Assembly: GCA_017482345.1 (NCBI GenBank)
Contig: JAFUNB010000032.1
Span: forward strand, 1 to 53,942
Reading direction: 5' to 3'
From: Oscillibacter sp.
GTDB lineage: Bacteria > Bacillota > Clostridia > Oscillospirales > Oscillospiraceae
DNA length: 53,942 bases
The translations under genes were made by a program, and so were the position numbers. Within the stretch, counting starts at the first letter, position 1. Each line of letters opens with the position of its first letter. The notes below the pieces were generated by a model, which searched no databases, was not told the origin of the DNA, and saw only the letters and a list, made by a program, of their open reading frames with translations. Below, piece by piece: positions 1 through 53,942 of the stretch.

Positions 1-204
1 CATCCCAAGGTCTATGTTGCTCTGGGTATCTCCGGCGCCATCCAGCACAAGGCTGGCATGCAGGATTCCGAGTGCATCATCGCCGTCAACAAGAACGAGA
101 CTGCTCCCATCTTCGAGATCGCCGATTACGGCATCGCCGGCGACCTGTTCAAGGTCACTCCTCTGCTGATCGAGGCTGTCCGCGCTGCCAAGGCTGCCAA
201 GTAA
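1..204 (+). CDS. etfA: Electron transfer flavoprotein subunit alpha, C-terminal part
   Basis: The reading frame is open from base 1 and ends at a TAA, giving the last 67 residues of the protein. The stretch carries the FAD-binding signature of Etf[12 protein letters not shown], then I-A-V-N-K, then [10 protein letters not shown]. EtfA pairs with EtfB and passes electrons from acyl-CoA dehydrogenases to the membrane or, in anaerobes, takes part in flavin-based bifurcation. The start and the partners (etfB, an acyl-CoA dehydrogenase) would lie upstream of the window. A bidirectional terminator follows about 27 bases after the stop, so this is probably the last gene of its operon. Confidence 0.93.
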
Positions 205-230
205 TTTGGCCCCGAAACGTGCATGAAAAT

Positions 231-257
231 ACGCCGTCCGAAAGGACGGCGTATTTT
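231..257. terminator. Bidirectional intrinsic terminator between etfA and the MATE gene
   Basis: A perfect 9-base stem (ACGCCGTCC / GGACGGCGT) with a GAAA loop is followed by a T-run on the plus strand and by ATTTT on the minus strand. It can serve both converging genes. Confidence 0.9.
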
Positions 258-272
258 TTGTTGCCTGAATGG

Positions 273-1643
273 TTATCGGGTGATGGTATTTTCGGCCTTC
301 CATTTGCCGGAGAGGTAGTAGGCGATGCCGATCCAGAGGGGCGTGAAGCCGGCCAGGGCGTCGCCCAGCCAAAAGCCCATGTACTCCATGCGCAGTGCCA
401 GACCGAACAGCACGGACAAGCCGATCCGCAGCACCAGACCGTCCAGAATGGCGGTGGCGAAGTTGATCCTGTAGTGGCCGCAGCCGTTGATGAGGGCGTT
501 GGAGGGGGCGCGGCAGGCGCTGCCGAAGAAGATGAGCACGGCGATGGGGATGTACTCCATGGCGATGGCCAGAACCTCCGGCTCCGAGGTGAAGATGCCG
601 AACACCTGAACGGGGAAGAGGATGACCGCCAGAGACAGCAGGGTGGAGGTGGCCATGGTGACGCCGAAGGCCGTCAGCATGATGCGGGGCACCCGCTTGT
701 ACTGCTTCGCGCCGATGTTCTGGCCCACCATGGAGGCGCCGGCGGTGTTGACGGAGTTGGAGAACAGGTTGCTGATGCTGTTGAACTTGTTGGCGATGCC
801 CGCCATGGCGGAGACCTCCACGCCGTAGGAGTTGATCCAGGAGTTGACGAACAGCTTGGAGAACTGGATGGAGGCGCTCTTGATGGCCATGGGCACGCCC
901 AGCTTCACCAGTCCTCCCAGCAGTGCCGGTTCCAGCTTCAGGAAGTGGGCCGGCTCCAGGGAGAAATCGAAGCTTTCCCGGCTGCGCCACAGGAACACGG
1001 CGCAGGCCACGAAGCTGAAGCCCTGCCCGATAACGGTGGCCAGGGCCGCGCCCATGGCGCCCATACCGAAGCCCAGCACAAAGAGAAGATCCAGCACGAT
1101 GTTCATGACCGCGGCGATGGAGATGAAGATGAAGGGATGGCGGGAGTCGCCCAGTCCCCGCAGCACGGCGCTGATGGCGTTGTAGCCGTAGATGAATACA
1201 AGGCCCGCTATGCAGACGGTGGCGTAGTCCAGCGCCTCGCCCCAGGAGGCACTCGGCGTGTTCATGAGGCCGAGGATGGGCTGGCGCAGCAGGAGACACA
1301 CGCTGCTCAGCAGCAGGGCGCAGAGGAAGAGGAAGTGGAACATGGTGCCCACGAAGCGGCCGATCTTCTCCTTCTGCCCGGCGCCCACATACTGGGCGAT
1401 GATGACCTGTCCGGCACTGGAAAAGCCCATGGCCAGAAAGGTGAGGAAGTTGGACACGTCGCCGCCTATGGACACGGCGGAGAGGCCCACCTTGCCCAGC
1501 GCCATGCCCACGATGATCATGTCCGCCATGTTGTAGACCACCTGCAGCAGGTTGGAGCAGAACAGGGGAGCGGCGAAGGCAATCAGCTGCCTGGGCACAC
1601 TGCCGGTGGTGAAATCGGTGATGAGGGAAGTCTGTCTGGACAT
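273..1643 (-). CDS. MATE family multidrug/Na+ antiporter
   Basis: A 456-residue integral membrane protein of the multidrug and toxic compound extrusion family, which exports cationic compounds in exchange for Na+ or H+. It has the usual dozen hydrophobic segments in two similar halves. The N-terminal part contains the MATE-like run G-S-V-P-R-Q-L-I-A-F-A-A-P and N-L-L-Q-V-V-Y-N-M-A-D. Start: the ATG at 1643 is preceded by AAAGGGGGC at a good distance, whereas the longer frame starts inside the upstream terminator. Substrate cannot be told from sequence. The gene sits only about 24 bases after a strong terminator, so its transcription probably depends on read-through or a promoter not recognised here. 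Confidence 0.9.
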   Translation of the reverse strand: MSRQTSLITDFTTGSVPRQLIAFAAPLFCSNLLQVVYNMADMIIVGMALGKVGLSAVSIGGDVSNFLTFLAMGFSSAGQVIIAQYVGAGQKEKIGRFVGTMFHFLFLCALLLSSVCLLLRQPILGLMNTPSASWGEALDYATVCIAGLVFIYGYNAISAVLRGLGDSRHPFIFISIAAVMNIVLDLLFVLGFGMGAMGAALATVIGQGFSFVACAVFLWRSRESFDFSLEPAHFLKLEPALLGGLVKLGVPMAIKSASIQFSKLFVNSWINSYGVEVSAMAGIANKFNSISNLFSNSVNTAGASMVGQNIGAKQYKRVPRIMLTAFGVTMATSTLLSLAVILFPVQVFGIFTSEPEVLAIAMEYIPIAVLIFFGSACRAPSNALINGCGHYRINFATAILDGLVLRIGLSVLFGLALRMEYMGFWLGDALAGFTPLWIGIAYYLSGKWKAENTITR

Positions 1644-1666
1644 AAAATGCCCCCTTTGCGGAAATG

Positions 1667-1700
1667 GGAAAAAGCTGCTGGCCACAGGGCCAGCAGCTTT
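1667..1700 (-). terminator. Intrinsic terminator after the 72-residue gene
   Basis: A perfect 13-base stem (AAAGCTGCTGGCC and its complement) with an ACAG loop is followed on the minus strand by TTTTTCCC. It separates the small leader-like gene from the MATE gene. Confidence 0.88.
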
Positions 1701-1704
1701 GGTT

Positions 1705-1923
1705 TTAGAACAGCTTTTTCAGCAGGTTGACAGCGTCGGACAGATCGTCGATGGAGATCTTGGCTTTCACGCCGGCCACGACCTTCTCCATGATGTCGTC
1801 GGGCAGATCCACGCCCAGCAGCTTCTCGATGGCCTTGATGGGGTCCTTCTTGAACTGGGCCTGCAGGGCATCGTCGTCCTTAATTTTGTCTACTGCTTTT
1901 TCGATCAGTTCCTTGATATCCAT
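1705..1923 (-). CDS. Small 72-residue protein, weakly similar to NHLP/Nif11-type leader peptides
   Basis: A short acidic/lysine-rich helical protein with no membrane segment and no cysteine. The central part F-K-K-D-P-I-K-A-I-E, then L-L-G-V-D-L-P-D-D-I, resembles the D-P-x-x-A-L-x-x-x-G-V-x-L-P pattern of nitrile-hydratase-like and Nif11 leader domains of modified peptides. There is no double-glycine cleavage site and no Cys/Ser/Thr-rich core, so it is not a convincing natural-product precursor. A GGAGAACC-type ribosome site precedes the ATG. It lies 19 bases downstream of the YegP-like gene and shares its promoter. Function unknown; the leader resemblance is a weak inference. Confidence 0.75.
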   Translation of the reverse strand: MDIKELIEKAVDKIKDDDALQAQFKKDPIKAIEKLLGVDLPDDIMEKVVAGVKAKISIDDLSDAVNLLKKLF

Positions 1924-1942
1924 GTGGTGGGGTTCTCCTTAC

Positions 1943-2311
1943 TCAGATTTTCTCAACAGGGGCGTCAACGGCGTTCTTCTTCACGGACTCGATGCCGTTC
2001 ATGCAGCTGGCGATGGCCTTGTAGCCCTCGCTGACAGCGATGATCTGGCCGTTGGTGGCCTTCAGGCGGAAGCGGAACTCGCCGGCCTTATCGGTATAGA
2101 CCTCGAACTTGGGATGCTTCTCAACGGCGTAACCCTCGACGGTCTGGTTTTCCACAGCGGCTACGGGAGCGTTCTTCATGACGCTGGCAACACCGTTGCG
2201 GCAGGCAGCCTCGGAAGCGTAAACCTCGGAAGTGGCGATGACTTCGCCGTTGCCGGCCTTCAGATCGAACTTGATACCAGTCTTGGTCTCGCGAATCACA
2301 AATTTACCCAT
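1943..2311 (-). CDS. YegP family (DUF1508) two-repeat protein
   Basis: A 122-residue soluble protein made of two copies of the DUF1508 module. The first is at roughly residues 1-50 (G-K-F-V-I-R-E, then F-D-L-K-A-G-N-G-E-V-I-A-T-S-E-V-Y). The second is at about 65-115 (K-F-E-V-Y-T-D, then F-R-F-R-L-K-A-T-N-G-Q-I-I-A-V-S-E-G-Y). Each ends in the family's C-x-N-G-(V/I) helix. The biochemical role of the family is unknown. Start: ATG at 2311 with GGAGG eight bases upstream; longer forms would begin upstream of the sigma-A promoter at 2355-2383. It is the first gene of a two-gene unit with the 72-residue protein. Confidence 0.9.
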   Translation of the reverse strand: MGKFVIRETKTGIKFDLKAGNGEVIATSEVYASEAACRNGVASVMKNAPVAAVENQTVEGYAVEKHPKFEVYTDKAGEFRFRLKATNGQIIAVSEGYKAIASCMNGIESVKKNAVDAPVEKI

Positions 2312-2354
2312 ATATGTAAGCCTCCTGTAATTAATACGCAGTTGCGTTTTTCCC

Positions 2355-2383
2355 ATTATACAATATGTTGTGGACGCCATCAA
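2355..2383 (-). promoter_or_regulatory. Sigma-A promoter of the YegP-like gene
   Basis: On the minus strand TTGATG, a 17-base spacer and a perfect TATAAT lie 44 bases before the start codon. Confidence 0.85.
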
Positions 2384-2444
2384 GAAAAATTGTGTATTTT
2401 TTTGCAGATCCGGCAATTTTTGTGGCAAGAGGCGGCGAAAACCG

Positions 2445-2474
2445 TAGACGGAAATTTGTTCCGTATGATACAAT
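2445..2474 (+). promoter_or_regulatory. Possible sigma-A promoter of the YjgR-like ATPase
   Basis: TACAAT at 2469-2474 is a good -10 box. The best -35 is TAGACG with an 18-base spacer, which is weak. It is divergent from the YegP promoter about 60 bases away. Confidence 0.45.
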
Positions 2475-2514
2475 GGTCCCAACGCTGAACAACAAACAGG
2501 GAGGAATCTCGCGT

Positions 2515-4083
2515 ATGTATCTGAAAGATCAGCATAAGGTGTGGATCGCCACCGGCAGCGCACCGATCTATCTGGAGCCCGGTATGGCCAACCGCCACGG
2601 CCTGATCGCCGGCGCCACCGGCACCGGCAAGACCGTCACGCTGAAAGTTTTGGCCGAGTCCTTCAGCGACATGGGTGTGCCCGTGTTTCTGGCGGACATC
2701 AAGGGCGACCTGTCCGGCATGTGCCAGAGCGGCCAGCCCAACAAGCACATCCTGCGCAGCATCGAGACCATGGGGATCGAGGGCTTTGACTATACCAGCT
2801 ATCCCGTCCGCTTCTTCGACGTCTATGGCGAGCAGGGCCACAGCGTCCGCACCACCATCTCCGAGATGGGCCCGGAGCTGCTGAGCCGTCTGCTGGGTCT
2901 GAACGACACCCAGAGCGGCATCCTGCGCATCGTGTTCCGCATCGCTGACGACCGGGGGCTTCTGCTGCTGGATCTGAAGGACCTGCGGGCCATGGTGCAG
3001 CATGTGGGCGACAACGCCAAGGAGTATAAGCTGACCTACGGCAACATCTCCAGCCAGTCCGTGGGCGCCATCCAGCGCTCTCTGCTGGAGCTGGAGGACG
3101 AGGGCGGCGACATTTTCTTCGGCGAGCCTGCTCTGGAGCTGGCCGACTGGATGGACTGGGACGAAAACGGCCGGGGTATGATGAACATTCTGGAGTGCCA
3201 GGAGCTGTTCCAGCACCCACTGCTGTACGCTACCTTCCTGCTGTGGATGCTCTCCGAGCTGTATGAAATGCTGCCGGAGGCCGGCGATCTGGATAAGCCC
3301 AAGCTGGCCTTCTTCTTCGACGAGGCCCATCTGCTGTTCAACGACGCGCCCAAGGCCCTTGTGGAGAAGGTGGAGCAGGTGGTGCGCCTGATCCGCTCCA
3401 AGGGCGTCAGCGTCTGGTTTATCACCCAGAATCCCTCCGACCTGCCCGACAGTGTCCTGGGCCAGATCGGCAACCGTATCCAGCACGCCCTCCGGGCCTA
3501 CACCCCCAACGATCAGAAGGCGCTCCGGGCCGCCGCCAAGTCTTTCCGTACCAACGAGGCCTTCGATACGGAGGAGGCGCTGCAGGCGCTGGGCGTGGGC
3601 GAGGCGCTGGTGTCCGTTCTGGACGAGAAGGGCATCCCCACCATCGTGGACCGGGCCGGTATCCTGCCGCCCCGCAGCTCCATGAACGCCGTCACGACGG
3701 AGGAGCTGGACGCCGTCATCGACGCCAGCCCTCTGCGGGACAAGTATGACGAGGTCAACGACCGCCGCAGCGCTTATGAGATCATCAGCGAGCAGCAGGA
3801 GGCCGAGGCCCAGCGCGCCGCCGAGGAGGCCGAGCAGCTGGCCAGAGAGAAGGAATGGGCCCAGCGGCAGAAGGAGTGGGAGCGGGCACACCGCGCCTCC
3901 ACCAGCCGTTCCCGCAGCACGTCCAGCCGCTCCCGCAGTTCTTCCACCCGCAAAAAGACCACCACGACCCGCAAGCGCACCAGCGCCATTGAAAAGACCA
4001 TCAACTCCACTGCCAACACCGTTGGCCGTGAGCTGGGCAAGCAGATCGTCCGGGGCATCATGGGCAGCTTCTTCAAAAAGTAA
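2515..4083 (+). CDS. YjgR/DUF853 family HerA-like ATPase with an Arg/Ser-rich tail
   Basis: A 522-residue P-loop NTPase of the HerA/FtsK superfamily, DUF853 (YjgR) branch. Walker A is G-A-T-G-T-G-K-T at residues 33-40, directly after the family's [16 protein letters not shown] follows, and Walker B is F-F-F-D-E-A-H near residue 270. HerA relatives are hexameric DNA translocases; the role of this branch is not established. Start: ATG at 2515 with AGGGAGG ten bases upstream. After the ATPase core comes a Glu/Ala/Gln coiled-coil-like run, and then about 30 residues dominated by Ser, Arg, Thr and Lys, likely a disordered nucleic-acid-binding tail. Stands alone, closed by a terminator. Confidence 0.9.
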
Positions 4084-4092
4084 ACTGTGTGG

Positions 4093-4122
4093 AAAGACCG
4101 CCGGAGGCCCGGCGGTCTTTTT
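4093..4122 (+). terminator. Terminator of the YjgR-like gene
   Basis: A GACCGCCGG / CCGGCGGTC stem with a short loop is followed by a run of T. Confidence 0.88.
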
Positions 4123-4155
4123 CTGTGGAAAATCTTCCGCAAGGGACAGGAGAGG

Positions 4156-4184
4156 ATGACAAGGACGGAAAAACGTGGTATAAT
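4156..4184 (+). promoter_or_regulatory. Sigma-A promoter of mrnC-rqcH
   Basis: ATGACA, a 17-base spacer and a perfect TATAAT lie 35 bases before the mrnC start codon. Confidence 0.88.
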
Positions 4185-4219
4185 CACCCTCGAATTGTTC
4201 CCATTACAAGGAGAATCCT

Positions 4220-4627
4220 ATGGATAACTATTTTGACATCCACATGACAGCGGACCAGCTTCGCTCCATCAGCGCCATCGGCCTTGCCCACATGGGCGAC
4301 GCCGTGTTTGAGGTGCTGGTGCGGGGCTGGCTGTGCGCCCACGGCAAGGCCACCGGCAAGGGCCTCCACCAGGCCACCATCCGCCTTGTCCGGGCGGAGA
4401 GCCAGGCGGAGAAGGCGGAGCGCATCTTGCCCATTCTGACGGAGGAGGAGCTGGCGGTCTACAAGCGGGGCCGCAACGCCCAGGTCCACTCCATCCCCGC
4501 CCACGCCAGCCGCGCCCAGTACAGCGCCGCCACGGCGTTGGAGTGCCTGTTTGGCTGGCTGTGGCTGAAGGGCGACCGGGAGCGGGCCAACGAGCTGTTT
4601 GGTGTGATGATGGAGGAGGCGGAGTAA
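4220..4627 (+). CDS. mrnC: Mini-ribonuclease III
   Basis: A 135-residue RNase III catalytic domain without a double-stranded-RNA-binding domain, the size expected for Mini-III. In Bacillus this enzyme matures the ends of 23S rRNA. The catalytic acidic motif is seen in G-L-A-H-M-G-D-A-V-F-E near residues 21-31, followed by the family's H-x-A-T-I-R-L-V-R-A and Y-K-R-G-R-N-A. The C-terminal Y-S-A-A-T-A-L-E-C-L-F-G-W-L contains the second acidic residue of the active site. AAGGAGAA lies before the ATG. rqcH starts on the base after the stop, so the two are translationally linked. Confidence 0.95.
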   Translation: MDNYFDIHMTADQLRSISAIGLAHMGDAVFEVLVRGWLCAHGKATGKGLHQATIRLVRAESQAEKAERILPILTEEELAVYKRGRNAQVHSIPAHASRAQYSAATALECLFGWLWLKGDRERANELFGVMMEEAE

Positions 4628-6376
4628 ATGCCACTGGATGCTGTATGTTTGCAGGCCGTGCTGGCGGAGCTGCGCCCCCAGCTTCTGAACCTGCGCATCG
4701 ACAAGGTCCAGCAGCCGGCCAAGGATCAGGTGATCCTGCTGCTGCGGGGCAACAAGCGATTGCTGCTCAACGCCGGCGCCAGCGCCCCCCGCATCCAGCT
4801 GACGGAGCTGCTGCGGGACAATCCGGCGGAGCCGCCCATGTTCTGTATGCTGCTGCGCAAGCACTTGGTGGGCGCCCGGGTGGCGGACATCGTCCAGCCG
4901 CCTTTGGAGCGTATGGTGCGGCTGGAGCTGGATATCACCGATGACTTCGGCCAGCCGGGCCGGCGGACGCTGGTGCTGGAGGCCATGGGTCGCCGCTCCA
5001 ACCTGATCCTGCTGGACGGGGAGGAGCGGATCATCGACTGCCTGCGCCGGGTGGATACGGATATGTCCGCCACCCGTCAGGTGCTGCCGGGACTGTACTA
5101 CGAGCCGCCCGCGGCGGTGGACCGCCTGCCCGTCACCGAGGAGACGGAGGCCGGTTTCCGGGAAAAACTGGCCGCCGCCAACCCCGAGCATCAAGCGGAC
5201 GTCTTTTTGCTGGACACCTATTTCGGCATTTCCCCCATGATCGCCCGGGAGCTGGTGTTCCGGGCCGCCGGCGAGACCGACCGGCGCATCTATGCGCTCT
5301 CTCCGGAGCAGGAGACGGCTCTGTGGTGCGAATTGCAAGGATTTATCGGCCTTGTAAAGGAAGAACACTTTTCACCTGTCTGTCTGAAAAAAGAGGGAAA
5401 ACCCGCCGATTTCACCTATCTGCCCATTCACCAGTACGGCTCCGCCATGGAGCTGGAGCGCCACGAGAGCTTCTGCACCATGCTGGACCGGTTCTACGAG
5501 CAGCGGGAACGCATGGAGCGCACCCGCCAGCGGGGCGCGGAGCTGATCCGCACCGCCACCACCGCCCGGGACCGTCTGCGGCGAAAGCTGGCCATGCAGG
5601 AGAAGGACTATGCCGCCACCCAGAACCGGGACGAGCTGCGTATCTGCGGCGACCTCATCACCTCCAACCTCTACCGGATGGAGCGGGGCCAGACGAAGCT
5701 GGTATGTGAGAATTACTACGACGAGAACTGCGCCGAGACCACTATCCAGCTGGACCCTTTGCTGACGCCCCAGCAGAATGCCGCCAAATACTATAAGCGC
5801 TACACCAAGGCCAAGACGGCGGAGCATTATCTCCGGGAGCAGATGGACATCGCCCGCCGGGATCTGGACTATCTGGAAAGCATCCTGCAGGAGCTGAGTC
5901 AGGCGGAGGTGGAGCAGGACTTCCTCGACATCCGCAACGAGATGCGGGACGCCGGATTCCTGCGCAAGCAGGGCAAGGGGAAGAAGGAGCTTAAGCGCAC
6001 CACGAAACCCCGGGAATTCCGCACCACCAGCGGTTATCGTGTGCTGGTGGGCCGGAACAACGCCCAGAACGACAAGCTGACCCGGGAGGCCGACCACCGG
6101 GATCTCTGGCTCCATACCCAGAAGATCCACGGCTCCCATGTGATCCTCTGCACCGGCGGCGCAGCCGTGGACGACGACACCATCGTGGAGGCCGCCAAGA
6201 TCGCCGCGTGGTACTCTCAGGCCCGGGAGAGCGGCAACGTCCCCGTGGACTACACCCAGGTGAAGCACGTGAAAAAGCCCGCCGGCGCGCGGCCCGGCAT
6301 GGTCATCTATCCTACCTACAACACCGTCAACGTCACGCCGGACGAGCAGACGGTAAAGACGCTTGCGGTGAAGTGA
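4628..6376 (+). CDS. rqcH: Rqc2 homologue RqcH (NFACT family)
   Basis: A 582-residue NFACT protein. Bacterial RqcH binds obstructed 50S subunits with peptidyl-tRNA and recruits Ala-tRNA to add alanine tails that mark stalled chains for decay; older annotations call it a fibronectin-binding protein. The N-terminal NFACT-N domain covers roughly residues 1-170, a helical and coiled-coil part lies about 270-430, and the C-terminal NFACT-R domain shows G-R-N-N-x-Q-N-D and D-L-W-L-H-T-x-x-I-H-G-S-H-V. A Leu-Glu-Arg occurs at residues 93-95, about where Bacillus RqcH has a functional Asp-Arg pair; the alignment is by eye. It abuts mrnC with no gap. Confidence 0.93.
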   Translation: MPLDAVCLQAVLAELRPQLLNLRIDKVQQPAKDQVILLLRGNKRLLLNAGASAPRIQLTELLRDNPAEPPMFCMLLRKHLVGARVADIVQPPLERMVRLELDITDDFGQPGRRTLVLEAMGRRSNLILLDGEERIIDCLRRVDTDMSATRQVLPGLYYEPPAAVDRLPVTEETEAGFREKLAAANPEHQADVFLLDTYFGISPMIARELVFRAAGETDRRIYALSPEQETALWCELQGFIGLVKEEHFSPVCLKKEGKPADFTYLPIHQYGSAMELERHESFCTMLDRFYEQRERMERTRQRGAELIRTATTARDRLRRKLAMQEKDYAATQNRDELRICGDLITSNLYRMERGQTKLVCENYYDENCAETTIQLDPLLTPQQNAAKYYKRYTKAKTAEHYLREQMDIARRDLDYLESILQELSQAEVEQDFLDIRNEMRDAGFLRKQGKGKKELKRTTKPREFRTTSGYRVLVGRNNAQNDKLTREADHRDLWLHTQKIHGSHVILCTGGAAVDDDTIVEAAKIAAWYSQARESGNVPVDYTQVKHVKKPAGARPGMVIYPTYNTVNVTPDEQTVKTLAVK

Positions 6377-6390
6377 CCCATCTGAACAGA

Positions 6391-6426
6391 AAAACAGGCA
6401 GGAGCTGACTCCTGCCTGTTTTTTCA
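6391..6426. terminator. Bidirectional terminator between rqcH and the DUF378 gene
   Basis: The 12-base stem AACAGGCAGGAG with a CTGA loop is flanked by T-runs on both strands. It serves two converging genes and overlaps the last codon region of the minus-strand gene. Confidence 0.9.
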
Positions 6427-6645
6427 TGCCGTATGAGGGGTGTGGCCGTCGTCCCGGTTGGGCTGGAACAGCAGCGTGATGCACCAGATGCCTGCCAGGC
6501 CCACGGCCGCGTAGATGATGCGGGCCAGCAGAGCGGTCTGCCCGCCGCAGATCCACGCCACCAGATCGAAGCTGAACAGGCCGATTCTGCCCCAGTTCAG
6601 CGCGCCGATGATGGCCAGCGTCAGGGCCAATTTATCCAGAAGCAT
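6424..6645 (-). CDS. DUF378 family small membrane protein
   Basis: A 73-residue protein with two hydrophobic segments. The family pattern is plain: L-A-L-T-L-A-I-I-G-A-L-N-W-G, then G-L-F-S-F-D-L-V-A, then A-R-I-I-Y-A-A-V-G-L-A-G-I. The function of the family is unknown. A short hydrophilic tail rich in Asp and His ends the protein. GGAGG stands about ten bases before the ATG on the minus strand. It is monocistronic, divergent from thrH and convergent with rqcH. Confidence 0.9.
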   Translation of the reverse strand: MLLDKLALTLAIIGALNWGRIGLFSFDLVAWICGGQTALLARIIYAAVGLAGIWCITLLFQPNRDDGHTPHTA

Positions 6646-6696
6646 AGAAAAAAACCTCCATTTCCAGCGGTGGATTTGCCTCTAGTATGGGCTGAG

Positions 6697-6725
6697 TTTA
6701 CAAAAATCATACAGGGAGATTGCAA
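6697..6725 (-). promoter_or_regulatory. Possible promoter of the DUF378 gene
   Basis: On the minus strand TTGCAA, 17 bases and TGTAAA. The -35 is the same self-complementary TTGCAA used by the thrH promoter on the other strand. Confidence 0.4.
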
Positions 6726-6748
6726 GATCGGAACGGGTGTTGTATAAT
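6720..6748 (+). promoter_or_regulatory. Sigma-A promoter of thrH
   Basis: TTGCAA, a 17-base spacer and a perfect TATAAT, about 57 bases before the start codon. Confidence 0.75.
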
Positions 6749-6805
6749 AACGAAACGACAAATGTCCGTCTTGGGCGGATGATCAATCAAAAAAGGAGAG
6801 CTTGT

Positions 6806-7405
6806 ATGAATATTGTCTGTCTGGACATGGAAGGCGTACTGGTGCCTGAGATCTGGATCGCGTTTTCGGAGGCCAGCGGCATCCCCGAACTGAAGCGAAC
6901 CACCCGCGATGAGCCGGATTACGACAAGCTGATGCGCTGGAGACTTGGCATCCTGAAGGAGCACGGACTGGGTCTGAAGGAGATTCAGGCCACCATCGCC
7001 AAAATCGAGCCGCTGCCCGGCGCAAAGGCATTTTTGGACGAGCTGCGTGCCACCACCCAGGTCATCGTTCTCAGCGATACCTTTGAGGAGTTTGCCAAGC
7101 CCCTGATGGAAAAGCTTGGCTGGCCCACCATTTTCTGCAACTCTTTGGAAGTGGCGGAGAGCGGCGAGATCACCGGCTTCAACATGCGCATCGAGCAGTC
7201 CAAGCTGACGACGGTCAAGGGTCTGCAGGCCATCGGCTATGACACCATCGCCGCCGGCGACAGCTATAATGATCTGGGCATGATCCAGGCCAGCAAGGCC
7301 GGCTTCCTGTTCCGCAGCACGGAGAAGATCAAGGCGGACTATCCCGACCTGCCTGCCTTTGAGGAGTTTGACGACCTGCTTGCCGCCATCAAGGCCGCTC
7401 TGTAA
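6806..7405 (+). CDS. thrH: ThrH-type phosphoserine phosphatase / homoserine phosphotransferase
   Basis: A 199-residue haloacid-dehalogenase-superfamily enzyme. It matches the ThrH pattern from end to end: L-D-M-E-G-V-L-V-P-E-I-W at the N-terminus with the catalytic Asp, T-T-R-D-E-P-D-Y-D-K-L-M, then V-L-S-D-T-F-E-E-F, and A-A-G-D-S-Y-N-D-L for the magnesium site. ThrH dephosphorylates phosphoserine and can transfer the phosphate to homoserine, linking serine and threonine synthesis. Start: ATG 6806 after AAGGAGAG; the in-frame upstream ATG codons overlap the promoter region and lack a ribosome site. No other serine or threonine gene is nearby. Confidence 0.92.
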   Translation: MNIVCLDMEGVLVPEIWIAFSEASGIPELKRTTRDEPDYDKLMRWRLGILKEHGLGLKEIQATIAKIEPLPGAKAFLDELRATTQVIVLSDTFEEFAKPLMEKLGWPTIFCNSLEVAESGEITGFNMRIEQSKLTTVKGLQAIGYDTIAAGDSYNDLGMIQASKAGFLFRSTEKIKADYPDLPAFEEFDDLLAAIKAAL

Positions 7406-7437
7406 GGCGGCGCATCCGCTGAAAGGAGGAGCGCCAT

Positions 7438-7575
7438 GTGTATTTTCACGACATTTTACGAAATGTGAACTGGATGCCGGCTGTGGCTGTCTTTGGCGGA
7501 CGGGCGCTGCTTCTGTTAGCGATTTGTGTGGTGGTGATCGTCTGGATGACCATTCATGAGCTGCGAAAACGTTGA
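7438..7575 (+). CDS. 45-residue single-span membrane peptide, GTG start
   Basis: This short frame begins with GTG at 7438, eight bases after AAAGGAGGA, and ends with TGA at 7573-7575. The peptide has a polar N-terminus (Y-F-H-D-I-L-R-N-V-N-W), a single hydrophobic helix (A-L-L-L-L-A-I-C-V-V-V-I-V-W) and a basic end (E-L-R-K-R), as in an inner-membrane mini-protein. An overlapping ATG two bases upstream is in another frame and gives only ten residues. It lies 32 bases after thrH and 19 before the DUF1015 gene, all on one strand, so it is probably co-transcribed. No family recognised; function unknown. Confidence 0.6.
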   Translation: MYFHDILRNVNWMPAVAVFGGRALLLLAICVVVIVWMTIHELRKR

Positions 7576-7594
7576 GAAACGGAGAGACCCCCTT

Positions 7595-8866
7595 ATGAAC
7601 GAGCAAATCCAGCCGCCGGTCTTTGGGCCGGCGGACATCCTGCTGCCCCGTGTGGGCACAGATCTGACAAAATGGGCCGTGGTGGCCTGCGACCAGTTCA
7701 CCTCACAGCCGGACTACTGGCAGGCGGTGGAGGAGACGGTGGGGGAGGCCCCGTCCACCCTGCGGCTCATCCTGCCGGAGGCCCATCTGAACGACCCTGA
7801 TGTGGAGGCCCAGATCGACGCCATCGACGACGCTATGGAGCGGTATCTGGCGGCGGGTCTGTTTGCAGAATACCCCCAGAGCCTTGTTTATATGGAGCGC
7901 ACCCAGTCGGACGGCTGCGTCCGCCGCGGCCTTGTCGGCATGGTGGATCTGGAGCAGTACGATTTCACCCCCGGCTCCGGCGCCCTGATCCGGGCCACGG
8001 AGGGCACGGTGCTGGAGCGGATCCCGCCCCGGGTGCGGGTGCGGCAGAACGCCGGACTGGAGCTGCCCCATGTGATGCTGCTGATCGACGATCCGGCGCG
8101 AACCGTCATCGAGCCGCTGGCGGCGGAGACGGCGCAGCTTGCGCCACTGTACGATTTTGAATTGCAGCAGGGGGGCGGCCATCTGAAGGGATGGCGGGTA
8201 GCGGCGGCACAGCAGAGCCGCATCATGGACGCGCTGGCAGCGCTGGCGGACCCGGCGGAGACGGAGCGGAAATACGCTTTGCCCGGCGCGGCGCCGCTGC
8301 TGTTCGCCGTGGGCGACGGAAACCACTCCCTGGCCACCGCCAAGGCCTGTTATGAGGCGCAGAAGCAGTCTGTCCCGCAGGAGCAGTGGGCGGAGCTGCC
8401 TGCCCGCTACGCCTTGGTGGAGGTTGTGAACAACCACGACCCCGCCCTGCGGTTTGAACCCATCCACCGCGTGCTGTTTGGCGTGGAGCCGGAGCGGGTG
8501 ATCGAGGCGCTGTTGGAGCACTGCCCCGGCGCATACCGGGGCGAGGGCGGCGGCCATGTGCTGCGCTATGTCAACGAAGCGGGCAGCGGCGCCGTGACGG
8601 TGCCGGAGCCGGACTGTCAGCTGACGGTGGGCACGCTGCAATCGTTTCTGGACGAACACGACTGGAACGTGGACTACGTCCACGGGGACGACACGGCGGC
8701 GGAGCTGGGCCGGAGACGTGGCAACATGGCCTTCCTGCTGCCCGCCATGGGCAAGGAACAGCTGTTCAAAACCGTCATGGCTGACGGCGTCCTGCCCCGC
8801 AAGACCTTCTCCATGGGCCACGCAAAGGATAAGCGGTACTATGTGGAGGCCCGCAAAATTCGATAA
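7595..8866 (+). CDS. DUF1015 family protein
   Basis: A 423-residue soluble protein of the DUF1015 family, recognised from P-A-D-I-L-L-P-R near the N-terminus, V-V-A-C-D-Q-F-T-S-Q-P-D-Y-W and, further on, the invariant-looking V-G-D-G-N-H-S-L-A-T-A-K-A. That motif, together with the later V-V-N-N-H-D-P-A-L, suggests an enzyme. The biochemical role is not established; relatives are sometimes found with serine metabolism genes, and here it follows thrH. Start: ATG 7595 with GGAGAG eight bases upstream. The last gene of the thrH unit; a terminator follows 4 bases after the stop. Confidence 0.88.
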   Translation: MNEQIQPPVFGPADILLPRVGTDLTKWAVVACDQFTSQPDYWQAVEETVGEAPSTLRLILPEAHLNDPDVEAQIDAIDDAMERYLAAGLFAEYPQSLVYMERTQSDGCVRRGLVGMVDLEQYDFTPGSGALIRATEGTVLERIPPRVRVRQNAGLELPHVMLLIDDPARTVIEPLAAETAQLAPLYDFELQQGGGHLKGWRVAAAQQSRIMDALAALADPAETERKYALPGAAPLLFAVGDGNHSLATAKACYEAQKQSVPQEQWAELPARYALVEVVNNHDPALRFEPIHRVLFGVEPERVIEALLEHCPGAYRGEGGGHVLRYVNEAGSGAVTVPEPDCQLTVGTLQSFLDEHDWNVDYVHGDDTAAELGRRRGNMAFLLPAMGKEQLFKTVMADGVLPRKTFSMGHAKDKRYYVEARKIR

Positions 8867-8870
8867 AATC

Positions 8871-8911
8871 ACCGCCCGCGTCGTGTTTTTTCGGCGCGGG
8901 CGGTTCTTTTT
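8871..8911 (+). terminator. Terminator after the DUF1015 gene
   Basis: ACCGCCCGCG pairs with GCGCGGGCGGT across a T-rich loop and is followed by TCTTTTT. Confidence 0.85.
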
Positions 8912-8960
8912 GGCCGGGGATGTGGTATACTGCGGATGAGAACAGCAGGGAGGTGCGCTT

Positions 8961-9818
8961 ATGAAGCGGGAAGCGCCGGCAAAAGTGAATCTGACGCTGG
9001 ACATTCTGGGCAAGCGGGAGGACGGTTACCACGACATGCGCATGGTCATGCAGACCATCTCCCTGTGCGACACCGTGACGGTGGAGGAGATTGAAAGCGG
9101 CTTCGTGCTGGAGACCGACGGCGACTTCATCCCGGCGGGGAAGAAGACGCTGGAGCAGCAGGCAGCAGAGCATTTCTTTGCCGCCGCGGGCCTTGCCATG
9201 CCGGGATTGCGGGTATGCCTTACAAAGCGGACGCCGGCCTACGCGGGTCTTGGCGGCGGCAGCGCCGACGTGGCGGCTCTGCTGCGCATCCTGCGGGACC
9301 GTTACGCGCCGGGTATGGCCACGGAAGAGCTGGAGCGCATCGGATTGCTGGTGGGCAGCGATATGCCCTTCTGCGTTCGGGGCGGCACGGCGCTGGCGGA
9401 GGGCCGGGGCGAGGTGTTGACCGACTTGCCGCCCCTGCCGGACTGTGTATTCGTGCTGTGCAAGCCGGACTTCGGTATTCCCACCGGCAACCTGTTCGCC
9501 CTGGTGGACGGCGGCGAGCTGGAAAACCGGCCGGACACGGACGGCATGATGGCGGCGCTGGGCAGGGGAGACCTTGACGGCGTGGCCGCAAGGCTTGGCA
9601 ACGTATTTGAGGAAGTCCTGCCGGCGGAGTTCCACGAGGTATTTGCCATCAAGGCGCGGCTCCTGGAAAAAGGCGCCCTGAACGCTGCCATGAGCGGCTC
9701 CGGCCCCACGGTGTTCGGCATCTTCCGCTGCATGGATACGGCGGAGGCGGCGGCCGCCGCCCTGCGGGAGCGGTATGTGCAGACCTATGTGGCCCTTCCG
9801 GTGAAAAAACTGGGATAA
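8961..9818 (+). CDS. ispE: 4-diphosphocytidyl-2-C-methyl-D-erythritol kinase
   Basis: A 285-residue GHMP kinase that phosphorylates CDP-methylerythritol in the MEP isoprenoid pathway. P-A-K-V-N-L-T-L is at residues 6-13, the ATP-binding G-L-G-G-G-S-A-D at 96-103, and a third GHMP motif A-M-S-G-S-G-P-T-V-F-G near the C-terminus. Length is normal. A GGGAGG site lies before the ATG at 8961. A TATACT at 8926-8931 could be its -10 box, without a good -35. The other MEP genes in the window are dxs and ispA, 37 kb away, so the pathway is scattered. Confidence 0.95.
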   Translation: MKREAPAKVNLTLDILGKREDGYHDMRMVMQTISLCDTVTVEEIESGFVLETDGDFIPAGKKTLEQQAAEHFFAAAGLAMPGLRVCLTKRTPAYAGLGGGSADVAALLRILRDRYAPGMATEELERIGLLVGSDMPFCVRGGTALAEGRGEVLTDLPPLPDCVFVLCKPDFGIPTGNLFALVDGGELENRPDTDGMMAALGRGDLDGVAARLGNVFEEVLPAEFHEVFAIKARLLEKGALNAAMSGSGPTVFGIFRCMDTAEAAAAALRERYVQTYVALPVKKLG

Positions 9819-9840
9819 CGGTATAAAATGAGAACAAACT

Positions 9841-9881
9841 GTCCATCCTTTCGGTAGTCATTACATACCGGAAGGATGGAC
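9841..9881 (+). promoter_or_regulatory. Hairpin that buries the spoIIR ribosome binding site
   Basis: A 16-base inverted repeat (9841-9856 with 9866-9881, one G-U-type mismatch) has a 9-base loop. The purine-rich GGAAGGA that would act as the ribosome site for the ATG at 9886 is inside the right arm. No T-run follows, so it is unlikely to be a simple terminator of ispE. Confidence 0.7.
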
Positions 9882-9885
9882 ATTT

Positions 9886-10515
9886 ATGAAGACGAAACAA
9901 CGATACAACACACGTCTGCACGCGCTGGAGCTGCTGCTCCTTGGCGCTGTGGGCGTGTTTTTGCTCAGCGGGGCGATGTCTGTGCAGACCCAGTCCGCGC
10001 TGGCGGAGCGGGTAGTGCGGCTGCACGTGCTGGCAAACTCCGACTCCGAGGCGGATCAGGCATTGAAGCTCACCGTGCGGGACGCGGTGCTGGCGGAGAC
10101 GGAGGTGCTGCTGGATGGCGCGGAAACCCGGGAGGACGCCGCCGGGATTTTGAAAACCCAGCTGCCCCACCTGCGGCAGGTGGCGGAGCGGACGCTGGCG
10201 GAGCGGGGGAGCGCAGATCCGGTGGAGGTGCGGCTGGAGACAGCGGAATTCCCCACAAAGGAATATGACGGCTTCACCCTGCCGGCAGGGGAGTATCTGG
10301 CCCTGCGGGTGCTCATCGGCGAGGCGGCGGGGAGAAATTGGTGGTGTGTGGTGTTCCCGCCCCTGTGCAGCACTGCCGCCACGGAGGTGCCGGAGGTGGC
10401 TGTCTCCGCCGGACTCAGCGGAGAGCAGGTGCGCCTCATCACCGAGGAGGACGGCTACGTGCTGAAATTCAAATGCGTGGAGCTGTGGCAGCAGCTGCGA
10501 AAGAGACTCTCTTAA
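9886..10515 (+). CDS. spoIIR: Stage II sporulation protein R
   Basis: A 209-residue secreted signalling protein made in the forespore. In Bacillus it crosses into the intermembrane space and triggers SpoIIGA to activate pro-sigma-E in the mother cell. An N-terminal membrane/signal segment at about residues 13-32 is followed by the family core V-V-R-L-H-V-L-A-N-S-D-S-E-A-D-Q-A-L-K-L-x-V-R-D. The W-W-C-V-V-F-P-P-L-C segment is in the C-terminal half. The gene is alone between ispE and a terminator. A sigma-F promoter would be expected, but I could not place one with confidence. The start lies behind a long hairpin. Confidence 0.95.
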   Translation: MKTKQRYNTRLHALELLLLGAVGVFLLSGAMSVQTQSALAERVVRLHVLANSDSEADQALKLTVRDAVLAETEVLLDGAETREDAAGILKTQLPHLRQVAERTLAERGSADPVEVRLETAEFPTKEYDGFTLPAGEYLALRVLIGEAAGRNWWCVVFPPLCSTAATEVPEVAVSAGLSGEQVRLITEEDGYVLKFKCVELWQQLRKRLS

Positions 10516-10526
10516 AACGGGCAAAG

Positions 10527-10556
10527 AAAAAGGCAAGGCGAAGCGCCTTGCCTTTT
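10527..10556. terminator. Bidirectional terminator between spoIIR and the thioesterase gene
   Basis: AAAAGGCAAGGCG and its complement pair around a 3-base AAG loop, giving T-runs in both directions. Confidence 0.88.
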
Positions 10557-10567
10557 GTGATGCGGTT

Positions 10568-10963
10568 TTAGCCCTCCAGCTTGGCGTTGCACTTGGCCAG
10601 GAAACGCTCGCTGTTGATGATGGCGCGGGTGTGGGTGCCGGAGCCGATGGGGCCCTTCTCGTCCCAGGACTTCACCTTGAAGTACACCATCTTGCCGTTT
10701 TCGGACACGCCGGCGATCTCGGCCTCCGTCCAGACCTTCATGCCCACAGGGGTGGGAGCCTCGTGGCTGACGTCCAGATGGGTGCCTACGCTGCCCTTAC
10801 CCTCTTCCAGGAAGTTCTGCAGCAGGGTGAGAGCGGCGTTTTCCATCATGGCGATCATGTAGGGGGTGCCGAACACCGGCAGGGCGCCGGAGCCAACCTG
10901 TGCGGCGGTCAGCTCGTCGGTGACCACCTGTTCCAGAACGCATTTTACACCAATGAGAATCAT
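10568..10963 (-). CDS. Hotdog-fold thioesterase, FlK-like
   Basis: A 131-residue single hotdog-domain protein. The F-G-T-P-Y-M-I-A-M-M-E-N-A-A segment and T-H-L-D-V-S-H-E-A-P-T-P-V-G-M are typical of the family that includes fluoroacetyl-CoA thioesterase FlK; the Glu of M-M-E-N and the His of S-H-E-A are in the usual catalytic region. It probably hydrolyses a short acyl-CoA, substrate unknown. Start: ATG 10963 after GGAGGAA; the longer frame begins inside the ribosome site. It follows the pot genes on the same strand but behind a terminator, with no promoter seen in the 26 bases between. Confidence 0.88.
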   Translation of the reverse strand: MILIGVKCVLEQVVTDELTAAQVGSGALPVFGTPYMIAMMENAALTLLQNFLEEGKGSVGTHLDVSHEAPTPVGMKVWTEAEIAGVSENGKMVYFKVKSWDEKGPIGSGTHTRAIINSERFLAKCNAKLEG

Positions 10964-10985
10964 CGTAAATTCCTCCAAATCTTGT

Positions 10986-11023
10986 TTTTGGAAAACGGCG
11001 CCGGAGAAGTCCAGCGCCGTTTT
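10986..11023 (-). terminator. Terminator after potCD
   Basis: AAAACGGCGC and GCGCCGTTTT pair around a 12-base loop; on the minus strand the stem ends in TTTTCC. It ends the pot operon just before the thioesterase gene. Confidence 0.78.
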
Positions 11024-11030
11024 GCGTTGA

Positions 11031-13031
11031 TCAGATGCCCAGCTCCGTCCAGAGCTTGTTATACAGGGAGCGGGTCTCGTAGGGGAGCACCAGATACATC
11101 TGGCAGCGGTCCAGAGTCTCCTGAGAAGCGGCCATGATCTCGTAGATTTCGGGATCCAGCTCTTCCTCGTACAGCTCCTCGTAGTAGGCGGGATACTGCT
11201 CCAGCGCCTCCTCGTTGGGAGAGGCGTACCAGATATAGTCCATGTTGGCCAGGTTGGCCTCGGTGGAGGCGATGAAGTTGATCCACGCCTCGGCCTCCTC
11301 CTTGTGGGGGGCGTCCTTCAGCACGCACATGGCGTCCACGAACCAGTTGCTGCCCTCCTCGGGCACCACGAACTCCAGAGGCTCGTCGGTGTTGTCCAGC
11401 ATGCTCAGATAGTCGCCTGCGTAGTAGGCGCTGATGGCGGCGTTGCCGCCCTCCATCTTCTGATACACCTCGTCCATGACGAAGGACTGGTACACGCCGT
11501 CCCGCTTGGCCTGAGCCAGCAGCTCCTTGGCCTCACGCAGCTCCGCCTCGTCGGTGGTGTTCAGGGAGTAGCCAAGCTTCAGCAGGGCGGTGGCCATGGC
11601 GTCACGGGAGTTGCGGAACATGAGGACGTTGCCGGCGTTTTCCGTGCTGAACATGGCGTCCCAGCTGGTGATGGGCTCGTCCACCATGTCGGCGTTGTAG
11701 ATGATGCCGATGGTGCCCCATGCGTAGGGAACGGTGTAGCGGTTGTCCGGATCGTAGGGCAGGTTCTTGAACCGGTCGGAGACAAGCGCAAAGTTGGGGA
11801 TGTTGTCGTAGTTCAGCTCCTCCAGCATGTCCTCCTCAATGAGCTGGGAGATCATGTAGTCGGAGGGAACCACCACGTCGTAGTCGCCGGCGCCGCTCTT
11901 GAGCAGGGAGTACAGGGCCTCGTTACTCTCGGCGGTCTGGTAGTTGACCATGATGCCGGTCTCTTCCTCGAACTGGGTGATGAGGGTCTCGTCGATATAC
12001 TCGCCCCAGCTGCACACGTTGACCACGGGCTTTCCGGCGTTGCGGCCGGCCACCCAGATGGCGCAGATCACAAGGGCTGCGGCTGCGCCGGCACCCAGCA
12101 TGGCGGGCAGACGGCTGGAGGAGGGGGAGGAGTACTTGGCTGCCTCTGCGGCGGTGGCGGTGGGCAGATCCCGGCGGCGCTGCTCCAGCTGCTCCATCCG
12201 GGCCTCGCGGATGTTGGTGATGACCAGCAGGGCGAGGACGGTGATGAACAGCAGGGTGGAGATGGCGTTGATCTCCGGCGTCACGCGCTTTTTGGTCATG
12301 CCATAGATGGTCATGGCCAGCGTGGACGAGGAGGAGCCGGCGGTGAAGTAGCTGATGATGAAGTCATCCACGCTCATGGTGAAGGCCGTCAGCGCACCGG
12401 ACACGATGCCGGGCTTGATCTCCGGAAGGATGACCTTCCAGAAGGCCTGGAACCAGGTGCAGCCCAGGTCCATGGCGGCGTCCACCAGATTCTTGTCCAT
12501 CTGCCGCAGCTTGGGGCTGACGGAGAGGATGACGTAGGGGATATTGAAGGAGATGTGGGCAATGAGCAGTGTGCCGAAGCCTAAGGTCAGGCGGGTGGGC
12601 AGCTCAAACACGCTCTGGATGCCGTTGACCCAGGTTGCGAAGCTGCTCCAGCCGGAGAAGAACGCCACGAAGAACAGGCACATAGCAACGCCCGTCACGA
12701 TATCCGCGTTCATCATAGGGATGTTGTTGACGGTGGTCAGCAGATGCCGCTGGCGGCGGCGCAGGGAATAGAAGCCGATGGCGGCGAAGGTGCCGGCAAA
12801 GGTTGCGATGATGGTGGCCAGCAAGGACACCAGCAGCGTGGTATACACGCTTCGCATGATCAGGCGGTCCTGGAACAGTTCCCGGTACCAGTGGAAGGAG
12901 AAGCCCTGCCACACGGTGCTGCTCTCGCCGGCGTTGAAGGAGAAGACGATCAGCAGCAGGATGGGCGCATACAGGAACAGGAACACCAGGAACGTAAAGA
13001 CCCGGTTGAAGGTGGAGTTTCTCTTTTTCAC
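11031..13031 (-). CDS. potCD: Spermidine/putrescine ABC transporter, permease PotC fused to substrate-binding protein PotD
   Basis: A 666-residue fusion. Residues 1-285 are a PotC-type permease with about six membrane segments and the EAA loop (V-D-A-A-M-D-L-G-C) that contacts the ATPase. A linker and a hydrophobic helix at about 305-325 follow, and the rest is a PotD-type periplasmic-binding domain (V-N-V-C-S-W-G-E-Y-I-D, then D-V-V-V-P-S-D-Y-M-I, then Y-A-W-G-T-I-G-I). The binding protein therefore has no separate lipoprotein signal and is tethered through the permease. The frame is open throughout, so the fusion is not a sequencing gap. It overlaps potB by four bases (ATGA). Ligand is likely a polyamine, inferred from family. 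Confidence 0.92.
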   Translation of the reverse strand: MKKRNSTFNRVFTFLVFLFLYAPILLLIVFSFNAGESSTVWQGFSFHWYRELFQDRLIMRSVYTTLLVSLLATIIATFAGTFAAIGFYSLRRRQRHLLTTVNNIPMMNADIVTGVAMCLFFVAFFSGWSSFATWVNGIQSVFELPTRLTLGFGTLLIAHISFNIPYVILSVSPKLRQMDKNLVDAAMDLGCTWFQAFWKVILPEIKPGIVSGALTAFTMSVDDFIISYFTAGSSSSTLAMTIYGMTKKRVTPEINAISTLLFITVLALLVITNIREARMEQLEQRRRDLPTATAAEAAKYSSPSSSRLPAMLGAGAAAALVICAIWVAGRNAGKPVVNVCSWGEYIDETLITQFEEETGIMVNYQTAESNEALYSLLKSGAGDYDVVVPSDYMISQLIEEDMLEELNYDNIPNFALVSDRFKNLPYDPDNRYTVPYAWGTIGIIYNADMVDEPITSWDAMFSTENAGNVLMFRNSRDAMATALLKLGYSLNTTDEAELREAKELLAQAKRDGVYQSFVMDEVYQKMEGGNAAISAYYAGDYLSMLDNTDEPLEFVVPEEGSNWFVDAMCVLKDAPHKEEAEAWINFIASTEANLANMDYIWYASPNEEALEQYPAYYEELYEEELDPEIYEIMAASQETLDRCQMYLVLPYETRSLYNKLWTELGI

Positions 13032-13871
13032 AGCATCACCGCCTGTTCCTCGCCCTCACCGAAGCGATTCATGACCACCATGCACACCACAACGATGACC
13101 ATCATCACCAGCGAGATGGCCGCGCCCAGCTGGGGATTGTAGGCGCCGCCCAGGAACTGCTGCTCGATGAGGTCGCCCAGCAGCAGCTCGGTGCCGCCGC
13201 CCAGCATCTTGGAGATGGCGAAGGTGGAGACGGAAGGGACGAAAACCATGGTAATGCCGGAGAGCACGCCGGGCAGGCTCAGAGGCAGGATGACCCGGCG
13301 GAACACGTTGAAGTTGTTGGCGCCCAGGTCCCGGGCGGCCTCCAGCAACGAGCCGTCCAGCTTCACGATAACGGAATAGATGGGCAAAATCATGAAGGGC
13401 AGGTAGTTATATACCATGCCCAGCACCACGGCGCCCTGGGTGTTCAGCATGGGGAAGAACTCCAGATTCGTGCCGAAAATGCCGTTATACAGGGCAATCA
13501 GGCCGATCTTTTGGAACAGCTGGTTCAAAAGACCGTTGTTTTCCAGAATGGACATCCAGGAATAGGTGCGCAGCAGGAAGTTGATCCACATGGGCAGCAT
13601 GATGAGCACCATGGCGATCCGCTGGAAGCCGGGGCCCTCCTTGCTCATCATGTAGGACACGGGATAGCCGATGAGCAGGCAGACGATGGTGGCGATCAGG
13701 GCCAGCTTGAAAGACCGGGTGAACACCACGGCGTAGGTGCCCATGCTGGCGAAGTTTGCGAAGGTGAAGCCGCCCTCGGCGGAGGTAAAGGCGTAGATGA
13801 CCACCATGATGATGGGGGCCACCACGAACAGCGCCATCCAGACAACGTAGGGGATGGTCAGACGGGAGAGA

Positions 13872-13882
<11 letters not shown>
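13028..13882 (-). CDS. potB: Spermidine/putrescine ABC transporter permease PotB
   Basis: A 284-residue permease with six hydrophobic segments and the EAA motif [10 protein letters not shown]. The N-terminal [16 protein letters not shown] starts the first helix. PotB pairs with the permease half of the potCD product to form the membrane channel driven by PotA. Start: ATG 13882, preceded by GAGGAGGAGAG that lies inside the end of potA; the genes overlap by 11 bases. Its stop overlaps the potCD start, so the three genes are translationally coupled. Confidence 0.93.
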
Positions 13883-15053
<1,171 letters not shown>

Positions 15054-15107
15054 GTATCCTCCCCCATTTCATGTGTATTTGGATAAAAAATATGCGCCTC
15101 TTTTCTC

Positions 15108-15113
15108 TGTCAA
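15108..15113 (-). promoter_or_regulatory. TTGACA box near potA, possible proximal promoter
   Basis: A perfect -35 hexamer on the minus strand lies just inside the end of the inverted-repeat element. The AT-rich stretch after it has no -10 at the normal spacing (the best are TATTTT at 15 or TTTTAT at 19 bases). Confidence 0.35.
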
Positions 15114-15119
15114 GGGGGA

Positions 15120-15396
15120 GACCCTCGGATGGCACAGAACAATACGGTTTTGGCGGATGCGGCGCCCCGCCGGGCTTCGTTATCCTCCTTGCCTTACGCC
15201 GGTAAGGCTGCGTCGTCTGCCTCGCCGGGCAGACCGCCGCATTCCTCAAAACTCCGCAGGACCTGAGCCGCACGCAAAGTGTGTGGCAGCAAGGCCGCAG
15301 ACCGCAGGCCTGCTGTGCGCAAGTCAAGGGCGAGAACGCAGCTGACGCGCGCTTTGCGTGCGGTTCAGGCGTATTGTGCTCTGCCATCCGAGGGTC
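15120..15396. repeat. 277-base inverted-repeat element with nested hairpins upstream of potA
   Basis: The ends (15120-15145 and 15371-15396) are complementary at 24 of 26 bases. Inside, 15262-15279 pairs with 15352-15369 at 17 of 18, 15157-15164 with 15235-15242 perfectly, and there are two perfect 7-base hairpins at 15191-15208 and 15215-15234. Together these make a closed multi-branch structure. No convincing gene is present. It may be a structured leader RNA of the pot operon, or a non-autonomous mobile/dispersed repeat; no target-site duplication is clear. It fills most of the 503-base space between potA and rluA. Confidence 0.75.
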
Positions 15397-15423
15397 ACTT
15401 TTTCGTCGAAATTCAGCAATTTG

Positions 15424-15452
15424 AATATACCCAATATACAGGGAAAAGTCAA
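15424..15452 (-). promoter_or_regulatory. Sigma-A promoter reading into the inverted-repeat element and potA
   Basis: On the minus strand TTGACT, a 17-base spacer and TATATT. Transcription would start near 15417, pass through the whole structured element and reach potA after a leader of about 360 bases. Confidence 0.72.
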
Positions 15453-15516
15453 GGGTATTACTTATATTTACAAAACGCGCGCGTAGGTGCGGAGAACCCC
15501 CGTGGTTCCGGCAACG

Positions 15517-15543
15517 GAAAAAGCGGCCCGAAAACGGGCCGCC
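15517..15543 (-). terminator. Terminator of the RluA-family gene
   Basis: GCGGCCCG / CGGGCCGC with a TTTT loop is followed on the minus strand by TTTTTCC. Confidence 0.87.
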
Positions 15544-15556
15544 TCTGGAAAATATT

Positions 15557-16522
15557 TCAGGTTTTCGCGGGAAAATATTTGTCCCGGAAGGGGACGTTTT
15601 CCACGGTGAATTCCTTCCCCTTCAGGTAGTTCAGCACGCCGGCGTCGGTGGGGAAGTCGAAGCAGAGCTTATAGGAATACAGGGCCTGACGGGTCTCGTG
15701 GTACTGGCGGTTTACGCTGCCGTTGCCGTACTCGCCGTCGCCCAACAGGGGGCAGCCGATCTCTGCCATGGACACGCGGATCTGGTGGGTGCGGCCGGTG
15801 AGCAGGCGGCACTCCACAAGGGACAGCGGGCCCCGGGTCTCCAGGGTCTTATACAGCGTGACGGCGGTCTTGGCGCCGGGGATGGGCTTGTGGTGGAAAA
15901 AGACCTGCTTTTTCACCTCGTCCTTGAACAAAAAGCCCTCGATCTTTCCCTCCGGCTGCTTGGGCCGGCCCACGGTGATGCAGAGATAGGACTTCTCCAG
16001 CTCGTGATCCTTGATTTTGTCGTTGATGATCCGCAGGGTCTCCGCATTCTTGGCGGCGATGACGATGCCGCCGGTGTTGCGGTCGATGCGGTTGCACAGA
16101 GCGGGGGCGAAGGCGTTCTCCCACTTGGGGTTCCACTCCCGCTTCTGGTAGAGGTACGCCTGAATGTGGTTGATGAGGGTGTTGACCTTTTCCGTCTCGT
16201 CGGCGTGGACCACCAGGCCGGGGCGCTTGTTCACCAGCAGCAGGTTCTCGTCCTCATACACGATGTCCAGCTGGGGATTGAACAGAGTGAGGAACATATT
16301 TTCCTCAGAGGGCTTGTCAAAAAACTCGTCGTTGATATATAATTGTAAGATATCGCCGCAGTTGAGGCGGGCGTCCCGCTTGGAGCCCTTCCCGTTGACC
16401 TTGATGCGCTTGAGGCGGATGTATTTCTGCAGCAGGGCAGGGGGCAGCAGCGGCAGATTTTTCGACACGAAGCGGTCCAGCCGCTGTCCCGCGTCGTTTT
16501 TACCGATCGTAAATTCCCGCAT
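15557..16522 (-). CDS. RluA family 23S rRNA/tRNA pseudouridine synthase
   Basis: A 321-residue pseudouridine synthase. An S4-like N-terminal part (G-Q-R-L-D-R-F-V, then L-K-R-I-K-V-N-G-K) is followed by the catalytic domain. Its active-site motif is N-R-I-D-R-N-T-G-G in place of the common H-R-L-D-x-x-T-S-G; the catalytic Asp is kept. The R-x-L-T-G-R-T-H-Q-I-R-V motif and G-C-P-L-L-G-D-G-E-Y-G are present. The RNA target is not predictable. Start: ATG 16522, six bases after GGAGG; a longer TTG form would start inside that ribosome site. It has its own promoter and terminator. Confidence 0.9.
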   Translation of the reverse strand: MREFTIGKNDAGQRLDRFVSKNLPLLPPALLQKYIRLKRIKVNGKGSKRDARLNCGDILQLYINDEFFDKPSEENMFLTLFNPQLDIVYEDENLLLVNKRPGLVVHADETEKVNTLINHIQAYLYQKREWNPKWENAFAPALCNRIDRNTGGIVIAAKNAETLRIINDKIKDHELEKSYLCITVGRPKQPEGKIEGFLFKDEVKKQVFFHHKPIPGAKTAVTLYKTLETRGPLSLVECRLLTGRTHQIRVSMAEIGCPLLGDGEYGNGSVNRQYHETRQALYSYKLCFDFPTDAGVLNYLKGKEFTVENVPFRDKYFPAKT

Positions 16523-16554
16523 AGTATCCTCCAAAACAGTTTGGGATCCTGTTT

Positions 16555-16583
16555 ATCATACCTGTTTCGCCGGGGGTTGTAAA
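16555..16583 (-). promoter_or_regulatory. Sigma-A promoter of the RluA-family gene
   Basis: On the minus strand TTTACA, 17 bases and TATGAT, each one mismatch from consensus. Confidence 0.8.
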
Positions 16584-16625
16584 GCGAGTAGGCAAAGAAT
16601 TTTCCAAAGAAGGCAGGAGAGATCC

Positions 16626-16949
16626 ATGAGCAAGAATCCTGAAAAGAAGAGCGGTAAGGTCAATTACGTCTGGGTGCTGGCCGGCGGCTATCTGGCTTAC
16701 CTGGGCGCCCAGCTGCTGTTCGGCGTGCCCAAGTCCGAGACGCCCATGGTGGGCCTCATCGGCGGTCTGGTCTTTGTGGTTATCGGCGGATTGCTGATGC
16801 TGCGGGAGTGGAAGGCCTATAAATACGGTCTGGAGCACATCAACGACCCCGAGACCTGGTCTGACGAGGACGCTGAGGACGAGGCGCTGAGCGAGGCGGA
16901 GGAGAGCCTGCTGCCCGAGCCGGAAGAGGACGGGGAGGACGAGGTATGA
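16626..16949 (+). CDS. Small membrane protein with an acidic tail
   Basis: A 107-residue protein of unknown family. A basic N-terminus (K-N-P-E-K-K-S-G-K) leads into two hydrophobic segments at about 14-33 and 40-60 with only a short loop between. The last 45 residues are almost entirely Glu, Asp, Ala, Ser and Leu, so the tail is strongly negative and probably cytoplasmic. Start: ATG 16626 after AGGAGA. It overlaps the next gene by four bases (ATGA), so the two are coupled. Divergent from the RluA gene. No function is suggested beyond a small inner-membrane protein. Confidence 0.8.
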   Translation: MSKNPEKKSGKVNYVWVLAGGYLAYLGAQLLFGVPKSETPMVGLIGGLVFVVIGGLLMLREWKAYKYGLEHINDPETWSDEDAEDEALSEAEESLLPEPEEDGEDEV

Positions 16950-17422
16950 GCCGCATGGACGAGCTGTGCGCCGCGGTGCGGGCCAGCAAGGAGTGGCTGC
17001 CGGGCTTCAGCCGGCGGGAGTATCCCAGGGTCTTTGCCAAATACCGGGAGACCTACGGCCCCCGGTTTGCCGCGGCGGTACGGGAATGTGACGGCGACCT
17101 TGTAAAGCTGGAGCAGCTGGCGAACGCGTTTTTGGACGGCATGGAGGCCGGCTGGAAGGCGGAGCGGTTCTGGAACCGCAGCGCCGCCCGTGCGGACCAG
17201 CGCCATATGCTCATCGTGTTCCTCTCTCCCATGCTGATGGAGGAGCGGGACCCCATGTGCAGCCGTCTGGCGGGCATGCTGCGGCAGTGCTGGGCAGAAC
17301 GCTGGCCCAAGGATGCATATCAGCTTACCACCTATGAAGTCATTCAAAACGGCTTCCGGAACGCCATCTTCGGCATCGATCTGGCCGGAAAGCATCTCGA
17401 CCCGGAAAAAGATCGGAAATGA
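16946..17422 (+). CDS. Hypothetical 158-residue protein
   Basis: A soluble, mostly helical protein with no signal peptide or membrane span. It is rich in Arg, Glu, Trp and Tyr, with segments such as S-R-R-E-Y-P-R-V-F-A-K-Y-R and F-L-S-P-M-L-M-E-E-R-D-P. I do not recognise a family. It overlaps the upstream small membrane protein by four bases and is followed, 34 bases after its stop, by the strong yceD promoter. The two genes form a short unit of their own; a role linked to the membrane protein is an inference from the coupling only. Confidence 0.8.
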   Translation: MSRMDELCAAVRASKEWLPGFSRREYPRVFAKYRETYGPRFAAAVRECDGDLVKLEQLANAFLDGMEAGWKAERFWNRSAARADQRHMLIVFLSPMLMEERDPMCSRLAGMLRQCWAERWPKDAYQLTTYEVIQNGFRNAIFGIDLAGKHLDPEKDRK

Positions 17423-17456
17423 AGAAAGAAATCCATCAAAAAAATAAAAAAATTGT

Positions 17457-17485
17457 TTGACAACGGGTAGTCAATCCCTTATAAT
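17457..17485 (+). promoter_or_regulatory. Full-consensus sigma-A promoter of yceD-rpmF
   Basis: TTGACA, exactly 17 bases, TATAAT: a perfect match at both hexamers, 28 bases before the yceD start codon. Confidence 0.96.
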
Positions 17486-17512
17486 ACTACTCGTGTCATT
17501 GCGAGGTAGCTT

Positions 17513-18013
17513 ATGCGTTTCGATGTAAAACCGATTTTGCGCAACCCGGAAAAACGGATTCCCTTCCGTTTTGAAATGGATCTGTCCGATCTGGAGTTTT
17601 CCGGACGTTGCCCCGTCTGCCGTCCCGTCACCGTGGAGGGTGAGGCCTACAGCAGCGCCGACGTGCTGCATATGACCATGACGGCCGAGACCGTGCTGGA
17701 CGCCGTGTGCGACCGCTGCGGCAAGGAATTTGACCAGCCGAAAAAGATCTCCTACGACTGCGTCCTGTCTGACGAACTCCAGGACGAGAGCAATGTGGAT
17801 ATCATCCCGCTGGAAAATGACACTGTGGATGTGGACGAGCTTGCCCGCACCGCGTTCATCCTCGAGATGGACACCAAAACACTGTGTTCTGAAGATTGCA
17901 AGGGACTGTGCCCCCGGTGCGGCGCCGATCTGAACCTCGGCCCCTGCTCCTGTAAAAAGGAAGTGGATCCGCGGCTTGCAGCACTTGCCAAGCTTTTGGA
18001 GAACAAAGAATAA
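17513..18013 (+). CDS. yceD: YceD/DUF177 family protein
   Basis: A 166-residue protein of the DUF177 family, regularly found just before rpmF in bacteria and linked, in plants and E. coli, to 23S rRNA accumulation or processing. Two cysteine pairs are seen: C-P-V-C near residue 32 and C-D-R-C-G near residue 66. A C-terminal C-x(3)-C-x(2)-L-C-P-R-C-G cluster ends the conserved part (S-E-D-C-K-G-L-C-P-R-C-G-A-D-L-N). The cysteines suggest zinc binding. Ribosome site GAGG lies seven bases before the ATG. Co-transcribed with rpmF from a perfect promoter, which fits a ribosome-assembly role. Confidence 0.92.
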   Translation: MRFDVKPILRNPEKRIPFRFEMDLSDLEFSGRCPVCRPVTVEGEAYSSADVLHMTMTAETVLDAVCDRCGKEFDQPKKISYDCVLSDELQDESNVDIIPLENDTVDVDELARTAFILEMDTKTLCSEDCKGLCPRCGADLNLGPCSCKKEVDPRLAALAKLLENKE

Positions 18014-18073
18014 ATTTTGTAATTAATAAGGGCCGGCAGAGCCTGGACCTTTGAAGATCAAGGAGGTGTCACA

Positions 18074-18268
18074 ATGGCAGTACCTAAGGGAAAAGTATCC
18101 AAAGCAAGACGCGACAAGCGCCGCAGCTCTCACTGGAAGCTGGAGGTGCCCGGTCTCGTTGCATGCCCCAAATGCGGTGCTCAGCACCTGCCTCACAGAA
18201 TGTGCCAGGAGTGCGGTACTTACAATGGCCGTGAGGTCAAGGTTGTTAAGTCCGTCGTTTCCAAGTAA
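18074..18268 (+). CDS. rpmF: 50S ribosomal protein L32
   Basis: A 64-residue L32. The N-terminal A-V-P-K-G-K-V-S-K-A-R-R-D-K-R-R-S is followed by a zinc ribbon (C-P-K-C-G, nine residues, C-Q-E-C-G), so this is the four-cysteine form of L32. AAGGAGGTG gives a very strong ribosome site. It is downstream of yceD with a 60-base gap and ends the unit before a terminator. Confidence 0.98.
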   Translation: MAVPKGKVSKARRDKRRSSHWKLEVPGLVACPKCGAQHLPHRMCQECGTYNGREVKVVKSVVSK

Positions 18269-18288
18269 GATATTCTGCATGCTTGCTT

Positions 18289-18325
18289 TAGGAGGGAAGA
18301 ATCATTCTTCCCTCCTTACTTTTTG
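18289..18325 (+). terminator. Terminator of yceD-rpmF
   Basis: The GGAGGGAAGAA / TTCTTCCCTCC stem has a short loop and is followed by TTACTTTTT. Confidence 0.88.
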
Positions 18326-18346
18326 CCCGGATTTACCGGTTTTTTC

Positions 18347-18375
18347 TTGCTATCCCGCCTTTGGGCGGTTATAAT
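18347..18375 (+). promoter_or_regulatory. Sigma-A promoter of der-plsY-gpsA
   Basis: TTGCTA, a 17-base spacer and a perfect TATAAT, 43 bases before der. Confidence 0.78.
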
Positions 18376-18418
18376 AAAATCGCTGATTTATGAAATAAAC
18401 GAAAGGAAGTGAGAGCCG

Positions 18419-19744
18419 ATGAAACCCATCGTTGCCATCGTCGGACGGCCCAATGTGGGCAAGTCCATGCTGTTCAATAAGCTGATCGGCAAACGGCTTT
18501 CCATCGTGGAGGATACCCCCGGCGTCACCCGCGACCGCATTTACGGTGAGACGGACTGGCGCGGCCGCCAGTTCACCCTGATCGATACCGGCGGTATCGA
18601 GCCCCGCACTGACAACCAGATTCTGGCCTTCATGCGCGACCAGGCTCAGATCGCCATCGACAACGCCAACGTCATCGTGTTCCTGACGGACATCAAGACC
18701 GGCGTCACCGCCTCCGACCAGGAGGTTGCCACCATGCTGCTGCGCAGCGGCAAGCCTGTGGTGCTGGCCGTCAACAAGATGGACTCCACCGGCACCGTCA
18801 ACCCCGATTTCTACGAGTTCTATAACCTGGGCATGGGCGATCCCATTGCCGTCTCCGCCGTCCACGGCCCCGGCACCGGCGACCTGCTGGACGCCTGCGT
18901 GCAGTATTTCCCCGAGGAGGAAGTGGAGGAAGAGGAGGACGACGCCATTAAGGTGGCCGTCATCGGCAAGCCCAACGCCGGCAAGTCCTCTCTGGTGAAC
19001 CGTATCCTGGGTGAGGAGCGCGTCATCGTGTCCAACGTGGCCGGCACCACCCGTGACGCCATCGACTCCCGGTTTGAAAACGACAAGGGCAAGTTCGTGT
19101 TCATCGACACCGCCGGCATCCGCAAGAAGAGCAAGATCGAGGAGGACATCGAGAAGTACAGCGTTCTCCGCGCCACCATGGCCATCGAGCGCAGCGACGT
19201 CTGCCTCATCATGATCGACGCCACCGAGGGCGTCACCGAGCAGGACACCAAGGTGGCAGGTCTGGCCCACGAGGCCGGCAAGTCCAGCATCATCGTCATC
19301 AACAAGTGGGATCTGGTGGAAAAGGACGGCAAGACCATGGACCATATGCGTGAGCAGGTCCGTCAGGACCTGGCCTTCATGCCCTACGCCCCCATTCTGT
19401 TCATCTCCGCCAAGACCGGCCAGCGCGTAGACCGTCTGTTCGAGCTGATCGACTACGTCTCCAACCAGGCCGCCACCCGCATCACCACCGGCATGCTCAA
19501 CAACGTGCTGGCCGATGCCCAGACCCGCGTGCAGCCCCCCTCTGACAAGGGCCGCCGCCTGAAGATCTACTACATGACCCAGGTGGGCGTGAAGCCTCCT
19601 CATTTCGTGATCTTCTGCAACGATTCCCGCTTGTTCCATTTCTCCTACCAGCGTTATCTGGAAAACTGCATCCGCAGCACCTTCGGCCTGGAGGGCACGC
19701 CTGTGATCATCTCCATCCGGCAGAAGGGCGAGAAGGAGGAGTAA
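18419..19744 (+). CDS. der: Ribosome assembly GTPase Der (EngA)
   Basis: A 441-residue protein with two tandem GTPase domains and a KH-like C-terminal domain, needed for 50S subunit assembly. The first domain has G-R-P-N-V-G-K-S at residues 9-16, D-T-G-G-I and N-K-M-D. The second has G-K-P-N-A-G-K-S, D-T-A-G-I and N-K-W-D. The KH part carries Y-Y-M-T-Q-V-G-V-K-P-P-H-F. Length is typical. GGAAGTGAGAG precedes the ATG. It heads an operon with plsY and gpsA, a common Firmicutes order. Confidence 0.97.
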   Translation: MKPIVAIVGRPNVGKSMLFNKLIGKRLSIVEDTPGVTRDRIYGETDWRGRQFTLIDTGGIEPRTDNQILAFMRDQAQIAIDNANVIVFLTDIKTGVTASDQEVATMLLRSGKPVVLAVNKMDSTGTVNPDFYEFYNLGMGDPIAVSAVHGPGTGDLLDACVQYFPEEEVEEEEDDAIKVAVIGKPNAGKSSLVNRILGEERVIVSNVAGTTRDAIDSRFENDKGKFVFIDTAGIRKKSKIEEDIEKYSVLRATMAIERSDVCLIMIDATEGVTEQDTKVAGLAHEAGKSSIIVINKWDLVEKDGKTMDHMREQVRQDLAFMPYAPILFISAKTGQRVDRLFELIDYVSNQAATRITTGMLNNVLADAQTRVQPPSDKGRRLKIYYMTQVGVKPPHFVIFCNDSRLFHFSYQRYLENCIRSTFGLEGTPVIISIRQKGEKEE

Positions 19745-19748
19745 GTCT

Positions 19749-20420
19749 ATGCCGGAAGTTTCCAACACAGCGATTGCGTTGACTTTTGCTATTTCGGCAG
19801 TGGCCGCCTATTTCTGCGGCTGCTTCAACGGCGCCGTCATCGTGTCCAAGTATATCCTGCGGGACGACGTCCGCAACCACGGCAGCGGCAACGCCGGCCT
19901 GACCAATTTCCACCGCGTCTTCGGCGGCCCTCTGACCTTTGTGGTCATTCTGTGCGACGTGCTGAAGGCTGTGGTGGCTTTGACGGTTGGTATGTGGCTG
20001 TTCAGCCGGGTCACCGTTTACGATGCCTGGGCGGGTATGTGGCCTGTGCTGGTCAAGTACTGGGCCGGCCTGTTCTGCCTGCTGGGCCATATGTTCCCCT
20101 GCATGTTCCACTTCAAGGGCGGCAAGGGCATCCTCTCCGGCGGCACCATCGCCATCATGATCGACTGGCGCGTGGCGCTGGTGGTCTGGGGCGGCTTCCT
20201 GATCCTGACCGCTCTGACCCGCTATGTGTCCCTGGGCTCCGTGTGGGCCGGCGGCAGCTTCCCCTTCATCAGCTGGATCTGCTATCCCAATCCGGTCATC
20301 GTGGCGCTGGCCTTTGCCTGCGGCGGTCTGGTGGTGTGGAAGCACCGGGGCAACATCAAGCGTCTGCTCAGCGGAACGGAGAGCAAGCTGACCTTCCGCA
20401 AGAAGGGAGATAAGCGATGA
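19749..20420 (+). CDS. plsY: Glycerol-3-phosphate acyltransferase PlsY
   Basis: A 223-residue membrane enzyme that transfers acyl groups from acyl-phosphate to glycerol-3-phosphate, the first step of phospholipid synthesis. Family motifs: G-S-G-N-A-G-L-T-N-F-H-R (usually G-S-G-N-x-G-A-T-N) near residue 45, G-H-M-F-P near 112 followed by F-K-G-G-K-G-I, and K-H-R-G-N-I-K-R-L at the C-terminus. About six hydrophobic segments. The ribosome site AAGGAGG lies inside the end of der. Its stop overlaps the gpsA start, which supplies its substrate. Confidence 0.95.
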   Translation: MPEVSNTAIALTFAISAVAAYFCGCFNGAVIVSKYILRDDVRNHGSGNAGLTNFHRVFGGPLTFVVILCDVLKAVVALTVGMWLFSRVTVYDAWAGMWPVLVKYWAGLFCLLGHMFPCMFHFKGGKGILSGGTIAIMIDWRVALVVWGGFLILTALTRYVSLGSVWAGGSFPFISWICYPNPVIVALAFACGGLVVWKHRGNIKRLLSGTESKLTFRKKGDKR

Positions 20421-21421
20421 AAGCAGTTGTACTGGGCAGCGGTACCTGGGGCACGGCTCTGGCCATGACCCTGTGCGACAACGGCCACGACACCTGGCTG
20501 TGGGGGCGGACCCCCGCCAAGATGGAGGAGATGGCCGCAAAGCGGCAGCATCCCCAGCTGCAGGGCGTCACCCTGCCGGCGGAGCTGCACATTACCGCCG
20601 ACCTCTCCTGCCTGGAGGGGGCGGAGATGGTGGTGTGTGCCGCGCCGTCCTTCGCCGTTCGTGAGACGGCCCGTAAGGCCGCGCCCTACCTGACGCGGGA
20701 CACCGTTCTCGTGTCCGTTTCCAAGGGCATCGAGCGGGACACCAACCTCCGCATGAGCCAGATTTTGCAGGAGGAGACCCACTATATCTGTAAAGTGGTT
20801 GCGCTTTCCGGCCCTTCTCACGCCGAGGAAGTCAGCGCGCACCTGCCCACCGGCTGCGTGGCGGCCAGTCTGGACCGCAAGGCGGCCCGCTTCGTGCAGG
20901 ACGCGTTCATGAACGAGTATTTCCGCATCTACACCAGCTACGATATCGTGGGTGTGGAGCTGGCCGGCGCCATGAAAAACGTCATCGCGCTCAGCTGCGG
21001 CGCCTGCGCTGGACTGGGTCTGCAGGACAATACCAAGGCTTTGCTCATGACCCGCGCCATGGAGGAGCTGACCCGCCTGGGCGAGCATTTGGGCGGCACC
21101 CGCCGCACCTTCGGCGGCCTGGCCGGCATGGGCGACCTCATCGTCACCTGCACGTCCATGCACTCCCGCAACAACCGGGCCGGTATGTATATCGGTCAGG
21201 GCATGACGGTGCAGGAGGCCATGGACAAGGTGGGCGCCGTTGTGGAGGGCTATTACGCCGCCGAGAGCGTCTACCAGCTGGCGCAGCATGAGGGCGTGGA
21301 GATGCCCATTTGCCGCTGTGCCTATGAGGTGCTGTATCAGGGCAAGCCCGCCCGGGACGTGGTGGGCGAGCTGATGGGCCGCGCCAAGAAGGACGAGCTG
21401 CTGGAGACCACCTGGCTGTGA
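20417..21421 (+). CDS. gpsA: NAD(P)H-dependent glycerol-3-phosphate dehydrogenase
   Basis: A 334-residue enzyme that reduces dihydroxyacetone phosphate to glycerol-3-phosphate for lipid synthesis. The Rossmann motif G-S-G-T-W-G-T-A-L-A starts at residue 7. The catalytic Lys lies in the A-M-K-N-V-I-A-L segment, preceded by V-S-K-G-I and S-G-P-S-H-A-E-E-V. The T-F-x-G-L-A-G-M-G-D-L and S-R-N-N-R-x-G segments are also present. It overlaps plsY by four bases (ATGA), so substrate producer and consumer are coupled. Ends the operon before a terminator. Confidence 0.97.
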   Translation: MKAVVLGSGTWGTALAMTLCDNGHDTWLWGRTPAKMEEMAAKRQHPQLQGVTLPAELHITADLSCLEGAEMVVCAAPSFAVRETARKAAPYLTRDTVLVSVSKGIERDTNLRMSQILQEETHYICKVVALSGPSHAEEVSAHLPTGCVAASLDRKAARFVQDAFMNEYFRIYTSYDIVGVELAGAMKNVIALSCGACAGLGLQDNTKALLMTRAMEELTRLGEHLGGTRRTFGGLAGMGDLIVTCTSMHSRNNRAGMYIGQGMTVQEAMDKVGAVVEGYYAAESVYQLAQHEGVEMPICRCAYEVLYQGKPARDVVGELMGRAKKDELLETTWL

Positions 21422-21432
21422 CAAATTAACAG

Positions 21433-21468
21433 AAAAGACCGTGTTCAAAGCGAACACGGTCTTTTTTT
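21433..21468. terminator. Terminator between gpsA and the NhaC gene
   Basis: A 14-base stem (AAAAGACCGTGTTC and its complement) with an AAAGC loop and a long T-run on the plus strand. It overlaps the stop codon of the converging gene and is weaker in that direction. Confidence 0.9.
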
Positions 21469-22765
21469 ATGCGCGTTTTTTCTCCCGCAGGGAGCAAAGG
21501 CAATGCCACAGGGGCAGAAGCCAGAGATAGCAGGCGAAGGGGATGGAGGCTGCGTCCGCGCCGATGGCGGCCAGGGGGACGGCTCCGGCGATGGACCAGG
21601 GGATCAGGGGCGCGGTGACCACGGCGGAATCCGCCAGAAGCACCGCCATGTTTTCCCGGTCCGGCTCCAGCGTGTCGCACAGATGGTGGGTCAGCAGGAT
21701 GCCCAGCGTCTGGTTGCAGGCCACCATGTTGGCCACCAGCGAGGTGAGCAGCGCGGCGATATAGGGCGTCGTGCGGTCTGCCAGGGCGCCGATGGAGGCC
21801 TTGATCCGGTCCAGCAGGCCGGTTTTCCGGAAGATATCGGAATACGAGGAGGACAGGCACACGATGGCGCCGGGGCGCAGCATGGAAACGGCGCCGCCGC
21901 CGTCCACCATGGCGGAGAGGGCCGCCACTTCGGTGCGGTAGCCGCCCAGCATGAAGCCCAGCGTGTCCGCCAGCGAGATGTTCTGCACAAACATGCAGAT
22001 GGGGATGGCCGTCAGGATGCTGACGGTCATGGCGATCTTCACGTTCACCCGCAGGCAGGACAGCAGCAGAATGGCCGCCGCCGGCAGAACCGCCACCCAG
22101 TGCAGCGCGAAGCCGGAGCCAAACAGCGTCCACAGGTCCGGCAGCTGGCCGGAGCGGCTGCCCGCAAGGCCCAGCAGGGCGTATACAACGCAGGCGGCGC
22201 CGAAGGGCGCCCACGCTACGCGGAAAAAGCGCTTCAGGTTTTCAAAAATGTTGGTCCCCGTCACCTCGGACACCAGCAGGCAGCTGGTGGAAACAGGGGA
22301 GCTGCGGTCGCCGAAAAAGGCGCCTGCCAGTACCGCGCCGCCGGTCAGCACGGGACTGACGTCCATGGCGCCGGCGATGGTCATGCAGATGACGCCCATG
22401 GTGGCGGAGGTGCCGAAGGAGGTGCCCGTCAGCAGCGAGATGCCGCAGTTGAGCAGAAAGGCCATCAGCAGGAAAATCTCCGGCCGGATCAGCGCGCCGG
22501 CGTAGCAGACGATGACGGGAATGGTGCCCGCCGCCCGCCACAGGGCTGTCAGCATGCCGATGAGAAGGAAGGTGATGAGTACGTTGCGGACGGTCAGAAC
22601 GCCGCGAAGGGCCATGCGGCCCAGCTCCCGCAGGGAAAAGCCCCGCCGGAGACCATACAGGAAAAACAGGCCGAGGCCTGCGCACAATGCGTACAGGATG
22701 GACAGGTCCAGGGCAAGACAGGCCAGCAGCATGATACAGAACAGGCCAAGTGTCAGCCATTCCAT
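21467..22765 (-). CDS. NhaC family Na+/H+ antiporter-like transporter
   Basis: A 432-residue membrane protein with ten or more hydrophobic segments. The family-like G-T-S-F-G-T-S-A-T-M-G-V-I is followed by F-F-G-D-R-S-S-P-V-S-T-S and N-F/M-V-A-C-N-Q-T-type segments of the NhaC branch of the ion-transporter superfamily. Substrate could be Na+/H+ or an organic acid such as malate/lactate, as in some relatives. Start: ATG 22765 with AGGTG eight bases upstream; a longer form from GTG would erase that site. It follows rpmB on the same strand behind a terminator, and no clear promoter is seen in the gap. Confidence 0.88.
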   Translation of the reverse strand: MEWLTLGLFCIMLLACLALDLSILYALCAGLGLFFLYGLRRGFSLRELGRMALRGVLTVRNVLITFLLIGMLTALWRAAGTIPVIVCYAGALIRPEIFLLMAFLLNCGISLLTGTSFGTSATMGVICMTIAGAMDVSPVLTGGAVLAGAFFGDRSSPVSTSCLLVSEVTGTNIFENLKRFFRVAWAPFGAACVVYALLGLAGSRSGQLPDLWTLFGSGFALHWVAVLPAAAILLLSCLRVNVKIAMTVSILTAIPICMFVQNISLADTLGFMLGGYRTEVAALSAMVDGGGAVSMLRPGAIVCLSSSYSDIFRKTGLLDRIKASIGALADRTTPYIAALLTSLVANMVACNQTLGILLTHHLCDTLEPDRENMAVLLADSAVVTAPLIPWSIAGAVPLAAIGADAASIPFACYLWLLPLWHCLCSLREKKRA

Positions 22766-22804
22766 AAAAAACACCTGCGATTCATCACAAGATTTTGGGA
22801 AAAG

Positions 22805-22837
22805 GGAAAAAATAAATCCCGGACCGAAGTCCGGGAT
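22805..22837 (-). terminator. Terminator of rpmB
   Basis: A 9-base ATCCCGGAC stem with a TTCG loop is followed on the minus strand by TTATTTTTT. Confidence 0.9.
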
Positions 22838-22851
22838 CTTGTTTGTCCAAG

Positions 22852-23040
22852 TTAGACCGCTCTGGTGACCTTACCGGAACGCATACACCGGGTACAAACA
22901 TACACATGGCGGGGGGAACCGTTGACGATCGCCTTCACACGCTTCACATTGGGCTTCCAGGGACGATTGGAGCGCCGATGAGAGTGAGAAACCTGAATAC
23001 CGAAAGTCACGCCCTTGTCGCAAAACTCGCACTTAGCCAT
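22852..23040 (-). CDS. rpmB: 50S ribosomal protein L28
   Basis: A 62-residue L28. M-A-K-C-E-F-C-D-K at the N-terminus and Y-V-C-T-R-C-M-R-S-G near the end give the two cysteine pairs of the zinc-binding form. The middle has S-H-S-H-R-R-S-N-R-P-W-K-P-N-V-K, a standard L28 feature. Start: ATG 23040 with AAGGAGGTG upstream; the longer frame lies in the leader. It is transcribed alone from its own promoter and terminator, divergent from hprK. Confidence 0.97.
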   Translation of the reverse strand: MAKCEFCDKGVTFGIQVSHSHRRSNRPWKPNVKRVKAIVNGSPRHVYVCTRCMRSGKVTRAV

Positions 23041-23098
23041 CCGTTGCACCTCCTTGCTGTTGCGTAGTCCGTGCTGTCTTTTCACAGGCACAGCTGAT

Positions 23099-23127
23099 AT
23101 AATAGCAGAAAGAAAAACAAAATGCAA
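23099..23127 (-). promoter_or_regulatory. Sigma-A promoter of rpmB
   Basis: On the minus strand TTGCAT, a T-rich 17-base spacer and TATTAT. Confidence 0.78.
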
Positions 23128-23195
23128 GCCTAAATTTCAAAAAAATTTAAAAAATTTTCCGGTGTTTCCAGAGAGGCCGGAGAGGGCTGAAAGTG

Positions 23196-23224
23196 TTGCG
23201 AAACGGGGGAAATTCATATATAAT
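23196..23224 (+). promoter_or_regulatory. Sigma-A promoter of the hprK-dnaE gene run
   Basis: TTGCGA, 17 bases and a perfect TATAAT. The predicted start near 23231 leaves a leader of about 100 bases before the chosen hprK start. Confidence 0.75.
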
Positions 23225-23333
23225 AATAGGCGATTTTACACGCGGATAATTTATGACCGCTCTGCCGGGCGTTTCTCCCAAAACCGGCGGCGCGGATGCG
23301 GGCGCTCCGCGCGCCGGAAAGGTAAGAGGCAAG

Positions 23334-24272
23334 ATGTACGGAAAAGGTGTGAAACTCACAGATCTGGTGGCCCGCTTCGGGCTGGAAGTGATCAACAAGG
23401 GCGGCGACTACGAATCCACCATCATCACGGTCACCAACTTGAACCGTCCCGGTCTGCAGTTCCATGATTTTTACGATTATTTTGATCCCCGCCGTCTGCA
23501 GATCATCGGCAAGGCGGAGGTCACCTTCCTCAAGGGTCTGACGGAGGAGCGCCGCCGCAAGTGCTTTGACGACCTGTTCCTGTATGACATTCCCGCGCTG
23601 GTCATCTCCCGGGGACTGGACTGCTTCCCGGAGTGTCTGGAGAGCGCCATCGAGCATGAGAAGACCGTCCTCCGCACCCAGGAGGAGACGGTGGACTTCA
23701 CCAGCCAGGCCAACGATTATCTCACCCGGCAGCTGTCTCCCTGCGCCACCCGCCACGGCGTCCTGCTGGACATCTACGGCGAGGGCGTCATGATCACCGG
23801 CGACTCCGGCGTGGGCAAGAGCGAGACGGCCATCGAGCTGATCATGCGCGGCCACCGTTTGGTGGCGGACGACGCCGTGGAGCTGCGCCGCATCTCCAAC
23901 GAGCTGATCGGCACGGCGCCGGAGCTGATCCGGAACTACATTGAGCTGCGCGGCATCGGCGTCATCGACGTGCGCCAGCTGTTCGGCCTGCGCACTGTCA
24001 AGACGGAGACGAAGCTGGATCTGGTGGTGCATCTGGAGCCCTGGGACCAGACGAAGTTCTATGACCGTCTGGGCATTGAGGACCACTATACCGAGATCCT
24101 CGACGTGCAGGTGCCCATCGTCACCATCCCCGTCCGCCCCGGCCGTAACCTGGCCACCATCGTGGAGGTGGCTGCCATGAACAGCCGCCACCGCCGTTTC
24201 GGACATAATGCCGCGCTGGATCTGGCCCGCCGTGTGGATGAGCAGGCTACGACCGGCAGCAGCGGAAAGTAA
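23334..24272 (+). CDS. hprK: HPr kinase/phosphorylase
   Basis: A 312-residue bifunctional enzyme that phosphorylates HPr on Ser46 when fructose-bisphosphate is high and reverses it otherwise, controlling carbon catabolite repression. The N-terminal domain begins V-K-L-T-D-L-V-A-R-F-G-L-E-V. R-H-G-V-L-L-D precedes the P-loop G-D-S-G-V-G-K-S at residues 156-163, and the family signature I-E-L-R-G-I-G-V-I-D-V is at about 203-213. Start: the ATG at 23334 is preceded by AGAGG and matches the Bacillus N-terminus; an in-frame ATG at 23253 would add 27 residues but has no ribosome site. First gene of a long run. Confidence 0.93.
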   Translation: MYGKGVKLTDLVARFGLEVINKGGDYESTIITVTNLNRPGLQFHDFYDYFDPRRLQIIGKAEVTFLKGLTEERRRKCFDDLFLYDIPALVISRGLDCFPECLESAIEHEKTVLRTQEETVDFTSQANDYLTRQLSPCATRHGVLLDIYGEGVMITGDSGVGKSETAIELIMRGHRLVADDAVELRRISNELIGTAPELIRNYIELRGIGVIDVRQLFGLRTVKTETKLDLVVHLEPWDQTKFYDRLGIEDHYTEILDVQVPIVTIPVRPGRNLATIVEVAAMNSRHRRFGHNAALDLARRVDEQATTGSSGK

Positions 24273-24290
24273 AAAAGGAGACAGTTCACT

Positions 24291-25235
24291 ATGTACAGTA
24301 TTGGTATCGACGTTGGCGGAACCAACTTAAAGGCCGGTCTTGTGGATGAGTCCGGCGCCATTCTGGCCGTGGAGCGGATCCCCCTGGGCGTGTTCCCCGG
24401 AGCGGAGAAGTTCGCGGAGATCCTGGCGGATCTGGCGAAGGCCGTCATGGAACAGGGCGGTGTGACGAAGGAAGATATTTCTTATGTGGGCGCTGGTATT
24501 CCCGGCGCGGTGTCCGGCGGCACGGTGCTCTACACCGCCAACATCCCCATGAAAAACGTCCCTCTGGCGGAGCTGTTCCGTCAGCACCTGGATCTGCCCC
24601 TGCTGTTGGGCAACGACGCGGACTGCGCCGCCGTGGGCGAGTGGAGCTGCGGCGTGGGCAAGGGCACGAAGCATTTCATCGTCGTGACCCTGGGCACCGG
24701 CGTGGGCGGCGGTCTGATCCTGAATGAGAAGCTCTACACCGGCGCCGGCTGCGGCGGCGAGATCGGCCACATCGTCATCTGCGAGGGCGGCGCGCCCTGT
24801 AACTGCGGCCGCAAGGGCTGCTGGGAGGCCTATGCCTCCGCCACCGGCCTCATCCGCCTGACGAAGGAAGCCATGGCAGAGCGCCCCGAGAGCGCGCTGC
24901 ACGCCATCGCCGCGGAACACGGCGGCGTGGAGGGCCGGACGGCCTTCCTGGCGGCGGAAGCGGGGGACGAGACGGCCCTTGCCGTCTGCGCCGACTACGC
25001 AAACTATCTGGCTTCCGGACTGGTGAGCCTCATCAATATGCTGCACCCCCAGACGGTGGCGCTGGGCGGCGGTGTTGCCGCCGCGCCGGAGCATCTGCTG
25101 CTGGAGCCGGTGCGCAAACTGGTGGCGGAGCAGTGCTACGCCCGCCACACGGACCAGGTGCCCGCCATCGTGCGGGCGGAGCTTGGCAACGACGCCGGCA
25201 TCATCGGCGCCGCCATGCTGGGCCGCGCAATCTGA
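24291..25235 (+). CDS. glcK: ROK family glucokinase
   Basis: A 314-residue ROK kinase, ATP-dependent phosphorylation of glucose to glucose-6-phosphate. The phosphate-binding D-V-G-G-T-N-L-K is at residues 7-14 and the catalytic Asp in G-N-D-A-D-C-A at about 108-113. The zinc site is built from His160 (G-E-I-G-H) and the C-N-C-G-R-K-G-C segment at 170-177. Length is normal. AAAAGGAGA precedes the ATG. Placed directly after hprK, so glucose entry and HPr control are co-transcribed. Confidence 0.92.
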   Translation: MYSIGIDVGGTNLKAGLVDESGAILAVERIPLGVFPGAEKFAEILADLAKAVMEQGGVTKEDISYVGAGIPGAVSGGTVLYTANIPMKNVPLAELFRQHLDLPLLLGNDADCAAVGEWSCGVGKGTKHFIVVTLGTGVGGGLILNEKLYTGAGCGGEIGHIVICEGGAPCNCGRKGCWEAYASATGLIRLTKEAMAERPESALHAIAAEHGGVEGRTAFLAAEAGDETALAVCADYANYLASGLVSLINMLHPQTVALGGGVAAAPEHLLLEPVRKLVAEQCYARHTDQVPAIVRAELGNDAGIIGAAMLGRAI

Positions 25236-25253
25236 TTTTTTGGAGGTTCGTTC

Positions 25254-26168
25254 ATGGATTGGACGACACTGTTTGACAAACGAATGGCAGAGCGTCTGCC
25301 GGAGGTGAAGGTGCTGTGTGACGAGTCCATGAGCCGCCACACCTCCTTCCGCATCGGCGGCCCCGCCCGCCGCATGGCCTGCCCCGGGACCGGGGAGCAG
25401 CTGGCGGCGGTGCTGGAAATCGCAAAGGAATGTGGTGTGGAAACGCTGGTCATCGGCAAGGGCACGAACCTGCTGGTGGCGGACGAGGGTCTGGACCGGG
25501 TAGTCATCGACACCTCCGCCGCCATGCATGCGATGGGGTTGGGGGAGGACGGCCGCATCACCGCCGCCGCCGGCGTGTCGCTGGTGCGTCTGGCGGAGTT
25601 CGCCTGCCGCAACGGTCTGACGGGTCTGGAATTTGCCCACGGCATCCCCGGAACCCTAGGCGGCGCCGTGTGCATGAACGCCGGCGCCTACGGCGGTGAG
25701 ATGGTGCAGGTTCTGGAATCCGTTACCGCCCTGTTCCCGGACGGCGTCCGGGTTTTGCCGGTGGAGGAACTGGATCTGCGCTATCGCCACAGTTTGTTCA
25801 CCGACCACCCCGAGGCCGTGGTGCTGGGCGCCACGGTGAAGCTGGAGCAGGGCGAGGAGGCCGACATCCGGGCGAAGATGCAGGAGCTGATGGGCCGGAG
25901 AAAGGCCACCCAGCCTCTGGAGTATCCCAGCGCCGGCAGCACCTTCAAGCGCCCTGTGGGCTACTTTGCCGGCACGCTCATCGACCAGACCGGTCTGAAG
26001 GGTCTCGCCGTGGGCGGCGCGCAGGTCAGCGAGAAGCACGCCGGCTTCGTCATCAACACCGGCGGCGCCACCTTTGCCGACGTGACGGAGCTGATGGAAA
26101 AGGTGCAGCAGGCCGTCTTTGACGCCGCGGGCGTCCGGCTGGAGCCGGAGGTCCGCATCATCCGCTAA
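25254..26168 (+). CDS. murB: UDP-N-acetylenolpyruvoylglucosamine reductase
   Basis: A 304-residue FAD enzyme that reduces the enolpyruvyl group to give UDP-N-acetylmuramate in peptidoglycan synthesis. R-H-T-S-F-R-I-G-G-P-A lies near residue 28, the FAD-binding I-G-K-G-T-N-L-L-V near 68, and H-G-I-P-G-T-L-G-G-A-V-C-M-N-A-G-A-Y near 127. The catalytic serine segment Y-P-S-A-G-S-T-F-K-R-P is near 222, the form of a type II MurB. A TTGGAGG site precedes the ATG. The hprK-murB-rapZ-yvcK-whiA order is conserved in many Clostridia. Confidence 0.97.
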   Translation: MDWTTLFDKRMAERLPEVKVLCDESMSRHTSFRIGGPARRMACPGTGEQLAAVLEIAKECGVETLVIGKGTNLLVADEGLDRVVIDTSAAMHAMGLGEDGRITAAAGVSLVRLAEFACRNGLTGLEFAHGIPGTLGGAVCMNAGAYGGEMVQVLESVTALFPDGVRVLPVEELDLRYRHSLFTDHPEAVVLGATVKLEQGEEADIRAKMQELMGRRKATQPLEYPSAGSTFKRPVGYFAGTLIDQTGLKGLAVGGAQVSEKHAGFVINTGGATFADVTELMEKVQQAVFDAAGVRLEPEVRIIR

Positions 26169-26180
26169 GGAGGGTGAACT

Positions 26181-27041
26181 ATGGAAATTCTCATCATCTC
26201 CGGTCTTTCCGGCGGAGGAAAGAGTAAGGCGGCCTCCTTTTTGGAGGATATGGGCTTCTACATTGTGGATAACATGCCCGCCGCCATGATTTTGAAGTTC
26301 GCGGAGTTCTGTGCCGGCGGCAACGGCCGCTATGACCGGGTGGCCCTGGTGTACGACGTGCGGACGGCCAGCACCTTCGACGAGCTGTTCGAGGTGCTGG
26401 ACCAGCTCAAGCGCATGCCCGGCGTGTGCCACATGCTGTTCCTTGAGGCCTCTCCCGAGACCATCATCAAGCGCTACAAGGAGACCCGCCGCCGTCACCC
26501 CCTGGCCGACAAGGCCGGTTCTCTGACGGAGGCGGTGAACATGGAGGCGGAGCTGATGGCCTCCGTCCGTCAGCGGGCGGACTATATCGTCAACACCTCC
26601 CACACCTCCACCGCCCAGCTCCGCGGAGAACTGCTGCGGCTGTTTGGCGGCAAGGACGAGAAGGGCGGCCTCTCCGTTATGGTGACCTCCTTTGGCTTCA
26701 AATACGGTCTGCCCATGGACGCGGACCTGGTGTTTGACGTGCGGTTCATGCCCAACCCCTTCTACATCGAGGAGCTGCGCCACCAGACGGGTCTGGACGC
26801 CCCGGTGGCGGACTATGTGTTCAGTTTTCCACAGACTGGTGACTTTGTGAAGCGGCTCCATGAGCTGCTGGACTTCACGCTGCCTATGTACGCCGAGGAG
26901 GGCAAGACGAACCTTGTCATCGGCATCGGCTGCACCGGCGGCCACCACCGCTCCGTGGCCGTGACCCATGTGCTGGCGGAGCATATCCGGCAGCAGGGCT
27001 ACCATGTCACGGAGGCACACCGGGACATCAGCCGGGTCTGA
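26181..27041 (+). CDS. rapZ: RNase adapter/nucleotide-binding protein RapZ (YvcJ)
   Basis: A 286-residue protein with an N-terminal P-loop kinase-like domain (G-L-S-G-G-G-K-S at residues 8-15) and a C-terminal domain ending with the conserved I-G-C-T-G-G-H-H-R-S-V near residue 253. V-D-N-M-P follows the P-loop. E. coli RapZ controls glucosamine-6-phosphate synthase through small RNA decay; in Bacillus, YvcJ binds and hydrolyses GTP and affects competence. The role here is probably in amino-sugar control, as it stands between murB and yvcK. AAGGAGGGTG precedes the ATG. Confidence 0.95.
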   Translation: MEILIISGLSGGGKSKAASFLEDMGFYIVDNMPAAMILKFAEFCAGGNGRYDRVALVYDVRTASTFDELFEVLDQLKRMPGVCHMLFLEASPETIIKRYKETRRRHPLADKAGSLTEAVNMEAELMASVRQRADYIVNTSHTSTAQLRGELLRLFGGKDEKGGLSVMVTSFGFKYGLPMDADLVFDVRFMPNPFYIEELRHQTGLDAPVADYVFSFPQTGDFVKRLHELLDFTLPMYAEEGKTNLVIGIGCTGGHHRSVAVTHVLAEHIRQQGYHVTEAHRDISRV

Positions 27042-27054
27042 GGAGGCGAGAGAC

Positions 27055-28116
27055 GTGGAGAGAAGTCGAGCCTCTTACCGTGTTCCCAAGGAGCACGGCC
27101 CCAAGATCGTGGTCATCGGCGGCGGACATGGCCTGTCCACCATGCTGCGGGGTCTGAAGCGCTATACGGAAAATCTGTCCGCCGTTGTGACGGTGGCGGA
27201 TGACGGCGGCGGCAGCGGCATGCTGCGGCAGGATCTGCGGATGCCGCCTCCCGGCGATATCCGCAACTGCATCGAGGCCCTGGCCAACACAGAGCCGCTG
27301 ATGAGCGAGCTGCTGCACTACCGGTTCAAGGAGGGTTCTCTGGCCGGTCAGAGCTTCGGAAATTTGTTTCTGGCGGCCATGAACGGCATTTCCCCCTCCT
27401 TTGATGTGGCGGTGAGCCGCATGAGCGAGGTCCTGGCCGTCACCGGCCGCGTGCTGCCCGTGACCACCGCCGACGTCCAGCTGGAGGCCCAGTTTGAAAA
27501 CGGCGCATCCGTGGTAGGCGAATCCAAAATTTTCTACTGCAAAAAGCAGGAGGACTGCCGCATTTCTCAGGTGCGGCTCATTCCTGAGCATCCCAAGGCT
27601 CTTCCGGCGGCCACCACGGCCATCCGGGAGGCGGATATGATCATTCTCGGCCCCGGCAGCCTGTATACCAGCGTGATCCCCAATCTGCTGGTGGACGGCA
27701 TCGTGGAGGCCATCAATGAATCCAAGGCGCTGAAGGTGTACGTCTGCAACGTCATGACCCAGGAGGGCGAGACGGAGGGCTACAGCGTGGCCGACCATAT
27801 CCGGGCCATTTTCGAGCACTCCGTCCCCGGTTTGTTCCACATCTGCCTGACCAATTCCTCCCCCATCCCCAAGGGCGTGGCCGCCCGCTACGCCGAGGAG
27901 GGCGCGGAACTGCTGCACTGCGATGTGGCGGAGGCGGCGGAGCTGGGCGTGGAGATCGTGAACCGCCCGGTGGCCACCGTGAAAAACGGCTACGTCCGCC
28001 ACCATCCCGGCCATCTGGCCCGGGAGCTGATCCTGCTCCACGCGGAGCGCAGCGTCCGTATCGCCGGCGACAGCTTCGCCTACTGGGACGACACTTATCA
28101 GATGGAGAATCACTGA
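27055..28116 (+). CDS. yvcK: UDP-GlcNAc-binding regulator YvcK/GlmR
   Basis: A 353-residue protein of the CofD-like/YvcK family, needed for growth on gluconeogenic carbon and, in Bacillus, binding UDP-GlcNAc and stimulating GlmS. The binding motif V-V-I-G-G-G-H-G-L-S-T-M-L-R-G-L-K is near residue 18, followed by V-T-V-A-D-D-G-G-G-S-G and P-P-G-D-I-R-N-C. L-G-P-G-S-L-Y-T-S-V-I-P-N-L-L is in the middle. Start: GTG 27055, eight bases after AGGAGG; the longer frame runs back into rapZ. Follows rapZ by 13 bases. The two together suggest control of cell-wall precursors. Confidence 0.94.
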   Translation: MERSRASYRVPKEHGPKIVVIGGGHGLSTMLRGLKRYTENLSAVVTVADDGGGSGMLRQDLRMPPPGDIRNCIEALANTEPLMSELLHYRFKEGSLAGQSFGNLFLAAMNGISPSFDVAVSRMSEVLAVTGRVLPVTTADVQLEAQFENGASVVGESKIFYCKKQEDCRISQVRLIPEHPKALPAATTAIREADMIILGPGSLYTSVIPNLLVDGIVEAINESKALKVYVCNVMTQEGETEGYSVADHIRAIFEHSVPGLFHICLTNSSPIPKGVAARYAEEGAELLHCDVAEAAELGVEIVNRPVATVKNGYVRHHPGHLARELILLHAERSVRIAGDSFAYWDDTYQMENH

Positions 28117-28117
28117 G

Positions 28118-28342
28118 ATGAAGAAGAAAACTCTGCTCAGCGCGGTTGCAACTTCGGCGTTTATCACCTTTTTCTGCTGGGGATTTCCTGCCCTGAAGGG
28201 CGCGGAGGTCAACTGGCTCCACGCTGCCGTGGCCTTTGTGGTGCTGACCGCTCTGATCGTTTCCATCAGCTGGTTCAGCGGAAATGCCCTGAACGCGCTG
28301 TTTGAGAAGGATAAAACCGACAAGGATGAACGTCCTCAGTGA
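28118..28342 (+). CDS. Small two-span membrane protein
   Basis: A 74-residue protein with hydrophobic segments at about residues 8-25 and 33-55, and a charged tail rich in Asp and Lys. It has no cysteine pair or other motif and I do not recognise a family. It starts one base after the yvcK stop and ends 21 bases before whiA, so it belongs to the same transcript. Expected to sit in the cytoplasmic membrane; function unknown. Confidence 0.78.
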   Translation: MKKKTLLSAVATSAFITFFCWGFPALKGAEVNWLHAAVAFVVLTALIVSISWFSGNALNALFEKDKTDKDERPQ

Positions 28343-28363
28343 CGTGAAGAAAGGAAACCGCTG

Positions 28364-29305
28364 ATGTCCTTTTCCTTTGATACGAAAAATGAACTCTGCC
28401 GCCTGCCGGCGCAGCGCCTGTGCTGCGCCCGGGCGGAGGCCTATGGTATTCTTCTGTACTGCAACACCTTCCATTCCGCGGAGGTGCGCATCGTCACGGA
28501 GAATCCCAACTTTGCCGCACGGCTGCCCCGCCTGTTCCACCGTGCCTTCGGCCTGCGGTTCGACCGCCAGCCGGAGGAGGGGGCCGAGGGCAAGCTGGTG
28601 TTCCAGATCACGGAGAAGAAAAAGCTGGACCACATCACCAACACCCTGGGCTACGACCCCAGGCAGAATCTGGTGCTGCACATCAACTTCGGCATGCTGG
28701 AGGAGGAGTGCTGCCGCTCGTCCTTCCTGCGGGGCGTGTTCTTCGCCGGCGGCAGCATCACCGACCCCTTAAAGCGCTATCATCTGGAGCTGACCACCTC
28801 CCACGCGCAGGTGAGCCGGGAGCTGGAGGTCCTGCTGCGGGAGAGCGGTTATCCCCCGAAAAATATCACCCGCAACGGCAGTTCCATTACATATTTTAAG
28901 CAAAGCGACCAGATCGAGGATTTTTTGACCATGATCGGCGCGCCGGTGGCCGCCATGAACGTCATGAGCGCCAAGATGGAAAAGGACCTGCGCAACAGCG
29001 TCAACCGCCGTCTCAACTGCGACAGCGCCAATCTGGACAAGGCGGTGGATGCGGCCATGGAGCAGCTGGAGGCCATCCGGAAGCTGGATGCCGCCGGCGT
29101 GCTGGAAAAGCAGCCGGAAAAGCTGCGGCAGACCGCCGCGCTGCGGCTGCGCAACCCGGAGTTGACCCTCAGCGAGCTGGCGGAGGAGTTTGACCCGCCG
29201 CTGACCAAATCCTGCCTGAACCACCGTCTGCGCAAGATCGTGGTGCTGGCGAAGAACCTGCCCGCCCAGAGCGAACAGCTCAAGGAGGAGACTTCTGATG
29301 ACTGA
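28364..29305 (+). CDS. whiA: DNA-binding protein WhiA
   Basis: A 313-residue protein with an N-terminal LAGLIDADG-endonuclease-like fold lacking the nuclease function and a C-terminal helix-turn-helix (L-T-L-S-E-L-A-E-E-F, then L-T-K-S-C-L-N-H-R-L-R-K). L-R-G-V-F-F-A-G-G-S-I-T-D-P marks the fold. WhiA controls sporulation genes in Streptomyces; in Bacillus it affects cell division and chromosome segregation. AAAGGAA lies before the ATG. The last five codons hold the ribosome site and start of the next gene. Confidence 0.96.
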   Translation: MSFSFDTKNELCRLPAQRLCCARAEAYGILLYCNTFHSAEVRIVTENPNFAARLPRLFHRAFGLRFDRQPEEGAEGKLVFQITEKKKLDHITNTLGYDPRQNLVLHINFGMLEEECCRSSFLRGVFFAGGSITDPLKRYHLELTTSHAQVSRELEVLLRESGYPPKNITRNGSSITYFKQSDQIEDFLTMIGAPVAAMNVMSAKMEKDLRNSVNRRLNCDSANLDKAVDAAMEQLEAIRKLDAAGVLEKQPEKLRQTAALRLRNPELTLSELAEEFDPPLTKSCLNHRLRKIVVLAKNLPAQSEQLKEETSDD

Positions 29306-29753
29306 GCGGATGAAAAAGGCGGACGCCTTTCAGAAACTGAATTTCAACTGCGCCCAGAGCGTGCTGGCCGCCTTCGGCGACCTGACGGGTCTGGACGACG
29401 AGACGGCAAAACGAATCGCTGGCGGCCTTGGCGGCGGCATCGGCGGCAGCCGAAACGAGGTCTGCGGCGCACTCAGCGGTGCCATTTTGGTGCTGAGTCT
29501 GCTGACGCCTCATGTTACCCCCAGCTGCCAGGAGGAGAAGGACCGGGTCTACGCCGTGTCCCGTGAATTCCGCAGCCGCTTTGAAGCGCGCTTCGGCTGC
29601 ACCGGCTGCGGTGCCCTGTTGAATCGCGAACACGCTCAGGCCGACTGGGACTGGGCCGCGGAGCTGAACAGCCGCCGCATCTGCATCGTGTTCGTGGTGG
29701 AGGCGGTGCGCATGCTGGAGGACTATTTGAGAGAACTGGGCGTTGACGCCTGA
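29298..29753 (+). CDS. C_GCAxxG_C_C family putative redox protein, copy 1
   Basis: A 151-residue protein of the C_GCAxxG_C_C family, small proteins thought to be redox-active and often near electron-transfer genes. Cys18 lies in F-N-C-A-Q-S-V, then a glycine-rich G-G-L-G-G-G-I-G-G stretch, then the core V-C-G-A-L-S-G with Cys56. Later Cys101/Cys104 (F-G-C-T-G-C-G) and Cys129 (R-I-C-I-V) follow; Cys77 is extra to this copy. The start overlaps whiA by eight bases with AAGGAGGAG upstream. First of three tandem paralogues. The actual partner or metal is unknown. Confidence 0.88.
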   Translation: MTERMKKADAFQKLNFNCAQSVLAAFGDLTGLDDETAKRIAGGLGGGIGGSRNEVCGALSGAILVLSLLTPHVTPSCQEEKDRVYAVSREFRSRFEARFGCTGCGALLNREHAQADWDWAAELNSRRICIVFVVEAVRMLEDYLRELGVDA

Positions 29754-29781
29754 TACGAACGAAATTGAGGAGGAACCTGAG

Positions 29782-30231
29782 ATGACGAAGCGTATGGAAC
29801 TGGCCAATGCCTACCATGATAAGAAATTCAACTGCGCCCAAAGCGTGCTGCTGGCCTTCGGCGACAAGACCGGCCTTTCCGAGGAAACGGCCCGGGCCAT
29901 CGCCGGCGGCATGGGCGGCGGCGTGGGCGGCTGCAAGGAGGAGATCTGCGGCGCCCTCAGCGGCGCTGTGTTGGCGCTGGGCATGCTGCTGCCCCATGTG
30001 GAGGAGAACGATCAGGCGGCCAAGGACCGCGTCTACGCCGCCACCAGCGAGTTCCGCCGCCGCTTTACGGAACGGTTCGGCTGGTGCCGCTGCGGCGACC
30101 TGCTGAACAACGAGGCCGGCGAGGCTGACCGCAAGTGGGCTGCCGAGCTGGGCGCCGAGCGCGTCTGCCCCGTGTTCATCATGGAGACGGTGCGCATGCT
30201 GGAGGACTATCTGCAGGAGCTGGGTCTGTAA
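29782..30231 (+). CDS. C_GCAxxG_C_C family putative redox protein, copy 2
   Basis: A 149-residue paralogue of the neighbouring genes, with F-N-C-A-Q-S-V, G-G-M-G-G-G-V-G-G-C, I-C-G-A-L-S-G, W-C-R-C-G and R-V-C-P-V-F in the same order. It carries one extra cysteine just before the core motif (G-G-C-K-E-E). The C-terminal V-R-M-L-E-D-Y-L is the same as in copy 1, so these two are the closest pair. Start: ATG 29782 seven bases after GAGGAGGA; an in-frame ATG at 29743 would overlap copy 1 and leave that site unused. Confidence 0.87.
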   Translation: MTKRMELANAYHDKKFNCAQSVLLAFGDKTGLSEETARAIAGGMGGGVGGCKEEICGALSGAVLALGMLLPHVEENDQAAKDRVYAATSEFRRRFTERFGWCRCGDLLNNEAGEADRKWAAELGAERVCPVFIMETVRMLEDYLQELGL

Positions 30232-30270
30232 GACCCCCGATCATACAAAAAGAAAAGGAGATGCTTGATT

Positions 30271-30729
30271 ATGGATCGTTGTGAACAGGCACTTGCCTAT
30301 CATCAGGGAGGCTATAACTGCGCCCAGAGCGTGACGCTGGCCTTCGCCGAGGACACCGGGGTGTCCCGGGAGACTCTGCTTGCCATCGTGGGCGGCATGG
30401 GCGGCGGCGTGGGCGGCACCCGCGAGGAGCTGTGCGGCGCCATCAGCGGCGGCACCATGGTGCTGGGCATGATGGCCCCCTTTGCTGATCCCGAAAGAAC
30501 CGAGGACCGCCGCCGTCTGTACGGCTACGTCAAGGAATTCAGAAAGCGCTTTACCGGGCGCTTCAACGGTCTGAGCCAGTGCGGCTCTCTGCTGCGCTCC
30601 CGGGTGGAGGCCACGGAGGAACTGACGCCCGCCGCCTTCCGGCTGGGCGCGAAAAAGCACTGCGACATCATGGTGGTCACCGCCGTGGAGATCGTGGAAC
30701 AGATGCTGAAGGAGGAGGGCCTGCTGTAA
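30271..30729 (+). CDS. C_GCAxxG_C_C family putative redox protein, copy 3
   Basis: A 152-residue paralogue with Y-N-C-A-Q-S-V, the G-G-M-G-G-G-V-G-G-T stretch, L-C-G-A-I-S-G, S-Q-C-G-S-L and K-H-C-D-I-M. It has lost one cysteine of the pair that copies 1 and 2 carry (Q-C-G in place of C-x-x-C-G or C-x-C-G), and diverges more at the C-terminus. Start: ATG 30271, ten bases after AAAAGGAG. It lies 39 bases after copy 2. All three retain the C_GCAxxG-like core, suggesting that they are expressed and used. Confidence 0.86.
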   Translation: MDRCEQALAYHQGGYNCAQSVTLAFAEDTGVSRETLLAIVGGMGGGVGGTREELCGAISGGTMVLGMMAPFADPERTEDRRRLYGYVKEFRKRFTGRFNGLSQCGSLLRSRVEATEELTPAAFRLGAKKHCDIMVVTAVEIVEQMLKEEGLL

Positions 30730-30757
30730 GCCCGTTGACTGCAAAGGAGGTTGTAAC

Positions 30758-31030
30758 ATGGATCACCATAAAGCTTTGAAGCTTGCCCACGGCCTGTATT
30801 TTGGCGGTCTGATCCTGCTGTTCGTGGCCTACGGCTTCTTAAAAGATGAGCCTCTGACCTTTTCTGCAGCCATGATACCGGTTTTTCTGGGACTTGGCGG
30901 AGTTGTGGCGGGATTGGTGGTGACACTGGTGTTCGTCCGGTGTCCCCGTTGCGGCAGGAGTCTTTTCCACTCCAGCCGGATCATGCTGTCCCTGCCTCAC
31001 TATTGCCCCCACTGCGGTGCGCACCTGTAA
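30758..31030 (+). CDS. Membrane protein with a C-terminal zinc ribbon
   Basis: A 90-residue protein with two hydrophobic segments (about residues 13-28 and 38-60) followed by a short zinc-ribbon-like tail: R-C-P-R-C-G-R-S-L, a gap of some 16 residues, then Y-C-P-H-C-G-A-H-L. The two C-x-x-C pairs should bind one zinc on the cytoplasmic side. No family name recognised. AAAGGAGG lies before the ATG. It sits between the third redox-family gene and dnaE on the same transcript. Confidence 0.82.
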   Translation: MDHHKALKLAHGLYFGGLILLFVAYGFLKDEPLTFSAAMIPVFLGLGGVVAGLVVTLVFVRCPRCGRSLFHSSRIMLSLPHYCPHCGAHL

Positions 31031-31050
31031 ACCACTGAGAGGAAGTTTTT

Positions 31051-34000
31051 ATGTCCTTTGTCCATTTACATGTCCATACCGAGTTCAGCCTGCTGGACGG
31101 CGCCTGCCGCATCCGCGACCTGCCCAAGGTCGTGAAGGAGATGGGGCAGACTGCCTGCGCCATCACGGACCACGGCGTCATGTACGGAGCCATCGACTTC
31201 TACCGCGCCTGCAAAGCGGAGGGGATTAAGCCCATCATCGGCTGCGAGGTGTATGTGTCGCCCCGGGGCCGCTCCCGCTTTGAGAAGATCCACGAATTCG
31301 ACGCGGAGAGCCGCCATCTGGTGCTGCTGTGCGAGAATGAGGAGGGTTACCGCAACCTCTCCTACATGGTGTCCATGGCATGGACGGAGGGCTTTTACAT
31401 CAAGCCCCGCATCGACCTTGCGCTGCTGCGGGAGCACAGCGGCGGCCTCATCGGCCTGTCCGCCTGCCTTGCCGGCGAGATCCCCAAGCTGCTGCGCAAC
31501 GGCGAATACGAAAACGCGAAAAACTACGCCCTGCAGCTGCAGGACATTTTCGGCAAGGATAAATTCTATCTGGAGTTGCAGGACCACGGCATCCGGGAAC
31601 AGACCGAGGTGAACCGCGGCCTGCTGCGCATCCATCAGGAGACGGGCATCCCCATGGTCTGCACCAACGACGCCCACTATTTGCGGCGTGAGGACGCCGA
31701 GGCCCACGACGTGCTGCTGTGCATCCAGACCGGCAAGCTGCTGGAGGACGAGAACCGCATGCGCTATGAGCCGCGGAACTTCTACCTCCGCAGCGAGGAG
31801 GAGATGCAGGCCCTGTTCGGCGCCTACGAGGGCGCTGTGGAAAACACGCAGAAAGTTGCCGATATGTGCAATCTGGACTTCATATTCGGCAAATACCACC
31901 TGCCGGAGTTCAAGCTTCCGGCGGGCTATGACAGCTTTTCCTACCTGAAAAAGCTGTGCGACGAGGGCTATCGGGCGCGCTATGGTGACGACGACCAGTA
32001 CCGCTACCAGCTCTCCTACGAGCAGGACATGATCGAGAAGATGGGCTTTACCGACTACTTCCTCATCGTGTCCGACTTCGTCCGCTACGCCAAGAGTGTG
32101 GACATCCCCGTGGGCCCCGGCCGCGGAAGCGCCGCCGGTTCCATGGTGTCCTACTGCCTTGGCATCACGGACATCGACCCCATGCAGTACAGCTTGTACT
32201 TTGAACGCTTCCTGAACCCCGAGCGTGTGTCCATGCCCGATATCGATATGGACTTCGGCGACACCCGACGGGGCGAGGTGGTGGACTACGTCCGCCGCAA
32301 ATACGGCGACGACCATGTGGCCCAGATCGTCACCTTCGGCACCATGGCCGCCCGCGGCGTCATCCGGGACGTGGGCCGCGTCATGAACATTCCCTACGCG
32401 GAAGTGGACGCCATCGCCAAGCAGATCCCCAACACCCTGCATATCACCCTGGACGACGCCCTGCGGCTTTCGAAGCCCCTCTCGGAGCTGTACGACAACG
32501 ACCCCCAGGTGCAGAAGCTCATCGACACCGCCCGTATGCTGGAGGGCATGCCCCGCAACTCCTCCACCCACGCCGCCGGCGTGGTCATCACCAAGCGGCC
32601 GGTGTATGAATACGTGCCCCTTGCCAAAAACGACGACACCGTGGTCTGCCAGTACGTCATGACGACGCTGGAGGAGCTGGGCCTTTTGAAGATGGACTTC
32701 CTGGGCCTTCGGAACCTGACGGTGCTGGACGACGCGGTGAAGATGGTGCAGGAATACCAGCCGGACTTCCGGCTGGAGGACATTCCGGAAAACGACCCGG
32801 AGACCTTTGAGATGATCTCCCGGGGCCAGACCTCCGGCGTGTTCCAGATGGAATCCTCCGGTATGACCGGCGTGTGCGTGGGCCTCAAGCCCCAGAACAT
32901 CGAGGACATCACCGCCATCATCGCCCTGTACCGCCCCGGCCCCATGGACTCCATCCCCAAGTTCATCGCCTGCAAGCAGGATCCCCGGAAGATCCGCTAT
33001 CTGCACCCCTCTCTGGAGCCGATCCTGTCCGTCACCTACGGCTGCATCGTCTATCAGGAGCAGGTCATCCAGATCTTCCAGCAGCTGGGCGGATATTCAC
33101 TGGGTCAGGCGGATATGGTGCGCCGCGCTATCTCCAAAAAGAAGGCCGCCCAGATCCAGAAGGAGAAGGACGCCTTCATCCACGGTGACAAGGAAAGAGG
33201 CATTACAGGCTGCGTGGCCAACGGGATTCCCGTCGCCACCGCCGAGGCCATCTATCAGGATATCTACGACTTTGCAAACTACGCCTTCAATAAGGCCCAC
33301 GCCGTCTCCTATGCGGTGGTGGCCTACCAGACGGCGTACTTCAAGTGCCACTACACGAAGGAGTACATGGCGGCTCTGCTGACGAGCGTGCTGGACAACT
33401 CCGACAAGGTGGCCGGCTATATCAACGAGTGCAAGGACTGCGGCATCGCCCTGCTGCCGCCGGACATCAACCGCTCCTGCGACAGCTTCACGGTGGAGGA
33501 GGGCGGCATCCGCTTCGGCCTTGTGGCCATCAAGAACATCGGCCGCGGCTTCATTCAGGCGGTGATGCGGGAGCGGGAGAACGGCCCCTTCACGTCGCTC
33601 CATGATTTCTGCAGCCGCATGAACGGCAGCGACATGAACAAGCGGGCAGTGGAGAATCTCATCCGCTCCGGTGCCTTCGATTCTCTTGGCGCCCGCCGCA
33701 GCCAGCTGGTGCATGTCTACGAGTCCGTCATGGACTCCGTGGCGGAGCAGCAGCGGAAAAATCTGGAGGGGCAGATGGACTTCTTCTCCATGGCGGCCGC
33801 CGCGTCCGGTACACCAGCGTCTGTGAAGGAAGTTCCCTTGCCGGATATTCTGGAGTATTCTCCCCAGGAGCTCATGAATATGGAGAAGGAGACCACGGGT
33901 CTGTACCTCTCCGGCCACCCCATGGACCACTACCGCCAGCAGGTGAAGAAGCTCAACGCCCCCACCATCGGCTCCGTGCTGGAGGACTTCTCTCAGGAGG

Positions 34001-34536
34001 GCGGCCCCGCCCGCTTTGCCGACGGCCAACGGGTAACGCTGTGCGGCGTGGTGACCTCCAGCAAGACCAAGACCACCAAAAACAACACCCTCATGGCCTA
34101 TGTGGTGCTGGAGGACGACACCGCCTCCATGGAGCTTTTGTGCTTCAGCCGGGTGCTGGACACCTGCGGCGCCTATCTGAAGGAGAATCAGGCGGTGGTG
34201 GTGAAGGGCCGGTTGTCCGTCCGGGACGAGAAGGCTCCCCAGCTCATGTGCGACTCCGCCTATCCGCTCTCTCAGGCAGAGAGCGTCGGCGCCGAGGAGC
34301 GCCCGCCGGAGAAGAAGGAGGAAGCAGGGAAGACGCTGTATCTGAAATTCCCCAGCAAGGACCATCCCTCCGTGCGCCATATGCGGCTGGTGTTCAACAT
34401 GTTCCCCGGCACCACCCAGGTGAAGATGGTCATGGCGGACACCCGCAAGGTCTACGGCACCCAGGTGCTGCTCCGTGATGCCCTCATCCAGGAGGCAAAG
34501 GAGACCCTGGGCGAGGAAAACGTTGTGGTGAAATAA
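31051..34536 (+). CDS. dnaE: DNA polymerase III subunit alpha (DnaE)
   Basis: A 1161-residue DnaE-type replicative polymerase. The N-terminal PHP domain starts F-V-H-L-H-V-H-T-E-F-S-L-L-D-G. The palm has V-G-P-G-R-G-S-A-A-G-S near residue 355 and the catalytic P-D-I-D-M-D-F near 396. A helix-hairpin-helix region and an OB domain (V-T-L-C-G-V-V-T, then M-A-Y-V-V-L-E-D-D) follow. In Firmicutes DnaE works with PolC, extending primers. Length is normal for DnaE1. GAGGAAG precedes the ATG. Last gene of the long hprK run, closed by a terminator. Confidence 0.97.
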   Translation: MSFVHLHVHTEFSLLDGACRIRDLPKVVKEMGQTACAITDHGVMYGAIDFYRACKAEGIKPIIGCEVYVSPRGRSRFEKIHEFDAESRHLVLLCENEEGYRNLSYMVSMAWTEGFYIKPRIDLALLREHSGGLIGLSACLAGEIPKLLRNGEYENAKNYALQLQDIFGKDKFYLELQDHGIREQTEVNRGLLRIHQETGIPMVCTNDAHYLRREDAEAHDVLLCIQTGKLLEDENRMRYEPRNFYLRSEEEMQALFGAYEGAVENTQKVADMCNLDFIFGKYHLPEFKLPAGYDSFSYLKKLCDEGYRARYGDDDQYRYQLSYEQDMIEKMGFTDYFLIVSDFVRYAKSVDIPVGPGRGSAAGSMVSYCLGITDIDPMQYSLYFERFLNPERVSMPDIDMDFGDTRRGEVVDYVRRKYGDDHVAQIVTFGTMAARGVIRDVGRVMNIPYAEVDAIAKQIPNTLHITLDDALRLSKPLSELYDNDPQVQKLIDTARMLEGMPRNSSTHAAGVVITKRPVYEYVPLAKNDDTVVCQYVMTTLEELGLLKMDFLGLRNLTVLDDAVKMVQEYQPDFRLEDIPENDPETFEMISRGQTSGVFQMESSGMTGVCVGLKPQNIEDITAIIALYRPGPMDSIPKFIACKQDPRKIRYLHPSLEPILSVTYGCIVYQEQVIQIFQQLGGYSLGQADMVRRAISKKKAAQIQKEKDAFIHGDKERGITGCVANGIPVATAEAIYQDIYDFANYAFNKAHAVSYAVVAYQTAYFKCHYTKEYMAALLTSVLDNSDKVAGYINECKDCGIALLPPDINRSCDSFTVEEGGIRFGLVAIKNIGRGFIQAVMRERENGPFTSLHDFCSRMNGSDMNKRAVENLIRSGAFDSLGARRSQLVHVYESVMDSVAEQQRKNLEGQMDFFSMAAAASGTPASVKEVPLPDILEYSPQELMNMEKETTGLYLSGHPMDHYRQQVKKLNAPTIGSVLEDFSQEGGPARFADGQRVTLCGVVTSSKTKTTKNNTLMAYVVLEDDTASMELLCFSRVLDTCGAYLKENQAVVVKGRLSVRDEKAPQLMCDSAYPLSQAESVGAEERPPEKKEEAGKTLYLKFPSKDHPSVRHMRLVFNMFPGTTQVKMVMADTRKVYGTQVLLRDALIQEAKETLGEENVVVK

Positions 34537-34541
34537 CATGA

Positions 34542-34577
34542 AACGCCCCTGACGACGTTCGTCAGGGGCGTGTTTTC
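34542..34577. terminator. Bidirectional terminator after dnaE
   Basis: A perfect 13-base stem (ACGCCCCTGACGA and its complement) with a 3-base loop. It is followed by GTTTTC on the plus strand and GTTTCATG on the minus strand. Confidence 0.85.
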
Positions 34578-34838
34578 TTATCGCTGGAAGAGGAGGATGC
34601 AGTCAGAAACCTGGGTGCCCAGCAGTAGGCACAGCGCCTGCAGCGCCCGGATGCCCGGGCCTTCACTGCCGGGAATGGGGTTGGTGGAGGCGTAGGCCAC
34701 CAGCGCAGCCGCCAGCAGCAGCGCCGCCGGGGACACCAGCCATGCGTGTTTCCACCGCCCCGCCGTCAGCCGCAGCAGCGCGCCGAACAGCAGGGGAAGT
34801 ACGAAAATATACAGGTAATTCAGCAGGATCTGGACCAT
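34578..34838 (-). CDS. Small membrane protein, 86 residues
   Basis: A hydrophobic protein with three likely membrane segments (about residues 4-22, 32-50 and 66-82). The short loops include L-T-A-G-R-W-K-H-A-W and S-T-N-P-I-P-G-S-E-G-P-G. No family recognised. AAAGGAGG lies six to seven bases before the ATG on the minus strand. It is divergent from nothing and ends at the dnaE terminator; upstream of it lies a pair of TTGTCA direct repeats that may be a regulator site. Confidence 0.75.
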   Translation of the reverse strand: MVQILLNYLYIFVLPLLFGALLRLTAGRWKHAWLVSPAALLLAAALVAYASTNPIPGSEGPGIRALQALCLLLGTQVSDCILLFQR

Positions 34839-34890
34839 GAGACGCCTCCTTTCCTGATGTCAGCATAGCAGAGGAGGCAGGGAGAAGTCG

Positions 34891-34907
34891 TGACAATTCA
34901 GTGACAA
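34891..34907 (-). promoter_or_regulatory. Direct repeat TTGTCA-N5-TTGTCA, possible response-regulator site
   Basis: Two identical hexamers 11 bases apart, the spacing used by OmpR/PhoB-type regulators, lie about 53-69 bases before the small membrane protein gene. The match to any named box is not assured. Confidence 0.35.
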
Positions 34908-34935
34908 AACGGCGAAAAATTGAGGTTTTCCACAA

Positions 34936-34968
34936 ATTAAGGGCGCGGAATGTTCCGCGCCCTTTGTC
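34936..34968 (-). terminator. Terminator of the DUF4364 gene
   Basis: AAGGGCGCGGAA / TTCCGCGCCCTT with a two-base spacer is followed on the minus strand by AATTTG; the T-run is modest. Confidence 0.7.
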
Positions 34969-34971
34969 TGC

Positions 34972-35520
34972 TTATTTCTCGCTCTTGTAGTCCTGTCCGT
35001 CGGACAGCAGAACATTCATGATCTCGCCGTAGATCTTCTCCGGCGTCTTGCGGAACCGGTCCGCCAGCATTTTGGCCATATCCTCCCGGAAGGCCATGAC
35101 CCGCAGGTCCATGATGCTGCCGGTGTCGTCGTCCAGCTGCATGCGGACGGTGTAGCCGCCGCCGCTGCGGGGCTCGTAGGAGGCCCGCACCTGGCTCTTG
35201 CGCCGCAGCTTGCGGTTGCAGACGGCCAGATTCTTGTCACACTGGAGCCGCACGGAGTAGGGGAGACTAGACTCACAGATCTGGCTGTTGCGGATGCCCT
35301 TGTCGGTGATGGCGTACAGGCCCTCCTCCGACAACGTCAGATGCTCCGTCTTCACCAGGTCGGCCAGACACTCCGAAAAGTCAAAATAATCGATGGCGTC
35401 GTCACACATTGTCAGGTCCAGGACCACATCGAAGGGAACCGGTTCGATGACCCGGGCGGCAATGTAGAGGATGAGAAATTTGATCTCCAGCTTATCGTGG
35501 ATAAAGCCGCGTCCCGCCAT
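34972..35520 (-). CDS. DUF4364 family protein, winged-helix type
   Basis: A 182-residue protein of the DUF4364 family found in Clostridia. The N-terminal half (K-L-E-I-K-F-L-I-L-Y, then F-D-V-V-L-D-L-T, then L-T-L-S-E-E-G-L-Y-A-I-T-D-K-G) is like a winged-helix DNA-binding domain with the beta wing at A-I-T-D-K-G, suggesting a transcription regulator. The C-terminal half is mixed alpha/beta and of unknown role. Start: ATG 35520, eight bases after GGAGG; the longer form starts inside that site. It has its own promoter and terminator. Confidence 0.87.
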   Translation of the reverse strand: MAGRGFIHDKLEIKFLILYIAARVIEPVPFDVVLDLTMCDDAIDYFDFSECLADLVKTEHLTLSEEGLYAITDKGIRNSQICESSLPYSVRLQCDKNLAVCNRKLRRKSQVRASYEPRSGGGYTVRMQLDDDTGSIMDLRVMAFREDMAKMLADRFRKTPEKIYGEIMNVLLSDGQDYKSEK

Positions 35521-35551
35521 TGTGTACACCTCCTTGAAAAATTCTCCACAT

Positions 35552-35580
35552 AGTATACACCATTTTTCCGGCGGTGTACA
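35552..35580 (-). promoter_or_regulatory. Sigma-A promoter of the DUF4364 gene
   Basis: On the minus strand TGTACA, a 17-base spacer and TATACT, about 30 bases before the start codon. Confidence 0.65.
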
Positions 35581-35582
35581 GC

Positions 35583-35613
35583 AAAAAATGGCGGACCGCC
35601 CTCCGGCGGCCCG
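35583..35613 (-). terminator. Terminator of the Cys-rich gene
   Basis: GGGCCGCC and GGCGGTCC pair around a short loop and are followed on the minus strand by six T. Confidence 0.82.
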
Positions 35614-35622
35614 TCATTCCTG

Positions 35623-36465
35623 TTAATTGCAGCCGCTGCAGAAATTCCGGGTCTCCTCGTAATTCTCCGGCATGCGGACGGTGTTGGGCGGGAAGAACTC
35701 GCCCACGGGGAAATGGATGTTGCGGAAGACGCTGCAGGGATCCTCGCCGCCGCCGGTGCTGCAGGAGCACTCCTTATCCGGCAGGCAGTAGTCGTACACG
35801 GGAATGAGCAGCTGGGTGTCCCGCTCCAGCCGGACGATGGAGAACTGGCCCAGGGTGACGTAGATGCGGCGGGCGTCGTCGCCGGAGGACAGCTCCCCGT
35901 CGAAGAAGCCGTTGACGAAGGAGGGCACCTCGCACAGGTCGCAGTCGCAGTCCCGCTTGCCGCAGCTCTCCACGATCCGGGCGTCCAGAACGATGGGGTC
36001 CACGGCCTCCACCACGGCGATGGGGCAGTTGCTGCGGCGCATGAGCTGAACGTCCGGCTCGCCGGAGGCGGCCTTGGAGGAGAAGATCTTGGCGTTGCCC
36101 TCGCTGCCGAACAGGATGGCCCGCTTGTCGAACACGCACAGGCCCTCCACCGTGACGGGAGCCGGCGAGGACAGATAGGCCTGCAGCGTCACTTCATAGA
36201 AGAAGCGCATATCCACCGTATAGAAGCCCCGGTTGAAGCTCACCGGCTCCACATCCACGTAGACGTACAGCAGCTTGGCGCTGCCGCCCTTGACGGACAG
36301 GGCGCGGCTGATGACATCTGCGTATTTCATCTTGGGATAGAACCGCAGATCCTCCACGCAGTCCTTATCCCGGCAGGAATCGTAGATCTTTCGGGTATGG
36401 ATGCAGACGGCCTCCCGCACGCTGCCGCCGTCCGAAACGGGACCGGGCATGATTTTATCAGGCAT
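35623..36465 (-). CDS. Cys-rich protein of unknown function, possible sporulation gene
   Basis: A 280-residue protein with about fifteen cysteines and no signal peptide or membrane span. The N-terminal V-C-I-H-T-R-K-I-Y-D-S-C-R-D-K-D-C is followed by D-L-R-F-Y-P. A cysteine cluster (C-G-K-R-D-C-D-C-D-L-C) lies near residue 170, another (Y-C-L-P-D-K-E-C-S-C-S) near 230, and the protein ends F-C-S-G-C-N. I have a general impression that such proteins are conserved in spore-forming Clostridia, but I cannot name a family. GGGAGG lies nine bases before the ATG. A sporulation-type promoter (36518-36544) suggests mother-cell expression; a coat or disulphide-linked structural role is inference. Confidence 0.75.
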   Translation of the reverse strand: MPDKIMPGPVSDGGSVREAVCIHTRKIYDSCRDKDCVEDLRFYPKMKYADVISRALSVKGGSAKLLYVYVDVEPVSFNRGFYTVDMRFFYEVTLQAYLSSPAPVTVEGLCVFDKRAILFGSEGNAKIFSSKAASGEPDVQLMRRSNCPIAVVEAVDPIVLDARIVESCGKRDCDCDLCEVPSFVNGFFDGELSSGDDARRIYVTLGQFSIVRLERDTQLLIPVYDYCLPDKECSCSTGGGEDPCSVFRNIHFPVGEFFPPNTVRMPENYEETRNFCSGCN

Positions 36466-36489
36466 CGTTATATACCTCCCACTAAGTAA

Positions 36490-36519
36490 CTGGAATGAAA
36501 GATGGCTCTTTCAATCCAG
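36490..36519. repeat. 13-base palindrome over the start site of the Cys-rich gene
   Basis: CTGGAATGAAAGA and TCTTTCAATCCAG are complementary at 12 of 13 positions with a TGGC gap. The repeat begins at the edge of the -10 box and covers the expected transcription start, so it may be an operator or a 5' stem. Confidence 0.6.
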
Positions 36520-36544
36520 TGTATGCGGGAGCGGCCTTTGGGTG
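36518..36544 (-). promoter_or_regulatory. Sporulation-type (sigma-K/E-like) promoter of the Cys-rich gene
   Basis: On the minus strand CACC, 15 bases and CATACACT. The -10 fits both the sigma-E form CATACAnT and the sigma-K form CATAnnnT; the CACC at the -35 fits sigma-K better. No sigma-A promoter is seen. Confidence 0.5.
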
Positions 36545-36576
36545 CGGAAAAGGGCGGCGCATACAGCGCCGCCCTT
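36545..36576 (-). terminator. Terminator of the DUF3048 gene
   Basis: An 11-base stem (AAGGGCGGCGC and its complement) with a 5-base loop is followed by TTCC on the minus strand; the T-run is short. Confidence 0.7.
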
Positions 36577-36592
36577 GCATTTGGGTCGATGT

Positions 36593-37705
36593 TTATTCCA
36601 CAGTCAGGGTGCTGCGGCCCGGGTCGATGACGCAGACGTAGCTGGTGCCCTGGCCCAGAGTCAGGGGCGTGCCGTCCGTCAGGGTGTAGACATAGGGGCT
36701 GCTGCGGTCCGCCTTGCTCCACTGGATGTCCACGCTCTTGCCGCCGCAGAAGAACTTGCCGGAGCCGGTGCCGGTCATGCGGGCGCGGCAGCGAAGATAG
36801 CTGTCACCGGGGATCTCGCCGATCTCCGTGTTCAGCACCAGCACGTTTGTGGCGGATACCTGCTCGCCGGTAGCGCCGTCCACATGGTCGCTGCCGTACT
36901 GGGCCGCCTTATACAGGCCGCTCTCGGCGTCATAGGTGAAGGTGCCGGTCTTATATTTGGAGAAACGGAGGGTCAGCTTGTTTGCGTCCGTGCCGCCGGC
37001 AGGTGTGCCGTCCAGCGCGAAGGTCTGGGCGTAGGTATAGCCGTCAGCGTGCTCCAGGGGGAAGTACCCCTTGGCCAGATACTCCTGCACCTTCTCGCCG
37101 GAGGTGACGAGGCTGTGCTCATAGCCCATGGAGGACTTGCGCTGGGAATCCCGCCAGAAGATCCTGGCGTCGGAGCCGCCGTTGACGCCGTCCATGTTGT
37201 CCACGCCCCATGCGGGGATATTCTTGTAGGCCTCGGGGCTGCCGCCGGCGTGGACCAGCATGGCGTCGTGGCCCAGAGCCAGCTCCAGATAGTAGGGCCG
37301 GGTGGAGCGGATGCTGCCCAGGGTGCCGACGCCGTCCAGAGACTGGAACACGCCCACCATGCGGGTGATGCCGCCCTCGGCCTCCATCTCATAGATGATG
37401 TCCGCCTGAGAGATGCCCAGCTGGGGCTGTGCCTGCTTCAGGTTGTTGAACATGACTGCCACGGGGCGGTCGTTGATCTTTTCGGGATCGATCTCCATGC
37501 CGGTGAGGGGATTCATGTGCTCCGGCAGCTGAGGCTCCGGCTCGGGTTCCGGTTCAGGCTCCGGCTCCGGCTGGGGCTCCGGCTCGGGGGTCACATCCTC
37601 CACAGGGGGTTCAACTTCCGGTGCGGGCTCCTCTTTCTTTCCGCAGGCTGCCAGACTCAGCAGCATCGCCGCCAGCAGGAGCATTGCCAAGACCCGTTTT
37701 TTCAT
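36593..37705 (-). CDS. DUF3048 domain lipoprotein (YerB-like)
   Basis: A 370-residue secreted lipoprotein. The signal K-K-R-V-L-A-M-L-L-L-A-A-M-L-L-S-L-A-A-C ends in a lipobox with Cys21. A Pro-Glu repeat linker covers about residues 25-60, and the DUF3048 domain follows (N-P-L-T-G, N-D-R-P-V-A-V-M-F-N-N, A-D-I-I-Y-E-M-x-A-E-G-G-I-T-R, and S-I-R-S-T-R-P-Y-Y). The C-terminal D-I-x-W-S-K segment is also typical. The family's task is unknown; it sits on the outer face of the membrane. Divergent from spoIIIA with its own promoter. Confidence 0.92.
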   Translation of the reverse strand: MKKRVLAMLLLAAMLLSLAACGKKEEPAPEVEPPVEDVTPEPEPQPEPEPEPEPEPEPQLPEHMNPLTGMEIDPEKINDRPVAVMFNNLKQAQPQLGISQADIIYEMEAEGGITRMVGVFQSLDGVGTLGSIRSTRPYYLELALGHDAMLVHAGGSPEAYKNIPAWGVDNMDGVNGGSDARIFWRDSQRKSSMGYEHSLVTSGEKVQEYLAKGYFPLEHADGYTYAQTFALDGTPAGGTDANKLTLRFSKYKTGTFTYDAESGLYKAAQYGSDHVDGATGEQVSATNVLVLNTEIGEIPGDSYLRCRARMTGTGSGKFFCGGKSVDIQWSKADRSSPYVYTLTDGTPLTLGQGTSYVCVIDPGRSTLTVE

Positions 37706-37746
37706 GTGGTCGCCGCCTCTCTTTGGTTTGGATTATGGTTAACCTC

Positions 37747-37775
37747 ATGATACCAGTCACAGATGGGAGCGTCAA
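37747..37775 (-). promoter_or_regulatory. Sigma-A promoter of the DUF3048 gene
   Basis: On the minus strand TTGACG, a 17-base spacer and TATCAT, about 42 bases before the start codon. Confidence 0.85.
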
Positions 37776-37813
37776 GGAAAAATCCGCCAAAATTCGACAG
37801 GGGAAATTTTATG

Positions 37814-37842
37814 GCATAGGGCCGGACGAGCCGTCATACAGT
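37814..37842 (+). promoter_or_regulatory. Sigma-E-type promoter of the spoIIIA operon
   Basis: GCATAGG at the -35, a 14-base spacer and CATACAGT at 37835-37842, a full match to the -10 consensus CATACAnT. The operon is a known sigma-E target in Bacillus. It lies about 30 bases before the spoIIIAA start. Confidence 0.8.
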
Positions 37843-37871
37843 GAAGCATCGAAGGAAAGGGGGCGGACACC

Positions 37872-38771
37872 TTGCGGACAGGCAAACGGGGGTCACGGTA
37901 TGAGGCGGCGGCAGCCATTCTGCCCAGCCGCCTGCGTCAGGCGGCGCTGGAGCTGCCGGCGGAGCTGCAGAAGGCGGCGGAGGAGCTGCGGCTGCGGACC
38001 GGCGGGGAGTTGACGGCGCTGGTGGGGGAGGAGGAATTTCCCCTGTGCGGCGATGTGACGGCGGAGGAGATGGAGACCCTGTGCGACATCGCGGCGGATT
38101 TCTCCCGCTACGCCGCCATGGAGACCCTGCGGGAGGGATATCTTCCCGTGCGGGGCGGGTTCCGGCTGGGCCTGTGCGGCACCGTGGTCATGAAGGTGGG
38201 CGCTGCCTCCAACCTGCGGCACATCACCTCCGCCGCCCTGCGGATCGGGCGGGAGCACCCAGGCGTCGCCGAGCCGCTGCTGCCCCGGCTGACGGAGGGC
38301 CGACGGTTTTCCAACACCCTCATCCTCTCGCCTCCCGGCGGCGGCAAGACCACGCTCCTGCGGGATCTGGTGCGGCTGCTGTCCAATGGCGGCTGGCGGA
38401 TTGCGCTGGTGGACGAGCGGGGAGAGGTGGCCGTGTGCCATCAGGGGATTCCCCAGATGGACGTGGGGCCCCGGACGGACGTGCTGGACGGCTGTCCCAA
38501 GGCTCTCGGCATCCCCATGGTGCTGCGGGCCATGAACCCCCAGGTCATCGCCGTGGATGAAGTCACGGCGCGGGAGGACATCCGCTCCATGACCATGGCG
38601 GCGGGCTGCGGCGTGGGTTTGCTTGCCACCGTCCACGCCGGCAGCGTGGAGGAATTGTGTGAGCGGCCGCTGTACCGGGAGCTGCTGGAGCACCGGGTGT
38701 TCCGCCTGGCCGTCTGCATCCATCGGACGGAGGGACAGCGGCATTACTCGGTGGAGGAGCTGGCGGAATGA
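37872..38771 (+). CDS. spoIIIAA: Stage III sporulation protein AA
   Basis: A 299-residue ATPase of the feeding-tube complex built in the mother-cell membrane around the forespore. The P-loop S-P-P-G-G-G-K-T-T-L-L-R is near residue 155, V-D-E-R-G-E follows, and Walker B is V-I-A-V-D-E-V near 222; the A-T-V-H-A-G segment resembles type II/IV secretion ATPases. Start: TTG at 37872, nine or so bases after AAGGGGG; no ATG is available in the leader in this frame. First gene of a tightly packed eight-gene operon. Confidence 0.95.
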   Translation: MRTGKRGSRYEAAAAILPSRLRQAALELPAELQKAAEELRLRTGGELTALVGEEEFPLCGDVTAEEMETLCDIAADFSRYAAMETLREGYLPVRGGFRLGLCGTVVMKVGAASNLRHITSAALRIGREHPGVAEPLLPRLTEGRRFSNTLILSPPGGGKTTLLRDLVRLLSNGGWRIALVDERGEVAVCHQGIPQMDVGPRTDVLDGCPKALGIPMVLRAMNPQVIAVDEVTAREDIRSMTMAAGCGVGLLATVHAGSVEELCERPLYRELLEHRVFRLAVCIHRTEGQRHYSVEELAE

Positions 38772-39262
38772 AGCTGATGGGCGCACTGTGCATCGCCTGC
38801 GGGGCGGTGTGGGGCCGGTGGCAGCAGCTCTCCGCCCAGCGCCGCCGGCGGGAGACCGTCCGCGGCCTCATTGCCGCCCTGCGGCAGATGGCGGAGGAGA
38901 TCCGCATTGCAAGGACCCCCATGCCCCAGCTGCTCTCCTGCCTCGGCCGCAGCCGGGGCGGGGAGGCAGGGCGGTTTTTCCATGCGGTTGCTGCCGGACT
39001 GGAGAGCGGACACGCCCTGCCGGAAGCGTGGCGGCTGGCGCTGGCAGATCTATCCCTGCCGGACGAGCCGATGACCGTTCTGCGGGAGCTGGCGGCGGGC
39101 CTGTCTGGGGACGAGGAGGCCGTGTACCGGGCCGTCACCCTTGCGGCGGACGCGCTGGAGCGGCAGGCACTGGCATGGGAGCGGCAGCGGCCGGAGGCGG
39201 AGCGGCGGGGAAACGCGCTGTGGTTTTCCGCCTCGGCCCTGCTGGTGATTTTACTGATATGA
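38768..39262 (+). CDS. spoIIIAB: Stage III sporulation protein AB
   Basis: A 164-residue membrane-anchored helical protein resembling type II secretion GspF. A short N-terminal hydrophobic segment (L-M-G-A-L-C-I-A-C-G-A-V-W-G) is followed by helices with L-x-x-L-R-Q-M-A-E-E-I-R and the family's L-P-D-E-P-M-x-V-L-R-E-L-A. A C-terminal membrane segment (A-S-A-L-L-V-I-L-L-I) ends the protein. It overlaps spoIIIAA by four bases (ATGA). Confidence 0.93.
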   Translation: MKLMGALCIACGAVWGRWQQLSAQRRRRETVRGLIAALRQMAEEIRIARTPMPQLLSCLGRSRGGEAGRFFHAVAAGLESGHALPEAWRLALADLSLPDEPMTVLRELAAGLSGDEEAVYRAVTLAADALERQALAWERQRPEAERRGNALWFSASALLVILLI

Positions 39263-39272
39263 GGACTTTGAA

Positions 39273-39467
39273 ATGGATGTGGATTTGATTTTCAAGATCG
39301 CCGCCATCGGCATCTTAGTGGCGGTGCTGAACCAGCTTCTGGTGCGCTCCGGGCGGGAGGAGCAGGCCATGATGACCACGCTGGCGGGCCTTGTGGTGGT
39401 GCTGATGATGATGGTGCGGCAGATCAGCGAGCTGTTTGAGCTGATCCGCACCCTGTTTCACCTGTGA
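39273..39467 (+). CDS. spoIIIAC: Stage III sporulation protein AC
   Basis: A 64-residue protein with two membrane segments (F-K-I-A-A-I-G-I-L-V-A-V-L and A-G-L-V-V-V-L-M-M-M-V), separated by the conserved S-G-R-E-E-Q-A-M-M-T-T. The size and layout are those of SpoIIIAC, a small component of the channel. GAGGAC lies before the ATG, ten bases after the spoIIIAB stop. Confidence 0.95.
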   Translation: MDVDLIFKIAAIGILVAVLNQLLVRSGREEQAMMTTLAGLVVVLMMMVRQISELFELIRTLFHL

Positions 39468-39859
39468 TGGTGGAGCAGGCGGTACAGGCGGCGGCTGTCT
39501 GCGTGACGGCGGCGCTGCTGGCCCTCACCGTGAAGCGGGGCAGCCCGGAGACGGCGCTGCTGCTGGCGCTGGGGGCGGCGGTGGCGGTATTGCTGGCGCT
39601 GGGCGGCACGCTGGGAGACATCGCGGCCTTTTTCCGGCAGGTGGGAGAGAGCAGCCGCCTGCCCCAGAACCTGCTGACGCCCCTCTATAAAACGGTGGCC
39701 ATCGCCGTGGTGGTGAAGATCGGCGGCGGACTGTGCGCCGACGCGGGAGCGCAGGCCCTGGCCGCTGTGCTGGAGACAGCGGGGGCGGTGTGCGCCCTGG
39801 GGGCGGCATTGCCGCTGCTGCAGGCGGTGCTGGAGCTTGTGACGGAGTTGATCGCATGA
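39467..39859 (+). CDS. spoIIIAD: Stage III sporulation protein AD
   Basis: A 130-residue membrane protein with about four hydrophobic segments. The E-T-A-L-L-L-A-L-G segment and L-L-T-P-L-Y-K-T-V-A-I-A-V-V-V-K-I-G-G-x-L-C-A-D-A-G are characteristic. Start: ATG 39467, whose first base is the last base of the spoIIIAC stop (TGATG), so translation is coupled; a GTG three bases earlier is possible but less likely. Confidence 0.94.
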   Translation: MVEQAVQAAAVCVTAALLALTVKRGSPETALLLALGAAVAVLLALGGTLGDIAAFFRQVGESSRLPQNLLTPLYKTVAIAVVVKIGGGLCADAGAQALAAVLETAGAVCALGAALPLLQAVLELVTELIA

Positions 39860-40929
39860 AAAAATGGATGCTGTGTCTTTTTGCCGCGCTGGTGCTGCTG
39901 ACCATCCGCGCCTCCGCCGTGGACCTGCCCCGGGAGGTGGAGCGGGCCATGCCGGCGGAGGGGGAGACGCTTTTGCGGGGACTGGACTTGGAGGACGGCA
40001 ACGCCTTCACGGAGGGCCTCGGCCGCGTGGGGCAGCTGATGGCGAAGGAGGTGCGGGCGGTGCTGGGCCAGCGGTTGGGCGGCGCTGCGGCAGTTTTGCT
40101 GGTGGTGCTGCTGTGCGGCGCGGTGGAGAGCGTATGGCCGGGGGACAAGACCTCGCCGTACATTCCCATGGCCGGCGGGGCAACGGTGACGCTCCTCTCC
40201 GCCGGCAGCATCGGCTCCCTCATCGGCCTCGGGGCGGAGACCATTCGCGTGCTGGGGAAGTTTTCCACAGCGCTGCTGCCCGCTCTGGCGGCTGCCGCGG
40301 CCGCCACCGGCGCGGGGATCACCGCCTCTGCCCAGCGGGTGGGCACCATGGTGCTGGTGGAGGTGCTGATGCGGCTGTGCGGCGGGTTGCTGGTGCCGCT
40401 GGTGTACTGCTACATCGCCCTGCTGACTGCCTCTGCCTGTCTGCCCGGCAGCCGGCTGGCCCCGTTGGCGGAGGCGCTGAAAAAGACGACGGTCTGGCTG
40501 CTGACCACGGCGCTGCTGCTGTTCACCCTGTACCTCTCCACGGTGCGCATCGTCTCCGGCGCGGCGGACGCCGTCGCCGTCCGCGTCGCCAAGGCTGCCA
40601 TCTCCGGCACGCTGCCGGTGGTGGGCGGCATCATCTCCGAGGTGGCGGAGACCGCCCTTGCCGGGGCGGGCATGCTCCGCAGCGCCATGGGCGTGGGAGG
40701 CATGCTGGCCATTCTGGCGGCCTGCGCCTGTCCCTTCGCCCAGCTGGGGGTGCAGTATCTGCTCTATAAGCTGGTGGGCCTCTGTGCCGCCGTGGCCGGC
40801 TCAACCGCGCTGAGCAAGCTGGTGGGCGGACTTGGCGGGGCCTTCGGTCTGGTGCTGGGCATGGCGGGCGCCTGCGCGCTGCTGCTGTTTTTGTCGGTGC
40901 TGTCTTTCGTGGGGGTGGTGCTGCCGTGA
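39856..40929 (+). CDS. spoIIIAE: Stage III sporulation protein AE
   Basis: A 357-residue multi-span membrane protein, the largest subunit of the SpoIIIA channel. A cleavable-type N-terminal signal (K-K-W-M-L-C-L-F-A-A-L-V-L-L) precedes an extracytoplasmic stretch, and about seven to eight hydrophobic segments follow. The conserved V-R-I-V-S-G-A-A-D-A, K-A-A-I-S-G-T-L-P-V-V-G-G-I-I-S-E and A-C-P-F segments identify it. The start overlaps spoIIIAD by four bases (ATGA). Confidence 0.95.
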   Translation: MKKWMLCLFAALVLLTIRASAVDLPREVERAMPAEGETLLRGLDLEDGNAFTEGLGRVGQLMAKEVRAVLGQRLGGAAAVLLVVLLCGAVESVWPGDKTSPYIPMAGGATVTLLSAGSIGSLIGLGAETIRVLGKFSTALLPALAAAAAATGAGITASAQRVGTMVLVEVLMRLCGGLLVPLVYCYIALLTASACLPGSRLAPLAEALKKTTVWLLTTALLLFTLYLSTVRIVSGAADAVAVRVAKAAISGTLPVVGGIISEVAETALAGAGMLRSAMGVGGMLAILAACACPFAQLGVQYLLYKLVGLCAAVAGSTALSKLVGGLGGAFGLVLGMAGACALLLFLSVLSFVGVVLP

Positions 40930-41387
40930 TGGACGTGCTGCGGGAATGGATCATAAGCCTTGTGGCGGTGAGTTTGCTTATCGCATTGATACAAAGTCTG
41001 GTGGGAGGCGGCGCCCTGCGCCGTGCGGCGGAGCTGGTCTGTGCCCTGGCCCTGCTGGCGGCGCTGCTGCGGCCCCTGCCGGGCCTTAAATGGGAGGAGC
41101 TGCTGCCGGACGGGGACGATTACGCCGAGACTGTGGCCCGGCTGCAGACAGAGCTGGAACGGGAACAGGCGGCGGAAGTGGAAACCGGCATAGCCGAGCG
41201 GACGGCCTCATATATATCGGACAAGGCGCACTGCGCCGTGCGGGTGGAGACGAAGGTGGAAAACGGCGTTCCGCTGCCCTGGCGGGTGGAGCTGGAACGG
41301 GACTATGAAAGCGAACTGTCGGCGTGGATCGGGGAGACGGTGGGCATTCCAAAGGAGAGGCAGGCATGGCATGGAGGCGAAAACTAA
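40929..41387 (+). CDS. spoIIIAF: Stage III sporulation protein AF
   Basis: A 152-residue protein with two N-terminal membrane segments (W-I-I-S-L-V-A-V-S-L-L-I-A-L-I and L-V-C-A-L-A-L-L-A-A-L-L) joined by a loop. A soluble ring-building-motif-like domain in the intermembrane space runs from about residue 75 to the end. Start: ATG 40929, overlapping the spoIIIAE stop by one base (TGATG). The C-terminal codons contain the ribosome site of spoIIIAG. Confidence 0.92.
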   Translation: MDVLREWIISLVAVSLLIALIQSLVGGGALRRAAELVCALALLAALLRPLPGLKWEELLPDGDDYAETVARLQTELEREQAAEVETGIAERTASYISDKAHCAVRVETKVENGVPLPWRVELERDYESELSAWIGETVGIPKERQAWHGGEN

Positions 41388-41865
41388 AGGAGTTATCAAA
41401 CTATGGGAGAAGTACAAAATCATCGGTATCGTGATGGCGATGGGCGTCGTTTTGCTGTTATGGCCCAGTGGGGCAGACCGGTCGGAGACTGGTGGGACCA
41501 ATCCGCTTCCGGCGGAAGACGGCTTGCAGCGGGAGATGGAGGAGATCCTCTCCGTCATGGAAGGCGTTGGGCAGGTGCGGGTGCTTCTGACCACGGAGCG
41601 GAGCGGGGAGGAGCAGCTGGCCCAGGACGGCGACGTGGCCTACAGCGGCAACCCATCCGCGCCGGAGGACTATTCCCGCCGGTGGGAGACGGTGCTGACA
41701 AACAGCGAAGCGGTGGTGACGGGGCGGACGTCGCCGGTGTACCGGGGAGCGCTGGTGGTGTGCCAGGGCGGGGGACAGCCGGCGGTGCGGCTGGCGGTGA
41801 CGGAGGCGGTGGCCGCCCTGACCGGCCTCTCCGCCGACCGCATCACCGTGGCAAAGTGGCAGTGA
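41371..41865 (+). CDS. spoIIIAG: Stage III sporulation protein AG
   Basis: A 164-residue protein with one N-terminal membrane helix (I-I-G-I-V-M-A-M-G-V-V-L-L-L-W) and a ring-building motif domain, which forms the large ring of the channel. M-E-E-I-L-S-V-M-E-G-V-G-Q-V-R-V-L-L is the conserved start of that domain. The loop between about residues 85 and 120 is shorter than in Bacillus, judging from length only. It begins 17 bases inside spoIIIAF, ten bases after AAAGGAGAGG. Confidence 0.93.
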   Translation: MEAKTKGVIKLWEKYKIIGIVMAMGVVLLLWPSGADRSETGGTNPLPAEDGLQREMEEILSVMEGVGQVRVLLTTERSGEEQLAQDGDVAYSGNPSAPEDYSRRWETVLTNSEAVVTGRTSPVYRGALVVCQGGGQPAVRLAVTEAVAALTGLSADRITVAKWQ

Positions 41866-41888
41866 TCATTTTGAGGAGGAATGGAACA

Positions 41889-42455
41889 ATGAAAGCGAGA
41901 TTCAAGCGCAACGCCGTGGTGGTGACCATGGCGCTGCTGGTGTGCGCCGCGGCGGCGCTGAACTGGAAATACAGCGGGGAGGAGGCGGCAAAGCAGGCGA
42001 ACGCCGCCCAGGAGAGCGAGACGAAAATTCTGGGGGAGGCCACGCTGGTGTCCGGCGGCGAGGGCGCGCTGGAGACGGACGAGACGGCCGTCTACACCGG
42101 GGACGACTACTTCGCCTCCGCCCGGCTCAGCCGCCAGCAGGCCCGTGACAACGCCATCGCCCTGCTGCAGGAGGCGGCGGAGCAGGAGGGCGCGGACACG
42201 ACGGTTGCCAACGAGGCCTCGGAGGGCATCCAGGTGCTGGCGGGCTTCACCATGCAGGAGGCACAGATCGAGAGCCTTGTGACCGCCAAGGGCTATGTGG
42301 ACTGCGTGGCCTTTCTGGGGGAGGAGAGCGCCAGCGTGGTGGTGGCCACGGAGAGCGGCGAGCTGACCGGAGAGGACGTGGCAAAGATCACGGACATCAC
42401 CATGACGGAAACGGGCCTGCCCGCCGCCGCCATCAAAATCATGACGGCAAATTAA
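41889..42455 (+). CDS. spoIIIAH: Stage III sporulation protein AH
   Basis: A 188-residue protein with an N-terminal membrane helix (V-V-V-T-M-A-L-L-V-C-A-A-A-A-L) and a C-terminal ring-building domain related to the YscJ family. It binds SpoIIQ from the forespore side in Bacillus, joining the two halves of the channel. The linker is acidic (E-E-A-A-K-Q-A-N, G-E-G-A-L-E-T-D-E). The D-Y-F-A-S-A-R-L-S-R-Q-Q-A-R-D segment is conserved. GAGGAGGA precedes the ATG, 23 bases after spoIIIAG. Confidence 0.94.
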   Translation: MKARFKRNAVVVTMALLVCAAAALNWKYSGEEAAKQANAAQESETKILGEATLVSGGEGALETDETAVYTGDDYFASARLSRQQARDNAIALLQEAAEQEGADTTVANEASEGIQVLAGFTMQEAQIESLVTAKGYVDCVAFLGEESASVVVATESGELTGEDVAKITDITMTETGLPAAAIKIMTAN

Positions 42456-42484
42456 AGGTTGTAATTTCCGCGGTATCATGGTAA
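42456..42484 (+). promoter_or_regulatory. Sigma-A promoter of yqhY-nusB
   Basis: TTGTAA, 17 bases and TAAAAT, about 94 bases before yqhY. A GTCCAG / CTGGAC hairpin with a 3-base loop follows in the leader at 42515-42529. Confidence 0.65.
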
Positions 42485-42577
42485 AATACCAAACTAGGAA
42501 TGTAATGGAGTGTGGGGGTCCAGGTTCTGGACGCACCACTGTACCAAGGATAGAATGAATTTAAGGAGAATCGAACA

Positions 42578-42955
42578 ATGGGCGATAACAAGGAATACAT
42601 GACTCTGCCTGAGGAAAACGGCAGCATCAACATCTCTGAAGAGGTCATCGCCGCCATCGCCGTGGGCGCTGTCCGCGAGGTGGAGGGTGTTTCCGGCATG
42701 ATGACCAATCTGGGCAACAGCGTCACCGACCTGATGACCAACAAGAAAAACGCACAGCGGGTGGCCAAGGGCGTGAAGATCGACATGAGCGAGGCTTCCC
42801 TGACTCTGGACCTGTACCTGACCGTGCAGTACGGCAATCCCATCCCCGAGGTGGCCGAGAACGCGCAGAAGGCCGTCATCTCCGCCGTGGAGGCCATGAC
42901 CGGCTGCACTGTGGGCGCTGTGAATATCCATGTGGGTGCTGTGACCATGGCCTGA
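42578..42955 (+). CDS. yqhY: Asp23/Gls24 family protein YqhY
   Basis: A 125-residue Asp23/Gls24 protein. G-S-I-N-I-S-E-E-V-I-A-A-I-A, then A-V-R-E-V-E-G-V-S-G-M, and the C-terminal V-N-I-H-V are the family's marks. In Bacillus yqhY sits between accBC and nusB, and its loss disturbs malonyl-CoA and fatty-acid control. Here the acc genes are absent upstream and the gene follows spoIIIAH directly. AAGGAGA lies before the ATG. Transcribed with nusB from the promoter at 42456. Confidence 0.92.
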   Translation: MGDNKEYMTLPEENGSINISEEVIAAIAVGAVREVEGVSGMMTNLGNSVTDLMTNKKNAQRVAKGVKIDMSEASLTLDLYLTVQYGNPIPEVAENAQKAVISAVEAMTGCTVGAVNIHVGAVTMA

Positions 42956-42994
42956 TCCGGCCGACTAAACGAGAGAGAAAAGGACGAGTGAATT

Positions 42995-43444
42995 ATGGTA
43001 CGCAATACCGCACGAGAGATCGCCATTCATCTGTCTTATGAGCTGAGCTTCACCGACCGCACGGTGGATGCCCTGCTGGACGACCGTCTGACGGCCGAGA
43101 GCTTTGCCGCCCTGGCTCTGGAGGATGAGCTGTACGCCGAGGCTCCCAACGCCAAGCAGGCCGACTATATCCGCCGGCTGGTGAAGGGTGTCAACGAGCA
43201 CGCCTACGAGCTGGACGGCTACATCGCCAAGTACGCCAAGGGCTGGAACTTCGCCCGCATCCCGCTGGTGGCCTCCGCCATCATGCGCGTGGCCATGTAC
43301 GAGATCATGTATATGCCGGACATCCCCAACGGCGCCTCCATCAACGAGGCCGTGGAGATCGCCAAGAAGTACGAGACCCCCGAGACGGTGAAGTTCATCA
43401 ACGGCATCCTGGGCAGCTTCGTGCGCCAGGAGATTTCCCAGTAA
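42995..43444 (+). CDS. nusB: Transcription antitermination factor NusB
   Basis: A 149-residue all-helical protein that joins NusE (S10) at boxA to allow full-length rRNA transcription. The R-E-I-A-I-H-L-S-Y-E-L start (usually A-x-x-x-L-Y-q-x-e) and R-I-P-L-V-A-S-A-I-M-R-V-A-M-Y-E-I, then P-x-G-A-S-I-N-E-A-V-E-I-A-K-K-Y and F-I-N-G-I-L-G, are standard. Length is normal. Forty bases after yqhY; a terminator follows. Confidence 0.96.
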   Translation: MVRNTAREIAIHLSYELSFTDRTVDALLDDRLTAESFAALALEDELYAEAPNAKQADYIRRLVKGVNEHAYELDGYIAKYAKGWNFARIPLVASAIMRVAMYEIMYMPDIPNGASINEAVEIAKKYETPETVKFINGILGSFVRQEISQ

Positions 43445-43455
43445 TACGCAGCGAT

Positions 43456-43501
43456 GCAGAGCGGAACGCGGTGGCAGCCGCTGTTCGGCTCTGCTTTTTT
43501 C
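43456..43501 (+). terminator. Terminator after nusB
   Basis: GCAGAGC pairs with GCTCTGC across a branched, GC-rich loop and is followed by six T. Confidence 0.82.
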
Positions 43502-43517
43502 TTCGGGAGGAGACCGT

Positions 43518-44192
43518 ATGGATCAGAATTTGAAAAACTGGGACTTGTCAGCGGAGCGGTATCAGGCCGTACAGGCAGCAAACCGTGATTCCGACAACAA
43601 CGAAAAACTGGTTCGCGCGCGATTCCGGACTTTGCAGGGTCAGCGTGTGCTGGACGTGGGCTGCGGCTACGGGCAGTATACGGACTATTTCCGCCGCATC
43701 GGTGGGGAGGTCATTGGCTGCGACGGAGCGCCGGCCATGCTGGCGCTGGCACGGCGGGATTACCCGGACTGCCGCTTCGATCTGGTAGATCTGATGGAGC
43801 GTCTGCCCTACGAGGATCACAGCTTCGATCTGCTGTTCTGTAATCAGGTTCTGATGGATCTTCCGGAAGTGGACAGGCTGTTCGCAGAATTTTCCCGGGT
43901 GTTGAAATCCGGCGGTATCCTGTATCTTGCCATCGTCCACCCCATGACCTACCCGGGCAAATGGGTGGAGGATGAAAACGGCGTGAAGATCGCCAAGCAG
44001 ATCGGGAATTATACAAAGACCTATTCCATCACCCATACGTTTTGCGGAGTGACCAATCACTACCACCGCCCGGTTTCCGTGTATCTGAATTTGGCGGCGG
44101 ACGCCAGATTCCGGCTGGTGCGGATGGAGGAGCCGGATAACGGCGACGCGGGAATGCCGCTGTTTCTGGTGATGGAGTTCCGAAAAGACTGA
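43518..44192 (+). CDS. Class I SAM-dependent methyltransferase
   Basis: A 224-residue Rossmann methyltransferase of the Methyltransf_11 type. SAM motif I is V-L-D-V-G-C-G-Y-G-Q-Y near residue 45, the acidic motif II ends G-C-D-G-A, and motif IV lies in F-D-L-L-F-C-N-Q-V-L-M. Substrate unknown; a small molecule is likely. GGGAGGAG precedes the ATG. It stands between nusB and xseA, a junction where no such gene is usual, and lies after a terminator. Beyond its TGA the frame stays open for 20 more codons (to 44255). Confidence 0.9.
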   Translation: MDQNLKNWDLSAERYQAVQAANRDSDNNEKLVRARFRTLQGQRVLDVGCGYGQYTDYFRRIGGEVIGCDGAPAMLALARRDYPDCRFDLVDLMERLPYEDHSFDLLFCNQVLMDLPEVDRLFAEFSRVLKSGGILYLAIVHPMTYPGKWVEDENGVKIAKQIGNYTKTYSITHTFCGVTNHYHRPVSVYLNLAADARFRLVRMEEPDNGDAGMPLFLVMEFRKD

Positions 44193-44278
44193 GAGACGGA
44201 GCAGACGGCGCGGCGCATGGACGTGCCGCTGGAATTCGTGAACAGCTGTCTGTAAGTTCCTGTTTCAGGAGAATGACT

Positions 44279-45487
44279 ATGGAAAAACACATTTTCGGCG
44301 TGACCGAAGTGAACAATCTGGTGAAGCTCCTGCTGGACAATGAGCCGATGCTGAACAACATCTGTGTCCGGGGCGAGCTTTCCAACTATAAAATCTATCC
44401 CTCCGGTCACCACTACTTCTCTCTGAAGGACCCCGAGGGCGCCATCCGCTGCGTCATGTTCAAGGGCAGCGCCATGAAGCTCAGGTTCCGGCCGGAAAAC
44501 GGCATGAAGGTGGTGGTGACGGGCCGGGTCAGCGTCTTCCCCCGGGACGGCGCCTACCAGCTGTACTGCAACACCATGATCCCCGAGGGCGTGGGCGATC
44601 TGGCGGTGGCCTTTGAGCAGCTGAAAGCCAAGCTGTATGCCGAGGGCCTCTTCGACCCCGGCCACAAAAAGCCCCTGCCGGCCTATCCGGAAAGAATCGC
44701 CGTCATCACGTCCTCCGCCGGCGCGGCGGTGCACGACATGATCCGTATCCTGCGGCGGCGGTATCCGCTGGCAAAGGTGATTCTGCTGCCCGTGCGGGTA
44801 CAGGGCGTGGAGGCCCCACCGGAGATCGTGGGGGCCATCCGGTACGCCAACCGGTGGAACATCGCCGACGTCATCATCACCGGACGGGGCGGCGGCTCCA
44901 TGGAGGACCTGTGGGCCTTCAACGACGAGCGGGTGGCCCGGGCGATTTACGCATCCGACATCCCTGTCATCTCCGCCGTGGGCCATGAGCCGGACGTGAC
45001 CATCTCCGACTATGTGGCGGACGCGCGTGCCTCCACTCCCTCCAACGCGGCGGAGATCGCCGTGCCGGACAGGGAGGAGCTGGCGCGGTGGCTGCGTGGC
45101 GCGGAGGAGCGCATGGCCCAAAGCCAGACGGCCCGGCTGGACGCCTTACGTAAAAGGCTGGAGACGCTGGCCTCCAAGCGCTGCATGACGGACCAGATGG
45201 CCTATGTGCAGGACAAGCGCATGGAGCTGGTGCACGTGCAGCAGCGGCTGGGCGATTTGGCCGAGATGCAGCTGCACAAAAAGCGGCAGAAATTTTCCAC
45301 ACTGGCGGCCTCGCTGGACGCCATGAGTCCCTTGAAAGTCCTGGGCCGGGGCTACGCCATGGCACAGAACGAGGGGGGACAGGTTTTGAAAAGCTATCGG
45401 GATGTGGCGGCGGGAGAATCCGTCACCGTCACACTGGGAGAGGGCGGCTTCACCTGCACGGTGGACGCGCCCTGCAAGGAGGTTTGA
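44279..45487 (+). CDS. xseA: Exodeoxyribonuclease VII large subunit
   Basis: A 402-residue subunit of the single-strand exonuclease. An N-terminal OB domain (V-R-G-E-L-S-N-Y-K, H-H-Y-F-S-L-K-D) is followed by the catalytic region with R-I-A-V-I-T-S-S-A-G-A-A-V-H-D and I-T-G-R-G-G-G-S-M-E-D-L-W-A-F-N-D. The C-terminal P-L-K-V-L-G-R-G-Y-A segment closes it. Start: ATG 44279, six bases after AGGAGA; the ATG at 44273 touches that site. xseB begins four bases after the stop. Confidence 0.96.
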   Translation: MEKHIFGVTEVNNLVKLLLDNEPMLNNICVRGELSNYKIYPSGHHYFSLKDPEGAIRCVMFKGSAMKLRFRPENGMKVVVTGRVSVFPRDGAYQLYCNTMIPEGVGDLAVAFEQLKAKLYAEGLFDPGHKKPLPAYPERIAVITSSAGAAVHDMIRILRRRYPLAKVILLPVRVQGVEAPPEIVGAIRYANRWNIADVIITGRGGGSMEDLWAFNDERVARAIYASDIPVISAVGHEPDVTISDYVADARASTPSNAAEIAVPDREELARWLRGAEERMAQSQTARLDALRKRLETLASKRCMTDQMAYVQDKRMELVHVQQRLGDLAEMQLHKKRQKFSTLAASLDAMSPLKVLGRGYAMAQNEGGQVLKSYRDVAAGESVTVTLGEGGFTCTVDAPCKEV

Positions 45488-45490
45488 CAC

Positions 45491-45727
45491 ATGGCAGCAA
45501 AGAAACTGACATTTGAACAGCAGCTGGCCCGTCTTGAGGAGATCGTGGCGGCGCTGGAGAAGGGCGACGCCATGCTGGCGGACTCCCTGGCCCTGTTTGA
45601 GGAGGGCACGAAGCTCATCGCCGCCTGCTCCAAGCAGCTGGATCAGGCGGAGCAGCAGGTGGTGAAGCTGATGAAGGGCGCCGACGGCGCGCCGGTGGAG
45701 CTGCCCTTTGCGGAGAAGGAGGACTGA
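45491..45727 (+). CDS. xseB: Exodeoxyribonuclease VII small subunit
   Basis: A 78-residue helical-hairpin protein that binds the long C-terminal coil of XseA. F-E-Q-Q-L-A-R-L-E-E-I-V-A-A-L-E-K-G and S-L-A-L-F-E-E-G are the family's signature. AAGGAGG lies before the ATG, inside the end of xseA. The ispA start follows two bases after the stop. Confidence 0.96.
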   Translation: MAAKKLTFEQQLARLEEIVAALEKGDAMLADSLALFEEGTKLIAACSKQLDQAEQQVVKLMKGADGAPVELPFAEKED

Positions 45728-45729
45728 CC

Positions 45730-46581
45730 GTGGACAAGACGATGTTTGACCAGCGCTATGCCCTGTATCTCAGTGAGATCGAGCATTTTTTGAGCGCCCA
45801 GTTTGAGGAGAAGCCCCACTGGGCCGACCTGTACGACTCCATGCGCTACTCTCTGCTGGCAGGCGGCAAGCGCATCCGCCCGGTGCTGACGCTGGAATTT
45901 GCCCGCATGGCCGGCATGGACTGGCGTCAGGTCCTGCCTGTGGCCTGCGCACTGGAGTTTGTCCACACCTATTCCCTCATCCACGACGACCTGCGCCGGG
46001 GCAAGCCCACCAACCCCAAGGTCTACGGCGAGACCATGGCCATTCTGGCCGGCGACGCGCTGCAGCCGGAGGCCTACCGCCTCATCCTGACGGCTCCCGG
46101 TCTGGATGCCCGTGAGCGGGCGGACTGCGCCCTGATCCTGGCCGGTGCCTCCGGCGCGGACGGAATGGTGGCCGGCCAGGTGCTGGATACCCTCCACCAG
46201 CCGAAAACGGAGGAGGAGCTGACGGAGGTGCACCGTCTCAAGACCGGCGCCATGATCGCCGGCGCCTGCATGCTGGGCGTGGCCGCCGCCGGCGGCAGCG
46301 ACAAGCTGCGTGCCGCCGCGGAGGAGTACGGTTATCAGCTTGGCATGGCCTTCCAGATCCGGGACGACATGCTGGATGTGGTGGGCGACGAGGCCACGTT
46401 TGGCAAGCCCATCGGCTCCGACGCGGAGGAGGGCAAGGTGACCTTCGTGGATCTGCTGGGGCTGGAGGGCTGTGAGACGGCGGTGCGGGACTGCACCCGT
46501 CAGGCCTGCGAGGCCGTGGCGGAGCACGACGGGGAATTCCTGTGCTTCCTGGCGGAGCAGCTGGCTGGAAGAAACAAGTAA
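45730..46581 (+). CDS. ispA: Polyprenyl (farnesyl) diphosphate synthase with a damaged first Asp-rich motif
   Basis: A 283-residue prenyl synthase of the FPP/GGPP type. G-G-K-R-I-R-P is at residues 45-51 and the second Asp-rich motif F-Q-I-R-D-D-M-L-D is intact. The first motif is not: relatives read I-H-D-D-L-P-A-M-D-x-D-D-L-R-R-G, but here residues 84-91 read I-H-D-D-L-R-R-G, so about eight residues with the third aspartate of DDxxxxD are missing, in frame. The first motif binds the magnesium of the allylic substrate, so activity may be lost or altered. Start: GTG 45730, seven bases after AAGGAGG. Sits in the usual place between xseB and dxs. Confidence 0.9.
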   Translation: MDKTMFDQRYALYLSEIEHFLSAQFEEKPHWADLYDSMRYSLLAGGKRIRPVLTLEFARMAGMDWRQVLPVACALEFVHTYSLIHDDLRRGKPTNPKVYGETMAILAGDALQPEAYRLILTAPGLDARERADCALILAGASGADGMVAGQVLDTLHQPKTEEELTEVHRLKTGAMIAGACMLGVAAAGGSDKLRAAAEEYGYQLGMAFQIRDDMLDVVGDEATFGKPIGSDAEEGKVTFVDLLGLEGCETAVRDCTRQACEAVAEHDGEFLCFLAEQLAGRNK

Positions 46582-46597
46582 ATATTCGGAGATATTC

Positions 46598-46627
46598 AGC
46601 GCCGGGCCTTGTGTCCGGCGCTTTTTC
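46598..46627 (+). terminator. Terminator after ispA
   Basis: AGCGCCGG pairs with CCGGCGCT and is followed by TTTTTC. Confidence 0.85.
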
Positions 46628-46684
46628 TGTCACAAGTGTGCGGTCTATGCATAAAAAATTCACATTTTGTATATACGGAATATG

Positions 46685-46713
46685 TTGTATATTTATCGCG
46701 GCGGTGGTATACT
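46685..46713 (+). promoter_or_regulatory. Probable sigma-A promoter of dxs
   Basis: TTGTAT, a 17-base spacer and TATACT in an AT-rich stretch, about 98 bases before the dxs start. A small GCGGG / CCCGC hairpin lies in the leader. Confidence 0.6.
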
Positions 46714-46810
46714 GTAGCAAACCGGGCGGCGGGGAAGTCCCGCGCTCCCGAGTACCTGTTGTTTTCATCATCTGTTCCATTGCTGAAAAGCTGAGAGGAG
46801 ATAGAGATTC

Positions 46811-48670
46811 GTGATATTGGAAACCATCCATTCCCCGGCGGACGTGAAGGCGCTGGAGGCGGAAAAGCTGCCTCAGCTGTGCCAGGAGCTGCGGGAATTT
46901 CTGGTGGCGAACGTGTCCCAGACCGGCGGCCATCTGGCGGCCAATTTGGGCGCTGTTGAGCTGACGGTGGCCATCCACCGGGTGTTTGACACCACCCGGG
47001 ACCGGCTGGTGTTCGACGTGGGCCACCAATCCTATGTGCATAAGGCGCTGACCGGCCGTCAGGCCCAGTTTCCCACCCTCCGCCAGTTCGGGGGGCTTTC
47101 CGGCTTTCCCAAGCCCCGGGAGAGCGTCCACGACGCCTTCATCGCCGGACATGCCTCCAACTCCGTGTCCGTGGCGCTGGGCATGGCCCACGCCAGAACC
47201 CTGCAGAAGGACGACTACAGCGTCCTCGCCCTCATCGGCGACGGCGCCCTCACCGGCGGCCTGGCCTACGAGGGACTGAACAACGCCGGCGCCTCCGGCG
47301 AGCCCCTCATCGTCATCCTCAACGACAACGGCATGTCCATCAACCCCAACGTGGGCGCCATGACCGCTCATCTGAGCGGTCTGCGCAGTAAGCCGGTGTA
47401 CTACCACTTCAAGAAGTGGTACCGGGGTCTCTTTGGCGAGGAGCCGGAGAAAAACGCCGTCTACCGCTTCAACCACAAGCTGAAAACCAGCCTGAAAAAG
47501 AACCTCTGGCCCAGCAGTACCCTCTTTGAGGACATGGGCTTCACCTATCTCGGCCCCATCGACGGCCACGATATCCCCCGCCTGTGTGACGTGCTGCGGT
47601 GGGCCAGGGAGCTGAACGGCCCCGTGCTGCTCCACGTCCACACCCAGAAGGGCAGGGGCTACCGCTTTGCTGAGGAGAATCCCGGCAAGTTCCACGGCAT
47701 CGCCCCCTTCGACCCCGCCACCGGAGAGCTGAAAAAGCCGGGCGGCAAGACGTTCTCCGCCGTCTTCGGCGAGACGCTCTGTGAATGTGCGAAAGAAGAC
47801 CAGCGGGTCTGCGCCATCACCGCCGCCATGGCGGACGGCACAGGTCTCTCGCCCTTTGCAAAGGCGTTCCCGGAGCGGTTCTTCGACGTGGGCATCGCCG
47901 AGGGCCACGGCGTCACCATGGCCGCCGGCCTTGCAGCGCAGGGTATGGTGCCGGCCTTCGCCGTGTATTCCACCTTCCTCCAGCGTGGCTACGACATGCT
48001 GATGCACGATGTGTCCCTCCAGAACCTCCATGTGGTGCTGGGTGTGGACCGTGCGGGCCTTGTGGGCTCCGACGGTGAGACCCACCACGGCTGCTTCGAC
48101 GCGCTGTTCCTCTCTGCCATCCCCGGCTTCACGGTGCTGTGCCCCGCCAACTTCGCCGAGCTGCGCACCATGACCCGTCAGGCGTTGTTCGATTACAACG
48201 GCCCCGTGGCCATCCGCTACCCCAGAGGCGGCGAGGGCGCCTTCCGGGAGGATACGGCAGGGGAGACGGCGGTTTGCCTGCGGCAGGGCACGGATGTGAC
48301 TCTGCTGGCCCACGGCATCCTCATCAATAATGTTTTGCGTGCGGCAGATTTGCTGGCGGAGCGTGGCATCAGCGCTCAGGTCATCAAGCTCAACCGCATT
48401 TCCCCCCTTGGCAGCGGCGAAATCGCTGGACTGCTGGGGAGTATCGATACCCTGCTGGTGGCGGAGGATTCCTTTGGCGCCGGCTGCGCGGGCCAGCGGC
48501 TGGCAGCCATGCTGGCACAGGAGGGCAAGGCCCCCAAACATCTGATTCTGAAAAATCTTGGAAAGACCTACGCCCCCGAGGGCAGCGTCGCGGAGCTGGA
48601 GCACAGCTTCGGCCTGGACGCGGAGAGCCTTGCGGCGGCAGCAGAGGAGGCGGTTCGAAATGGCCAATAA
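46811..48670 (+). CDS. dxs: 1-deoxy-D-xylulose-5-phosphate synthase
   Basis: A 619-residue thiamine-diphosphate enzyme that condenses pyruvate and glyceraldehyde-3-phosphate, the entry of the MEP pathway. His41 (T-G-G-H-L-A-A-N-L-G) and D-V-G-H-Q-S-Y-V-H-K near residue 70 are active-site segments. The TPP motif is G-D-G-A-L-T-G-G at 143-150, then N-D-N-G-M-S-I. The transketolase pyrimidine domain follows, with V-G-I-A-E-G-H and G-V-D-R-A-G-L-V-G. Start: GTG 46811, some ten bases after GAGGAG. It has its own promoter after the ispA terminator. Confidence 0.95.
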   Translation: MILETIHSPADVKALEAEKLPQLCQELREFLVANVSQTGGHLAANLGAVELTVAIHRVFDTTRDRLVFDVGHQSYVHKALTGRQAQFPTLRQFGGLSGFPKPRESVHDAFIAGHASNSVSVALGMAHARTLQKDDYSVLALIGDGALTGGLAYEGLNNAGASGEPLIVILNDNGMSINPNVGAMTAHLSGLRSKPVYYHFKKWYRGLFGEEPEKNAVYRFNHKLKTSLKKNLWPSSTLFEDMGFTYLGPIDGHDIPRLCDVLRWARELNGPVLLHVHTQKGRGYRFAEENPGKFHGIAPFDPATGELKKPGGKTFSAVFGETLCECAKEDQRVCAITAAMADGTGLSPFAKAFPERFFDVGIAEGHGVTMAAGLAAQGMVPAFAVYSTFLQRGYDMLMHDVSLQNLHVVLGVDRAGLVGSDGETHHGCFDALFLSAIPGFTVLCPANFAELRTMTRQALFDYNGPVAIRYPRGGEGAFREDTAGETAVCLRQGTDVTLLAHGILINNVLRAADLLAERGISAQVIKLNRISPLGSGEIAGLLGSIDTLLVAEDSFGAGCAGQRLAAMLAQEGKAPKHLILKNLGKTYAPEGSVAELEHSFGLDAESLAAAAEEAVRNGQ

Positions 48671-49484
48671 GACAAGACTGGACGTGCTGTTGGTGGAGCG
48701 CGGCTATATCGAGACCCGGCAGAAGGCACAGGCCACCATCATGAGCGGTCTGGTGTTCGTCAAGGGTCAGCGGGTGGACAAGCCCGGCACCGCCGTCCCC
48801 AACGACGCGGAGATCGAGGTGCGGGGCAATGCCCTGAAATACGTCAGCCGCGGCGGACTGAAGCTGGAGAAGGCCATGGCCACGTTCCCCATCGACCTCT
48901 CCGGTGCCATCTGCGGCGACATCGGCGCCTCCACCGGCGGCTTCACCGACTGCATGCTGCAAAACGGCGCCGTGAAGGTGTACTCCGTGGACGTGGGCTA
49001 CGGCCAGCTGGCCTGGAAGCTGCGGGAGGACCCGAGAGTGGTGTGCATGGAGCGTACCAACGCCCGCTACCTGACCCATGAGCAGGTGCCCGACGAGCTG
49101 GATTTCGCCTCCGTGGACGTGAGCTTCATCTCCTTGAAGCTCATCCTGCCGGCCCTGTGCGGTCTGCTGAAGGAGCGGGGCCATGTGGCCTGCCTGGTGA
49201 AGCCTCAGTTTGAGGCGGGCAAGGAAAAGGTGGGCAAAAAAGGCGTTGTCCGGGACCCCGCCGTCCATCTGGAAGTGCTGGAAAACTTCCTGGTACATGC
49301 AAAGGAATCTGGCTTTACAGTGCTTGGCTTGACATACTCTCCCATTCGCGGCCCTGAGGGCAACATTGAATATCTGGGCTTCATCGAAAAGGGCGAATGG
49401 GTGGAAAAGGAATTTGACCTGAAGGCGCTGGTGGAGGAGTCTCACCAGACGCTGAAGGAGCACGGAGAGGGGGGCGGCCAATGA
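48660..49484 (+). CDS. tlyA: TlyA family rRNA 2'-O-methyltransferase
   Basis: A 274-residue protein with an N-terminal S4 domain (T-R-L-D-V-L-L-V-E-R-G) and an FtsJ-type Rossmann methyltransferase domain. G-D-I-G-A-S-T-G-G-F-T-D near residue 88 binds SAM, and the catalytic Lys is in V-K-P-Q-F-E-A-G. Relatives methylate 16S and/or 23S rRNA and were first named hemolysins. Start: ATG 48660, overlapping the end of dxs by 11 bases; the longer frame runs far into dxs. Its stop overlaps nadK (ATGA). Confidence 0.93.
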   Translation: MANKTRLDVLLVERGYIETRQKAQATIMSGLVFVKGQRVDKPGTAVPNDAEIEVRGNALKYVSRGGLKLEKAMATFPIDLSGAICGDIGASTGGFTDCMLQNGAVKVYSVDVGYGQLAWKLREDPRVVCMERTNARYLTHEQVPDELDFASVDVSFISLKLILPALCGLLKERGHVACLVKPQFEAGKEKVGKKGVVRDPAVHLEVLENFLVHAKESGFTVLGLTYSPIRGPEGNIEYLGFIEKGEWVEKEFDLKALVEESHQTLKEHGEGGGQ

Positions 49485-50359
49485 ATCCGAAGAAAATCAT
49501 CCTGTGCCCAAACCCCAACCGGGACCGGGGCATGGCAGCCACCAAGGCCGCCCAGAAGATCCTCCACGAGATCGGCTTCCAGACCGTCATCTGCTCCCCC
49601 TTCCGGGACCAGAAGGAGGGCGCCTTCGCGGATTTTGACGTGAAGCCCCTGCAGCCGGAGCTGAAGACGGCGGACCTGCTCATCACCTTCGGCGGCGACG
49701 GCACCATCCTCCATCTGGCCAAGATGACGGCCCTGAACCGTGTGCCCGTGCTGGGCATCAACATGGGCGGTCTCGGCTTCGTGGCGGAGCTGGAGGCCTC
49801 CGAGCTGGACCTCCTCTACAAGCTGAAGGACTGGGATTTCGAGACGGAGCAGCGCATGATGCTGGACGTGGCGGTCATCCGTGACGGCAAGCAGATCTAT
49901 ACCAATCTGGGTCTCAACGACGCCGTCATCCGGGAGGGCCCCATCTCCCACGTCATCCACCTGAAGATCTCCTCCGACGGCCGCCATCTGGCGGACATCG
50001 CCGGCGATGGCGTCATCATCGCCACGCCCACCGGCTCCACGGCGTACTCTCTGTCCGCCGGCGGCCCCGTGGTGGAGCCTGTGGCCCAGACCATGATCGT
50101 CTGTCCCATCTGCATCCATAATATGCGGTTTTCCTCCTATGTTCTCTCTCCGGAGCATACGCTGACCATCGAACTGGAGCGGAATGGCCGCAAGCCGGTC
50201 TACCTGTTTGTGGACGAGAGCCGGGCCTTCGCCCTGCGGTCTGACGATCAGGTGCTGGTCCGCAAGTCCAAATATGTGACGAAGCTGGTCCGCCTGTCGG
50301 AAAAGAGCTTCTGTGAGATTTTCGCGCAAAAAATGCTGCCGGGAGGGTTCCACGAATGA
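49481..50359 (+). CDS. nadK: NAD kinase
   Basis: A 292-residue enzyme making NADP+ from NAD+. The catalytic G-G-D-G-T motif is at residues 71-75, followed by G-I-N-M-G-G-L-G-F. The second motif is T-P-T-G-S-T-A-Y-S-L-S-A-G-G-P. The N-D-A-V-I motif near 146 lies in the substrate pocket. Length is usual. Coupled to tlyA and argR by four-base overlaps (ATGA) on both sides. Confidence 0.96.
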   Translation: MNPKKIILCPNPNRDRGMAATKAAQKILHEIGFQTVICSPFRDQKEGAFADFDVKPLQPELKTADLLITFGGDGTILHLAKMTALNRVPVLGINMGGLGFVAELEASELDLLYKLKDWDFETEQRMMLDVAVIRDGKQIYTNLGLNDAVIREGPISHVIHLKISSDGRHLADIAGDGVIIATPTGSTAYSLSAGGPVVEPVAQTMIVCPICIHNMRFSSYVLSPEHTLTIELERNGRKPVYLFVDESRAFALRSDDQVLVRKSKYVTKLVRLSEKSFCEIFAQKMLPGGFHE

Positions 50360-50805
50360 AAAACAGTCGACAGAATATGATCCTGGAGATCATTACCCAG
50401 GAAAACATTGAGACGCAGGAGCAGTTGCTCTCCCGTCTGCAGGAGCGGGGCATCACCAGCACCCAGGCCACCATCTCCCGTGACATCAAGCAGATGCATC
50501 TGGTGAAGGAGCCTGTGGGCCACGGCGTGTATAAATATGCCGTCTCCGGCAACCGCACGAAGCTGAACTTCGCGGAGAAGCTGCGTACCATCTTCCGCGA
50601 GAGCATCACCGGCGTGGACTATGCCCAGAACATCGTGGTGCTGAAGACCATGCCGGGCCTCGCCAGCGCCGCCTGTTCCGCGCTGGACAACATGAATTAC
50701 AGCATGCTGGTGGGCACGCTGGCCGGCGACGACACGGCGTTCCTGGTGATGCGGGACACGGAGAGCGCGGCGGAGTTCTGCGAAGAAATCAAAGAAATGC
50801 TCTAA
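50356..50805 (+). CDS. argR: Arginine repressor ArgR/AhrC
   Basis: A 149-residue regulator. The winged-helix DNA-binding domain has Q-E-Q-L-L-S-R-L, then T-Q-A-T-I-S-R-D-I-K near residue 37. The C-terminal oligomerisation and arginine-binding domain ends with G-T-L-A-G-D-D-T-A-F-L-V, where the G-D-D motif contacts arginine. It represses arginine synthesis when arginine is high. Start overlaps the nadK stop. A perfect palindromic stem follows after the stop. Confidence 0.95.
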   Translation: MKNSRQNMILEIITQENIETQEQLLSRLQERGITSTQATISRDIKQMHLVKEPVGHGVYKYAVSGNRTKLNFAEKLRTIFRESITGVDYAQNIVVLKTMPGLASAACSALDNMNYSMLVGTLAGDDTAFLVMRDTESAAEFCEEIKEML

Positions 50806-50810
50806 TGGCT

Positions 50811-50837
50811 TAAAGAGGGGGCAGGCCCCCTCTTTAG
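50811..50837 (+). terminator. Probable terminator of the ispA/dxs-argR genes
   Basis: TAAAGAGGGGG and its complement pair around a short CAGG-type centre; the stem ends in TTTA but no long T-run follows. Confidence 0.55.
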
Positions 50838-51349
50838 ATCTCCCCCGTGCAGTCCGCTGCAGCGCACTCGCTGCGCTCGCACGTTTGCAGACTGAGAAGA
50901 ATTTTTGGCAGGCACATGTCCTGCCAAAAATGATTTGATTGCGCTGCGGCGGTTTTCTGACACTGCGACAAAGGCCAAGGCAGCGGCAGCGGAAAGAGAA
51001 GCAGGGAGTGTCGTCAAGCACCCCGAATCAACGGCAAAGTTCGTCGCGGGCTGAGCGGCATCAAATATGGGAAAGCCACGCCCGCGCCCAACGCTGAAAG
51101 TTGGAATCTTCTGCCGGAAGTCTCTTTCTAAGACAAAAAAGTGTTTTTCTTTTCCACCGGGCGCGGCCCCTTTCTTTGGCAAGACAAAAAGACTGCGCCC
51201 GCAGGCGCGTGTCGGAGGCAACCGCCCGAAGGGCGGCTCTTAGCCGGAGACAAATGGGGGGCGCAAATGACCAGCTATCATCATAGCTGACTCCACCCCC
51301 GCCCGCAAGGGCGAACACCTGGCCAGAACGAACTGGGAGGAACTAACAG
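50838..51349. other. Gene-free, hairpin-rich region between argR and recN
   Basis: About 510 bases without a convincing gene; minus-strand frames of 85 and 139 codons have biased, Arg/Lys-rich composition and look spurious. It holds several hairpins: TTTTTGGCAGG / CCTGCCAAAAA around 50901-50931, CAGCTAT / ATAGCTG with a CATC loop near 51275-51292, CCGCCC / GGGCGG near 51222-51236 and CGCCC / GGGCG near 51299-51313. No sigma-A promoter for recN and no LexA box was found. It may be a structured RNA region or a decayed dispersed repeat. Confidence 0.5.
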
Positions 51350-53032
51350 ATGTTGGAACTGCTTCACATCGAAAATATCGCCGTCATCGAACAGGCGGAC
51401 ATCTCATTCCGCCCGGGCTTCAACGCCCTGACCGGCGAAACCGGCGCCGGCAAGTCCATCGTCATCGACGCCATGGGCGCCGTCCTGGGCGGCCGCACCA
51501 GCCGGGAGCTGATCCGCACCGGCGCGGCCAAGGCCTTCGTCAGCGCGGAGTTCTCCGCCGTGCCGGCCGATCTGCCGGGCCTTGTGGAAAACGGCGTGGA
51601 GCCGGACGAGGACGGCAATCTCCTGCTGCAGCGGGAGATCGTGGCCGACGGCAAAAACATCTGCCGTGCCAACGGCCGGCCCATCACCGTCAGCCAGCTA
51701 CGCTCCATCGGCGTGGACCTGCTGAATATCCACGGCCAGCACGACGGAACCGCCCTGCTGGACGAGGAGCAGCACGGCGCGTATTTGGACCGCTTCGGCC
51801 GGACGGAGGAGCCGCTGAACACCTACCGAGCTGCTTATGATTCCATGGCCGATCTGCTGCGCCAGATCCGCGCGCTGGAAATGGACGAGGCGGAGAAGGC
51901 CCGTCGTGTGGACAGCCTGAAATTCCAGATCGGCGAGCTGGAGCGGGCCGAGCTGGTGGCCGGGGAGGAGGAAGAACTGCTGGAGCGCCGCAATTTGCTG
52001 CGCAACGGCGAGAAGTACTTATCCGCGCTGGCTGGGGCTGACTACTGCTTGAACGGCGACGACAACGGCGCCGGCGCCGTCAGCGCCATCCGGGACGCCG
52101 AGGAGGCGCTCTACTCCATCCGCACCCTGAGTGCGGAGATGGCGGAACTCTACAACCGACTGGGAGAGCTGCGCTGTGAAGCCTATGACCTTGCCGAGAC
52201 CATCCGGGACAAACGGGCGGAATTTGACTTCTCTCCCGCGGAGCTGGACGCCGTGGAGGCCAGATCTGACCTGCTGTACCGGCTGAAAAAGAAGTACGGC
52301 GCCACGGTGGAGGACATGCTGGAGTACCTTGAGAAGTGCCGGGCCGAGCTGGACGCCATCGAGACGGCGGACGACACGCTCATCCTGCTGGAGCGGAAGC
52401 TGAAGAAGGCGAAGGAGGCCGTGGCGAAGGAGGGCGCCGCCCTGACGGAGGCACGGAAGGCCGCCGCCAGAATTCTGGAGCAGCGCATCCAGACCGAGCT
52501 GCAGGACCTGGACATGCACAAAGTGCGCTTCGCCATCGACTTTGAAGCAAAGGAACCCGCCGCCGACGGCTGCGACGTCATCCGCTTCCTCATGAGCGCC
52601 AACGTGGGCGAGGATCTGCGGCCCATCGCCAAGATCGCCTCCGGCGGCGAGCTGGCCCGCATCATGCTGGCGCTGAAAAACGTGCTGGCGGAGCAGGAGG
52701 CCGTGGCCACCCTGGTCTTTGACGAGGTGGATACTGGTGTCTCCGGCCGGGCGGCCCAGAAGGTGGCGGAAAAGCTGGCCCAGGTCAGCCGCCGCAAGCA
52801 GGTGCTCTGCGTCACCCATCTGCCCCAGCTGGCCGCCATGGCGGACATCCACTTCTCCGTGGAGAAGGGGGAGCGGGGCGGCCGCACCTATACAAAGGTG
52901 GTGGAGCTGGACCGGGAGCGCCGGAAGGCGGAGCTGGCCCGCATTACCGGCGGCAGCGCCGTGACGGAAGCGCTGCTGGCGTCCGCCGGCGAGCTGCTGG
53001 ACCAGGCGGAACACTACAGGACGAATCTGTAA
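51350..53032 (+). CDS. recN: DNA repair protein RecN
   Basis: A 560-residue SMC-like ATPase acting early in double-strand break repair. Walker A G-E-T-G-A-G-K-S is at residues 29-36; long coiled-coil arms cover about 155-375, and the C-terminal part has I-A-S-G-G-E-L-A-R-I-M-L-A and Walker B T-L-V-F-D-E-V-D-T-G. The H-G-Q-H-D motif near residue 126 is also standard. GGGAGG lies nine bases before the ATG. In many Firmicutes recN follows argR directly; here a 544-base gap intervenes. Confidence 0.96.
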   Translation: MLELLHIENIAVIEQADISFRPGFNALTGETGAGKSIVIDAMGAVLGGRTSRELIRTGAAKAFVSAEFSAVPADLPGLVENGVEPDEDGNLLLQREIVADGKNICRANGRPITVSQLRSIGVDLLNIHGQHDGTALLDEEQHGAYLDRFGRTEEPLNTYRAAYDSMADLLRQIRALEMDEAEKARRVDSLKFQIGELERAELVAGEEEELLERRNLLRNGEKYLSALAGADYCLNGDDNGAGAVSAIRDAEEALYSIRTLSAEMAELYNRLGELRCEAYDLAETIRDKRAEFDFSPAELDAVEARSDLLYRLKKKYGATVEDMLEYLEKCRAELDAIETADDTLILLERKLKKAKEAVAKEGAALTEARKAAARILEQRIQTELQDLDMHKVRFAIDFEAKEPAADGCDVIRFLMSANVGEDLRPIAKIASGGELARIMLALKNVLAEQEAVATLVFDEVDTGVSGRAAQKVAEKLAQVSRRKQVLCVTHLPQLAAMADIHFSVEKGERGGRTYTKVVELDRERRKAELARITGGSAVTEALLASAGELLDQAEHYRTNL

Positions 53033-53036
53033 ACCC

Positions 53037-53066
53037 AAGGGACGGCAAAAGCCGTCCCTTTTTCTT
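53037..53066 (+). terminator. Terminator of recN
   Basis: AAGGGACGGC / GCCGTCCCTT with an AAAA loop is followed by TTTCTTT. Confidence 0.9.
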
Positions 53067-53085
53067 TGAAAAACCCCCGCAAGAC

Positions 53086-53114
53086 TTGACAATGTGGTGC
53101 CATTTGGGTACAAT
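53086..53114 (+). promoter_or_regulatory. Sigma-A promoter of tyrS
   Basis: A perfect TTGACA, 17 bases and TACAAT, directly before the T-box leader. Confidence 0.9.
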
Positions 53115-53120
53115 AACACC

Positions 53121-53405
53121 TGCAAACAGCGAGGAAGCGGAGAAGTACACGGAATCGGCCCTGCGCAGAGAGCCCCTGGACGGTGAAAAGGGGAGAGGGA
53201 CGGCCGCCGAATACACCGCGGAGCTGGCACCCGAACGGTTTTTCACGGGAAAAGCCCAGTAGGCGTGCTCCGGGTGCGCCCGTTACCGCGCGGGAGTGTG
53301 ATGGCACTCCACGAGGCCGCTTTCGTGAGAGGGCGGCGAACCAGAGGTGGTACCGCGAATGTTTCGCCCTCTGTCCTTACCGGGACGGGGGCTTTGATTT
53401 TGCCC
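53121..53405 (+). promoter_or_regulatory. T-box leader specific for tRNA-Tyr
   Basis: The conserved T-box bulge AGAGGTGGTACCGCG is at 53343-53357, with TGGT suited to the NCCA end of a tRNA with discriminator A. Stem I shows AGTA at 53144-53147 on its 5' side and the likely specifier TAC (Tyr) at 53212-53214 in GAATACACC on its 3' side. A terminator hairpin (GCCCTC..GTCC with GGGACGGGGGC, 53366-53390) is followed by TTTGATTTT. Uncharged tRNA-Tyr would favour the antiterminator and tyrS expression. Confidence 0.95.
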
Positions 53406-53447
53406 GTTTCGGACATACCAACATCCAGAACAGGAGAGAATACGACT

Positions 53448-53942
53448 ATGCAGATTTACGAAGAACTGGTTGCCCGCGGCCTCATTGCCCAGGTCACCAA
53501 CGAGGAAGAGATCCGTGAGATGATCAACAACGGCAAGTCCACCTTCTACATTGGCTTTGACCCCACCGCCGACTCCCTGCACGTTGGCCACTTCATGGCC
53601 CTGTGCCTGATGAAGCGCCTGCAGATGGCCGGCAACCGCCCCATCGCCCTGATCGGCGGCGGCACCGCCATGATCGGCGACCCCTCCGGCCGCACCGACA
53701 TGCGTTCCATGATGACCCGTGAGACCATCCAGCACAACTGCGACTGCTTCAAGAAGCAGATGGAGCGCTTCATCGAGTTCGGTGAGGACAAGGCCATGAT
53801 GGTCAACAACGCCGACTGGCTGATGGACCTGAACTATGTGGACGTTCTGCGTGAGGTGGGCGCCTGCTTCTCCGTCAACAACATGCTGCGGGCCGAGTGC
53901 TACAAGCAGCGCATGGAGAAGGGCCTGAGCTTCCTGGAGTTC
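53448..53942 (+). CDS. tyrS: Tyrosyl-tRNA synthetase, N-terminal part
   Basis: The first 165 residues of a class I synthetase; the frame runs off the window end. [13 protein letters not shown] is the HIGH-type ATP motif near residue 37, preceded by the Tyr-binding Y-I-G segment, and [13 protein letters not shown] follows. AGGAGAG precedes the ATG at 53448. The Tyr-specific T-box directly upstream supports the assignment. The KMSKS motif and S4 domain would lie outside the window. Confidence 0.96.

Follow-up and report, generated by a model that had tools for sequence, protein, structure and literature searches.

The closest described counterparts of the protein reported here are the FPP synthases of the IspA type (NF045485, PF00348), and for the enzyme of Escherichia coli the excerpted text of PMC6214179 states that in the first aspartate-rich motif the first and last aspartates serve as ligands of Mg A and Mg C, two of the three magnesium ions. 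Departures from this motif have also been described. The non-catalytic small subunits of heteromeric prenyl synthases (GPPS-SSU) are likewise devoid of DDxxD, share about 15% identity with other enzymes and act together with a large subunit, as given in the excerpt of PMC7839719. Rv0989c of Mycobacterium tuberculosis is altered in both the first and the second motif, the first naturally departing from DDxxD, and is active despite these changes, producing GPP, again going by the excerpted portion of PMC6214179. Among the titles and abstract openings searched, no natural loss of the first aspartate-rich motif was described, which is a statement about that material and not a claim of absence from print.

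The window analysed here, meaning the whole stretch of 53,942 nucleotides, is contig 32 of an Oscillibacter sp. draft genome (1.63 Mb in 42 contigs, 72% complete) and carries at 45730..46581 on the forward strand an ispA-like trans-prenyl synthase gene (PF00348; GTG start, 283 aa), whose best solved relative by sequence is 3uca. Its product shares with IspA-type FPP synthases the fold, the GGKRIRP block, RRG, KTG and the second aspartate-rich motif, and the gene lies in the same xseA-xseB-ispA-dxs neighbourhood. It differs from them by the absence of eight residues from the first motif and its loop, by the substitution H96P and by a profile score below the family cut-off. In contrast to GPPS-SSU, with their about 15% identity to other enzymes and their large-subunit partner, the window IspA differs at one spot and the draft shows no second PF00348 gene, whereas Rv0989c carries point substitutions instead of an eight-residue loss (excerpt of PMC6214179).

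The ispA locus and its missing stretch

Within the named genome collection, the nearest relatives of the window are MAGs labelled Oscillospiraceae, Dysosmobacter and Oscillibacter. On the forward strand, ispA is preceded by xseA (44273..45487, Pfam PF02601) and xseB (45491..45727, Pfam PF02609) and followed by dxs (46811..48670, Pfam PF13292), an order common to the window and its relative G060 (genome and contig handles are ours). As a separate observation on dxs, its match splits near residue 490 in four relatives (G018, G022, G023 and G063), with the C-terminal part at 42-47% identity to the window and a stop counted in two of the four.

The site of the loss lies at 45979..46002 on the forward strand, where the DNA reads ATC CAC GAC GAC CTG CGC CGG GGC, in frame within the 283-aa ORF, and encodes I-H-D-D-L-R-R-G in place of the I-H-D-D-L-P-C-M-D-x-D-D-L-R-R-G of most relatives. 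The window protein reads SLIHDDLRRGKPTNP, leaving one residue between DD and RRG, and its stretch over the loss reads SLIHDDLRRGKPTNPKVYGE. Relatives spanning the site amounted to 151 rows, or 147 distinct sequences after merging of duplicates and exclusion of ten fragments without the whole motif; the full motif is present in every one of the 147, with a DD-to-RRG spacing of nine residues, mostly LPCMD-[D/N]-D-D-L. Compared with these, eight residues (24 nt) are gone from the window IspA, including the last Asp of DDxxxxD, and where helix D should carry the motif, DD is directly followed by L-R-R-G. An in-frame loss of about eight residues including this Asp had been claimed in the sequence-only reading, and the comparison with the relatives bears it out; its wording of the normal motif needs a small correction, most relatives of the group having DDLPCMD instead of DDLPAMD.

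Outside the gap, the conserved blocks of IspA are intact. The GGKR..RP block (G46, K47, R48, R50), RRG (R89, R90, G91) and KTG (K171, T172) are made up of invariant residues, and the second aspartate-rich motif RDDMLD (46360..46377, forward strand) is retained within FQIRDDMLD, with D212, D213, L215 and D216 at invariant columns of the alignment, in agreement with the earlier description of the second motif and the flanking segments as spared. Besides the gap, the gene has one other radical change unique to the window, which the sequence-only reading does not mention. Codon CCC (46015..46017, forward strand) places Pro at residue 96, a position held by His in 146 of the 147 distinct relatives (CAC or CAT in their printed rows) and by W in one. 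H96P is seven codons beyond the repeat left at the junction, and this proximity may reflect a low-quality patch, chance or compensation.

By profile, the window IspA is a clear member of PF00348 (175.4 bits; gathering cut-off 27) and at 261.1 bits fails to reach the curated cut-off of 275 of the NCBIfam FPP synthase model NF045485, on which five distinct intact relatives (six entries, L005 and L032 being the same contig) score above the cut-off, at 304.8-315.5 bits.

The string ACGACGACCTGC at 45983..45994 on the forward strand matches a single copy of a 12-nt direct repeat, two copies of which stand 24 nt apart in 2 of 39 relatives from the genus whose motif is intact (L022 and L026); the repeat was not seen in the nearest relative G060 (L003). 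Identical runs of at least 8 nt, spaced by exactly 24 nt, occur at the motif in 10 of these 39 relatives and elsewhere in ispA in 1 of the 39. Loss of one repeat copy together with the spacer leads to the observed junction, so the explanation by short direct repeats offered earlier fits the relatives as well, with the window string as the putative surviving copy. The deletion junction would lie within 45983-45994.

Other short forms, predicted fold and selection

For the short form, 400 genomes of the family and 398 of the phylum were scanned, the own genome being in both samples, with the pattern I-H-D-D-x-R-R-G in the family and a narrower one, its middle residue restricted to L or F, in the phylum. 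The former pattern was present in 9 of the 400 family genomes, including two places in the own genome, and the latter in 2 of the 398 phylum genomes, own included; in each sample one of the places is the window's ispA. Seven of the ten non-ispA places lie in genomes whose PF00348 gene sits on another contig. Another, in G273, which is without a PF00348 match, is antisense to a longer frame, and the second place in the own genome is on contig 9 in a frame that runs against another long one, the sole PF00348 gene being on contig 32. The other phylum-sample match runs antisense to a long, MutS-like frame. No short form was present in any other prenyl synthase gene in these family and phylum searches, the patterns of which need exact I-H-D-D codons, so that short forms with other residues could escape them. 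A clade or family of short-loop enzymes was hence set aside as a candidate: the many related short-loop enzymes that the sequence-only reading named as a refutation of its claim were encountered neither among the 147 relatives nor in the two samples.

Apart from the gap, ispA is under purifying selection and free of decay. The ORF contains no frameshift or stop, and dN/dS of the window ispA against five relatives is 0.19-0.27 by NG86 (NG86 and LWL85 were the estimators used). In a set of 41 sequences (the window and 40 genus relatives), the window changes two near-invariant positions outside the gap, H96P and V105I, within a range of 0-4 for the set, and with the gap masked its terminal branch is the 11th longest of the 41. 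Identities are near-clocklike, at 79.4% between the window and G060, 78.0% between the window and G028 and 80.1% between G060 and G028.

AlphaFold, run with 33 sequences and with L032 as the intact comparator, returned a mean pLDDT of 92.3 for the window IspA and 93.5 for L032. In the model of L032, helix D spans residues 60-82, up to the second Asp; in that of the window it stops at L83, four residues earlier in register, I-H-D-D become a linker, and the order of the short L-R strand and RRG is unchanged. The mean pLDDT of residues 81-90 is 71 in the window versus 87 in the intact relative. The model speaks for a fold able to close over the gap, not for an active enzyme, with the helix turn bearing DD predicted to be unwound. 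With the last Asp missing from the first motif and this turn predicted to unwind in bridging the gap, we infer that the IspA encoded by this sequence would be inactive or almost so, irrespective of whether a mis-join or slippage produced it.

The earlier reading called for a search of the rest of the genome for another trans-prenyl synthase; a second PF00348 gene was not found in the 72%-complete draft, ispA being the single copy. Two relatives with near-closed genomes, G085 (1 contig) and G082 (2 contigs), have one PF00348 gene each. IspA may therefore be the sole trans-prenyl synthase in the genus. The draft also contains one PF01255 gene of the UppS family. The earlier expectation that the gene is needed for undecaprenyl phosphate is reasonable, though short of certain, as Staphylococcus aureus tolerates the loss of both ispA and hepT according to the excerpt of PMC12345219; need for the gene is consequently no proof of its function.

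Contig ends at the motif

Among genomes of the genus, 76 gave a match, own included, and six of these carry ispA in two pieces on separate contigs, with an end within residues 69-99 in five of the six and within residues 76-88 in four; in G016 and G017 the two ispA pieces meet inside the first aspartate-rich motif. Binomial values for this clustering (9e-5 and 6e-5) were calculated post hoc and come out too low, since a break, which has two ends, was treated as one end. Two 30-nt bins around the motif start rank among the highest of 28 in 21-mers shared between species of the genus, at 40% and 48%. With dxs of the same genomes as a control, the splits are scattered, with some bunching at residues 305-358 in at least four genomes (G016, G027, G043 and G064). 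The proposal of a break hotspot special to the ispA motif is weakened by this bunching of dxs ends, and conserved stretches in general seem to stop such assemblies.

Contigs L112-L119 (from G016, G017, G003 and G004) end at or near the first motif of ispA, and contig L099, labelled Candidatus Limivicinus, also begins at it.

The window was also compared ORF by ORF, taking 24 ORFs against G060 and part of G028 and dropping overlapping ORFs and matches with stops. Among the 18 of the 24 at 70% identity or more, ispA alone has a window-specific internal gap of at least 3 aa, which argues that the assembly is not generally poor, and general poor quality of the window was discarded as an explanation. 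For dxs in particular, no window-specific gap of at least 3 aa was seen against G060 or G028. Gaps also occur in three ORFs of lower similarity (37845, 39691 and 41388), and the xseA frame has one of 7 aa upstream of the xseA start.

Origin of the loss

We consider it probable that the gap represents a one-off lesion of an otherwise ordinary FPP synthase gene, either a mis-join or a very recent slippage, and not an evolved variety of the enzyme, because it is seen in a single unreplicated draft sequence, the gene otherwise evolves as a working one, and assemblies frequently stop at this place. In such an event, the 24 nt between two short-repeat copies, encoding the two D-D-L stretches of the motif, would have dropped out of one sequence. 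They could have been lost during assembly, when two contig ends were joined across the repeat where drafts of the genus often stop; a wrong join of this kind gives the same junction as the loss of a repeat copy, and its chances fall somewhat short of even. Usual assemblers work with k-mers longer than 12 nt, so that a mis-join over the repeat would need a gap-closing step. A slippage deletion arising very recently in the sequenced population is a tentative second origin, and we judge assembly a little more likely than slippage. A join of two strains or species at the conserved motif, with the gap as a by-product, is very improbable. The frequent sharing of short k-mers between species at the motif would permit such a chimera, and in the far right part the nearest relative is L004 and not L003. 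Left of the site, however, L003 is best, and in the near right part L005, L004 and L003 are the top three with small differences, so that the change of nearest relative is not abrupt at a resolution that is weak; the chimera was rejected for want of a clear shift across the site, though the far right favours L004.

An altered product, one of the options named in the sequence-only reading, found no support. A real, fixed and tolerated deletion, leaving a short-loop enzyme that is active, though perhaps slower or with a product of different chain length, and with H96P compensating at the start of the next helix, is unlikely; narrower still, and a shade less likely, is a functioning FPP synthase with a rebuilt metal site, one residue from DD to RRG, no last Asp and H96P as compensation. 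An active short-loop enzyme would agree with the open frame, the purifying selection on the other conserved blocks, the lack of a second PF00348 gene in the draft, the presence of a UppS-family gene, the product of which would depend on FPP, the high confidence with which the AlphaFold model folds and the position of H96P adjoining the changed region. It has to be set against a gap common to no compared relative, the loss of one of the two aspartates that hold Mg A and Mg C (excerpt of PMC6214179), a model that draws DD out of the helix and the fall of the NF045485 score below the FPP synthase cut-off. Least probable of all is an ispA long dead in a species making FPP by another route. The lost motif would suit such an old pseudogene, and a draft of 72% completeness could miss a second synthase, but the ORF is free of frameshift and stop, unusual substitutions are not in excess, the branch length is ordinary and dN/dS stays low. 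The absence of decay together with the sole PF00348 gene found and the one each in G082 and G085 makes an old dead gene unlikely, and it was rejected on leave-one-out conservation, branch length and dN/dS.

If the favoured lesion is correct, the site is a further example of a small loss between short direct repeats and serves as a warning that losses of catalytic motifs in draft genomes need reads before interpretation. If the enzyme works instead, it would be an exception to the accepted rule for trans-prenyl synthases, by which the metal ions are held by the aspartates at both ends of the first motif.

Elsewhere in the window, the stretch 29298-30729 immediately after whiA contains three genes in tandem, all from the C_GCAxxG_C_C putative redox family (PF09719). 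All three correspond to one single stretch of contig 1 of G060, and the copy number may differ between the two genomes.
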